A DNA stretch of 45,997 bases from Bacteroidales bacterium (lineage in GTDB: Bacteria; Bacteroidota; Bacteroidia; Bacteroidales; UBA932): NCBI GenBank assembly GCA_017625725.1, contig JAGAKH010000100.1, positions 1 through 45,997 of the forward strand, read 5' to 3'. This document shows positions 1 through 45,997 of the stretch, piece by piece. Position numbers and translations under genes: made by a program. A model generated the notes under the pieces. That model was not told the DNA's origin. It made no database searches and was given only the letters and a program-made list of their open reading frames with translations. The number at the start of each line of letters is the position of its first letter. Position 1 is the stretch's first letter.

Positions 1-4
1 ACAA

Positions 5-39
5 TTTCTCAAACGTTAGGCTTTGTGTTATTTGAGAAA
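5..39. repeat. 9-bp inverted repeat at the window edge
   Basis: TTTCTCAAA (5-13) is the exact reverse complement of TTTGAGAAA (31-39), with a 17-base loop. No T-run follows on either strand, so it is not a convincing terminator. It may be the end of an upstream transcription unit outside the window or an operator. No gene is visible from 1 to 157. Confidence 0.3.
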
Positions 40-157
40 GTGCCTATAAATCAATTGTTTAACAAAAATCAAAATTCCGTTTCAACTGACGAATATCCTA
101 ACTTATTCAGTATTAATTAGTTTAAACGGGACAGTAGTGTAATAAAGAATAATTATC

Positions 158-373
158 ATGGAAATCAACAACATCGGAAACAATGCAGGTATTCTTTGGA
201 ATGCCCTCAATTCTAATGGAAAGATGACTGAGACCAAGCTTAAGAAGGAGTCTGGTCTTGCAAGTGCAGAGTTCTACACTGCACTCGGATGGCTTGCTCG
301 TGAGGGCAAGGTAAGCACTGTTGTAGAGACAAGGTGCGGAAAGGATTGCGAGTATTATACACTTAACGCATAA
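158..373 (+). CDS. Small winged-helix protein (DUF2582-like)
   Basis: A 71-residue protein of the winged helix-turn-helix type (DUF2582 family). These are short, widespread in Bacteroidetes and of unknown biochemical role, presumably DNA- or protein-binding. The sequence reads as helix (residues 1-20, NNIGNNAGILWNALNSNG), a second helix with the KLKKESGL turn, a recognition helix (SAEFYTALGWLAREGK) and a C-terminal beta wing (STVVETRCGKDCEYYTL). Length fits the family. It is monocistronic, closed by a strong terminator at 401-441. I know of no specific function. Confidence 0.8.
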   Translation: MEINNIGNNAGILWNALNSNGKMTETKLKKESGLASAEFYTALGWLAREGKVSTVVETRCGKDCEYYTLNA

Positions 374-400
374 TATCCGGATACATCTGGAATTGAAGAC

Positions 401-441
401 GGGGCCGACATCAAATTGATGCTGGCCTCAATTTTTTTTTT
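401..441 (+). terminator. Rho-independent terminator of the winged-helix gene
   Basis: GGGGCCGACATC (401-412), loop AAATT, GATGCTGGCCTC (418-429) form a 12-position stem with G-U pairs and one mismatch. An uninterrupted T10 tract follows at 432-441. It lies directly upstream of the next promoter. Confidence 0.85.
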
Positions 442-448
442 GATTTTC

Positions 449-478
449 TTGGGGGGGGGCAATATTTTTCTATATTTG
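449..478 (+). promoter_or_regulatory. Bacteroidetes promoter with a G9 tract in its spacer
   Basis: A -33 TTG (449-451), a 19-base spacer (452-470) and a perfect -7 element TATATTTG (471-478) lie just upstream of the ATG at 496. Nine consecutive G (451-459) run from the last base of the -33 element into the spacer. Gain or loss of a G would change the spacing of the two promoter elements. Predicted transcription start is about 485, giving a leader of roughly 10 bases. Confidence 0.65.
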
Positions 479-495
479 CATAAAAATCCCTGTAT

Positions 496-3390
496 ATGAA
501 ACGTTACTTGACAATCTTCCTTTTGGCTGCAGCTTCTTTCTGTACTATATCAAGGGCCCAGATCTATGATATGGAAACCATCAATAAGTACATGACTGTC
601 AATGTGAAGCTTACTTTGGAAGACCGTAAGGACAAGGAGCCTATCGGTTATGCATCAGTTTACCTCATCCCTGAGGGTGACACTACAATCACGCATTTCG
701 CCATTTCCGATCCTGAAGGAAAGGTTGCCTTTGACAATGTCATTTCCGGAAGGTATCAGCTTAATGCTGAAATGATCGGCTATCATCCATTCAGAAGAGT
801 GTTTGATTTTTCTTCTCATGATAATGACCTTGGAGCAATCAGGCTTGAAATCAATAAGGAATATATAGATGCCTCTACAATTACAGCAGTAGGTAATCCT
901 ATTACTGTCAAAAAGGATACAATTGAATATAATGCTTCTTCATTCAAGGTGGGGGCGGATGCTGTTCTGGGAGACCTGTTGAAGAAAATGCCGGGAATGG
1001 AAGTAAATGAGAGCGGTGAAGTAAGTGTAAACGGTGAAAAGGTCGATAGGATCACTGTCGGTGGAAGGACCTTCTTTTTCGATGATCCGTCAATGGCCGT
1101 GCAGAATCTTCCGGCAAAGATTGTAGATAAGGTCAGGATCTTTGACAAGGTTGACGAGGATGCAAGAAGATCTGGAATCGCCCGGGAATCTGATAAGGAA
1201 AAGCACATGGATGTCCAACTGAAGGAGGAATATAAGAAAGGTGTATTCGGAAATCTGAAACTTGGTGTGGGATATGCCCTCGATCCGAGACTGAAGGAGG
1301 AAACACATTTTGACAGAAGCTATCTTTATGACGGCACAGCCATGATGGCGGCATACGGAGAGAAGGACCAGCTCACTGTAATTGCAAGAGGGCAGAACTT
1401 CCCGGCGGGAGATTCCAAAATTATGATTGTATCTCGGTCAAATGATAAGCTTGATGTTGCGAATGGACTTGCCAGCCAGGTAAGTACTGCAGCCAATTAC
1501 AATACGGCCCGCATACCTGGAACCGATGCGACAGTTTCTGTAAAGTATGGATATTCAAGGAAGGAGGCGATGGAACGTTCCAATATGACTTCCTATCTGA
1601 ACGATGGAGGTGAAATGGTCACGGACGGGTTATTCACAGGAACCGGCGATGAACATAATTTCAGGACTTTTGTGGATGTTGTGAATCAGTCATCTGACAG
1701 GTACCATTTCAAGATTCAACCGTCCCTTTCCATCTCCAGGAAAAACAGAGTATTTGCGGATAACTCTTCTGTCAGGAATATGACGGAGACTTTAAATTCA
1801 TCGTCTTTATCCGAGACATCAGAAACCGGTCTTATGAGTTGGTCTGTCCTGCTTAACGGAGGCTTGAGCAAAATCGGAGGAAAGGACCGCAGAACTTTCA
1901 ATGCCATTGTCAATTTCATGCATGACAGCAGTCAGGGAAACAGCATTGAGAACAGTATTCTGAACAATAGCGGATCAGCATCACAGAGATTCCTTGGATA
2001 TGACAAGAACAGCGGGTCTTTCAGGGTATTCGCAAATCTGTCATATTCAGAACCTTTTTCTGATGAACTTTCCCTGAATGTGAATGTCAAGGCGGGGAGT
2101 GGAAATTCAAAAGACGTAGAGTCAGCAACCGATCTTCTTACGGGAAAGCACAGCGACTACCTGTCTTCTGGAAATTATATCAGGAACACTGAACTGCAGG
2201 AGCATATACTTCTTCAGTATTCACACAGTCCGCACAATCTTCAGGCCGGATTTTCATTATATGAAACCTACAATGAAACCGCTATAAGGTCTCTAGGTGT
2301 GGATTCAGTGACCGGAAAAGACGAGTGGCTGTTGAATTGGTCTCCTTCTGTGGATTACCAATATAAAAAGGGCTCACTGAGTCTGAATACATCATATTCC
2401 GGAACGACGACTACCCCTAGTGGAAAGCAATTGTCATCGGTTCTGGAACTTTCGGATCCCGTTAACATAAGCACAGGAAATATATATCTGAAGCCAAGCA
2501 TGCTCCATTCTGCATCCATGAGTCTGAAGTTCAGTGCGTCACAGACCTATACCTTCCTGAACTTCAATTTAAGCGGCCATCTTAACCAGAACAAAATCGT
2601 GTCGGCCAGCTGGTACGACAGTCAGGCCATAAGGTATTCAATACCTGTCAATTCACGTAAACCTGCAGGAGATGTCTTTGCATACCTGTCCTTCAATCAG
2701 CATTTGGGAAAGAAGAAGAATCTTTCATTTTCTGTAAGTGCAAATTTCAGATGCGGAGTTTCGACAGGATATCAGGCCTTGGGAATTCAGGATGGTTTCA
2801 ATGTAGAGGATTTTGATTATACCAGGTTCATGGGTGCTTTCTGGGGAAATCCTGACGGAGATCTTTTCTATGGCGGAAAAAGCGGTTTCGCTGAGAGCAA
2901 CGTTTCTTCACTGAACTACAATATACGTACCGGTCTGAAGTACAAGCTGGATAATTTCAGCACAGAGGCATCCTATAACATGCATAATAACAAATCAGTA
3001 TATTCATTGAATCCAAGGGCTGATGTTGATGTCTGGAATCATACCTTCAAGTGGGATGCGATTCTTACGACGGCCAATAAATGGGAACTTCAGTCTGATC
3101 TTCAGTATGTAATGTATAGAGGTCATGCTCCGGGTTTCGGAGAACCGGAACTTATCTGGAATCTCAGTGTAGCCAAGACTTTCAAAGGAGTCACTTTGTC
3201 ACTTAAGGGAGCGGATCTTTTCAACAGTACACGCAATCTTAACCGCGAGGTCGAGGCAGATTTTGTCAGGGAGACATATAATCTTGTTATAGGAAGATAT
3301 GTCATGTTCAGCGTAGTCTTCAATTTCGGAAAGATGAATGCTAAGCAGTCCCAGAAGGCGGCAATGGCCATGTATAGGACGGGATTCTAA
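496..3390 (+). CDS. Outer-membrane beta-barrel protein, TonB-receptor-like
   Basis: A 964-residue outer-membrane protein of the OMP_b-brl_3 type. It has a signal peptide (residues 1-22, ending SRAQ), then a carboxypeptidase-regulatory-like beta domain (about 35-110). A reduced plug-like segment follows (about 125-220, with DLLKKMPGMEV and the GGRTFFFDDP region). The rest is a long barrel of alternating strands rich in aromatic and polar residues (about 240-964). The last residue is Phe, as is common for Bam-dependent barrels. The cargo is unknown, and no SusD-like or lipoprotein partner sits next to it. It is transcribed alone from a promoter with a G9 spacer tract, so its expression may be phase-variable. 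A terminator shared with the convergent nfn operon ends it. Confidence 0.85.
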   Translation: MKRYLTIFLLAAASFCTISRAQIYDMETINKYMTVNVKLTLEDRKDKEPIGYASVYLIPEGDTTITHFAISDPEGKVAFDNVISGRYQLNAEMIGYHPFRRVFDFSSHDNDLGAIRLEINKEYIDASTITAVGNPITVKKDTIEYNASSFKVGADAVLGDLLKKMPGMEVNESGEVSVNGEKVDRITVGGRTFFFDDPSMAVQNLPAKIVDKVRIFDKVDEDARRSGIARESDKEKHMDVQLKEEYKKGVFGNLKLGVGYALDPRLKEETHFDRSYLYDGTAMMAAYGEKDQLTVIARGQNFPAGDSKIMIVSRSNDKLDVANGLASQVSTAANYNTARIPGTDATVSVKYGYSRKEAMERSNMTSYLNDGGEMVTDGLFTGTGDEHNFRTFVDVVNQSSDRYHFKIQPSLSISRKNRVFADNSSVRNMTETLNSSSLSETSETGLMSWSVLLNGGLSKIGGKDRRTFNAIVNFMHDSSQGNSIENSILNNSGSASQRFLGYDKNSGSFRVFANLSYSEPFSDELSLNVNVKAGSGNSKDVESATDLLTGKHSDYLSSGNYIRNTELQEHILLQYSHSPHNLQAGFSLYETYNETAIRSLGVDSVTGKDEWLLNWSPSVDYQYKKGSLSLNTSYSGTTTTPSGKQLSSVLELSDPVNISTGNIYLKPSMLHSASMSLKFSASQTYTFLNFNLSGHLNQNKIVSASWYDSQAIRYSIPVNSRKPAGDVFAYLSFNQHLGKKKNLSFSVSANFRCGVSTGYQALGIQDGFNVEDFDYTRFMGAFWGNPDGDLFYGGKSGFAESNVSSLNYNIRTGLKYKLDNFSTEASYNMHNNKSVYSLNPRADVDVWNHTFKWDAILTTANKWELQSDLQYVMYRGHAPGFGEPELIWNLSVAKTFKGVTLSLKGADLFNSTRNLNREVEADFVRETYNLVIGRYVMFSVVFNFGKMNAKQSQKAAMAMYRTGF

Positions 3391-3396
3391 AAACAA

Positions 3397-3434
3397 CGAG
3401 GGTACAGAAATATCGTCTGATTTCTGTACCCTCG
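3397..3434. terminator. Bidirectional terminator between the barrel gene and nfnB
   Basis: A perfect 15-bp stem, CGAGGGTACAGAAAT (3397-3411) with ATTTCTGTACCCTCG (3420-3434), and an 8-base loop. CTTTAT follows on the plus side and GTTGTTTTTAG on the minus side. It serves both convergent units. Confidence 0.8.
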
Positions 3435-3452
3435 CTTTATATATATCACCTG

Positions 3453-4838
3453 TTATAGGTTCTGAATGTATTCGTGGATTGCAGCTGCAGCTTTTCTTCC
3501 GGCACCCATTGCCAGAATCACGGTTGCGGCTCCTGTCACGGCATCACCACCTGCGAAGACTCCAGGCCGGCTTGTCGTTCCATTCTCATCTGCAACGATG
3601 CAGCCTCTGCGTGTTGTTTCAAGTCCTGCAGTTGTTCTGGCAATCAAAGGATTAGGTGATGTTCCCAGCGACATGATTACAGTCTCTGTCTCGATGTCGA
3701 ACTCCGATCCCGGGATCTCCACCGGTGAGCGTCTTCCACTTTCGTCCGGTTCGCCGAGTTCCATCCTTATGCACCTTACTCCGCACACCCATCCGTTCTC
3801 ATCACCAAGGATTTCCACTGGATTGGTAAGCATGGCAAACTGTATTCCTTCCTCTTTAGCATGGTGGACCTCCTCCTTACGTGCCGGAAGCTCGTTCTCC
3901 GTACGGCGGTAAACGATAGTGGTTTCTGCACCAAGACGAAGTGCAGTGCGTGCAGCATCCATTGCCACATTTCCCCCGCCTACGACAACAACTTTCTTTC
4001 CAGCATGGATAGGAGTGTCGTAATCATCACGGTATGCCTTCATCAGGTTGTTCCTGGTCAGGAATTCGTTTGCAGAGAATACACCGTTGAAGTGCTCGCC
4101 AGGGATATTCATGAAACGTGGAAGTCCTGCCCCTGAACCTATGAATACAGCGTCGAATCCTTCGTCGTCCATAAGCCTGTCTATTGTTACTGTACGGCCG
4201 GCTATGACGTTTGTCTCGATCGTTACTCCAAGTGCCTTCACTGCAGCTATTTCTGCGGCGACAACCTTGTCTTTAGGAAGACGGAACTCCGGAATACCAT
4301 ATTCAAGCACTCCTCCAGGACGATGCAGAGCTTCGAAAACTGTAACCTTATATCCGAGTTTTGCAAGGTCTGATGCACATGCAAGGCCTGCAGGACCACT
4401 TCCAATGACTGCAACCTTATGGCCGTTTGCCGGTGCGACAACAGGTTTTACACCTCCGTTTTCGCGACTCCAGTCAGCTACGAATCTCTCGAGCTTGCCT
4501 ATGGCAACCGGCTCTCCCTTTACTCCGAGAATACAGCTGCCTTCACACTGTGTCTCCTGAGGACACACACGACCGCATATTGCCGGAAGTGAAGAGTCTT
4601 CTGCGATGATTTCTGCGGCTCTTGCGAAATTACCAGCTGCGACCTCATTTATGAATGTCGGAATCTTGACGCTTACAGGGCATGCTCCCACGCATCTGGG
4701 ATTCTTGCAGTTTAGACATCTTGAGGCCTCTAACTGAGCCTCTTCAGCATTATATCCGTAGCAAACCTCTTCAAAGTTGGTTGCACGTACTTTTGGATCC
4801 TGTTCTCTTACAGGAACTCTAGGAATCTTGTTTGCCAT
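3453..4838 (-). CDS. nfnB: NfnB-type NADPH-binding flavoprotein (GltD-like)
   Basis: A 461-residue homologue of the glutamate synthase small subunit. Because it is coupled to a PyrK-like partner, it is best read as the large subunit of the electron-bifurcating NADH-dependent reduced ferredoxin:NADP+ oxidoreductase. Two N-terminal Cys clusters for [4Fe-4S] centres are visible (Cys 41, 44, 49, 53 and about 88, 92, 98, 102). An FAD motif GSGPAGL lies at about 146-152 and an NADPH-binding GGGNVAMDAAR near 293. No glutamate synthase large subunit is nearby. It is the last gene of the minus operon; its ATG overlaps the nfnA stop by one base (TAATG), which suggests translational coupling. Free-standing GltA-type glutamate synthase is the alternative name. 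Confidence 0.85.
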   Translation of the reverse strand: MANKIPRVPVREQDPKVRATNFEEVCYGYNAEEAQLEASRCLNCKNPRCVGACPVSVKIPTFINEVAAGNFARAAEIIAEDSSLPAICGRVCPQETQCEGSCILGVKGEPVAIGKLERFVADWSRENGGVKPVVAPANGHKVAVIGSGPAGLACASDLAKLGYKVTVFEALHRPGGVLEYGIPEFRLPKDKVVAAEIAAVKALGVTIETNVIAGRTVTIDRLMDDEGFDAVFIGSGAGLPRFMNIPGEHFNGVFSANEFLTRNNLMKAYRDDYDTPIHAGKKVVVVGGGNVAMDAARTALRLGAETTIVYRRTENELPARKEEVHHAKEEGIQFAMLTNPVEILGDENGWVCGVRCIRMELGEPDESGRRSPVEIPGSEFDIETETVIMSLGTSPNPLIARTTAGLETTRRGCIVADENGTTSRPGVFAGGDAVTGAATVILAMGAGRKAAAAIHEYIQNL

Positions 4839-5701
4839 TATTTTCCCCTCCCGATTCTGCAGGTGTGATGCTCTGTCGCTTCACGCTCCTCTGTACAATA
4901 CATTCTCTGACGGCGCATAGCTTCGTCGAAATCCACGAGATATCCGTCGAATTCAGGTCCTTCAACGCATGCGAAACGAACCTTTCCGCCCACGGTCACT
5001 CGGCAGGCACCGCACATTCCGGTGCCGTCAACCATAAGAGTGTTCAATGACACAATTACAGGAAGTTCAAGCTTCCTGCATGTCAGGGTTGCGAATTTCA
5101 TCATTATCATCGGACCGATGGCAATAGCCTGGTCGTATTTCTTTCCGTCTTCATTCACCAGCTTTTCTAGCATTGCGGTGACAAGTCCCTTGAAGCCTTC
5201 CGAACCGTCGTCTGTGCAGATGTAGAGATTGTCGCATACCGACTCCATCTCCTCTTTATATATGATAAGGTCCTTGGTCTTTGCTCCGATGATAACATCG
5301 ACTGCAACACCTCTTTCATGCAGCCATTTTACCTGTGGATACACAGGTGCGGTTCCGACACCTCCCGCAATGAATACATACTTCTTTGATGCGAGCTCCT
5401 CTGCTGATTTTTCAGTGAAATCGGATGGAATACCAAGAGGACCGACAACATCTGCAAATGAGTCACCTTCTTCATATGAGCAAATTTCAGAAGTGGATGC
5501 TCCGATCTTCTGTGTCACGATTGTGACTGTACCCGCCTCTGCGTCATAATCGCTGATAGTGAGCGGGATGCGTTCTCCCTGCTCGTCAGCCCTCACGATG
5601 AGGAACTGCCCCGGCTGTGCCGCAGAAGCGAGGCGAGGAGCCTCGACCTTCATGCGACAGATTGTAGGGGTCAGCATATCTTTGCGAACAATCTTATACA
5701 T
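4838..5701 (-). CDS. nfnA: NfnA-type FAD/[2Fe-2S] subunit (PyrK/SudB-like)
   Basis: A 287-residue ferredoxin-NADP reductase-fold protein, the small subunit of NfnAB, often annotated as sulfide/dihydroorotate dehydrogenase-like FAD/NAD-binding protein. The FAD-binding ERIPLTI segment is at about 43-49, the NAD-binding GGVGTAPVYP at about 113-122, and the C-terminal [2Fe-2S] motif DGTGMCGACR with a further Cys in ACVEGP (Cys 230, 233, 245). Together with NfnB it should interconvert NADH plus reduced ferredoxin and NADPH in the cytoplasm. That fits the nearby pyruvate:ferredoxin oxidoreductase and ferredoxin. It begins 9 bases after the acyl-CoA ligase gene. Confidence 0.85.
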   Translation of the reverse strand: MYKIVRKDMLTPTICRMKVEAPRLASAAQPGQFLIVRADEQGERIPLTISDYDAEAGTVTIVTQKIGASTSEICSYEEGDSFADVVGPLGIPSDFTEKSAEELASKKYVFIAGGVGTAPVYPQVKWLHERGVAVDVIIGAKTKDLIIYKEEMESVCDNLYICTDDGSEGFKGLVTAMLEKLVNEDGKKYDQAIAIGPMIMMKFATLTCRKLELPVIVSLNTLMVDGTGMCGACRVTVGGKVRFACVEGPEFDGYLVDFDEAMRRQRMYCTEEREATEHHTCRIGRGK

Positions 5702-5710
5702 ATATGGCTG

Positions 5711-7408
5711 TTATTTTTTGTTTTCTTCCTTTTCGCTGTGTTCTGCTTCCAGAGTAGGGGCACTCTCCTTATATTTGAATCTGCGGATCTTCTGGGTCGC
5801 AGTCTTTTCAAAAGGTTCCTTCATGACCTCTACTGAGCTTACCTGAGATGACTTGCTCACGTTCTTGTTCACCATCTTCAGGACCTTTGCCTTCCAGTTG
5901 TCAAGCTTTTCGTAAATCTTGTCCTCTCCTTCCTTATCCCACTGTATGAAGTTTTCTGCCGGCTGGACCAGAGCAACAAGGCGTCCGTTTCTTTCTACCA
6001 CAATTGATTCTCCCACACCTTCCATGTTGTTGATGACATTTTCAATCTCCTCAGGATAGATGTTTTCTCCTGACGGACCAAGAATCATGTTGTTGTTACG
6101 TCCCTTTATGCTGAATCTTCCCTTGGAATCCTGTACTGCGATGTCATTTGTACGGAACCATCCGTCTTCAGTGAATACACTCTTTGTGCGTACAGGATCC
6201 TTGTAATATCCGAGCATCACATTCGGACCCTTGGCAACGATTTCACCTTCACCAGTTTCAGGATTTACATTATGGAGCTTGAGCTTTACATTATGAACCG
6301 GATAACCGAACGAGCCGACCTTTCTCCACCTGTGCATCGAGTAGCCGAGAAGCGGTGATGTCTCTGTCAGACCATAACCTATTGCATATGGGAAACCGGC
6401 ACAGAGCAGGAAGTCCTCCACTTCGGGGTCGAGCTTTGCTCCTCCGATTCCATAGAATGACATGTGTCCTCCGAATGTCGCCTTGAGTTTCATGCCGATG
6501 ATTCTGCACATGAGCTTGTGCATGTGCTGATTCATCCAGGTGAGTGTACGGCTCTTCTGTATTGTAGGCAGCACACTTCCCTTGTATACTTTTTCAATGA
6601 TCAGCGGAACTGTGAGCATTGTAGTAGGCCTTACAATCTTGAATGCCTTCATCAGGAGAGAAGCGACAGGCGGCTTCGGAAGATAATAGATTGTTGCTCC
6701 GCAATACATAGGATAGAGCATGCTGATGGTCATCTCTAGTGTGTGGGCCATCGGCAGCACTGAGAGCCATCTGTCCCTCTCATCTCTCTTGCAGCAATGG
6801 TAGCAGCTGATGACGTTCGATGTGAGATTGCGGTGGCTCAGGACAACACCTTTTGCACTTCCTGTAGTTCCGGATGTGTAGATTATCGTTGCAATGTCGT
6901 CTGGAGTCGGAATGGAGGTCTTTCCGTCGCATGTGAATTTGTCGTCATCGGATTTCAGAACCTCAAAGGTGTCGATGTCTATGACGAGAGTCATCTTGTC
7001 CCTGCATTCCTGGTTCAGCTTAGAGGCAAGTTTCTGAGATATGAAGATGACCTTGCTTTCAGAATGGTTTATAATATTCGTAACCTCATTCTCGGAACTG
7101 TCCGGAAGAATCGGAATTGCTATTCTGCCGAAAGGAACGATGCTGAAGAAGGCTACCGACCAGTTCGGCATGCTCTGCGAAAGAATCGCAACCTTGTCAC
7201 CGGCTCCAATACCATACTGGGTAAGTTTCTTGGAAAGGCTGTCGCACTTTGCCTTGAAAGTGCTGTAGGTGTAGCCACCTTCCTTTGTGTCATACCACTG
7301 TGTATATTGATTCTTCGGGTATACTGTCGTAGCATACTCATAAAGCTTTGCGAGGGTGTCTACATATTTTTCCCTCATACGCTTTATACGCTTGTAAAAT
7401 TGTATCAT
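5711..7408 (-). CDS. AMP-forming acyl-CoA synthetase (long-chain type)
   Basis: A 565-residue ANL-superfamily adenylate-forming enzyme, most like long-chain fatty acid:CoA ligases. The nucleotide-binding A3 motif YTSGTTGSAKG is at about 177-187. The A5 motif GYGLTETSPLL is near 343-353, followed by DGWFRTNDIA and KGRNNNMILGPSGENIYPEEIE (the adenylate hinge region). It lies 12 bases downstream of a lysophospholipid acyltransferase, which supports a role in fatty acid activation or salvage for membrane lipids. A second possible start, MREK at 7375, would remove 11 residues. The chain length of the substrate cannot be told from the sequence. Confidence 0.85.
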   Translation of the reverse strand: MIQFYKRIKRMREKYVDTLAKLYEYATTVYPKNQYTQWYDTKEGGYTYSTFKAKCDSLSKKLTQYGIGAGDKVAILSQSMPNWSVAFFSIVPFGRIAIPILPDSSENEVTNIINHSESKVIFISQKLASKLNQECRDKMTLVIDIDTFEVLKSDDDKFTCDGKTSIPTPDDIATIIYTSGTTGSAKGVVLSHRNLTSNVISCYHCCKRDERDRWLSVLPMAHTLEMTISMLYPMYCGATIYYLPKPPVASLLMKAFKIVRPTTMLTVPLIIEKVYKGSVLPTIQKSRTLTWMNQHMHKLMCRIIGMKLKATFGGHMSFYGIGGAKLDPEVEDFLLCAGFPYAIGYGLTETSPLLGYSMHRWRKVGSFGYPVHNVKLKLHNVNPETGEGEIVAKGPNVMLGYYKDPVRTKSVFTEDGWFRTNDIAVQDSKGRFSIKGRNNNMILGPSGENIYPEEIENVINNMEGVGESIVVERNGRLVALVQPAENFIQWDKEGEDKIYEKLDNWKAKVLKMVNKNVSKSSQVSSVEVMKEPFEKTATQKIRRFKYKESAPTLEAEHSEKEENKK

Positions 7409-7420
7409 ATCGGATAAATA

Positions 7421-7972
7421 TTAATGCGTAATATACAGGTCAGGATACTTTCCTGTCAGTTTCATTTCTTCGTAGATCTGCTGGATACGAGCCATGTCAG
7501 CTCTTGCGTCATCGGTGAGCTCAACTTTCTGACCGCGGCCGACACGTTTCCTGCCCCAGTCGAAATAGCCCAGATATACAGGACATCCTACCTCACGGGC
7601 GATGGTATGGAAACCGGTCTTCCACCTTTTGGTTGCCTGTCTTGTCCCTTCCGGTGCAAGTGCGAGATGGGCTATAGGTCTTTTCTTCATCTCCTTTATG
7701 GTGCTGAGTACCATCGATGCGGCATTCTTCCTATCTACAGGAAGGCCGCCGAGTTTCTTGAGCAGCCAGCCGAGAGGTCCCCAGAAGAATTCCTTTTTTA
7801 TGACGCAGTATGGCTGTCCGCCGACAGACTTATAATATAGGTATGATATTACAAAGTCCCAAGCTGATGTGTGCGGCACGCCAAGGATGATGCATTTGTC
7901 TTCCGGAACTACCGGATCAACGGCTGTCCAGCCCATTGCGCGGAGTAACCATCCGCAGAATTTTCTCCACAT
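7421..7972 (-). CDS. Lysophospholipid acyltransferase (PlsC-like)
   Basis: A 183-residue 1-acyl-sn-glycerol-3-phosphate acyltransferase-like protein. The catalytic HX4D box is HTSAWD (34-39), and the acceptor-binding EGTR motif is in APEGTR (108-111). It is shorter than E. coli PlsC and lacks an obvious N-terminal transmembrane helix beyond an amphipathic segment. It probably acts at the inner face of the cytoplasmic membrane in phospholipid synthesis or remodelling. It sits 11 bases after parE and 12 before the acyl-CoA ligase, so it is co-transcribed with both. Confidence 0.85.
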   Translation of the reverse strand: MWRKFCGWLLRAMGWTAVDPVVPEDKCIILGVPHTSAWDFVISYLYYKSVGGQPYCVIKKEFFWGPLGWLLKKLGGLPVDRKNAASMVLSTIKEMKKRPIAHLALAPEGTRQATKRWKTGFHTIAREVGCPVYLGYFDWGRKRVGRGQKVELTDDARADMARIQQIYEEMKLTGKYPDLYITH

Positions 7973-7983
7973 ATCTGTTGATA

Positions 7984-9912
7984 TTAAATGTTTACGTCTT
8001 CAAGTTCTGCCTCACTTCTGAGGTGTTCGCGAATGAAATTCTGCCTGTCTATCGTGTTGTCTCCCATGTAGAATTCCATGATTTCGGAAATCGATTCCTT
8101 GTCGCTCAGCTTGACCGGATCCAGTCTCATGTCCTTGCCGATGAAATCTACGAACTCACTTGATGAAATTTCTCCAAGACCTTTGAATCTGGTGATCTCC
8201 ACTCCGGTCTTAAGTTCTTTTACTGCTTTCTCCTTTTCCTCGGGGCTGTAGCAGTACTTCACTTCCTTCTTGTTCTTTACCCTGAACAGAGGCGTCTGAA
8301 GGATATGTACATGACCCTGACGGATAAGGTCGGGATAGTACTTCATGAAGAATGTCAGCACAAGCATACGGATGTGCATTCCGTCGTCATCGGCATCGGT
8401 TGCCACGATGATATTGTTGTAGCGGAGGTCTGCGGTGTCGTCTTCAACACCGAGTGCGTTGATCAGAAGATTGAGCTCTTCATTTTCGGCCACCTTCTTA
8501 CGGCTTTCCTTGTAACAGTTTATAGGCTTACCTCTGAGGCTGAATACCGCCTGGGTTTCGGCATTTCTGGCTTTGGTGATCGTTCCGCTCGCCGAGTCTC
8601 CCTCAGTGATGAAGATGCTGGTGAGTTCGGCCATGTCCTTCTTTGCTGCAGGAAGCTTGTCATTGTAGTGAAGCTTGCAGTCGCGGAGCTTTCTGTTGTA
8701 GATGTTAGTCCTTTTGCTTCTCTCCTTTGTTTTCTTCTGAATGGTGGAAATTTCCTTTCTTTCCTGTTCGGAAGCCATGATCTTTTCCTGAAGGACAGGT
8801 ACGATATCCTTGTGGATATGGAGGTAGTTGTCCAGATTTGTCTTTACGAAATCATTTACGAAAGACCTGATTGTAGGACCTTTTTCGTATGTATGTGTGC
8901 CGTCAGGATTGGTCGTGTCTGTTTCGAACATGTAGGTCGATCCAAGTTTTGTCTTGGTCTGACCTTCGAAGTTAGGCTCCTGGATCTGGATGCTCACGGC
9001 ACCGATTATACCCTGTCTGATGTCTTCAGGTGCAAAATCCTTTTTGAAGTTTGTCTTATAGAACTCCTTGAGAGTCTTTGAAATGGCCTCTCTCATTGCA
9101 GCGAGATGCGTACCTCCGTCCCTTGTGTTCTGTCCGTTGACGAAAGATGCGATGTTTTCACCGTAGCTGTTTCCGTGTGTCATGACGATCTCGATATCCT
9201 CTCCTACAAGATGGATAGGCTGATAAAGGGGAGTCTCGGAGATGTTGTCATTGACCAGGTCAAGAAGACCGTTCTCTGACTTATAGGCTACACCGTTCAG
9301 ATTGAGGGTGAGACCTTTCTTGAGGTAAGAATAGTTCTTCACCATCGATTCTACGAACTCCATTCTGTACGTGTAGTCGACGAACATGTTTTCATCAGGG
9401 GTGAACCTTACCAGAGTTCCGTTTTTCTCTTTGGTGGGACGCTGGCCTGAATCCAGAAGATTTCCTTCGCTGAAGTCGGCATATGAACTCATTCCGTCAC
9501 GGAATGACTCTACATAGAAACGGGATGACAGGGCGTTGACAGCCTTTACACCGACACCATTGAGACCAACGGACTTCTTGAAGACCTTGTTGTCGTATTT
9601 CGCTCCGGTGTTGAGGATGCTGGTTGCCTTTACCACGGAATTAAGCGGAATGCCTCGTCCGAAGTCCCTTACGCTTACCTCCTTTTCCGTTACAGTGATC
9701 TGAATGGTCTTTCCGAAGCCCATGGAGAACTCGTCTATAGAGTTGTCTACCACTTCCTTGAGGAGGACGTAGATTCCATCTCCCTGACTTTCTCCGTTAC
9801 CCAGACGGCCGATATACATTCCCGGCCTTCTGCGGATATGTTCGACGCCTTCAAGCGTCTTGATGTTCTCGTCAGTGTAGTTGTTCTGTATATTTTCCTG
9901 TGCCATATTCAT
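7984..9912 (-). CDS. parE: DNA topoisomerase IV subunit B
   Basis: A 642-residue ATPase subunit of a type IIA topoisomerase, which decatenates replicated chromosomes with ParC. GHKL ATPase motifs are visible (EVVDNSIDEF near 53-62, DFGRGIP, GVGVKAVNALSS). Next come the transducer domain and the Toprim motifs EGDSASG and DADDDGMHIR. The text TKARNAETQAVFSLRGKP after EGDSASG favours ParE over GyrB in Bacteroidetes. No parC follows, unlike in many relatives where parC is adjacent. MAQEN at 9906 is an equally good start. It is the first gene of a five-gene operon reaching nfnB. Confidence 0.88.
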   Translation of the reverse strand: MNMAQENIQNNYTDENIKTLEGVEHIRRRPGMYIGRLGNGESQGDGIYVLLKEVVDNSIDEFSMGFGKTIQITVTEKEVSVRDFGRGIPLNSVVKATSILNTGAKYDNKVFKKSVGLNGVGVKAVNALSSRFYVESFRDGMSSYADFSEGNLLDSGQRPTKEKNGTLVRFTPDENMFVDYTYRMEFVESMVKNYSYLKKGLTLNLNGVAYKSENGLLDLVNDNISETPLYQPIHLVGEDIEIVMTHGNSYGENIASFVNGQNTRDGGTHLAAMREAISKTLKEFYKTNFKKDFAPEDIRQGIIGAVSIQIQEPNFEGQTKTKLGSTYMFETDTTNPDGTHTYEKGPTIRSFVNDFVKTNLDNYLHIHKDIVPVLQEKIMASEQERKEISTIQKKTKERSKRTNIYNRKLRDCKLHYNDKLPAAKKDMAELTSIFITEGDSASGTITKARNAETQAVFSLRGKPINCYKESRKKVAENEELNLLINALGVEDDTADLRYNNIIVATDADDDGMHIRMLVLTFFMKYYPDLIRQGHVHILQTPLFRVKNKKEVKYCYSPEEKEKAVKELKTGVEITRFKGLGEISSSEFVDFIGKDMRLDPVKLSDKESISEIMEFYMGDNTIDRQNFIREHLRSEAELEDVNI

Positions 9913-9929
9913 TAAAGGACATATTCATG

Positions 9930-9937
9930 CAAAGGTA
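9930..9937 (-). promoter_or_regulatory. -7 promoter element of the parE-nfnB operon
   Basis: The minus strand reads TACCTTTG, matching TAnnTTTG, 18 bases upstream of the parE ATG at 9912. No clear -33 TTG is present at the expected spacing. Confidence 0.5.
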
Positions 9938-10010
9938 AGAATTTTTTGTTTAAAAACTCTTAATCTGACGATATGAATATGAGGCAGATGGTGACGCTAT
10001 ATTGTTGTCA

Positions 10011-11165
10011 TTATATGAAAAGCATGGCAGTGAATCCTGCAATCAGTGCAACCATGCAATTGATGAGCTTTGCCCATATGAAACTCTGCTTGCTTTCGGC
10101 CAGAAGAGGAATTGAGGCATGGCCGTCTTGGGAAATGCAGCTTGCAAGAAGGACGGGAAACGGAACCGCCCCTGCTGCAAACAGGGTGACGAATATCAGG
10201 TGGGGACCGGACTCCGGTATGATGCCGATAAGAGTCGCGAGTATTATCATCAATGCCGTGTTGTCGCTGATCCATCTGTCGATATCGACATACTGGAGTG
10301 CGATGCCCAGAACAAGCAGGATTCCGAAAGTCCAGGCAAAGATTGAGGGAAGGTGCCTCTTGACTATGTGTTCCCACAGATGTTCCTCTACGAAATGGTC
10401 TGATGCAAGCAGAAGTACAAACAGGACTATAATGCTCAGACATGCAAACAAAATGTGCATCCATCCTTCGCTCAGAAGGTCTATGTGAAAATCATTTCCA
10501 GCCTGTTCGTTGTGCACGTGTTCATGTTCACATGATTCGGTATGTATATGGCCACCATTATGATAGGAGTGATGGTTGTGGTCATGTTCCAGACCTCCGG
10601 TTGCCAATGACACAATAAATACGGCAAGTCCGATGAACATTATGATCCTTTTCCACCCGAGGTGTCTCCGGGGTCTGCTATGTTCCGGACCTGTCTCTTC
10701 GTGGATCATGTATCCGTCATGACAGTCTGTTTCAGCTCCACATTCTTCATGACTGTCTTTGTTGCAGCTTCTGGCATGAAGCCTTTCATATATCCGGTCT
10801 GTAAGGATGCCGGAAACGACAGCAATGACAAAGAGCACTGAAAAGAGAATCAGGGCCTGATCAGGTATCATTGCAAGCATTATGAAGGCTTCGTCGCCGG
10901 ATGAGGCTATCGTCATTGCTATGAGAGCTCCGAAACTGAACATTCTGTGGGTGTACAGCGAGACAGTTGCAAATCCTCCCATACATCCGGGGATGGAACC
11001 CAGAAGAGCACCAACCAGAACTTGTCCGGTTCCGGTCTTTCTGAGTTTCTTGAATAAAGTACCTTTTGACTCAATGTTAAGGGACTCGATCATCATCATC
11101 ATCACAACCACCAGACCGGTGATCAGGATGGAGTTTCTTAAAGCTTCAGTAAGGATGCTCAACAT
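10011..11165 (-). CDS. His-rich polytopic metal transporter (putative manganese exporter, ArsP_2-like)
   Basis: A roughly 10-helix membrane protein of the putative manganese transporter (ArsP_2/DUF2899) family. I set the start at MLSILTE, because the longer frame from 11195 would overlap the upstream gene by 20 bases. Hydrophobic segments occur near the N-terminus (ITGLVVVMMMMI), through the middle (LFSVLFVIAVVSGIL) and at the C-terminus (MVALIAGFTAMLFI). Two soluble loops are rich in ligands: a Cys/His/acidic loop (SCNKDSHEECG, ETDCHDG) and a dense His loop (GLEHDHNHHSYHNGGHIH, then CEHEHVHNE). Both suggest sensing or buffering of a divalent metal at the cytoplasmic membrane. Substrate and direction of transport are inferred from the family name only. 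Confidence 0.75.
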   Translation of the reverse strand: MLSILTEALRNSILITGLVVVMMMMIESLNIESKGTLFKKLRKTGTGQVLVGALLGSIPGCMGGFATVSLYTHRMFSFGALIAMTIASSGDEAFIMLAMIPDQALILFSVLFVIAVVSGILTDRIYERLHARSCNKDSHEECGAETDCHDGYMIHEETGPEHSRPRRHLGWKRIIMFIGLAVFIVSLATGGLEHDHNHHSYHNGGHIHTESCEHEHVHNEQAGNDFHIDLLSEGWMHILFACLSIIVLFVLLLASDHFVEEHLWEHIVKRHLPSIFAWTFGILLVLGIALQYVDIDRWISDNTALMIILATLIGIIPESGPHLIFVTLFAAGAVPFPVLLASCISQDGHASIPLLAESKQSFIWAKLINCMVALIAGFTAMLFI

Positions 11166-11175
11166 TCCGACGGTT

Positions 11176-12273
11176 TTATTCAATCCATCCTGCAATGAAC
11201 AGGTTCACTATAGGCCTGAGAGGGGAATTTGTGGTGAGAGTCACGATCGCAAGCGTCTCTCCTTTTGGAAGTGAGTTTGTGTCAAGGTGTACCCTGAACC
11301 CTACTTCCTCGCCCTGTGCAGCGGCCTTTATCTTGCTATGCGACCATTTAGGTGCATTGATATCTACCTTGTAGACGCAAAAACACTCTTTTCCATCATT
11401 CCTGAAAGAAAATTCGGCATGGATGGTTTCTCCCTGCCGTATCTTTCCAAAAGAATAGGTGCTGTTTTCAAATGTAGGCCTTGGACCTCTCTGCTTCTCT
11501 TCATGTGTGAGATTGTCGAAATTCTCTTTGGTAAATCCCCATATACTTATCGGCTTTCCTTCATCATTCAGAAATGCCTTGCCATTGACAACCGGTGTAG
11601 CGTCATACCATTGCTTGCCCCATAAATCTCTGGACGCCGTAAGCTTGTAGGTCATCTGTGCGGTGCTGCCGGCAGGAATCGGATTGGGAGATACACTGAT
11701 TTCAAGATGATCGGAAACATCCTGGAAGTCTACATCTATAGGTTTATCTGACAGATTGGCAACGTATGTGAGCTCTGTTCTGCTCCCTCCCTGTTCCATA
11801 TTACCGCACTTGAGGCTGGCTTCCTTCAGTCCCAGACTGCCATATCTTATCTTATACACCTCATCCAATGGCTTCTTCTTTTCAACAGAAACACCGCGAA
11901 CCTTCAGAATAACAGGCCGTTTTACATCAGAGAAATACACAGTCAGATTCTTGTCAAATGGGTAGGCACCTTCGTCATTGGAATATGTGACATCGATCTT
12001 TCCACTCTGTCCGGGGCGGAGAGGCTCCCTTGTCCATTTAACATCGGTACATCCGCATGAACTTACAACATTATATATTACAGCAGGTTTTTCTCCGGTA
12101 TTCCTTACGATGAAGGAACATGATACCGGTCCATCCTCAATCATGATTTCACCGAAGTCGTGTATGGTGTGGTCGATCTCAAGATTCTCGGATATCTTTT
12201 CCTGTGCTCCAGCCGGCATATACGGAATCATATATGCTGAACATATCAATATTGCTACAATAATTCTTCTCAT
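11176..12273 (-). CDS. Secreted DUF1573 protein (two Ig-like domains)
   Basis: A 365-residue exported protein with a signal peptide (residues 1-24, ending PAGAQ). It carries at least one, probably two, DUF1573 immunoglobulin-like domains: residues about 30-125, with HDFGEI, the NTGEKPAVI strand and SSCGCTDVKW, and about 270-365, with YSFGKIRQGETI and FRNDGKE. Such proteins are common in the periplasm of Bacteroidetes and no function is established. The metal transporter starts 10 bases downstream, so the two form a short operon. Confidence 0.8.
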   Translation of the reverse strand: MRRIIVAILICSAYMIPYMPAGAQEKISENLEIDHTIHDFGEIMIEDGPVSCSFIVRNTGEKPAVIYNVVSSCGCTDVKWTREPLRPGQSGKIDVTYSNDEGAYPFDKNLTVYFSDVKRPVILKVRGVSVEKKKPLDEVYKIRYGSLGLKEASLKCGNMEQGGSRTELTYVANLSDKPIDVDFQDVSDHLEISVSPNPIPAGSTAQMTYKLTASRDLWGKQWYDATPVVNGKAFLNDEGKPISIWGFTKENFDNLTHEEKQRGPRPTFENSTYSFGKIRQGETIHAEFSFRNDGKECFCVYKVDINAPKWSHSKIKAAAQGEEVGFRVHLDTNSLPKGETLAIVTLTTNSPLRPIVNLFIAGWIE

Positions 12274-12278
12274 AGACG

Positions 12279-12286
12279 CAAAGATA
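12279..12286 (-). promoter_or_regulatory. -7 promoter element of the DUF1573 gene
   Basis: The minus strand reads TATCTTTG, a perfect TAnnTTTG, only five bases before the ATG at 12273. Transcription would start at or next to the start codon, so the mRNA may be leaderless. Confidence 0.5.
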
Positions 12287-12309
12287 CTATAAATCGTTCT
12301 ATCTCATTC

Positions 12310-12339
12310 TTTGAATATCAAAATTTATGTCTAAATTTG
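12310..12339 (+). promoter_or_regulatory. Promoter of the ferredoxin gene
   Basis: TTTG (12310-12313), an 18-base spacer and TAAATTTG (12332-12339). Predicted transcription start is about 12346, exactly where a 7-bp hairpin begins (AAATGCC 12346-12352 with GGCATTT 12358-12364). The mRNA would therefore carry a 5'-terminal stem-loop. Confidence 0.65.
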
Positions 12340-12403
12340 CAGAACAAATGCCGTTGTGGCATTTAAATGGTACAGAACATTTATAACTTAAAATAATATT
12401 ACA

Positions 12404-12574
12404 ATGGCTTACAGAATTACAGAAGATTGTGCAGCTTGCGGTTCTTGCATGAGCGAGTGCCCTACTGGCGCTATTTCAGAAGGCGATATCTACAAGATTG
12501 ACCCAAATACCTGCATTGACTGCGGAACTTGTGCAGATGCTTGCCCTATGGGTGCAATCGTGCCTGGCGAATAA
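12404..12574 (+). CDS. 2[4Fe-4S] ferredoxin
   Basis: A 56-residue clostridial-type ferredoxin. Two classical CxxCxxCxxxCP clusters are visible: CAACGSCMSECP near residues 9-20 and CIDCGTCADACP near 37-48, each followed by GAI. It is a cytoplasmic low-potential electron carrier. The likely partners in this window are the pyruvate:ferredoxin oxidoreductase (as donor) and NfnAB. It is transcribed alone, with its own promoter and a strong terminator, as is usual for a highly expressed carrier. ATG at 12404, stop TAA at 12572-12574. Confidence 0.95.
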   Translation: MAYRITEDCAACGSCMSECPTGAISEGDIYKIDPNTCIDCGTCADACPMGAIVPGE

Positions 12575-12596
12575 TTTTTTGCCGATTATAATTGAA

Positions 12597-12631
12597 AAGG
12601 AGCCGACCCAAAAGGGTCGGCTCCTTGTTTT
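12597..12631. terminator. Bidirectional terminator between ferredoxin and the M16 peptidase
   Basis: A perfect 13-bp stem, AAGGAGCCGACCC (12597-12609) with GGGTCGGCTCCTT (12614-12626), loop AAAA. GTTTT follows on the plus strand and CAATTATAAT on the minus strand. Confidence 0.85.
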
Positions 12632-12649
12632 ATGTTTATGGCCATGCCC

Positions 12650-15463
12650 TTACTCCTGGGGAGTAAGGGTGATGTCCATAGCATTGTTCTGGTCGAGAAT
12701 CATCTTGATCGTGTTCTTTACGTCATCTGCTGTTACAGAGTTGAGGGCAGCCTCATATTCTGCATCTGAATCTGTACCGAACCTGTACCAGTGAGTCAAG
12801 GCTTCCATCCAGTAACCGTTATCGATTCTTGCCTCAGGAAGATTTTTCTTTAGATTTTCAACAGCCATGTTGAAATATTCCTGGTCTGGTCCGTTTTCAG
12901 CCATATCAAAGAGGAGTTCCTTGGCAAGCTTGCTAAGTTTCTCCATCTGCTCGGTGTTGGTGTCGAAGATCACCTGAATCATCGCCCTTTCCTCAGGAAG
13001 TCTCTGAGCTGCCATGTTGACTCCTACTCCGTATGTGCCGCCTTCCTGCTCACGGATCTTCTTTGTGTAGACCATGTCGATGATGTATTTGCCGAGTTCG
13101 AGTGCGACTTCAGTCTTGGCATCTACAGGCTGGTATGCGGTGTAGAACTGAAGGACGGTCGCCTTAGGAGTCTGCATAGGGACGCAAACGTTTTCGTTGA
13201 TCTGGCCACGTGCGAATGTGATGACATTCTCCTGATTGACCTTGTCAGCCTTGCATCCCTTAGGGAGAGAACCGATGTATTTCTCAATAAGAGGCTTGAG
13301 GGTCTCAAGATCTACGTTTCCGGTAATATAGAGGGTAGCACCTGCTGCATCCTTGAAAAGCTCACGGTAAACTCTTTCAATTGTCTCAAGATTAGACTTT
13401 TCAAGCACTTCTTCACTGATGCTGACGATTCTAGGGCTGTTGCCGTAGAGGATCTTGTCACTTTCAATCTGGAACTTGAAGTCAGGGTTCTCCATAAGGT
13501 TAGGGAGCTGGGCTCTGATAAGCTGCTTGCCTGTTTCGTATTCGTCGCTGTCAAAACGAGGTTCAGTGAAGAAGAGATACATAAGCTGCAGAGCTGTCTC
13601 AATATCCTTAGGTGTACTGCCGGCCTGTATGCCATGGCGTGTTCCTGAGATGAACGGTGAAGCTGACGCATTCTTGCCTGCGAGCATCTTGCTAAGTGTA
13701 GTTCCAGGGAATTTCGATACGCCTGTGTTGTGGAGGAAGAGTCCCCAGATGTTATCTTCAAAAGAGATGAGGTCTTCATTTGAAATCAGGGTCTTGCCAC
13801 CGTCCATGGTGAGGTTGAACACCACCTGGTCCTTCTTATAATCTGTAGGAAGCACAACAACCTTGACGCCGTTCTTAAGTGTCCATTCGGTTGCTCCGTA
13901 GATGACCTCCTTGCTCTTCTTTACTTTTGACCCCTTGAGGTCCTTGCTGATGAGAGGCTCATTGAGGTTTTCCTCTGCGTTGGCTTCGATCTCGGCATTC
14001 TTCACTGCTTCGATAGCTGCGAGGATCTCCTGTTCTGTAGGGCTGACAAGTCCCTCTTTCTCCGGTCCATTGTAGAGAATGATCACATTCTCTCCTGAAT
14101 AGAATGTAGGGTAGTTATATTGGAGAAACTCCTGAATCACCTGAGAATTGACATGCGGAATCATCTGGCTTGTTATGTCAAGCTTGAACTCCGGTACAAG
14201 ATAAGGAGTGTTCTTGTAGAAGTTGTTGAGCAGAGGTCTTACGAATTCTCTGTTCTCTCTTGTCGGTGCCGCTTCAACTTCATTTTCAAGCGAACTCTTG
14301 ATGCTTTCCATTGCACGCTGAAGCTCACCCTCAGTGAAGCCGTATCTCTTCATCTTTTCAATTTCAGTAAGGAAAGCGGTAAAGGCTTTGATTGCCTCTC
14401 CTTCCCTGAAGGCTACATCTCCCATGATGGCGTCTGATGTTGTGCAGAGATTTCCTATTCTGAAGTTTGCTCCAAGGAATGGTGCATCCGGCTTAGAAGA
14501 AATGTCGTTGAATCTCTCCATCATCACGTGGCGGACAATCGCCTTGAAGAAGTTCATAGTAAATGCTATGTCAGTGTTGTTGTACTGCATCGGGATAGGA
14601 GTGAGTTTCCAGAGTATCTCGATGTTTGACTGCTGAGCTTCCTTGTCAGTGATTATGCCGATAACCGGCTCCTTGTTTTCCGGAAGTGCATAGAATTCCT
14701 TCTGAGTAGGGACCTCAGGAGCAGGGATGTCGCTGAATATCTTCTGGATCTTAGCCTCGACCTGATCTACGTCGATGTCTCCAACTACGATAACGGCCTG
14801 CATGTCAGGATTATACCACTTCTTGTAGAAGTTTACGAGGCTCTCTCTCGTGAAAGTCTTGAGCTGCTCCTCGCCTCCGATAAGGGTTCTCTTGGCGTAT
14901 GGTGTATCTCCATAATAATATGGAAGAGACTTCTCATACATTCTCCAACCTGCATTTCTTCTGGTCCTTCTTTCCTCCAGAATCACTCCTCTTTCAGCAT
15001 CGATCTCTTCCTGCTCGCAGAGAACGAAATGCGAGTAGTCGTGAAGTATGAGAAGACATGAGTCTACGATTGTTTCTCTGGTCAGAGGAATGTTGTTAAG
15101 CATATACTGGGTCTGTTCGAAACCGGTGGAAGCATTGATATTTGCTCCGAACTCGGCTCCGATGCTCTGGAGCCATTCAAGGATTCCTTTGTCAGGAAAG
15201 TTCTTTGTACCGTTGAAGCACATATGCTCAAGGAAGTGTGCAAGACCATCCTGGTCATCGGTCTCCTGAAATGCTCCGACATCGGTAGCAAGGTAGAATT
15301 CAGCCCTGTCTGCCGGTCTGGCGTTGTGACGGATGTAGTATGTCAAGCCGTTTTCAAGCATACCAACCTTGACTTCCGGATCATTTGGGAGCGGCCTGGG
15401 CTCTTGTGCGGAAACGGTTGCAGCTGCTAAAATTGCAGCAATAAAGAAAAATAAACGTTTCAT
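12650..15463 (-). CDS. M16 family zinc metallopeptidase (pitrilysin/insulinase-like)
   Basis: A 937-residue exported peptidase with a signal peptide (residues 1-19, ending VSAQ). The inverted zinc-binding motif HFLEH is at 76-80, with the third zinc ligand expected in the DAERGVILEE segment about 76 residues later. The second, inactive M16 repeat occupies the C-terminal half and includes the REQEGGTYGVGV element typical of that half. Length fits the fused two-repeat form. It probably acts in the periplasm on peptides. It is transcribed alone, divergent from the short LysR gene, with which it shares a 177-base intergenic region. Confidence 0.88.
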   Translation of the reverse strand: MKRLFFFIAAILAAATVSAQEPRPLPNDPEVKVGMLENGLTYYIRHNARPADRAEFYLATDVGAFQETDDQDGLAHFLEHMCFNGTKNFPDKGILEWLQSIGAEFGANINASTGFEQTQYMLNNIPLTRETIVDSCLLILHDYSHFVLCEQEEIDAERGVILEERRTRRNAGWRMYEKSLPYYYGDTPYAKRTLIGGEEQLKTFTRESLVNFYKKWYNPDMQAVIVVGDIDVDQVEAKIQKIFSDIPAPEVPTQKEFYALPENKEPVIGIITDKEAQQSNIEILWKLTPIPMQYNNTDIAFTMNFFKAIVRHVMMERFNDISSKPDAPFLGANFRIGNLCTTSDAIMGDVAFREGEAIKAFTAFLTEIEKMKRYGFTEGELQRAMESIKSSLENEVEAAPTRENREFVRPLLNNFYKNTPYLVPEFKLDITSQMIPHVNSQVIQEFLQYNYPTFYSGENVIILYNGPEKEGLVSPTEQEILAAIEAVKNAEIEANAEENLNEPLISKDLKGSKVKKSKEVIYGATEWTLKNGVKVVVLPTDYKKDQVVFNLTMDGGKTLISNEDLISFEDNIWGLFLHNTGVSKFPGTTLSKMLAGKNASASPFISGTRHGIQAGSTPKDIETALQLMYLFFTEPRFDSDEYETGKQLIRAQLPNLMENPDFKFQIESDKILYGNSPRIVSISEEVLEKSNLETIERVYRELFKDAAGATLYITGNVDLETLKPLIEKYIGSLPKGCKADKVNQENVITFARGQINENVCVPMQTPKATVLQFYTAYQPVDAKTEVALELGKYIIDMVYTKKIREQEGGTYGVGVNMAAQRLPEERAMIQVIFDTNTEQMEKLSKLAKELLFDMAENGPDQEYFNMAVENLKKNLPEARIDNGYWMEALTHWYRFGTDSDAEYEAALNSVTADDVKNTIKMILDQNNAMDITLTPQE

Positions 15464-15524
15464 ATTTATATAAATTTAGATCTTATATCAGTCTTGTGTC
15501 ACTGTCTGTCAAGAAGACAATTTA

Positions 15525-15532
15525 CAAATATA
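15525..15532 (-). promoter_or_regulatory. -7 promoter element of the M16 peptidase gene
   Basis: The minus strand reads TATATTTG, 62 bases before the ATG at 15463. A good -33 element is not visible. Confidence 0.5.
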
Positions 15533-15581
15533 GTTAATTCCGGACAATTATCCGTAATTATTGAAGGGAAATATCATGACT

Positions 15582-15621
15582 GGCCGGATAATAGCTGATA
15601 TCCCGATAATTCGTATATTTG
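15582..15621 (+). promoter_or_regulatory. lysR promoter with a possible LysR box
   Basis: A -7 element TATATTTG (15614-15621) lies 20 bases before the ATG at 15641. Upstream is an interrupted palindrome, GGATA-N8-TATCC, made of two near-repeats (CGGATAAT and CCGATAAT) about two helical turns apart. That is a candidate LysR-type autoregulatory site. It could also affect the divergent M16 gene. Confidence 0.4.
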
Positions 15622-15640
15622 TGAAGCTAATTCGTGATTT

Positions 15641-16159
15641 ATGTTCGAAGATTTCAGACTCAGAGTTTTTGTCACCCTTGTGGACCAGAAGAGCTTTACC
15701 AGAGCAGCAGCAGCTCTGGGAGTATCTCAACCAGCTGTAAGTCAGCATATTTCTGAACTTGAGAAGAATCTTGGGATCAAGCTGTTTGATAGGCAGAGAG
15801 GTGAAGTTGTCCTTACTCCTGAAGGCGAGGTATTCCAAAGATTTGCTGAAGGGATATTGGAAAAATATTCGGAATCGGAAGTCTTTTTCCGTCATTATCC
15901 TGTGATTTCTGTCAAGGTATGCTCATCCGGAGAAATCTTCGATTATCTGGTAAATCATGTTCTTGCAGATTTTCTTCTGACTCATCCTGAAATCAGTTTC
16001 GAGCAGACTCTTCTGGAAGATGACGCCGATCTCAAGATTTCCTTTTCTCCAGTAGGAAACAGAAAAGGGATGGCAGAATTGAACTGTCATCCCTCTCCTG
16101 TATTTGCTGAAACCCAGCTTTGGAAAACTATCAATTATTTGTTTGCCAATCTCTTGTAG
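15641..16159 (+). CDS. Short LysR-type transcriptional regulator
   Basis: A 172-residue protein with a complete LysR winged-helix domain (residues 1-62: FVTLVDQKSFTRAAAALG, SQPAVSQHISELE, LFDRQRGEVVLTPEG). The linker helix follows, and then only the beginning of the effector domain (VKVCSSGEIFDYLVNHVLADFLLTHPEI). Standard LysR proteins are about 300 residues, so most of the ligand-binding domain is missing. The 3' end runs over the nifJ terminator and overlaps nifJ tail-to-tail by 25 bases. I have a weak recollection of similar short forms in Bacteroidales, so it may be a genuine short family rather than a pseudogene. Regulatory targets are unknown; M16 and nifJ are candidates by position. 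Confidence 0.7.
   Translation: MFEDFRLRVFVTLVDQKSFTRAAAALGVSQPAVSQHISELEKNLGIKLFDRQRGEVVLTPEGEVFQRFAEGILEKYSESEVFFRHYPVISVKVCSSGEIFDYLVNHVLADFLLTHPEISFEQTLLEDDADLKISFSPVGNRKGMAELNCHPSPVFAETQLWKTINYLFANLL
16061..16094 (-). terminator. Terminator of nifJ, inside the lysR 3' end
   Basis: On the minus strand AGGGATGACAG, loop TTCAATT and CTGCCATCCCT form an 11-bp stem with one G-U pair (16066-16094), followed by TTTTCTGTTT. It lies about 40 bases past the nifJ stop and inside the convergent lysR reading frame. Confidence 0.7.
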
Positions 16160-19100
16160 GTTTCAAGTCTGATCTTTGCAAACTCTTCTGTCTTCTGGAG
16201 GAGTTCCTCTGCAGAGTCAGGGTACATCTTGTAAAGCGATGCGAAGCGAACCTCTCCCTTAAGGAAGTCCTGGAACTTGCTCCAGTCAGGCTCCTTGCTG
16301 TCGAGTGTGAACGGATTCTTGTCAGTTCCCTCGAGCATAGGATTGTATCTGTAGAGATGCCAGTAGCCACACTCTACCGCAAGCTTTTCTTCCTTCTGGC
16401 TCAATCCCATACCTGCCTTGAGACCATGGTTGATGCATGGTGCATAAGCGATGATGAGTGATGGGCCGTCGTATGCCTCAGCTTCCTTGATCGCATTGAA
16501 ATACTGTGCTGGGGATGCTCCCATCGCAACCTGTGCAACGTATACATATCCATAGCTCATCGCCATCATTCCGAGGTCCTTCTTGCGTACTCTCTTGCCG
16601 GAAGCAGCGAACTTTGCGATGGCTCCTGCAGGAGTTGCCTTAGATGACTGTCCGCCTGTGTTAGAGTAAACCTCTGTGTCGAGTACGAGAATGTTCACGT
16701 TCTCTCCTGATGCAAGTACATGGTCAAGTCCGCCGTATCCGATGTCATATGATGCACCGTCACCACCGATGATCCACTGGCTGCGTGCCGGGATGAATGT
16801 CTTGTACTCAAGAAGCTTCTTGCAGATGTCGCATCCGCATGCCTCGCAGAGAGGAACAAGAGCATCTGCAACTTCGCGGGTAGCTTTTGCGTCATTCTTG
16901 TTTTCAAGCCACTTTGTGAAGAGAGCCTTCATCTCGTCACTGCAACATGAACAGCTGAGTCCCTGTTCCATGAGTTTCGCAACAGTCATTCGAGCTCTGT
17001 CAGAACCGAGCTTCATACCGAGTCCGAATTCGCAGAAGTCCTCGAACAATGAGTTTGCCCAAGCCGGACCGTGTCCGTTTGCATCCTTGCAGTAAGGTGC
17101 AGCTGGGAATGATGCTCCGTAGATAGAAGAACAACCTGTTGCATTGGCAATCATCATATGGTCACCGAAGAGCTGTGTAATTGTCTTGATATATGGAGTT
17201 TCACCGCAGCCGGCACATGCTCCTGAGAACTCGAAGAGAGGCTGAGCGAACTGTGCGTTCTTGATGTTTCCGGTCTTAGGCTGCACTGCATCCTTGTAGC
17301 CGATGTGTGTATGGAGATAGTCGAAGTTTGCCTGCACCGCCTCCTGTGTGCCGAGAGGCTTCATTACAAGAGCCTTCTCCTTTGAAGGACATACGTCGGC
17401 ACAGTTGCCGCAACCAGTACAGTCGAGAACTGAAACTCCGATTGTGAACTTGTACTCCTTGAATACAGCCTTGCCCTGCTGGATCTTGATTCCTGCTGGA
17501 GCTGCAGCAGCTTCTTCTTCTGTAAGAAGGAATGGGCGGATTGCAGCGTGAGGACATACGAACGCACAGTTGTTACACTGGATACAGTTTTCTGCCTGCC
17601 ACTCAGGAACCTTGACTGCAACACCACGCTTCTCGTAAGCTGTAGTGCCGGCAGGGATTGTTCCGTCAGCCTGATCCTTGAATGCACTTACAGGAAGGGT
17701 GTCGCCAGCCTGTGCATTTACTATGTCAGCGATGTTCTTTACGAACTCTGGTGCAAGGCGGTCTTTGTTCGGATTCTCGAACTTAGCTGTGAGTTCCTTC
17801 CAGTCTGCAGGAATCTCAACCTTGGTGTACTCTCCACCTCTGTCAACGGCAGCAAAGTTCATGTTCACGATGTGCTCACCCTTCTTGCCGTAGCTCTTGA
17901 CGATTGCCTTCTTCATGTATTCTACAGCTTCCTCATAAGGAATGATGCCTGTAATCTTGAAGAATGCGGACTGAAGGATTGTGTTTGTACGTCCGCCGAG
18001 TCCGATCTCTGCAGCAATCTTTGTAGCATTGATGATATAGAGAGTGATGTTCTTCTTACCGATGACAGCCTTTACATGGTCAGGAATCCTCTTGAGGGTC
18101 TCCTCTTCGTCCCAGAGGCTGTTGAGCAGGAGGGTTCCGTTCTCCTTGATGCCCTTCAGTACGTCGTACTTGCTGAGGTATGAAGGAACGTGGCACGCTA
18201 CGAAGTCAGGAGTTCCTACAAGATAAGGAGCCTTGATAGGAAGATCTCCGAAACGGAGATGCGAGCAGGTGTATCCGCCAGACTTCTTGGAGTCATAGTC
18301 GAAATATGCCTGACAGTATTTAGGTGTATGCTCTCCGATGATCTTGATTGTGTTCTTGTTGGCTCCGACTGTACCATCTGAACCAAGTCCGAAGAATTTA
18401 CACTCTGTTGTACCAGGTTTTACGATAGAGAATTCCTCCTTCTGAGGAAGTGACTTGAATGTCACATCGTCAACGATACCGATTGTGAAACCGTCTTTAG
18501 GCTCAGCCATTTCAAGGTTTTCGAATACTGAAACAATCTGAGCAGGAGTGGTGTCCTTTGAAGAAAGTCCATAGCGTCCTCCGATAACCATTGGAGCATT
18601 TTCAATGCCCTGGAAGAGTGCCTTGATATCGAGGAAGAGTGGCTCTCCAAGTGAACCAGGCTCTTTTGTCCTGTCGAGTACGGCTATTCTCTTTACGCTC
18701 TTTGGAAGGGCTTTCAAGAAATATTTTGCTGAGAATGGTCTGTAGAGACGTACGATCAGGACACCGACCTTCTTACCCTGGGATGCCAGGTAATCGATAG
18801 TCTCCTTTACAGTCTCTGTTGCAGATCCCATAGCTACGATTACATTTGAAGCCTCAGGGTCTCCGTAATAGTCGAACGGACGGTATTCGCGGCCTGTAAG
18901 CTCGCTGATCTCACCCATGTAGCGTGCTACGATATCCGGAACCGCATCGTAGTACTGGTTGCAGGCCTCGCGTGCCTGAAAGTAAACATCTGCGTTCTGA
19001 GCAGTTCCTCTGGTTACAGGTGAATCAGGTGAAAGAGCCTTTGCTCTGAATGCGGCAAGTGACTTTTCGCTGATCATCTCCTTGAGAGCGTTCTCATCAA

Positions 19101-19662
19101 TAAGTTCGATCTTCTGGATTTCGTGTGATGTCCTGAAGCCGTCGAAGAAATGAAGGAAAGGTACGCTTGACTTGATTGCTGAAAGGTGAGCTACAGCTGC
19201 CATGTCAAGAGCCTCCTGAACAGATGCAGATGCAAGCATGGCGAAACCGGTCTGGCGGCATGCCATTACGTCCTGGTGGTCTCCGAAGATTGACAGAGCA
19301 TGAGAGGCCAGTGCACGTGCAGATACGTGGAATACTGTAGGGAGAAGTTCACCTGCAATCTTGTACATATTAGGAATCATCAGAAGAAGACCCTGTGACG
19401 CAGTGAATGTGGTTGTGAGAGCACCTGCCTGAAGTGATCCGTGAACTGCACCGGCAGCTCCGCCTTCGCTCTGCATCTCAGTTACCTTAACAACCTCGCC
19501 AAAGAGGTTCTTCTTTCCTTGTGCTGCCCATTCATCCACATATTCAGCCATTGTGGATGATGGCGTGATAGGGTAGATGGCTGCATGTTCGCTGAAAAGG
19601 TATGCGATATGTGCCGCTGCCCAGTTACCGTCACAAGTGACGAATTTCTTTTCGTTTGCCAT
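16135..19662 (-). CDS. nifJ: Pyruvate:ferredoxin (flavodoxin) oxidoreductase
   Basis: A 1175-residue single-chain enzyme that converts pyruvate, CoA and oxidised ferredoxin to acetyl-CoA, CO2 and reduced ferredoxin. It shows the order of domains of the homodimeric type. First is the N-terminal pyruvate/TPP-pyrimidine domain (PITPSSTMAEYVDEW, ASQGLLLMIPNMYKIAGE). The gamma domain and the two-cluster ferredoxin insert follow (CIQCNNCAFVCP near 690, CTGCGNCADVCP near 745). Last is the TPP-binding C-terminal part (FSGACAGCGETPY, GGDGASYDIGYGGLDHV, DTEVYSNTGGQSSKATPAG). Length is as expected. It is the central donor of reduced ferredoxin, which links it to the 56-residue ferredoxin and NfnAB in this window. 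It is monocistronic. Confidence 0.95.
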   Translation of the reverse strand: MANEKKFVTCDGNWAAAHIAYLFSEHAAIYPITPSSTMAEYVDEWAAQGKKNLFGEVVKVTEMQSEGGAAGAVHGSLQAGALTTTFTASQGLLLMIPNMYKIAGELLPTVFHVSARALASHALSIFGDHQDVMACRQTGFAMLASASVQEALDMAAVAHLSAIKSSVPFLHFFDGFRTSHEIQKIELIDENALKEMISEKSLAAFRAKALSPDSPVTRGTAQNADVYFQAREACNQYYDAVPDIVARYMGEISELTGREYRPFDYYGDPEASNVIVAMGSATETVKETIDYLASQGKKVGVLIVRLYRPFSAKYFLKALPKSVKRIAVLDRTKEPGSLGEPLFLDIKALFQGIENAPMVIGGRYGLSSKDTTPAQIVSVFENLEMAEPKDGFTIGIVDDVTFKSLPQKEEFSIVKPGTTECKFFGLGSDGTVGANKNTIKIIGEHTPKYCQAYFDYDSKKSGGYTCSHLRFGDLPIKAPYLVGTPDFVACHVPSYLSKYDVLKGIKENGTLLLNSLWDEEETLKRIPDHVKAVIGKKNITLYIINATKIAAEIGLGGRTNTILQSAFFKITGIIPYEEAVEYMKKAIVKSYGKKGEHIVNMNFAAVDRGGEYTKVEIPADWKELTAKFENPNKDRLAPEFVKNIADIVNAQAGDTLPVSAFKDQADGTIPAGTTAYEKRGVAVKVPEWQAENCIQCNNCAFVCPHAAIRPFLLTEEEAAAAPAGIKIQQGKAVFKEYKFTIGVSVLDCTGCGNCADVCPSKEKALVMKPLGTQEAVQANFDYLHTHIGYKDAVQPKTGNIKNAQFAQPLFEFSGACAGCGETPYIKTITQLFGDHMMIANATGCSSIYGASFPAAPYCKDANGHGPAWANSLFEDFCEFGLGMKLGSDRARMTVAKLMEQGLSCSCCSDEMKALFTKWLENKNDAKATREVADALVPLCEACGCDICKKLLEYKTFIPARSQWIIGGDGASYDIGYGGLDHVLASGENVNILVLDTEVYSNTGGQSSKATPAGAIAKFAASGKRVRKKDLGMMAMSYGYVYVAQVAMGASPAQYFNAIKEAEAYDGPSLIIAYAPCINHGLKAGMGLSQKEEKLAVECGYWHLYRYNPMLEGTDKNPFTLDSKEPDWSKFQDFLKGEVRFASLYKMYPDSAEELLQKTEEFAKIRLETYKRLANK

Positions 19663-19738
19663 ATCTGTAAAAGTTTATGTTATTTGTATATATCCGACAG
19701 TCTTGTGCCTGACTACGAAAAAAGTAATGCACATTCTG

Positions 19739-19746
19739 CAAATTTA
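19739..19746 (-). promoter_or_regulatory. -7 promoter element of nifJ
   Basis: The minus strand reads TAAATTTG, about 77 bases before the ATG at 19662. No -33 TTG is evident at 18-20 bases. Confidence 0.45.
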
Positions 19747-19791
19747 CGGAATTTTGCTGAATGTGCGGGTAAAAATATTATATTTTTTAAT

Positions 19792-19799
19792 TAACTTTG
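19792..19799 (+). promoter_or_regulatory. -7 promoter element of tRNA-Arg
   Basis: TAACTTTG, a perfect TAnnTTTG, ends nine bases before the first base of the tRNA. This fits transcription starting just upstream of the mature 5' end. Confidence 0.6.
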
Positions 19800-19808
19800 C
19801 AATACAAT

Positions 19809-19880
19809 GCTCCCGTAGTTTAATGGATAGAATTTCAGATTCCGGTTCTGACGGTTGCGGTTCGATTCCGCACGGGAGTA
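19809..19880 (+). tRNA. tRNA-Arg (anticodon CCG)
   Basis: A 72-base cloverleaf. The acceptor stem GCTCCCG (19809-19815) pairs with CGGGAGT (19873-19879, closing with one G-U), with discriminator A at 19880. The D-arm is 19818-19833. The anticodon stem TCAGA/TCTGA (19835-19839, 19847-19851) encloses the loop TTCCGGT, with anticodon CCG at 19842-19844. The variable loop has four bases. The T-stem TGCGG/CCGCA encloses TTCGATT. The CCA end is not encoded. It reads CGG arginine codons. Confidence 0.93.
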
Positions 19881-19882
19881 CA

Positions 19883-19927
19883 AAAGCATCCGACTGAATT
19901 GCCATATCTTGTTCAGTCGGATGCTTT
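19883..19927. terminator. Terminator after tRNA-Arg, shared with the repressor gene
   Basis: A perfect 16-bp stem, AAAGCATCCGACTGAA (19883-19898) with TTCAGTCGGATGCTTT (19912-19927), and a 13-base loop. Weak T-runs lie on both sides. It separates the tRNA (plus) from the convergent repressor gene (minus). Confidence 0.75.
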
Positions 19928-19942
19928 GATGTTATTTCTAGA

Positions 19943-20623
19943 CTATAAGTTGGTGATGAGTACTCCTACAACCCTGAAAATGCTGATCACATCCTTATAA
20001 GGAAGTGTGAAATCAGGAAAGCTTTTCTGATTCTCTGCAATGAATGTCAGTCCTTCACCATTGTCAACGAGCTTTCTGAGAAACATTCCGTTTGATTTTG
20101 TGTCAACCACGTAGATCTCACCGTTTATTATCGGGTTGTCGATAGGTATTCTTCTTAGGGCGAGGAGGTATCCTCTGCAGATCCTCGGAGCCATTGCATC
20201 TCCTGGACAGGTCGCGAACAGATCATGTTTCTGAAAATGCGGAACCGGTGGAAGACGGTCTACATTCTCGGAATTCATCACGTATTCATAGATGTTTATT
20301 TCCGGTGCCCTGAAAAGTCTTGCCGGGATGACAGGAATGTCCTCGTCGTGGTTCAGTTCAGGGTGCAGTTCGATGTGGTTCTTTACTGAATCTTCGGTAG
20401 ATATGTCAAACATGGGACCTTCACCTGTAAGCAGCCAGTTTACCCTGAATCCGAATGCCATGTTCCATTTTGCTGCGGAATTCTTTCCGAATGGTCTGCC
20501 GTTAAGCTGATTGCTTACAGCAGCCTGCTGTACGTTCAGGATCTTGGCTACTTCCTGCTGCGACATCCCTTCTTCATTAAAGTAGTCCTTGATCCTTTTG
20601 CCGACTTCATTGTCGCTTTTCAT
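19943..20623 (-). CDS. XRE-S24 (CI/LexA-like) repressor without catalytic residues
   Basis: A 226-residue regulator. The N-terminal helix-turn-helix is residues 5-70 (MSQQEVAKILNVQQAAVSNQL). After a linker comes a C-terminal S24 peptidase-like dimerisation domain (about 95-222). In active LexA, CI and UmuD the nucleophile is the Ser of GDSM. Here the motif reads GDAM (142-145 region, codon GCA), so the nucleophile is Ala. The position of the general-base Lys appears to be Arg (FLRKL, about residue 183). The protein should fold like LexA/CI but not self-cleave, so relief of repression would need another signal. A palindrome 70-115 bases upstream is the likely operator. No phage genes are adjacent. 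Confidence 0.85.
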   Translation of the reverse strand: MKSDNEVGKRIKDYFNEEGMSQQEVAKILNVQQAAVSNQLNGRPFGKNSAAKWNMAFGFRVNWLLTGEGPMFDISTEDSVKNHIELHPELNHDEDIPVIPARLFRAPEINIYEYVMNSENVDRLPPVPHFQKHDLFATCPGDAMAPRICRGYLLALRRIPIDNPIINGEIYVVDTKSNGMFLRKLVDNGEGLTFIAENQKSFPDFTLPYKDVISIFRVVGVLITNL

Positions 20624-20761
20624 AGTTTTGTGTATTTAATTAACAAAATAAGTGTAAATATTTCTAAAAATGTGTTGTATATTACAAATAAGGTGTTATA
20701 TTTGTAGTGTTCTGTAAAATCGATTACAAATATAACACAAATCTGGAATAAGTACAACAAA
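20624..20761. other. AT-rich divergent control region between repressor and small ORF
   Basis: An AT-rich, non-coding stretch with a perfect 14-bp inverted repeat: GTGTTATATTTGTA (20693-20706) with TACAAATATAACAC (20725-20738), 18 bases apart. A further near-palindrome, TTGTATATTACAA, lies at about 20675-20687. Each arm of the main repeat contains a TATATTTG -7 element. On the plus strand, TTG at 20675-20677 lies 19 bases before TATATTTG at 20697-20704. On the minus strand, TTG at 20757-20755 lies 20 bases before TATATTTG at 20734-20727. Repressor bound here would cover both promoters, which face each other and would give transcripts with overlapping 5' ends. Confidence 0.65.
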
Positions 20762-21013
20762 ATGATGTTAATTATGAAAACTGTAATTTCATTTGAGAGA
20801 GTCTGCTGTATCGGCTGTCTCGTTCTGGGAACAGTCTTTCTGATTATCGCCATATCAGGTGTATGGTATCATCTGCTTACCATGAGCCTCTGCTTTTCCG
20901 GTGCCATATTATGCGAACAGGATAAGCAAGGTAAAGGCAAATCTACATCTAAATCCACTCATTCAACCAGCGGAAGTATTCACGGTGCCACATCAGAGCA
21001 TTCTGCGGTTTGA
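20762..21013 (+). CDS. Possible small membrane protein (83 aa)
   Basis: I do not recognise this protein. Residues about 10-52 form two closely spaced hydrophobic segments (CCIGCLVLGTVFLIIAI and WYHLLTMSLCFSGAILC). A charged, Ser/Thr-rich tail follows (KQGKGKSTSKS). It begins right after a good plus-strand promoter in the repressor control region, which is the main reason to believe it. Against it, the last 65 bases overlap the 3' end of the S9 peptidase gene in antisense, so the tail may not be conserved. The start could equally be the third Met codon at 20774. No terminator separates it from the S9 gene. Confidence 0.4.
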   Translation: MMLIMKTVISFERVCCIGCLVLGTVFLIIAISGVWYHLLTMSLCFSGAILCEQDKQGKGKSTSKSTHSTSGSIHGATSEHSAV

Positions 21014-23231
21014 GTATCCAATGGTTTTCATCCGGAAATATAAGAAGTCTGGATGGCACTCCCATCATCTGTGCAGCGTTGAATGCTGCCATTCCTTGGT
21101 CTACAGGCACTCTGTAGTCCATTCCTCCATGAATTACCATCAGCGGCGTATGCCATCTGGTTACAAGATTATGAGGTGAGAGTCTGTAATGACGTATGGC
21201 TTTCGGATCATTGCTCCAAGGTGACCCACCTTGTTTAATTCCTCCGAATGTAAGACCATCGCCTTCAGGCCCGATCGGGCAATCAGATGTACCGACCCTA
21301 GGATCGATCCAAGTCTCATGCAATCCTCCGTTATCAAAGTTCGGGAACCACATCTCCTCTGTTGTCATGTACATATGCTCTTCGTTGAAGATTCCGGCGT
21401 GAGCTATGAAGGCATCAAATACATTTCCGTGCGTGCCGCATAGGTAATACACCGAATATCCGCCGTAACTTGCACCGCATGCAGCCATCTTTCCGATATA
21501 TGGCTCCCCCTTCAGCTCTTTTGCTGCTGATAGATAGTCCTGCATGTTCTGGCCAGGATAGTCTCCCGAAATCTGTTCCGTCCATTCCTGTCCGAAGGCA
21601 GTCGTTCCTCGTCTGTTTGGAAGTACCACCACATATCCCTGAGCTGCCATCAGTCTGTAGTTCCATCTGTATGACCATCCCTGACTTAATGTACCCTGAG
21701 GACCTCCGAGACAGATCAGGATTGAAGGGTATGACTTGTCCTTGTCGAATTCCGGTGGGTATACGACCCATGTGAGCATATCTTTTCCATCTGTGGTCTT
21801 TACTTTTCGTGCCTGTATATCACCACATGAAAGCTGTGAAAGAATATGTCCGTTTTCATCTGTAACAGGAACTGCTTCTTCCGCCATGCCGCCAGTGATG
21901 TTCAGAGAACATAGTTCGGTAGGGAAGTTCATGCTGCAATAGGTGGTATATAGAGTAGTCTCCCCATCTTTGTCCGCAATGTGGAACGGACTTCCGAAAT
22001 CGTACCAGAGCTTTTCTGAAGTCATCCTGTCGATCTTCCACACTCCATCATTGCAGCAGGCTTTGAATATTCCTTGCAGTCCTTCTGCGAGTGATGAGAA
22101 GAAGATGCTCTGCGAGTCATCAGACCAGACGGGGCCTGCAGCATTGTATTTGAATCCTGCAGTCACGTCTCTTATGTTTGAGACAACCGGCACACTGTCT
22201 GCCATCCATTCGATCTCGGCAACCATCAGACGCTGCTTGTCAGCTTCATAGCCGTCTCTTTCCATGCTTATCCAACACAGCATCCTTCCGTCCGGACTCC
22301 ATAGAGGATCAGTGTCGTAGCCGCCTTTCATGTCAATCACTGAGGTTTTGCCTGTGCATACATCATATAGATATATTTCCGTGTCCGTAGAGAAAGCATA
22401 TCTCTTACCTGTAAGCTTTCTGCATGAATATGCAATATGTTTTCCGTCAGGACTCCAATCCAATTGCTCTATTCCGCTGAACGGTTCGGTCGGCAATTCG
22501 TAAATCTCCTGTTCCCCTGCAAGAATATCAATTGATGACTCTAGTGTCAGTTCCGGCATATCCGCGAATCCGAATTCTCCTATGAATGTATGAGGAACTT
22601 CAATCACAGTATGGTCCCAGTGCCTGTACATGAGGTCATCAGTAGTGTATGCAGTAGCCTTGTCGAGGTCGCTGTAGCAGTCTGAAGGTGATTTTACATT
22701 GCTTTTTACATTGCTTACAAACATTACCTTGGTCTGGTCAGGAGAAAGCTTGAATTCGCTTATCCCTGACTCTACATTGCTGACCTGCCTTGCTTCAGTG
22801 AGTTTCCATCCCTCTGCGTCCCTGCTGATTCCAGCCGTCCACATCTGTCCTTTCATGAGGAAGGCAATGTGATTTCCATCGTTGCTCCATCTTGCATTCC
22901 CGATGCTCGAACCGGATCTGGTCAGTAGGCATGGAGAAGTCCCGTCTATACCGCACACATATAGATTCCTGACACTCCTGTTGTCTTCGACAGATGTGTA
23001 GCTTACTCCATACAGGATGTGATTTCCGTCTGGTGATACCTGCGGATCGCTGAGTCTTCCCAGGGCGAGAAGAGCTTCCGGGGTCATGCGTCCGTCTTCA
23101 ATCTTTATCTCACTTTTTCCGATAAAGCCGTCGGAACTGATTTCTGTCTTTTCCTTTTTCATGAATGTGATGGTGCCGATGGCTATTCCTGCGAGAAGCA
23201 GGAGGCCTGTGAATCTTTTGATTGTTTTCAT
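20949..23231 (-). CDS. S9 family serine peptidase (prolyl oligopeptidase type)
   Basis: A 760-residue exported or membrane-anchored peptidase. I start it at MKTIKRF, one base after the stop of the WYL gene; an in-frame start at 23264 would overlap that gene and spoil the signal sequence (FTGLLLLAGIAIGTITF). The N-terminal part is a WD40-like beta-propeller with repeated SPDG and WSPDGKHIAYS elements. The C-terminal alpha/beta hydrolase carries GASYGGYS (Ser near 588), GGMDYRVP (Asp near 705) and ENHW (His near 737). It resembles dipeptidyl/tripeptidyl peptidases or acylaminoacyl peptidases that trim peptides in the periplasm. As the last gene of the peptidase operon it would finish degradation of imported peptides. 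Confidence 0.88.
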   Translation of the reverse strand: MKTIKRFTGLLLLAGIAIGTITFMKKEKTEISSDGFIGKSEIKIEDGRMTPEALLALGRLSDPQVSPDGNHILYGVSYTSVEDNRSVRNLYVCGIDGTSPCLLTRSGSSIGNARWSNDGNHIAFLMKGQMWTAGISRDAEGWKLTEARQVSNVESGISEFKLSPDQTKVMFVSNVKSNVKSPSDCYSDLDKATAYTTDDLMYRHWDHTVIEVPHTFIGEFGFADMPELTLESSIDILAGEQEIYELPTEPFSGIEQLDWSPDGKHIAYSCRKLTGKRYAFSTDTEIYLYDVCTGKTSVIDMKGGYDTDPLWSPDGRMLCWISMERDGYEADKQRLMVAEIEWMADSVPVVSNIRDVTAGFKYNAAGPVWSDDSQSIFFSSLAEGLQGIFKACCNDGVWKIDRMTSEKLWYDFGSPFHIADKDGETTLYTTYCSMNFPTELCSLNITGGMAEEAVPVTDENGHILSQLSCGDIQARKVKTTDGKDMLTWVVYPPEFDKDKSYPSILICLGGPQGTLSQGWSYRWNYRLMAAQGYVVVLPNRRGTTAFGQEWTEQISGDYPGQNMQDYLSAAKELKGEPYIGKMAACGASYGGYSVYYLCGTHGNVFDAFIAHAGIFNEEHMYMTTEEMWFPNFDNGGLHETWIDPRVGTSDCPIGPEGDGLTFGGIKQGGSPWSNDPKAIRHYRLSPHNLVTRWHTPLMVIHGGMDYRVPVDQGMAAFNAAQMMGVPSRLLIFPDENHWILKPQNALMWHREYFRWLNEWI

Positions 23232-23232
23232 T

Positions 23233-24147
23233 TTACTGCTTGTCCTCTTGTGAATACTTGGCAAGTGTCTTCTGAAGTTCGTCTATTACAGCCTGTCTTA
23301 CAGATGTCGGTGAAAGAACTTCAATTCTGCTGCCGTGTCTGCAGAACTCCATAATAAGGTTCTCATCCGGGCATACGAAGATTGAGAATGTGACTGAATC
23401 CTTGTCCGAAGCTATCTCCTCCTGGCTTTTGTGTATTGGGAGATCTTTGAGGAACCTTGCTTCTATGTGAGAAGTCTTGAACCTGATGGTCTTACCCTTG
23501 CTTTCAGGGAGATATATGCCGAAACTGGTTGCGAACAATTCATCAATATCGAAATCAGCAGGCATCGTGAATCTTTCCTCGGTTTCTTCCATGCTCATGA
23601 CCCTGTCGAGACCGTAGACGCGAATCCCTTTTCTTTCTATGCAGTATCCTATTATATACCAACGTTTTGCATATTCCTTTACCGCATATGGACGTATTGT
23701 GTACGTCCCGGATTCTGAACTTGTATATTTTCTATATCGGATCTGAAGGACCTTTCCGTCCAACATCGCATTCATGACCGATGTCAGATGACGGTGTCCT
23801 GATGGAATGTCCTCGACAGAAACCCTTCCGGACAATCTTTCCTTACCTAAAGAGAGAATGCTGTTTACCGTAAATGTATTTATCAGCCATGCTGTCTGTT
23901 CATTCTCATCAGTTATATCGTCAGAGAATTCTACGAAATAGCGGTTTGTGCTTCTGTTACACTGGATTGTGATCCCGAAGACTTCTTCGATTGCACTACG
24001 ATGATTGTTGAAAGTCCTTCGTGAATACGGTGAGTCGAACCTGTCCTCCCATCTGTCACTGATTTCATCAAGAGACAGACCTTTCGCACCTGCACGCTGA
24101 AAGGTCTGTACTATCCATATGTATTTTGCAAGAAGTTCTGCAACCAT
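23233..24147 (-). CDS. WYL-domain transcriptional regulator
   Basis: A 304-residue regulator starting at MVAELLAKY. The frame is open further upstream, to 24300, but that part overlaps the HmuY-like gene and looks non-coding. The N-terminal winged-helix domain (about 1-80, GLSLDEISDRW, YSRRTFNNHRSAIEEVFGI) precedes a WYL domain (about 120-220, RYRKYTSSESG and KEYAKRWYIIGYC with W-Y-I) and a WCX-like C-terminal extension. WYL proteins bind ligands, often nucleic acid or nucleotides, and control gene expression in response. Lying inside the operon, 8 bases after the HmuY-like gene and 1 before the S9 gene, it is probably the local regulator. Confidence 0.85.
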   Translation of the reverse strand: MVAELLAKYIWIVQTFQRAGAKGLSLDEISDRWEDRFDSPYSRRTFNNHRSAIEEVFGITIQCNRSTNRYFVEFSDDITDENEQTAWLINTFTVNSILSLGKERLSGRVSVEDIPSGHRHLTSVMNAMLDGKVLQIRYRKYTSSESGTYTIRPYAVKEYAKRWYIIGYCIERKGIRVYGLDRVMSMEETEERFTMPADFDIDELFATSFGIYLPESKGKTIRFKTSHIEARFLKDLPIHKSQEEIASDKDSVTFSIFVCPDENLIMEFCRHGSRIEVLSPTSVRQAVIDELQKTLAKYSQEDKQ

Positions 24148-24155
24148 ATCGGTCC

Positions 24156-24530
24156 TTATCTTATTATCTGCAGCGTATCTTGAATGTATCCCGTTTCGGG
24201 TGCTTCTCTCAAGGTCTGGAAACTCTCTGTGGTGTTTCTCTGTACTCCGCCTTGACCTTTGCCTGACATGCCCCCGTTGGTCTTCAGCCTGTCGCCGCAT
24301 ATGGCAAAGTCCCAGTCAGTCCTCTCAAACCACTCCTTGTCCTGTGTGTCGTCACCGAGCTTGCTGGTTCCAACTACGTCACCTTTTTCAAATGAAAAGT
24401 ATGTCCAGCAGTCATCAGACAGACCTCCGATTACCGTTTCTCCATCCATTGGCGGCTGCTCTGGCCCTTGACTGCATGATGCAGCCAGGATAAGTCCGAC
24501 GCTCAAATATAATATATGTCTTATTTTCAT
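24156..24530 (-). CDS. HmuY-like lipoprotein, N-terminal half only
   Basis: A 124-residue lipoprotein with a signal ending in a lipobox (LAASC, Cys 19), so it is probably anchored to the outer membrane. Residues about 40-115 match my memory of the N-terminal half of the heme-binding protein HmuY: WTYFSFEKGDVVG, then DWDFAICGDRLKTNGG, SGKGQGGVQ and APETGYIQD. HmuY proteins have about 200 residues. Here the protein stops before the middle and C-terminal strands, including the part that carries the heme-ligating histidines in Porphyromonas HmuY. The missing C-terminal half is found at the end of the preceding gene. Spacing of 20 bases upstream and 8 downstream keeps it in the operon. Heme binding should not be assumed. 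Confidence 0.7.
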   Translation of the reverse strand: MKIRHILYLSVGLILAASCSQGPEQPPMDGETVIGGLSDDCWTYFSFEKGDVVGTSKLGDDTQDKEWFERTDWDFAICGDRLKTNGGMSGKGQGGVQRNTTESFQTLREAPETGYIQDTLQIIR

Positions 24531-24550
24531 ATGTCTGTAAAATTAGAGTC

Positions 24551-26074
24551 CTATTCTAGATTCTTTCTTCCGTCAGGAGCATATACATATTTGATCCTGA
24601 TGCTTCCGCTTTCCCTGTCATATTCGGAGAATCGCACTTTGGCATATTTGCCGTCTGCAGTCTTGAATACGAATGGGGCTGCTATCGGTTGTCCTGACTT
24701 GTTGAGCCACTCGATAGGGGAGAAAGAACAACTGTCGGGCTCTACTGCCGGGATGTTGAATATGTTTTCTCCTGACACCAGCTTGACGCCATCGATGTTC
24801 TTGTGGACATATATCTTAGGGTTTTTCGGATCTTCACGGAAATCGTATACCTCGAAAGCCTTCATGAATCCTTCTCCGATCTTAGCACCTCTCGGAGATC
24901 TGATTACAGTAAGGAACCAGTTCGGTTCTTCAACTCCTTCCAGTCGGTCGGAATACTGGCTGAAATCCATTCCGAACTCGAAAAACGAGCCGACACCCAT
25001 TCCCTGCATCTCGTGTTCGCCTCCCTGGTGATTGAAGATGCTGAATCTGTAGTTGTGCTTAGGATTCTCGTCGGTGTTGTTATCACTGAAACCGAATCTG
25101 AATGAAAGGTCGTTTCGGGAAGTATAGTCCAGAGCGACCTTGAAGACAACATCCGGATGATCGACATATTCAGGTATTATTCCCATCAGTCCGTTGTTCA
25201 ATTCAACCGAAGTGTGTTCGCTTAGGAAGAACCAATATGGAAGGTAGTATCTTCCCCTGTCATGGTTCCAGTAATCTTCTCCATAGGAGTTGACGACTAT
25301 GAATGCCCCCTTGCTGACCTTGCCGTCCGGACGGGTGAATTCTATAAGGTCATCATAACCTACAATCGTCATTGCGTGCGCACCGTCATATGCCAGTTTG
25401 GTAAGCACGCAATTATAGCCAGTCTCGGAAGGACCGGAATATGAGGTATCGAACTTCCAGCCTGTCGCCTGTGAAGAAAAGGTAAGGACTCCTCCCTTTC
25501 TGCCGGCTTCTCCTTTATTGTAAAGATATTGCTTTACTTCAAGCAGGCTGGTTGTGTCCGTAATCTCGAGATTGATGAAGTTGTCTCCTTTATAATGCAT
25601 GGCATTAAGATACTTCTCGAATCCGCTGGCCCATTTGAACTGGTAAAGAGGAAAGTTTACGGGGAAGTCGGCTTCTGTCATGATTCCGTTGCTGGTGGAC
25701 ATCTGAAGTCCGTCGAACTGGAATGACCCTTCATCTTTTCCGTCGTTGACCAGATTCCATGTGTACATGTAGCTGAATCTGTTTTCCGGAGTCGATGCGT
25801 CTCTGTCCAGAAGGGAATTCATTTCATATGTGAACATGTAACCAATTGACGATGCCTGTGCACATGAACCTCCTCTCTGATTGAAGATCGGAGGGAAATG
25901 TCTGCTTGTAGAGTTGTCAACTGATACAGGAAGACCAGTCGGTGCTGACGGAGCCTTCCACACCTTAGCTTCTACGCCCATGACAGTCCTGGTCATAGGC
26001 AAGGACTGCCCTGTCGCTATAAGCGGACAGAGCAGTACCATTATTGTCAAAGAAAAATTTAATATAGTCTTCAA
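24551..26074 (-). CDS. Secreted papain-like (C1) cysteine peptidase with HmuY-like C-terminus
   Basis: A 507-residue exported peptidase. The start codon is TTG and overlaps the stop of the preceding gene by four bases (TTGA). It is needed to give a full signal peptide (residues 1-23, ending ATGQ). The papain catalytic set is visible: oxyanion Gln66 and Cys71 in FNQRGGSCAQAS, His233 in GAHAMTIVGY, Asn262 in VVNSYGEDYW. Residues about 290-440 form an additional beta-rich region. The last 40-60 residues (FVFKTADGKYAKVRFSEY, then IRIKYVYAPDG) match the C-terminal strands of HmuY, of which the next gene encodes the N-terminal half. It lies between the gingipain-like genes and the HmuY-like gene in one operon. 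Confidence 0.85.
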   Translation of the reverse strand: MKTILNFSLTIMVLLCPLIATGQSLPMTRTVMGVEAKVWKAPSAPTGLPVSVDNSTSRHFPPIFNQRGGSCAQASSIGYMFTYEMNSLLDRDASTPENRFSYMYTWNLVNDGKDEGSFQFDGLQMSTSNGIMTEADFPVNFPLYQFKWASGFEKYLNAMHYKGDNFINLEITDTTSLLEVKQYLYNKGEAGRKGGVLTFSSQATGWKFDTSYSGPSETGYNCVLTKLAYDGAHAMTIVGYDDLIEFTRPDGKVSKGAFIVVNSYGEDYWNHDRGRYYLPYWFFLSEHTSVELNNGLMGIIPEYVDHPDVVFKVALDYTSRNDLSFRFGFSDNNTDENPKHNYRFSIFNHQGGEHEMQGMGVGSFFEFGMDFSQYSDRLEGVEEPNWFLTVIRSPRGAKIGEGFMKAFEVYDFREDPKNPKIYVHKNIDGVKLVSGENIFNIPAVEPDSCSFSPIEWLNKSGQPIAAPFVFKTADGKYAKVRFSEYDRESGSIRIKYVYAPDGRKNLE

Positions 26075-28191
26075 TTCAGTCTCTTTAAGGTCTTGATTAT
26101 CTCTTTTCTTACCTTTTCAGATTCTACACCTGCATCAAGTGTCTTCTGGAGAGTTTCCACAATCTGTGCCTTTTCTGTAGATCTGAGGTACCATCCGAGA
26201 ACCTCAGCGGCAACTGTACGCAGATACTCGTCTTCAGAAGCATCCTTAACCATGTCGAGCATTACAGGAATTGCAGGGAGTACCTTGTTGTTCCTGAATG
26301 TTCTGATGGCGTCTACTCTTTTGAGTACATCAGCTTCCTTATCAGCAGCTACAGCTATGTATCTCTGGAATGACTTCCTGACATTGATGACTTCGAGGGC
26401 ACCTTGAGCTGCATAGTTTGACCTGATCATTTCAGGATGCTCCTTCAGGAACTTTTCAAGAGGCTCTACCATTGTAGCATCAGCAGCATCGCCTGCAATG
26501 TGGCAGCTTGTACGTACAATGATTTCGTATGGGTCGTTGATACCCTTCTTGATGGCCTTGAGAGTGTTTGCGTCAGCATATTCCCTGAGAGTGTTGAGGG
26601 CGTGTGCCCTTACAATCCATGAAGGATCGTTCTCAAATACCTGAAGAGCGATGTCGGAGCCTTCCTGCTCACCGATATAGCCGAGGTGGGTTACACCGAT
26701 TGCACGAAGAACCGGATTCTCTGATTCGATGTATTTCTTCCAGACCTTAGCCTTGCCGAGATTGAATACGAGGTCCTTGTGGAGCTGCTCGATCATCTTT
26801 GCGTCTTCAGCCTTAGGTGCAAAACGGTAGGTTGGGTCACCGATCATGTGGCCTTCGAGGAAAGGTACCTCCTTCTGCCACATTCCGACTCTTTCACCGA
26901 GTCCGACCATTCCGAGAAGCTTGTCTTCCCATTTGTCCTGAAGCACGTTTACTGTATTTCCCTGTGCTACAACGCAGTCTCCGTTGCTGAATACGTGGCA
27001 TCCGGCAACATATCCTTCCTCATTGTGGAATGAACCATTGTAACATGCGTTGAAGATCACCATCCTTGCGTTGCTGTTCAGCTTCATGAGCTCGTCAAGA
27101 GTGATGTTGATAGACTCTCTTTCACGCTTTACGACCTCTGTGTAATGTGCAAGTGCAGAATCACTGAATGCCTCTCTTGGAATCTGGAACAATGAATCCA
27201 CTTCGTGAAGGAAAGGTTCCTCGTCCGGTGTACCCTTATAGCGGAGGAACATTCTTCCAAGCGTCTTCTTAAGCTCTTCGAAACATTCTGCAAGCCCTTC
27301 AACAGCAGCACCTCCATTGATGTACTGAGTGTCATGGGCACCATGCTCGCTGAACTGGAAGAAGTCTACACCCTTTCTCTGGATCTCATTGAACAGATAC
27401 TTCTGCATTTCCTGATTCTGACGGAAATTGAGGAATCTGTTTGTTGATGACTTGTCGAAACAACCTGGGAAGTTCTCTCTGAACACCATAGGTTTCTGTC
27501 TCCAGTAGGTAAGGCAGTCTGAGTTGTATCCGTGTCCTGCGAAGAAGGTCATGTTGTCAAGAGGATTTTCTTCCTGATGGGCAGCTACCACCTTCTTAAG
27601 ATATGCCTTCATAATCTCGTATTTGTCTCCCTCCATCACTGCAGGGACCTTCATACGTGCAGAATATACCTCAGGTCTGAGAGACTGTGCTCCTGTTTCA
27701 GACAGTCTGTAGTAGAAAATGTCAGGACGCGTTTCATCTTTCTGGAGGAATTCGAACTCAAGGTCGAAGTCATCATAGTATCTGTCTGATGCTACAGATG
27801 ATTCGAAGATATTGAACTTCTCCTCGTTCATCTTGAAAGCAGTAGTAAGATGCTGACCTTCCCTTACCATTACGATAGGAACGTCACCGACGAATACCAT
27901 ACCCTCAAGGCGTGGCTTCGCATACGCGATGTCTGCGATGACAGCCTTGATCTCTTCCGGACTTGTCCACTCATCTGCGATGATATATGTAGCGAGACCT
28001 TCGCTTTCGAGGACGTCGCGGTAGCTGTGCAGTTCATCCTTGCACTTGTCGTAAGTTGCCTGATCAGTAATGATAGCAAACGAAGTCTTGGCCTTCTTAC
28101 CGCACTTTATGAATGTCATTTCGCTCTGTGCATATGCTCCGAACGCAAGTGCAAGAGCAGCTATTGATATAAGAAACTTTTTCATACTCAT
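26071..28191 (-). CDS. Gingipain-like (clan CD) cysteine peptidase with HEAT-like repeats, copy 1
   Basis: A 706-residue exported protein with a signal peptide (ending AYAQ near residue 21). MKKF at 28185 is an alternative start. The domain at about 35-455 resembles C25 peptidases: hydrophobic strand MVFVGDVPIVMV (98-109), SDRYYDDFD (135-143), catalytic His283 in FSEHG and Cys383 in VIFNACYNG, then HMIGDPTYRF (448-457). Residues about 480-700 are helical HEAT-like repeats (AIGVTHLGYIG, VRAHALNTLREYAD, VAAEVLGWYLR). No C-terminal type IX secretion domain is seen, so it is probably periplasmic or surface-held by partners. It is paralogous to the preceding gene. Confidence 0.8.
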   Translation of the reverse strand: MSMKKFLISIAALALAFGAYAQSEMTFIKCGKKAKTSFAIITDQATYDKCKDELHSYRDVLESEGLATYIIADEWTSPEEIKAVIADIAYAKPRLEGMVFVGDVPIVMVREGQHLTTAFKMNEEKFNIFESSVASDRYYDDFDLEFEFLQKDETRPDIFYYRLSETGAQSLRPEVYSARMKVPAVMEGDKYEIMKAYLKKVVAAHQEENPLDNMTFFAGHGYNSDCLTYWRQKPMVFRENFPGCFDKSSTNRFLNFRQNQEMQKYLFNEIQRKGVDFFQFSEHGAHDTQYINGGAAVEGLAECFEELKKTLGRMFLRYKGTPDEEPFLHEVDSLFQIPREAFSDSALAHYTEVVKRERESINITLDELMKLNSNARMVIFNACYNGSFHNEEGYVAGCHVFSNGDCVVAQGNTVNVLQDKWEDKLLGMVGLGERVGMWQKEVPFLEGHMIGDPTYRFAPKAEDAKMIEQLHKDLVFNLGKAKVWKKYIESENPVLRAIGVTHLGYIGEQEGSDIALQVFENDPSWIVRAHALNTLREYADANTLKAIKKGINDPYEIIVRTSCHIAGDAADATMVEPLEKFLKEHPEMIRSNYAAQGALEVINVRKSFQRYIAVAADKEADVLKRVDAIRTFRNNKVLPAIPVMLDMVKDASEDEYLRTVAAEVLGWYLRSTEKAQIVETLQKTLDAGVESEKVRKEIIKTLKRLN

Positions 28192-28195
28192 GTTT

Positions 28196-30367
28196 TTATC
28201 TCATATAGGCCTTAAGTCTGCCGTTTGTCTTTACAACTTCATCACGTACTGCTGCAGGTATTTCTGCACCGCTGTCGAGGAAAGCCTGAAGCTTGTTGAC
28301 TATGTCTCCTCTGTTATGTGCCCTTACATACCATCCGAGTACTTCTGCACATTTCACTCTGAGCTTTTCGTGTTCGGCACCATCTGTAACGATGTCGATA
28401 AGACCGTCTGCAAGAAGCGGATACGGGCAGTTTCTCATACCGCTGATATAAGATGACCTTCTGCCAGGCTTCTCTTCCTTGTTCTTGATATAGTCTTCGG
28501 TCATGTCGCGGATACCGATAGCACTCTTGAACAATCTGCCCTCTTCCTTCTTGAATTTTTCCTTGTCGAAGATGAATTCAGATTCATCGACAGTCTTGTA
28601 GAACTCATCAAGGAATGTGTTTCCAGGGAAATAGCCAGCTGTGAATCCGATGTTGAATCCTACGCGGAGTGCGTTGTACTCGTTGAGATACATCTTCGCA
28701 AGGTCCTTAGCGAACTCCTCCTTGCCGACTTTGCCAAGGAAGTAGCAACCTTTTCTTCTGATGAATTCGTATGGATCATCGAGTGACTCCCTGAGAAGAG
28801 TCTCATAGTTCTCGTCGTAGTAGTGTGCGAGAAGATGCTGGCACTGGAGTCTGAGCATGTAGTAGTCTGACTTTCTGAATGTGTCGAGAAGAAGGTCTGA
28901 CATACCCTCGTATTCGAGTGCAAAGAGCTTGTGAAGTGCAAGTCCCTGAATATCGCATGGATACTTGTTGTCAAGATATGAGAGCCAGTATGCTGTGTCC
29001 TTGTTCATCAGGTATGGCTTTTCGAAATCGAAAGCAGACTCAAATCTGAAAGTAGGGTCTCCGATGACATGTGATTCGAGGATGTGCACCTGCTGCTGCC
29101 ACTGACCTACGCTGTAACCGCATGAGAGCATACCCATAAGGTCAGATGAAGACTTGTCCTGAAGAACGTTCACAGAGTTGCCGAGACATACTATTGCATT
29201 ACCGTCTGACATGATGTATCTGTTTGCCACCCAGTCAGATTCACGGAAGTCACCGTTGTAGCATGCATCGAAAAGAGCAACCTTTACATTAGGGTTTGCA
29301 GCTGCGATGTCGTCGAGCACGATACCTGTCTTCACGTCGGCAAGCGAGTCTGCCTTGATCATTTCAGGATCGAACGCGTTAACGAACCAGCTTGTGTCAA
29401 TTCCGTAGCTTTTCTGGATTTCTGCAATCGCCTCTTCGCGTGTCTTTCCTCTGTTTACGAGTCTTCTGAAGTAGCTTCTTGCATTAAGTTTTCCCAGTTC
29501 ATAGAAAGAATTCATGTCTTCTGCAAGAGGCTGACCTGTCAGGTACTGCCTGTTTGGAATTCCGTGCTCGTGGAAGAGAACCATGTCAAGATCATTTCTC
29601 TGGATCTCAGAGATCATGAATTCCTTCATGTACGGATGCATCGCCCAGGCATAGAACTTGGCACCGTCACCGGTCTTGAATACCTGAGGCATCTGCTCCT
29701 GAAGAGTAACGGTTTCGTCCTTCCATGCTACGAGGCTGTTAGAGAATGAACCGTCACCAGTGTATGAGGTCACTTTGTCAAGTGTGTTCTTTTCCTTTTT
29801 GGTCCTTACAACCTTGCGGAGGTACTTCGAGAGTTCCACATATTTGTCCTGTCTGTCTGATGACGGCTTGATACGTCCTGAATAGATGTCACATGTGATG
29901 ATCTGCGGTGACTCAGGAGCAAGATTGTAATAGAAGAAGTTGGTCTCTACGCTGTCTCTCTTGACAAAGTTGAACTTAAGGTCAAAGTCATCGTAGAACC
30001 TGTCAGAAGGAACGGATGTCTCTCTGATTGTGAATCCGTCCTCGTTCATCTTGAAGGCTGATGTGAAGTGCTGTCCCTTTCTCACCATTGCGATAGGAAT
30101 GTCTCCTACGAAAACGGCACCTTCAAGCTTTCTGTTCTTGTAGAAATGGAAGAGCGTGTCCTTGATCTCAGTTGGACAAGCCCAGTCCTTCTCCAATACA
30201 AAAGCATCAAGTCCGTCATTTGCGACGGACTCTCTGTAATCTTCTATTTCATTTTTGCAATGTCGGTAAGTCTCTGAGTCAACGACGATTGCAAATGAAT
30301 TTTGAGCTTCGGCTACTGCTGTAGCTGCGATAGCTGCAATAGTAAATGCTATCAGTTTTCTTTTCAT
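28196..30367 (-). CDS. Gingipain-like (clan CD) cysteine peptidase with HEAT-like repeats, copy 2
   Basis: A 723-residue exported protein with a signal peptide (ending AEAQ, residue 22) and the same plan as its downstream paralogue. GAVFVGDIPIAMVRKGQH is at about 83-100 and SDRFYDDFDLKF at 121-132. The catalytic dyad is His268 in LFHEHG and Cys369 in ALFDACYNG. GNSVNVLQDK and HVIGDPTFRF follow, and then C-terminal helical repeats (about 480-723). The two copies share these blocks but differ in loops and repeat sequence, which suggests distinct substrates or interaction partners after an old duplication. It lies 6 bases after the DUF6850-type barrel gene. Confidence 0.8.
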   Translation of the reverse strand: MKRKLIAFTIAAIAATAVAEAQNSFAIVVDSETYRHCKNEIEDYRESVANDGLDAFVLEKDWACPTEIKDTLFHFYKNRKLEGAVFVGDIPIAMVRKGQHFTSAFKMNEDGFTIRETSVPSDRFYDDFDLKFNFVKRDSVETNFFYYNLAPESPQIITCDIYSGRIKPSSDRQDKYVELSKYLRKVVRTKKEKNTLDKVTSYTGDGSFSNSLVAWKDETVTLQEQMPQVFKTGDGAKFYAWAMHPYMKEFMISEIQRNDLDMVLFHEHGIPNRQYLTGQPLAEDMNSFYELGKLNARSYFRRLVNRGKTREEAIAEIQKSYGIDTSWFVNAFDPEMIKADSLADVKTGIVLDDIAAANPNVKVALFDACYNGDFRESDWVANRYIMSDGNAIVCLGNSVNVLQDKSSSDLMGMLSCGYSVGQWQQQVHILESHVIGDPTFRFESAFDFEKPYLMNKDTAYWLSYLDNKYPCDIQGLALHKLFALEYEGMSDLLLDTFRKSDYYMLRLQCQHLLAHYYDENYETLLRESLDDPYEFIRRKGCYFLGKVGKEEFAKDLAKMYLNEYNALRVGFNIGFTAGYFPGNTFLDEFYKTVDESEFIFDKEKFKKEEGRLFKSAIGIRDMTEDYIKNKEEKPGRRSSYISGMRNCPYPLLADGLIDIVTDGAEHEKLRVKCAEVLGWYVRAHNRGDIVNKLQAFLDSGAEIPAAVRDEVVKTNGRLKAYMR

Positions 30368-30373
30368 ATCTTA

Positions 30374-31945
30374 TTAGAATACGATTCCGAATGAGGCTTT
30401 TGCTATGATTCTGTCTGTATCAAATCCCATAGGTTTGATATAGTCAGCCATCACGTTAAATACGTAGCCGATCTTCTTGGTGTTGAGTGTGTATGAAATG
30501 TGTCCTCCGGCCTTGGCATAGCCAGTCTTGTAATACTCGCTGTTGTTTCTGTACATCTGGACCGGAATGTATGTAGCGTTCTTTCCTGTGAAGGTATAGT
30601 TGGAGCCGAGGCCCAGTCCATATCCTCCGTTAAGCTTTACCAGCAATGATGAAGACTTGAACTTGAACTGCTTTCCTCCGAACACATTTGCAAATGCAGT
30701 GGTTGCGTTGAATCTTGATTCAGGCAGGAAATAGATTTCGTTCCTCATGAGGAAATCCCCGTTTGCACCTACGATCCAGTCATATCCCTTAGGGTCGCCT
30801 GCTCCGAACTGATGGTCGTAGCCGAATGAAGCGACCATGCTTGTGAATTTGCTCATGTTGTTCTGGCTGATGACCATATAATACTGGTTAGTAGCAGATT
30901 CTGTGGTGATCTTCTGGATGTATTCGGTTCCTGCCGTAGTCTTGTACTGGCCGTCAATCCAAAGTCTGTTGCTCTTGTTCTGTCCGAAGAGGAGCGTAAT
31001 CTTACCCTGGATGTCGGTCTTGTCTGTCGAACCTTCCTTAAATGGAAGATCCGGATTTGAAATCACATGCGTGATGCTCTTGAGGAAAGACAGGTCTGCG
31101 AGAAGTTCTGCATTTCCTGCGTATCCATACTGAAGTGCACCTCCGAATATGTTGTTGCTGAACATGTAATCCTTGATTCCGTCATTTCTACCAACCTTTC
31201 CTCTGATCGATTCACCAAGTCCCTTGTGAAGGTATACAGCCTGATCCACCCAGTTGTTCTCGTTGCTCGGATCCGATCTCTCAAATCCGTTCTGATATAT
31301 ACCGCTGAGTCCTATAAGGCTTTGGCCGAGCTGTATTGCTACAGAAGGCTTGATGTTCAGAGAGTATTTGTAAGTCTCGGCACGAGGGTCAAGCTGTTTT
31401 GCTCCGACCTTGTTGATGTATCTTACATCCACTCCGAAAGATACCCTGTCCCAGAGAACAGGTGAGGCAAGTTTGGCCTGAAGGTCATATTCCTGCTTCT
31501 GCCAGCCGCTGTTCTTGGTTGTGTCGATAGGGTAGTATGGCATGTCTTCATCAATCTCATACATCAGGGCATTCATGTTGCAGCCCTTGTCAAAGATGTT
31601 TCGGAAAGAGAATCTACCCCACACCAGGAATTTGCCGATGTAGGTCGAGCCGCTCGTATTCAATGTCACATTGTTACGCTTTGCCGCTTCCTGCTGTTTA
31701 CGGAATTCTCCTGCATTGTTCTCATAATTGATGTTGAGGTCCTTATACATCTCGAAAGGCCTGAATGCAAGACCTGCTGTGTTGTTGCTTTCCATCCATG
31801 GGGCATTTCTGAAGTTTGTCTCTTTGAGAACTTCATTGCTGATCTTATAGGATGGACTGCTGTCTTTTTCAGCAGTATTATTGCCGGCCTGGGCGGCAAT
31901 GATGCCCAGGCCTGACAATAACGCTATTAAGGTAATTCTCTTCAT
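30374..31945 (-). CDS. DUF6850-type outer-membrane beta-barrel protein
   Basis: A 523-residue predicted barrel with a signal peptide (residues 1-20, ending AQAG). The mature part consists of alternating amphipathic strands (TYIGKFLVWGRFSFRNIF, VSFGVDVRYINK, LLVKLNGGYGLGLGSNYTF), with a final strand ending in Phe (KASFGIVF). It matches the DUF6850 family, which is known mainly from its position next to TonB-dependent receptors and DUF4876 lipoproteins in Bacteroidales. No function is established. It sits 15 bases after the DUF4876-type gene. Confidence 0.78.
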   Translation of the reverse strand: MKRITLIALLSGLGIIAAQAGNNTAEKDSSPSYKISNEVLKETNFRNAPWMESNNTAGLAFRPFEMYKDLNINYENNAGEFRKQQEAAKRNNVTLNTSGSTYIGKFLVWGRFSFRNIFDKGCNMNALMYEIDEDMPYYPIDTTKNSGWQKQEYDLQAKLASPVLWDRVSFGVDVRYINKVGAKQLDPRAETYKYSLNIKPSVAIQLGQSLIGLSGIYQNGFERSDPSNENNWVDQAVYLHKGLGESIRGKVGRNDGIKDYMFSNNIFGGALQYGYAGNAELLADLSFLKSITHVISNPDLPFKEGSTDKTDIQGKITLLFGQNKSNRLWIDGQYKTTAGTEYIQKITTESATNQYYMVISQNNMSKFTSMVASFGYDHQFGAGDPKGYDWIVGANGDFLMRNEIYFLPESRFNATTAFANVFGGKQFKFKSSSLLVKLNGGYGLGLGSNYTFTGKNATYIPVQMYRNNSEYYKTGYAKAGGHISYTLNTKKIGYVFNVMADYIKPMGFDTDRIIAKASFGIVF

Positions 31946-31960
31946 TTAAGAATTGTTTAA

Positions 31961-33229
31961 TTATTTAATCCATGTATTCCATGATGGAACCTTAGCTCCG
32001 TTTCTTCTGAGGACAGGAGTTGCCTGTACCTCGAAGTCGTCAGTAGTGTTGTTGGTGTCAGCATACTTAGGTGAACCGTTAGCAAGTGTACCGTTCTGCT
32101 TTCTTGCAACACTCTGAGATGTGTAAGTTCCGTCACACCAGATATATCCTGAATCGAGGATTTCTGGCATACCGAGAGTCTGGACACGTGTCTCGTCGTC
32201 AATCATCTGAACTGCATCGAGGATGTCAGTGATCTTGATCTCAAGAAAGTTCTGAACCCAGTCAGGATCGTTGTTCACGAGGAAGTCTTCTGTTCTGAGC
32301 GGTGTGCTAGGCTTGAAGAGGATCATGTTCGATCCACCTACACCTGTGAGCCACTGTGGTGGAGCGTAGCCTGCAGCATTTGCACCCATCGTCATGTTTA
32401 TAGCAGCACCGTCAGTGATTACGATACCGTTCCAGAGAGTGCTCTCACCTTCGATTGCCTCGAATTCAGCACCTGTAAGGTCAACTGGTGAACCGCCCTT
32501 TGAAAGCTCCGGTGCCTTGTGGTTTGTAGCCCACTGAGCGATGATGAATGACTCACCTGGCTGGATAGGGTAGTCGTCTCCGTCACCAGGAAGCTGCCAT
32601 ACGATCTGAGCGAACATATACTCCTTGTTTGAAGCCTGTGTGCCGTCAGCGAAATAGAACTCATAGTAGAGGCTGTAGTCATAGCTTGCGAATTCAGTTT
32701 CGCAGATGCAGAGACCGTCAGCGTAAGCTACCTCATCAGAGTTGTTGTAGATTTCGTAGAACTGGTCGCGGAAATATGTGCTGGTAGAAGGCTTGCCTTC
32801 TTCATCAACCTCACCTGTCTCATAGCGGCTTCCTGTATAGTAGATCTCCTTGAAGATGAGCTGAGATTCCTTCACCATGTCAACTTCAATCTTGATTGTC
32901 TCGCCCTCTGTAAGAAGGTTAAGATCCTTAATAGCACCTGTGATTGAGTAGAATGTACCGTCCTCAGCAACGCTGGCCTTAGCCATTACGGTGTAGATAC
33001 CAGGAACGATGCTGGCAGTAGCCTTACCGTTTTCTGTCTGAGCTGTTGTAGCAACAGTAGTGCTAGTGTTTGTGAAGGTCACCTCGTAAGCCTCAGGCTT
33101 GATGTCGCCGAGCTTGCTCTCATCGATTTCAACTGTAACGTTGATTGTCTGGATGCCTCCCTCGCTAGGGTCGCAGCTTGTAACTACAGCTGCGAATGCA
33201 CAAAGTGCAGCAAAAAACATTCGTTTCAT
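31961..33229 (-). CDS. DUF4876-type surface lipoprotein
   Basis: A 422-residue lipoprotein (lipobox AVVTSC, Cys 19, followed by Asp-Pro). A carboxypeptidase-regulatory or Cna-B-like beta domain comes first (about 28-118: TVEIDE, ATASIVPGIYTVMAKAS). A lamin-tail-like domain follows (about 125-420), with LIFKEIYYTGS, DQFYEIYNNSDEVAYADGL and PGESFIIAQWATNHK. The family accompanies TonB-dependent receptors. It is probably a cell-surface binding partner of the receptor encoded 28 bases upstream, though it is not a SusD homologue. Confidence 0.8.
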   Translation of the reverse strand: MKRMFFAALCAFAAVVTSCDPSEGGIQTINVTVEIDESKLGDIKPEAYEVTFTNTSTTVATTAQTENGKATASIVPGIYTVMAKASVAEDGTFYSITGAIKDLNLLTEGETIKIEVDMVKESQLIFKEIYYTGSRYETGEVDEEGKPSTSTYFRDQFYEIYNNSDEVAYADGLCICETEFASYDYSLYYEFYFADGTQASNKEYMFAQIVWQLPGDGDDYPIQPGESFIIAQWATNHKAPELSKGGSPVDLTGAEFEAIEGESTLWNGIVITDGAAINMTMGANAAGYAPPQWLTGVGGSNMILFKPSTPLRTEDFLVNNDPDWVQNFLEIKITDILDAVQMIDDETRVQTLGMPEILDSGYIWCDGTYTSQSVARKQNGTLANGSPKYADTNNTTDDFEVQATPVLRRNGAKVPSWNTWIK

Positions 33230-33257
33230 AATGATTTGGTTTTTATAGGGTTAATAT

Positions 33258-36089
33258 TTATCTCAATGATACCTTAAGTTCGAATCCGAAGAAGATAGGA
33301 ATACCGAGTTCTGTGTATCCTGAAGATGCTATGTTTTTGTGAAGTATCCTGCTGTTGAGGAAGTTGTTCACATAGAATGAAGCTGTCATCACATCTCCGA
33401 TCTCCTTTGTCAGGTTGAGGTTGAATATCGCATAAGGGATATACTGCTCAACAAGGAATCTTGATTCTGACAGTGACGGGTACATGTAGGAGAACTCAGG
33501 ATCTTTTCTCATCTGCTCGTTCTTTGCAGCAATCTCGTCTTCTGCAAAGAGGTTCACTTTTCCGTCCACATGGCTTATATATCCTATGAACATGTCATCC
33601 CTCTTGTAGGTACTCCAGAACTTTGAATACCAGTTGAACTCACCTGTGAGTGTGATGGCGAATCCGATACGTGGGATGTTGTGGGTGATTCTGAGTGTGG
33701 TGTTCAGACTTTCGTTGAACTCTGTCTCCAGTTCAGGCTCATATATACCTATATGCTTTACTGCAGTTCCTGCTGGTACTCGATCACCGAATGCATATCC
33801 CTTGTTCTTGAATTCTCCACGCATCCATGCTCCGTTGATGTAGAATGAAGTGTTGATAGCGTCAAATCTTCCAAGGTCGATTTCATACTCGATACCGCTG
33901 TTATGCGATACGTAGTTGTTCATCGGCTTGTATGTCTGGAAGAAGAGGTTTCTCCATTTGTCTGGGCTTGACAAAGCAAGGGTAGGGATTGTTCCCGGAT
34001 TAAGCTGAGCCACAACGTACGGCTTAACTGTGTAATAGTGGAAACAGCTGAAGTCACGTCCGAAGTTGTAACCGTTCTCCATGAGCTCGTCGTAAGCTGT
34101 GATGCTTACTCTGAAACGTTTGGCTACAGTGAAGTCCATACCGATCTCAGCCTTTCTGTTTGTGGCAATCTGAAGGTCAGGATTCTCGGTGTCGTATACT
34201 GTTGTCTGGGCAAGGAGAAGTCTCTCTGCTTCAGGGGTATTCACGTCCATTCCGTTATAGAGGATGAGGTCGTGGTATGCCTTGTTAGGATTAAGATAGA
34301 TTGATGTCGGAGCCTTGCTCGTGATACCCCAACCTCCTCTTACTGTCATCCAAGGGAAGACATCGAGTGATGCGTTGAAACGTGGTGCAAACACGTTCTT
34401 GCCGTTGATCCAGTCGTATCTGATACCGGCTGTAACATTAAGTTCCCTACGTGCGAATCTCCAGCTGAAGATGTTTTCTGCGTAGGCACCGATCTGGGTG
34501 ATGAACGGAATGTCATAGTAAGGTCTTCTTCTGAAACCTGATTCGGTGTTGTCAACACTTCTCCAAGGTGGTGCTGTGTCGTCGAATACTGTTCCTTCAC
34601 CAAGGTTACCGTCAGTCTTGAAGTCTCCGCCGACGAGAAGTCTCTCGGATACATTGCCCCAATTGTGTCCCATATCGAAATTGATCTTGGCAAAGGCATT
34701 GACCTCCTTTCCGTAGATGTTATATCTGTATGGGTACGAATATGGGAGGACTGTACCTGTCACCTTCTCATCTGAATGAAGTGTTGTGACTGTATTGCCT
34801 TCTATATCCTTGTACTCCAGTCCGCCGATATTGGTGTATATTCCGGTCGTCATGGCGGTTGAGTAGAGGTTCATTGCATTTGATGCAGTGTTTCTGTAAT
34901 ATGAGTCCTTGTCAGTGTAGCTTCCTGACAAGAGCCAGTTGATTGACTTGAGCCATGCTCCGTTGATGAAGGACTTACCGTTATGGTTGAAGGTCACATT
35001 GATGTTCTCTGCCTTTGACTCATTGATCACATCATCATCAGGATTCCTGTCTCGCTTCTGGTTTGCATAAGAAAGCGAGAGGGAGGTGTTGGCTGTCGTG
35101 TTCTTTGCGAACATTACAGACCAAAGGGCCTTGATATTAGCTCTCTGATACTTATTGAGGTTGTTTATAATCTCTTGGATGTTATAAGCATAGTCTCCGG
35201 AAATGTTCAGGTCACCGGCTCTCTTTCCGAGGCCGAATCCTTTTGCCGCAGACACCTGATAGATGTTAGGATTAGTCTTGAATCTGAGGGTAAGAGGAGA
35301 CTTTCCGGCTTTTGACTTGACGATCACTGCTCCAGATGTCATGTCACCGTATTCAACTGAAGGGATACCTCTGATCACTTCTACAGACTCGATATTGTCG
35401 GTAGAGAGTGAACGGATGTCCACACCGCTTGCAGCTGATGCACTACCTGACAGGCCATTTTCTGCTTTGGTCTCGCCGGCTATGGATGTTGAAAGCACCT
35501 GAAGATTGGCGTTGTTTGACATAGGGGCTCCGTCCACGATGATTGCCGTACCGAGGCTGTTGACAGCAAGTCCGTTGTTGGATCTGATGGAGATGGACTG
35601 TGCACTTGAAAGATTAGGATTTGACACGCTTACTCCAGGAAGGAGTGCCATCACGTCCTTGAGTGAACTTGTCTGCATGTGGTCCATTGCCTGTCTCGAG
35701 ATGTTTGATGCGGTACTGCTTCCCGCTTTGTTCTGGGTCGCGGTTACTGTCAGGGTCTCGATGTGGAAAGATACCGGTCTCATCTTGAGGTCGAGGTGAG
35801 TGATCTTGCCTGGCTTGACAGTGAAGACGGTGTCGACCTTTTCCATTCCGAAGAACTGTATGGAAAGTGAAACCTCTCCAGCCGGAACTCTTTCGACAGT
35901 GAATGATCCGTCCTTGTCTGTCATGGTGTACTGGTTGGACCTTTCAAGCACGACGCTTGCGAAATCAATCGGAAGGCCGTCATCTGAACAATGTACGGAA
36001 CCAGTAATTGTTGCTGTCCTGCTGTTCTGAGCCGAAAGGGAAAGACCGGCTGCAAGTATGCAGAAAATGACTGTTACAATTCTTTTCAT
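33258..36089 (-). CDS. TonB-dependent outer-membrane receptor
   Basis: A 943-residue receptor and the first gene of the peptidase operon. It has a signal peptide (residues 1-20, LSLSAQ) and a carboxypeptidase-regulatory-like domain (about 27-112). The plug domain (about 125-270) contains LKDVMALLPGVSV, TAIIVDGAPM and VEVIRGIPSVEYGDMTSGAVIV. A 22-strand type barrel reaches the C-terminus. An NPDL motif (ENPDLQIATNRKAEIG) and a SKAPTSIYLNP segment stand where heme receptors have NPDL and FRAP, but these occur in other receptors too. Linked peptidases suggest that the ligand is a peptide, or heme or metal released from protein. Confidence 0.88.
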   Translation of the reverse strand: MKRIVTVIFCILAAGLSLSAQNSRTATITGSVHCSDDGLPIDFASVVLERSNQYTMTDKDGSFTVERVPAGEVSLSIQFFGMEKVDTVFTVKPGKITHLDLKMRPVSFHIETLTVTATQNKAGSSTASNISRQAMDHMQTSSLKDVMALLPGVSVSNPNLSSAQSISIRSNNGLAVNSLGTAIIVDGAPMSNNANLQVLSTSIAGETKAENGLSGSASAASGVDIRSLSTDNIESVEVIRGIPSVEYGDMTSGAVIVKSKAGKSPLTLRFKTNPNIYQVSAAKGFGLGKRAGDLNISGDYAYNIQEIINNLNKYQRANIKALWSVMFAKNTTANTSLSLSYANQKRDRNPDDDVINESKAENINVTFNHNGKSFINGAWLKSINWLLSGSYTDKDSYYRNTASNAMNLYSTAMTTGIYTNIGGLEYKDIEGNTVTTLHSDEKVTGTVLPYSYPYRYNIYGKEVNAFAKINFDMGHNWGNVSERLLVGGDFKTDGNLGEGTVFDDTAPPWRSVDNTESGFRRRPYYDIPFITQIGAYAENIFSWRFARRELNVTAGIRYDWINGKNVFAPRFNASLDVFPWMTVRGGWGITSKAPTSIYLNPNKAYHDLILYNGMDVNTPEAERLLLAQTTVYDTENPDLQIATNRKAEIGMDFTVAKRFRVSITAYDELMENGYNFGRDFSCFHYYTVKPYVVAQLNPGTIPTLALSSPDKWRNLFFQTYKPMNNYVSHNSGIEYEIDLGRFDAINTSFYINGAWMRGEFKNKGYAFGDRVPAGTAVKHIGIYEPELETEFNESLNTTLRITHNIPRIGFAITLTGEFNWYSKFWSTYKRDDMFIGYISHVDGKVNLFAEDEIAAKNEQMRKDPEFSYMYPSLSESRFLVEQYIPYAIFNLNLTKEIGDVMTASFYVNNFLNSRILHKNIASSGYTELGIPIFFGFELKVSLR

Positions 36090-36239
36090 TGTTATGGTTT
36101 TTTGTTCTTTTCTTTCAATCTGTAAAACTTTCAGACCCTGTTTTTATTTCTGAAAACTGAAATAAATAAGAACGAAATGATAATTCTTTAATTCCAGAAT
36201 CACCAAGTCGCTATCAAAATGGATATTTCTACTTTCAGA

Positions 36240-36365
36240 TTATAAGCATGACGACCTGAGGACTCCGGCTGATGATACTGAAATAATGACAGGATGTCCA
36301 GACAGCTTTTGAAGGGAGAGCAGCCGTCCGGAAATAGTCATTTCATTGATAATCAACGTCGTCAT
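36240..36365 (-). other. RNA hairpin / possible 41-codon leader ORF
   Basis: Core 11-bp stem between 36297-36307 and 36322-36332; on the minus strand its two irregular positions are G-U pairs, but on the plus strand they would be A-C mismatches. A 6-bp stem (36285-36290 with 36337-36342) and an 8-bp outer stem (36248-36255 with 36358-36365) enclose it. The same segment is an open frame, ATG at 36365 and TAA at 36242-36240, beginning MTTLIINEMTISGRLL. RNA element and leader peptide are both possible; I favour the RNA. Confidence 0.45.
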
Positions 36366-36424
36366 AGGTCCTTGTAGAAATGTGTCTATCAAGTTTTTCT
36401 TGTTTGTTAAATTCGTTCAAGTTG

Positions 36425-36456
36425 CGAAATTATGTATTTTTATCTAAAATGCAAAA
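36425..36456 (-). promoter_or_regulatory. Candidate promoter of the TonB receptor-peptidase operon
   Basis: On the minus strand, TTTTG (36456-36452), a 19-base spacer and TAATTTCG (36432-36425), one base off TAnnTTTG. Transcription would start near 36418 and give a leader of about 330 bases. Confidence 0.45.
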
Positions 36457-36460
36457 CTTT

Positions 36461-38599
36461 TTAACTTATTTTGCTGTAATCGCGTACCTGATATTTGTCT
36501 TTTGTGAGTTCTTTCCTAAGAATCAGATTCCTATTGTCATGTAGAATCGGGTCTTCAGACAGTATGGCCTCAGCAGCGGAGCGTGCTGCATTGAGTATTA
36601 GGCCGTCTTTTGCCAGAGAGGCGATGTTAAGACTGATTGGTAGACCGCTCTGCTGTGTTCCTTCAAGATCTCCCGGACCTCTCATCTTCATGTCTTCCTC
36701 GGCCAGTTCGAATCCGTTTTCCGTTGCACACATCAGTTCTATACGTCTTCTTGATTCCTTGCTCATCTTCTGACCGGTCATAAGGACGCAGAATGATTTC
36801 TCGCTTCCTCTTCCGACACGTCCTCGAAGCTGGTGAAGCTGGCTCAGCCCGAATCTTTCTGCACTTTCTATTACCATTACCGAAGCATTAGGGACGTCTA
36901 CACCCACTTCAATGACTGAAGTCGCAACCAGAATGTCAGCCCTGCCTGCTGCAAATGCATCCATGTTGAATTTTTTGACGTCGTTGAGCTGCTTGCCGTG
37001 TACGACAGCGGTCTTGTACTGCGGGAATGGAAATTTCTGCATGATGTCTTCAGCTCCAGCTTCCAGACTCTGATAGTCGAGCTTTTCAGTTTCATTTATG
37101 AGAGGATATACGACGAAGACCTGTCTTCCGGCTGCAATCTGTTCCTTCATGAACCTGTATAAAGCCGGACGTTTCCCTTCTGTTGCGTGAATTGTCTGAA
37201 CAGGTTTTCTTCCCGGTGGCAGTTCGTCTATGACAGATACATCCAGATCTCCGTATAGAGTCATTGCCAGTGTGCGCGGAATAGGGGTGGCGGTCATTAC
37301 CAGAACATGTGGAGGGGCTCCGCATGTCGATTTTCTCCAGAGTTTGGATCTTTGCTCGACTCCGAACCTGTGCTGTTCGTCAATGATGGCAAGACCAAGA
37401 TTTCTGAAAATGACATTATCCTCTATCAGGGCATGAGTGCCGACTATCACTCCTATGCTTCCGTCTTCAAGTCCTGCATGAATTTCTCGCCTTTCAGCTG
37501 TCTTGCTGCTTCCGGTGAGAAGTGCAGAACGGACACCTGTGGGCTCGAGAAACTTCTGGATGTTGCGGAAATGCTGCTGGGCAAGAACCTCGGTAGGGGC
37601 CATTATGCATGTCTGATATCCGTTCCCAATAGCTATCAATGCAGTAAGTACCGCGACCATGGTCTTTCCACTGCCGACATCACCCTGAAGGAGCCTGTTC
37701 ATCTGGTGGCCGCTCTTCATATCGTCGCGAATCTCCTTTATTACGCGTTTCTGTGCTCCGGTCAGCGGGAAAGGAAGGGCTTCGTAACATCTGTTGAAGG
37801 CATCTCCGACCTTAGGCATCGGAATGCCTTGTTCGGCCCTGCTCCTTATATATTTCTGTTTGAGAAGCGACAGCTGCAGGTAGAACAGCTCCTCGAACTT
37901 CAGTCTGTAGCGGGACTTTTCCAGACTCTGCATGTCCTTTGGAAAGTGGATGTTGCGAAGAGCGAAATGTATAGGGACCAGACCGTATTGCCTTATGACA
38001 TATTCCGGAAGGGATTCTTCTATATATTCCAGTCCTTTATTGAGTGCAGCCTCCAAGAGCCTGTTCATTACTTTTGTGGTGACGCCTCCGTTTTTCAGCT
38101 TCTCCGTGCTGGGGTAGACACCGGTCATGCTTGTGACAGCCCCCTGATTGCTATCCTGGCCAGTCTGCGGGTCAATTTCCGGGTGGACTATATTTACTCT
38201 TCCGTTGAAACCGGTCGGCTTTCCAAAGAAAATGTATTCCTGGCCTGGCTTGAGCTTTTCATACATCCATTTTATTCCCTTGAAGAATACCATCTCCATT
38301 TCTCCGGAGCCGTCGCTTACCCATACGCTTATCCTTTTGACAGTGTTGAATCTTACAGGACCGTCTGCCGGAGCGTCTGCAACTGAAGAATTCCCATGCA
38401 GATCGATTCTTATTACCTTGGCTTTCAACTGTATGTATGCCATGTCAGGTCTTGCGTCTGCGATCCTGACGTAAGAACTGCGGTCAATATAACGGAAGGG
38501 GTAGAGCCTCAGCAGTTCTCCTACCGTGCCCACGGAAAGTTCCTTTTTCAGAAGAGCCGATCTTTTAGGACCCACTCCAGGAAGGAACTGTATGTCCAT
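36461..38599 (-). CDS. recG: ATP-dependent DNA helicase RecG
   Basis: A superfamily 2 helicase that remodels stalled forks and branched DNA. N-terminal wedge/OB domain (FLPGVGPKRSALLKKEL at the start, KRISVWVSDGSGEMEMVFF). Walker A GDVGSGKT is near 305, followed by APTEVLAQQH, DEQHRFG and TATPIPRTLAMTLYGDLD. C-terminal motifs are VIEVGVDVPNASVM, QLRGRVGRG and the RecG tail MRGPGDLEGTQQSG. I start at MDIQFLPG (38599), because the predicted promoter -7 element (38635-38628) lies inside the longer frame that opens at 38638. MAQNG at 38620 is an alternative. Confidence 0.93.
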   Translation of the reverse strand: MDIQFLPGVGPKRSALLKKELSVGTVGELLRLYPFRYIDRSSYVRIADARPDMAYIQLKAKVIRIDLHGNSSVADAPADGPVRFNTVKRISVWVSDGSGEMEMVFFKGIKWMYEKLKPGQEYIFFGKPTGFNGRVNIVHPEIDPQTGQDSNQGAVTSMTGVYPSTEKLKNGGVTTKVMNRLLEAALNKGLEYIEESLPEYVIRQYGLVPIHFALRNIHFPKDMQSLEKSRYRLKFEELFYLQLSLLKQKYIRSRAEQGIPMPKVGDAFNRCYEALPFPLTGAQKRVIKEIRDDMKSGHQMNRLLQGDVGSGKTMVAVLTALIAIGNGYQTCIMAPTEVLAQQHFRNIQKFLEPTGVRSALLTGSSKTAERREIHAGLEDGSIGVIVGTHALIEDNVIFRNLGLAIIDEQHRFGVEQRSKLWRKSTCGAPPHVLVMTATPIPRTLAMTLYGDLDVSVIDELPPGRKPVQTIHATEGKRPALYRFMKEQIAAGRQVFVVYPLINETEKLDYQSLEAGAEDIMQKFPFPQYKTAVVHGKQLNDVKKFNMDAFAAGRADILVATSVIEVGVDVPNASVMVIESAERFGLSQLHQLRGRVGRGSEKSFCVLMTGQKMSKESRRRIELMCATENGFELAEEDMKMRGPGDLEGTQQSGLPISLNIASLAKDGLILNAARSAAEAILSEDPILHDNRNLILRKELTKDKYQVRDYSKIS

Positions 38600-38627
38600 A
38601 TCCAGTCCGTTCTGTGCCATAGCATGG

Positions 38628-38657
38628 CAAAAATACAAAAATTATCATTTACTCCAA
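38628..38657 (-). promoter_or_regulatory. Promoter of recG
   Basis: On the minus strand, TTG (38657-38655), a 19-base spacer and TATTTTTG (38635-38628). Predicted start is about 38621. This excludes the upstream in-frame ATG at 38638 as start codon. Confidence 0.6.
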
Positions 38658-38986
38658 TCTGCTGCTCCTGTCATTTCTTTCGCTACCGCTCAAGCGGCAA
38701 GCCTGGCTCGATATGACAGTGGATGCTGTGTCCTCGGCTTGGCGATATGGTATGTGTTGTGTGTCAGACAGCTCGGTCGAGTTTTGCCGCATTCCCGGTC
38801 GAGCGAATTTACCATGACAAAAGGGGAGGTGTTCAGGCAGAACAGACGATCAGGCTATGATGTGGTGTCGGCTCTGTGGTGATATTCTGAGATACATAAT
38901 GGGAGATGTAAACTGATGTATCATTCTCATATATCAAAACTGTTTGCTATATTTGTAAGTTTTTACGAATAATCAAATTTTTAGAT
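38639..38986. other. 348-base intergenic region between recG and pdxA
   Basis: It holds the recG promoter (minus) and the pdxA promoter (plus). Between them are about 230 bases with small repeats: TGTCAT and ATGACA enclosing a CCGC/GCGG hairpin near 38670-38720, and CGGTCGAG twice at about 38773 and 38797. A 7-bp inverted repeat GATACAT/ATGTATC lies at about 38889-38921. No convincing gene; the short frame at about 38813-38881 has no supporting signals. Confidence 0.4.
38948..38955 (+). promoter_or_regulatory. -7 promoter element of the pdxA operon
   Basis: TATATTTG, 31 bases before the pdxA ATG at 38987. No clear -33 TTG is present. Confidence 0.5.
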
Positions 38987-40069
38987 ATGGCAAGAAAATT
39001 AACAGTGGGAATTACTCAGGGTGATGGAAACGGTATAGGATACGAGGTTATCATCAAGGCGCTTGCGGACGAGAGAATGCTCGATTTGTGTACTCCGGTC
39101 ATCTACGGATCTTCCAAGATATTCGGTTTCTATAAGAAGCAGATACATAATATTGAACAGATCAATACGAATGTTGTCACCTCGGCAAAGGATGTCCATC
39201 AGAAGAGAGTCAATATTGTCAACTGCCTTCCTGACAATGTTTTCGTTGAGCCTGGTCAGCCGACTCCCGAGTCAGCAAAGTCAGCTATGACTGCACTTCA
39301 TAGGGCGGTGCAGGATATTAAGGAAGGATATATCGATGTCCTTATCACGGCACCTTTCAATAAAAGGGCAATGACGGCTGAGGGGTTCGGATATACTGGT
39401 CATACTGAGTATCTGGAAAAAGAATTCGGGGTTGATGAGGTTGCAATGATCATGGTCAGCGAGGGCCTGAAGGTCGGTGTCGTGACCGGACATATTCCTT
39501 TGAAGGAGGTTGTGAATCAGATTTCTACAGAGAAGATCCTTAAGAAACTCAGACTTATGAAGGCTTCGCTTCAGAGGGATTTCGGTGTCGATGCTCCAAA
39601 GATCGCAGTTCTTGGACTGAATCCTCACTGCGGTGACGGCGGACTTCTCGGTGACGAAGAACAGCAGATCATTCTTCCTGCAGTGAAGGCTGCAAATGAA
39701 GAGGGTATAATGGCATTCGGACCATATTCTCCTGATGGATTCTTCGGTCTTGGCAATTACAGCAGGTTTGATGCTGTGCTTGCTATGTATCACGACCAGG
39801 GGCTAACTCCTTTCAAGGCACTTGCCTTCGAACAGGGAGTCAACTTTACAGCAGGTCTTCCTATAGTCAGGACATCTCCGGACCATGGAACTGCTTATGA
39901 AATGGCCGGCAGGGACCTTGCGGATCCGCGTTCCATGATATCATCCATCTATACGGCTATAGATATCTTCCATAAAAGAGAGGCTTACGATGAACTGATG
40001 GCAGGAAGAATGACTATCGAGATGCCGGATACGGAGATCAAGCCAAGAGGTGGACGTATAATAGAATAG
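38987..40069 (+). CDS. pdxA: 4-hydroxythreonine-4-phosphate dehydrogenase
   Basis: A 360-residue NAD-dependent enzyme of the DXP-dependent pyridoxal 5'-phosphate pathway. It oxidises 4-phosphohydroxy-L-threonine, and PdxJ uses the product. Typical PdxA text is visible: TVGITQGDGNGIGYEVI at the N-terminus, TAPFNKRAM, GHTEYLE (metal-binding His), ALNPHCGDGG-like GLNPHCGDGG, MYHDQGLTPFKAL (metal-binding His) and TSPDHGTAYEMAG. Length agrees with the family. It is the first gene of a three-gene unit with rnhA and rfbD (gap of 8 bases, then an overlap of 4), although the functions are unrelated. Confidence 0.92.
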   Translation: MARKLTVGITQGDGNGIGYEVIIKALADERMLDLCTPVIYGSSKIFGFYKKQIHNIEQINTNVVTSAKDVHQKRVNIVNCLPDNVFVEPGQPTPESAKSAMTALHRAVQDIKEGYIDVLITAPFNKRAMTAEGFGYTGHTEYLEKEFGVDEVAMIMVSEGLKVGVVTGHIPLKEVVNQISTEKILKKLRLMKASLQRDFGVDAPKIAVLGLNPHCGDGGLLGDEEQQIILPAVKAANEEGIMAFGPYSPDGFFGLGNYSRFDAVLAMYHDQGLTPFKALAFEQGVNFTAGLPIVRTSPDHGTAYEMAGRDLADPRSMISSIYTAIDIFHKREAYDELMAGRMTIEMPDTEIKPRGGRIIE

Positions 40070-40077
40070 AAAACGGT

Positions 40078-40581
40078 ATGGCTGATAATGTCAGACAATC
40101 AAGACCTCCGATCTATCTCTACACGGACGGAGCTTCCAGCGGTAATCCCGGTCCGGGTGGTTATGGGGTGGTGTTGAAATGTGCCGGAAGGGAGATGGAA
40201 ATGTCAGGTGGATTCAGCCTTACTACGAACAACAGGATGGAACTGCTTGCTGTCATCAAGGGACTTGAGGCTGTCAGATGGGATAATGCCGAGATCCATG
40301 TCTGCAGTGATTCTTCCTATGTTGTGAATGCAATCAATAAGGGATGGCTTGAGAACTGGAAGCGTAAAGGATATGCAAAAGTCAAGAACCCCGATCTGTG
40401 GATGAGGCTTGATGTGCTGCTTAAAAAGCACAGGGTATCATTTCATTGGATCAAAGGGCATGCAGGACATCCTGAAAATGAAAGATGTGATGCTCTGGCA
40501 GTTGCGGCCGGCAGTATTGCCGGTTTGTCCCCAGATCCGGGCTATCAACCTGACAATGAATCAAATCCGAATCTTATATGA
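40078..40581 (+). CDS. rnhA: Ribonuclease HI
   Basis: A 167-residue enzyme that cuts the RNA strand of RNA-DNA hybrids. The four acidic active-site residues lie in YTDGASSGNPGPGGYG (Asp), NNRMELLAVIKGLEA (Glu), VCSDSSYVVNAI (Asp) and ERCDALAV (Asp). The catalytic His loop is HWIKGHAGHPENERCD. The last 25 residues are a Pro/Asn-rich tail beyond the core fold. The stop overlaps the rfbD start by four bases (ATGA). Confidence 0.93.
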   Translation: MADNVRQSRPPIYLYTDGASSGNPGPGGYGVVLKCAGREMEMSGGFSLTTNNRMELLAVIKGLEAVRWDNAEIHVCSDSSYVVNAINKGWLENWKRKGYAKVKNPDLWMRLDVLLKKHRVSFHWIKGHAGHPENERCDALAVAAGSIAGLSPDPGYQPDNESNPNLI

Positions 40582-41447
40582 ATATTTTAGTGACAGGTGC
40601 CCAAGGTCAGTTGGGTCATGCTCTCAGACGTGTGTCTGCCGATAGCAGTAATGAATGGTATTTCTCTGATGTTCTTGCAGGAGATGATGTCGTGAAACTC
40701 GATATGACTGACAGAGACGGTGTGGAGGCTTTTGTCCTTGAAAAGGATATCAAGGTTATCATAAACTGTGCGGCATATACGAATGTAGAGAAGGCTGAAG
40801 ATGATGAGGAATTTGCATATAAGCTTAACGCTGAAGGACCGGCGGTACTGGCGGCGGCTGCTGTGCGGAATGATGCTCTTCTGATACATGTCTCCACTGA
40901 CTATGTCTTTGATGGCAAGGGTTGTATTCCGTATAGGGAAGATATGCCTGCCGCACCGGTAAGTGCTTATGGCAGGACCAAACTGGCCGGTGAAGAGGCG
41001 ATTGCTGCATCCGGATGCCGTTATATGATTTTCCGTACGGCATGGCTGTACTACGATGAGGGAAAGAATTTCGTGGAAAAGATGCTGGAACTTACAGCGT
41101 CACGCCCAGCGGTCAAGGTCGTTTTTGATCAGGTAGGCACACCGACCTATGCCTTGGACCTTGCGGAACTTCTATGTCACATCGTCGAGGAAAATCTGTA
41201 TTCCGTTTCCGGAATCTGGCACTACAGCAATGAAGGAGTATGCTCATGGTATGACTTTGCTCGTGAGATATCTTCTATGGCAGGACATCTTTGTGATGTT
41301 CTGCCGTGCAGGACTGAGGAGTTCCCGACGAAGGCTGCAAGGCCTCATTATTCAGTTCTTGACAAGACCAAGGTCAAGCATGATTTCGGGGTGGAAATAC
41401 CTCATTGGAAGGATTCCTTGACAGTCTATATGATGAATAAGTCATGA
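40578..41447 (+). CDS. rfbD: dTDP-4-dehydrorhamnose reductase
   Basis: A 289-residue short-chain dehydrogenase/reductase that makes dTDP-L-rhamnose for surface polysaccharide. Visible are the N-terminal NAD(P)H motif TGAQGQLG (residues 6-13), CAAYTNVEKAEDDE, STDYVFDG, the catalytic YGRTKLAGE (Tyr-xxx-Lys) and FRTAWLY. The other rfb genes (A, B, C) are absent from the window, so it is an orphan here. It may alternatively serve another NDP-sugar. It is translationally coupled to rnhA. Confidence 0.9.
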   Translation: MNILVTGAQGQLGHALRRVSADSSNEWYFSDVLAGDDVVKLDMTDRDGVEAFVLEKDIKVIINCAAYTNVEKAEDDEEFAYKLNAEGPAVLAAAAVRNDALLIHVSTDYVFDGKGCIPYREDMPAAPVSAYGRTKLAGEEAIAASGCRYMIFRTAWLYYDEGKNFVEKMLELTASRPAVKVVFDQVGTPTYALDLAELLCHIVEENLYSVSGIWHYSNEGVCSWYDFAREISSMAGHLCDVLPCRTEEFPTKAARPHYSVLDKTKVKHDFGVEIPHWKDSLTVYMMNKS

Positions 41448-41461
41448 TGGAGTAATCTAAA

Positions 41462-41525
41462 TTTGGCTAAATAATAGATTTTCACTATTTTTGTGGGATA
41501 TTTGTGCCATTGGCATGAATGTCCC
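41462..41525 (+). promoter_or_regulatory. secA promoter and 5' hairpin
   Basis: TTTG (41462-41465), a 20-base spacer and TATTTTTG (41486-41493). A 14-bp stem follows immediately, 41495-41508 with 41512-41525, loop ATT, including three G-U pairs. Transcription probably starts near 41499, so the hairpin would lie at the very 5' end of the mRNA and may lose its first few bases. Confidence 0.55.
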
Positions 41526-41552
41526 GCATTTGAATTTTAAATATAGATAAAT

Positions 41553-44500
41553 ATGTCATTGACAGACGTTTTTAAGAAGATTTTCGGTACTAAGGCTGAC
41601 CGAGATATGAAGCAGCTCAGACCTGTTCTGAATAAGGTCCTTGCTGCGTATGAAGTAATAGACAGACTTACAGATGATCAGCTCAGGGAAAGATGTCAGG
41701 AACTCAAGAATAAGATTCAGACAGCTATAGCTCAGGATGAGAACCGTATTGCTCAGATAAAGGAAGAGTTGGAAAAGGAAATTCCTGTGGAGCAGAAGGA
41801 GGCTCTGGCAACCGAGTCTGATAAGCTTGTGAAGAAGGTTGATGAAACGATAGAGAAGGTGTTGGACGAAATACTTCCTGATGCTTTCGCAATAATGAAG
41901 TCGACCGCAAGACGTTTCAAGGAGAATCCTGTGATTAAGGTCAAGGCTACCGATTTTGACCGCAACCTCAGCACGACAAAGGAGTTCGTGACCATTGACG
42001 GTGATTATGCCCTCTGGCAGAACCATTGGATGGCCGGTGGAAATGAGATAACATGGGACATGGTTCATTATGATGTCCAGCTCATCGGCGGTATAGTTCT
42101 TCATCAGGGTAAGATTGCCGAGATGGCGACAGGAGAGGGTAAGACTCTCGTGGCGACCTTGCCTGTCTTCCTGAATGCACTTGCAGGAAAGGGTGTGCAT
42201 GTGGTGACAGTAAATGACTATCTCTCAAAGCGTGACTCGGAGTGGATGGGCCCTCTTTACATGTTCCATGGACTTTCTGTAGACTGTATCGACAAGCATC
42301 AGCCTAACAGCGATGCGAGAAAGAAGGCATATTCATGCAACATCACTTTCGGTACGAACAATGAGTTCGGCTTCGACTACCTCAGGGACAATATGGCTAC
42401 ATCAATGGGTGACCTTGTTCAGAAGAAACACCACTTTGCCATTGTCGATGAGGTTGACTCGGTGCTTATCGATGACGCACGTACCCCTCTCATCATCTCA
42501 GGTCCTGTCCCTAAGGGAGAAGACCAGCAGTTCATGGAGTTCAAACCTTATGTGGAAAGGCTTTACAGCAGCCAGAAGGCCCTTGTGACTTCTTTGCTCA
42601 ATGAGGCAAAGAAACTTATTGCCGAAGGAAACGAGAAGGATGGCGGCGTGCTTCTTTTCAGAGCATTCAAGGGATATCCGAAATACAAGCCGCTCATCAA
42701 GTTCCTCAGTGAACCGGGAATGAAGCAGCTCCTCCAGAAGGTAGAGAACTATTATATCCAGGATAACGAGCGTGAAATGCCTTTCATCACAGATGAACTT
42801 TATTTCGTCATCAATGAGAAACAGCATACTGTGGATATGACGGACAAGGGCCGCGACCTTATCACCGGCAACCTTTCCGATTCCAATTTCTTTGTCCTCC
42901 CGGATGTCGGAGCAGCAGTAGCGGAAGTCCAGAAGAATCCTGACCTTACTCCTGAGCAGAAACAGGTGAAGAAAGATGAGATCTATGCGGATTTCGCTCT
43001 TAAGTCAGAACGTGTTCACACAGTGAATCAGCTCCTCAAGGCATACACAATGTTCGATAAGGAGGTTGATTATATCATTGCAGACGGAAAGATCAAGATT
43101 GTCGACGAGCAGACCGGACGTATCATGGAGGGAAGAAGGTGGAGCGACGGTCTTCATCAGGCCGTTGAGGCAAAGGAAAATGTGAAGGTTGAGGCTGCAA
43201 CACAGACATTTGCTACAATCACGCTTCAGAATTATTTCCGTATGTATCACAAGCTTGCCGGTATGACCGGTACGGCTGAGACTGAGGCGGGTGAGTTCTG
43301 GTCGATCTACAAGCTGGATGTTGTCGTGATCCCTACCAACAGACCTATTGCCAGATTTGACCATAATGACCTTATCTATAAGACAAAGAAGGCAAAGTAT
43401 GATGCGGTCATAAATAAAGTTGTGGAACTGACTTCTGAGGGCCGTCCTGTCCTTGTGGGTACTACGGATGTGGAGACATCGGAACTTCTCAGCCGTATGC
43501 TTCGAATGAGAGGTATACAGCATCAGGTCCTCAATGCCAAGCAGCATGCCCGTGAAGCCGAGGTCGTGGCACACGCAGGTCAGAAGAGTACTGTGACAAT
43601 CGCGACAAATATGGCAGGTCGTGGTACTGACATCAAGCTCAGTGATGAAGTCAAGGCGGCAGGTGGTCTTGCCATTATCGGTACGGAACGTCACGACAGC
43701 CGTCGAGTTGACCGTCAGCTCAGAGGACGATCAGGCCGTCAGGGTGACCCGGGTTCTTCGATCTTCTATGTATCTCTCGAAGATAAGCTGATGCGTCTTT
43801 TCGGATCGGAGAAGATTGCCGGCGTTGTGGATAGGCTCGGTATGGAGGAGAATGAGGCTCTTGAGGCATCAATGCTTTCAAGCTCTATCGAAAGGGCTCA
43901 GAAGAAGGTTGAGGAAAACCACTTCGGAACACGTAAGAGACTTCTTGAGTATGATGATGTCATGAACTCTCAGAGAGAGGTAATATATACCAAGAGACGT
44001 AATGCCCTTTCCGGAGAGCGTGTGGAGATCGACGTGATGAACATGATGCAGGACACAGCACAGATCATCTCGGAGAAGTGTGAGGGTATGGATTACGAGT
44101 CATTCTCTGAGTACCTGATGTCTTCACTTTCGATAGATTCAGGACTTGATGAAGAGGCTTATGCAAAGATAAATCCTAAGAATCTTGCCGAACGTCTTCA
44201 CACTCATATGCTTGAGACTTACAACCGTCGTATGGATACAATGGTTCAGAGGGCATATCCTATCATCAAGGATGTTTATGAAAAGCAGGGAGCCATCTAT
44301 CAGAATATTGCGATTCCTATCTCGGATGGTCGTAAGATGCTGACACTTTCTGTAAATCTCAAGAAAGCATATGAGTCTGAGGGTAAGGAGATTGCAAGGG
44401 CACTCAGCAAGTCAGTGACTCTTTACCAGATCGATGAGAAATGGAAGGAGCATCTTCGTGATATGGATGACCTGAAGCAGTCGGTGCAGAATGCAACTTA

Positions 44501-44825
44501 CGAGCAGAAGGATCCGCTTCTCATCTATAAATTCGAGAGCTTCAACCTCTTCAGCCAGATGCTTGAGGATCTTAACAAGGATGTGCTTTCATTCCTTCTC
44601 AGGGCTTTCATCCCTCTCAGAGATGCATCTGAGGCCAAGGCTCCTGTCCAGCAGAAGAAGAATGACATGAGTCAGATGACAACCAGCAGGACTGACCTTG
44701 TGACCAATTCAGGTCAGCAGAAGTCCAATCAGCCTGTCCATGTGGAAAAGCAGGTGGGAAGAAACGACCCATGTCCATGCGGTTCAGGAAAGAAATTCAA
44801 GAACTGTCACGGAAAAGGATTATAA
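41553..44825 (+). CDS. secA: Preprotein translocase ATPase SecA
   Basis: A 1090-residue motor that drives proteins through SecYEG. Walker A is [14 protein letters not shown] (about residues 191-204), with DYLRDNMA and [20 protein letters not shown]. An acidic insertion at about 330-420 is typical of Bacteroidetes SecA. The preprotein-binding and helical scaffold domains follow, with motif [17 protein letters not shown]. The C-terminal SEC-C zinc motif is [14 protein letters not shown] (Cys-x-Cys-x8-Cys-His). The bacteroidete length, longer than E. coli's 901, is normal. Bactofilin follows after 19 bases. Confidence 0.96.
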
Positions 44826-44844
44826 AATATAAAAATAGAATACA

Positions 44845-45273
44845 ATGGCAAAAGTGGAACCAACTATCAATGTTAATTCTGTCAGCAGAATATCTGCCGG
44901 CACTGTCATCAAGGGTGAAATTGTTTCTCCATACGATATTCGTATTGACGGTACTTTTGAGGGAAAAATCCAGAGCAAAGGAAGGGTAGTGGCTGGTGAG
45001 ACAGCAGTGATCAAAGGTGATATCATTTGTGAGAATGTTGACCTTTGGGGCAAGATCGACGGAAATATCTTTGTCAAGGATACCCTTGCTCTCAAGGAGG
45101 GATGCGTAGTGAACGGAGGATTGAATGTCAGAAGACTTTCTGTTGAACTCGGTTCGACGTTCAACGGAACCTGCCGAATGATTTCAGAATCTGAATTCAA
45201 TAAGGTGGCAGGTATTGATCAGCAGGTACAGAAACCTGCAGCACAGCGCCCTCAGCCGGTTGCTGCCAACTGA
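44845..45273 (+). CDS. Bactofilin (polymer-forming cytoskeletal protein)
   Basis: A 142-residue DUF583/bactofilin protein. The core (about 15-115) is a right-handed beta-helix of short repeats (SAGTVIKGEI, DIRIDGTFEGKI, GRVVAGETAVIKGDI, LWGKIDGNIFV, ALKEGCVVNGGL), with a disordered tail ending in a Pro/Gln-rich segment. Bactofilins form non-polar filaments used in cell shape and localisation. It is co-transcribed with secA and closed by a strong terminator. Confidence 0.9.
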   Translation: MAKVEPTINVNSVSRISAGTVIKGEIVSPYDIRIDGTFEGKIQSKGRVVAGETAVIKGDIICENVDLWGKIDGNIFVKDTLALKEGCVVNGGLNVRRLSVELGSTFNGTCRMISESEFNKVAGIDQQVQKPAAQRPQPVAAN

Positions 45274-45371
45274 TTTTCCGATACCTTTCCGTCATTGCCG
45301 CTTTGACCGTCAATATCCTGCGGTCCGCAGTCAGGTTCGATGATAGCAGGAAGAATAATCAGTAAAAGATG

Positions 45372-45412
45372 CGGCGGTACATGAATTTCGTCATTCATGT
45401 ACCGCCGTTTTT
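45372..45412 (+). terminator. Terminator of the secA-bactofilin operon
   Basis: A perfect 15-bp stem, CGGCGGTACATGAAT (45372-45386) with ATTCATGTACCGCCG (45393-45407), loop TTCGTC, followed by TTTTT (45408-45412). Confidence 0.88.
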
Positions 45413-45424
45413 GATGTGCGCCCC

Positions 45425-45960
45425 TTTTGTTGGACGGTTTAACTTTTATTTATTTTCGGCTCGTGGTACAGAGCAGGCGGAGCAGCCCTTGGGCTGAGCT
45501 GCGGAGCTTGCTCTGAGCAGCTGGCTGGGTATTTGCCAGCTGCGGTGCCTAGCTCTACGCGAAGAATAACCATTTGCCTTAAGCAGTTAGCATCGTCTTC
45601 CATGTCAGCTGCGGGACTCTGCAGTTAGTATCGATCTTGGCGAGTGACGGTGTGGGCAGGAGTTGCACCGGAGATTGCAAATGCACGGACTTAAGATTGT
45701 CAAATTGGCAGTATTTGTTAAGAGTTGCTGATTTTGAGGGAGTTAAGCAAGGCACCATCGCCGGAATATACGAACTCCGGCGACGGCAGATCAAGAATCC
45801 CAGCTTCCGCTCGAGGGAGGCACGGCACCGTGCCTACTGCTGCCAAGTTGAGCAGCATTGGGCACGGTGCATAATGTGTAAATAATTAATATTCAACAAT
45901 ATGCACAAAATGGAGTGTGCCTGACACTGCCTGTCCTGGCAGCCTTGGGCACACCTTTTC
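45425..45960 (+). ncRNA. Possible structured non-coding RNA region
   Basis: No convincing coding frame lies between 45413 and 45997. A promoter-like pair (TTTTG 45425-45429 and TTG 45430-45432; TATTTTCG 45451-45458, one base off consensus) is followed by strong hairpins. These are 45469-45475 with 45509-45515; 45517-45525 with 45535-45543 (9 bp); 45758-45765 with 45776-45783 (8 bp); and 45825-45834 with 45861-45870 (10 bp, with an inner 6-bp stem). The last, 45915-45921 with 45948-45954, has an inner 5-bp stem and is followed by CTTTTC. The motif AGCTGCGG occurs three times (45497, 45538, 45607). It lacks the conserved sequences of RNase P RNA, tmRNA and SRP RNA. Confidence 0.3.
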
Positions 45961-45997
45961 AATTTAGGTTTAATATGACTGCACAGAGGCGGAGACT

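Follow-up and report, generated by a model that had tools for sequence, protein, structure and literature searches.

The described protein closest to the locus reported here is HmuY of Porphyromonas gingivalis (PF14064; 3h8t), whose partners in the hmu operon are the HmuR receptor and the CobN-like HmuS. According to the published topology text (PMC2671838), two sheets pack into the β-sandwich of its palm, sheet I (β1, β6 and β13–β15, with connectivity +4x, −1, −1, −1) and sheet II (β2–β5), and heme is ligated by His134 on thumb strand β8 and His166 on finger strand β11. Read from this connectivity, the order of strands in sheet I would be β1-β15-β14-β13-β6. The two adjoining genes that we describe here, encoding a lipoprotein and a peptidase, align with the N-terminal and the C-terminal portion of the HmuY profile, respectively, but differ from the family in forming two polypeptides, in their permuted order, in the absence of the heme-binding thumb and fingers, and in the involvement of a peptidase partner. 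Fimbrial donor-strand complementation, exemplified by P. gingivalis Mfa, offers a parallel in that strands of one protein would complete the β-sandwich of another, as the topology suggests for our pair; unlike the fimbrial case, however, the present one would involve a three-strand meander, a HmuY fold and a peptidase joined to a lipoprotein, and fimbrial genes were not seen in the cluster that encodes the split pair. Papain-like (C1) peptidases, among which Lpg2622 (6a0n) is the nearest solved match, share the conserved catalytic residues, whereas the peptidase studied here additionally has a HmuY tail and a partner lipoprotein. Finally, two iron-regulated loci, BT1933–39 and PG1019–22, resemble the cluster by annotation alone, both in a TonB-dependent receptor and a DUF4876 protein and the former also in a HEAT protein. 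In the portion of PMC10434189 that covers these genes, they are upregulated 3.5–7.4-fold and 20.8–214.5-fold, respectively, under iron limitation, and BT1933–39 is annotated as a transposase, hypothetical proteins, HEAT, DUF4876 and a TonB receptor.

The window (the whole 45,997-nucleotide stretch of DNA analysed here, from a Bacteroidales bacterium) carries on its minus strand a seven-gene cluster (24156–36089). Its first gene encodes a TonB-dependent receptor (33258..36089; PF07715 plug, E = 1.6e-13; PF13715, E = 3.8e-12), followed by a DUF4876 protein (31961..33229; PF16215, E = 1e-27), a DUF6850 protein (30374..31945; PF21012, E = 7.6e-81) and two HEAT-repeat proteins predicted to be clan-CD-like (gingipain-like) peptidases (copy 1, 28196..30367, HEAT_2 below cut-off; copy 2, 26071..28191, HEAT_2), which share the same His-Gly/Ala-Cys motifs. 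The cluster ends with a 507-aa papain-like cysteine peptidase (24551..26074), whose TTG start overlaps the stop of the preceding gene, and a 124-aa lipoprotein (24156..24530) with a signal peptide and, by pattern, a lipobox at Cys19. The five genes upstream of the peptidase lie on the same strand, with 4 to 28 bases between neighbours or a 4-base overlap, and peptidase and lipoprotein are spaced 20 bases apart. A WYL/WCX-domain regulator (23233–24300, minus strand) is encoded immediately 3′ of the lipoprotein gene. Scanning for promoters and terminators yielded fewer sites than in shuffled sequences and was therefore uninformative.

The initial annotation had assigned the N-terminal part of a HmuY-like domain to this lipoprotein and the C-terminal part to the end of the peptidase, and profile searches place both segments in the HmuY family, the peptidase tail at the level of a family profile. 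Residues 40–119 of the lipoprotein (24174..24413) match positions 3–72 of the 157 in PF14064 (E = 3.6e-13; 50.4 bits against a cut-off of 27) and align to positions 14–95 of the 3h8t chain, with matches among PDB chains to 8b61 (E = 3e-11), 8b6a (3.8e-7) and HmuY 3h8t itself (3.8e-6). Residues 462–496 of the peptidase (24587..24691) match positions 119–157 of the Pfam profile; as a single sequence this tail is weak (E = 5.6e-4; 20.5 bits, under the curated Pfam cut-off), and the last 99 residues of the protein matched 8b6a at E = 0.011 and 3h8t at E = 1.2, the latter amid unrelated matches of similar strength. Across relatives, PF14064 was found in all 48 lipoproteins scanned (E ≤ 0.01) and, at E ≤ 1, in 22 of 47 peptidases taken singly, with no HmuY match in the other 25. 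The signal becomes clear when the tails are pooled: an alignment of 49 tails (from 47 complete close loci, the window and one further locus, L118) matched 26 full-length HmuY proteins at E = 2.4e-11 (hhalign score 65.0), a test limited by the origin of these references in one family sample, and the lipoprotein family profile matched the same 26 proteins at E = 7.2e-20. Because the tail score far exceeds those of 100 column shuffles (≤ 17.9), of the alignment read backwards (14.4) and of 13 peptidase segments short of the matching strands (≤ 13.9), the HmuY likeness of the tail is, at the family-profile level, not chance. The 27 individually weakest tails still matched HmuY as a group (E = 2.9e-9), and an RTAxG motif is present in 33 of the 49 tails and absent from 16, including that of the window (KTADG).

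The middle of the domain is found in neither gene of the pair. HmuY profile positions 73–118 were matched in neither window gene, a search of the whole genome at E ≤ 1 (assembly ~80% complete) returned no further HmuY segments, and in HmuY profile columns the family match of the lipoprotein stops at 89 while that of the tail starts at 135. Matches to the C-terminal part (E < 1) in the scanned loci were confined to peptidase frames. Along the minus-strand transcript the C-terminal part precedes the N-terminal part, so one frameshift cannot account for the split, as had been argued from the window at the outset; this order would fit the residue of a tandem duplication followed by partial deletion. 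Mapped onto 3h8t (residue number taken as chain index + 25, on the assumption that the 191-residue chain starts at 26), the lipoprotein covers residues ~39–120, ending before the thumb, and the tail ~180–213, starting after the fingers. Taken together with the published topology text, this alignment would make the lipoprotein β1–β6 and the tail β13–β15, such that the lipoprotein would lack three strands between its β1 and β6, and the peptidase would have just those. The thumb and fingers (β7–β12), which hold both histidine ligands, appear to be missing from the pair: of the 16 residues that contact heme according to the table and text of PMC2671838, 13 align to the absent stretch (~121–179), both histidines included, in agreement with the earlier view that the heme-ligand region seems absent from both genes. 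In addition, 18 of the 26 full-length HmuY proteins carry Arg-Tyr at HmuY 79–80, as against 0 of 49 split lipoproteins. The rebuilt domain would thus probably not bind heme.

We propose that a β-sandwich of the HmuY type is shared out between two exported proteins from adjoining genes. The lipoprotein would contribute β1–β6 of the palm, and the peptidase tail would contribute the meander β13–β15, slotting in between β1 and β6 of sheet I and completing the lipoprotein's fold by three-strand donor complementation; fold completion would in turn fix the papain-like peptidase to its lipid-anchored partner. Since the heme-binding thumb and fingers are gone, the rebuilt domain would provide coupling and not act as a hemophore. 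The pair may also be linked to iron or heme supply. The obligatory pairing described below and the exact complementarity with the published HmuY sheet order strongly suggest that the halves assemble and that the peptidase is tethered, and we assign the whole account, in which the tail completes the lipoprotein β-sandwich and tethers the peptidase without heme, a probability of roughly 0.68.

The split proved to be a conserved trait of related loci, where the initial annotation had pointed for fused or split homologues. A scan of genome contigs retained 80 of 85 loci, 52 of them closer (L037–L088) and 28 distant, and five of the 52 end with the contig inside the peptidase. A half-HmuY lipoprotein lies directly 3′ of the peptidase in all 47 remaining, complete close loci and in none of the 28 distant ones; these 47 loci are not 47 independent events, because near-duplicates occur (for example, L038/L039 and L062/L063). 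Within a sample of the window's family, the peptidase was found in 5 of 149 genomes, with matches to the N-terminal part alone in the same five. In a sample of the Paraprevotella clara family, it was found in 13 of 201 genomes (E ≤ 1e-60), 12 of which had an N-part match; the thirteenth, G520, which shares a contig with L051, was seen to encode the lipoprotein on reading its DNA, showing that the N-part search can miss lipoproteins. Across both samples, the peptidase occurs in 18 of 350 genomes and the lipoprotein in all 18, and no N-part-only matches were listed outside those 18, in a search that can miss some. The peptidase–lipoprotein system spans many gut and rumen Bacteroidales, including the commensal P. 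clara (L062), a species in which deletion mutants have been made (PMC9477747). Our search of the open-access literature found no title or abstract on a split HmuY, which is not proof of its absence from print.

Gene spacing, estimated with start codons picked by rule, has a median of −4 bases from peptidase stop to lipoprotein start, the two genes overlapping in 31 of 47 loci, 23 of which show an overlap of exactly 4 bases, an arrangement that favours matched synthesis of peptidase and lipoprotein. In a quick tree from which four loci were excluded, a single branch (SH-aLRT 100) separates the split peptidases, 50 of the 78 rows, from the rest, indicating that the split arose once. Distances between peptidase cores and between lipoproteins correlate at 0.65 over 48 pairs (maximum of 0.16 in 2000 permutations), and the correlation of 0.38 between tail and lipoprotein distances, with the core removed, is suggestive only and may reflect shared history. 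In a clade of nine loci (L069, L071, L073, L074, L076 and L078–L081), the lipoprotein is without the stretch that follows the glycine-rich motif. All of these loci except L071 also have a shorter peptidase linker before the tail strands, a possible joint shortening.

Several other readings of the pair have to be weighed against tethering. Secreted cysteine peptidases often have an inhibitor or a chaperone in the small protein encoded beside them, and both the obligatory pairing and the apparently coupled synthesis would suit a lipoprotein that pairs with the tail for control, helping the peptidase to fold, inhibiting it or activating it, with anchoring secondary. Contact is expected at the C-terminal tail, however, outside the catalytic domain, and the lipobox agrees with anchoring; we regard control as unlikely. 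The halves could also make no contact at all, having been recruited separately, with the tail packed on the peptidase's own β-domain and the lipoprotein folding by itself or binding a different protein of the cluster, for instance the TonB-dependent receptor. In favour of such independence, the contact between tail and lipoprotein is something we infer from sequence; but separate recruitment would need a coincidence of complementary fragments, both without thumb and fingers and always co-occurring, and it strikes us as improbable.

The receptor at the head of the cluster, together with the iron response of the annotated counterparts as given in PMC10434189, would fit a split hemophore, in which heme released from proteins by the peptidases is bound by the rebuilt HmuY domain and handed to the receptor. 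The missing heme-contact residues, both histidine ligands among them, and the lack of Arg-Tyr at HmuY 79–80 nonetheless make a working hemophore very unlikely. The brevity of the tail's single-sequence match and its score under the Pfam cut-off might raise the suspicion of chance similarity, or of frameshift decay of a single hmuY gene, but both are contradicted by the profile controls, the pairing in 47 of 47 loci, the single well-supported clade and the reversed order. Chance similarity of the C-terminus is excluded by the shuffles, the reversal and the other peptidase segments, and frameshift or decay by the genome search, the pairing and the profile controls, such that we give this last explanation almost no credence. 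A peptidase tethered through completion of the lipoprotein's β-sandwich remains the reading that we prefer.

We also considered the enzyme itself and how its relatives are held. Across the 47-row peptidase alignment, His233 and Asn262 never vary, and at least 90% of rows have Gln66 and Cys71; we take these residues to be the oxyanion Gln and the Cys-His-Asn triad. PF00112 was detected at E ≤ 1 in 30 of 47 relatives (best, 6.5e-7) and not in the window peptidase, and the family profile matched Lpg2622 (6a0n) at E = 1e-10 over the His/Asn region. Judged by these alignments, the protein is a papain-like peptidase with conserved catalytic residues. Distant relatives have longer C-terminal regions, partly with T9SS sorting domains, which scored above cut-off in two of six relatives scanned and below it in two more. 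No such domain was found in the window peptidase (NCBIfam, E ≤ 0.01), on which ground we rejected T9SS anchoring for this protein, and a sorting-domain search of the window's own genome gave one match, below cut-off and away from the locus. Among 23 hand-chosen genomes reached through loci, a survey with positives among them, SprA was present in 5 of 5 distant genomes and 8 of 18 split genomes; with 10 of 18 split genomes lacking SprA, the split system therefore exists without a detectable T9SS. SprA was likewise not found in the window's incomplete genome, by a search that matched no control there either. The split HmuY domain would stand in for the longer C-terminal regions of distant relatives, some of which carry T9SS sorting domains, and the split system may have replaced the T9SS in this role.

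Lipid anchoring of the partner is indicated by a lipobox, detected with a simple pattern in 42 of 49 lipoproteins. Placement at the cell surface, as the initial annotation had envisaged, finds little support: at least two acidic residues within four positions after the cysteine occur in 12 of the 42, and the window's lipoprotein has none there.

Beyond the pair, the gene neighborhood is itself conserved. Upstream sequence of at least 7600 bases was available for 42 split loci, and there we found the receptor in 41, DUF4876 in 40, at least one HEAT frame in 40 and at least two in 36. A DUF6850 match was obtained in 24 loci; where it was missing, a long unassigned frame occupies the position in 15 of 18. 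No match to these cluster genes (receptor, DUF4876, DUF6850, HEAT) was seen in the 28 distant loci. As exceptions among the split loci, L047 has the block on the opposite strand and L087 is without HEAT proteins. The HEAT protein was found in 19 of 202 genomes, and 13 of these also have the split pair. Among the remaining six, five have a shorter cluster and the locus of the sixth is cut by the contig. The shorter clusters (L151–L155) comprise the receptor, DUF4876, DUF6850 and a single HEAT protein; neither a papain-like peptidase nor a half-HmuY lipoprotein occurs in the fetched stretch, and the peptidase–lipoprotein pair therefore seems to have joined, as a module, a cluster that already existed. 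The trypsin locus of P. clara (00502–00509) was dropped as a candidate; in the portion of PMC9477747 that deals with it, 00502 is Omp28-related, 00509 is hypothetical, and neither HmuY nor a lipoprotein is mentioned.

In a broader formulation, for which we put the odds slightly short of even, Bacteroidales would have evolved a T9SS-free way of fastening a peptidase, once exported, to a lipoprotein: an old hemophore fold cut in two, stripped of its heme-binding appendages and turned into a dedicated tag-and-socket pair within an iron-linked TonB gene cluster, and kept across a broad range of gut and rumen lineages. If true, this would be a natural and conserved case of a domain split between an enzyme and a membrane anchor, in permuted order, its ligand-binding appendages gone and its β-sandwich kept. 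Short lipoproteins of the 'HmuY family', otherwise taken for hemophores, would gain a testable function; predicted peptidases would be linked to a TonB gene cluster with iron-responsive counterparts by annotation; and the split pair could serve as a natural split tag.

The HEAT-repeat proteins of the cluster present features of their own. His-Gly and Ala-Cys are invariant in 16 aligned rows, and these motifs we presume to be those of clan CD (gingipain-like) peptidases; neither HEAT protein of the window matched a clan CD profile in Pfam, NCBIfam or PDB searches, the relevant matches being of the HEAT type. In one locus (L088:3579–7967), the two clan-CD-like HEAT proteins are seemingly fused into a single frame of 1463 codons, and two divergent split loci (G534:C18 and G612:C42) have about four consecutive HEAT-protein frames rather than two.
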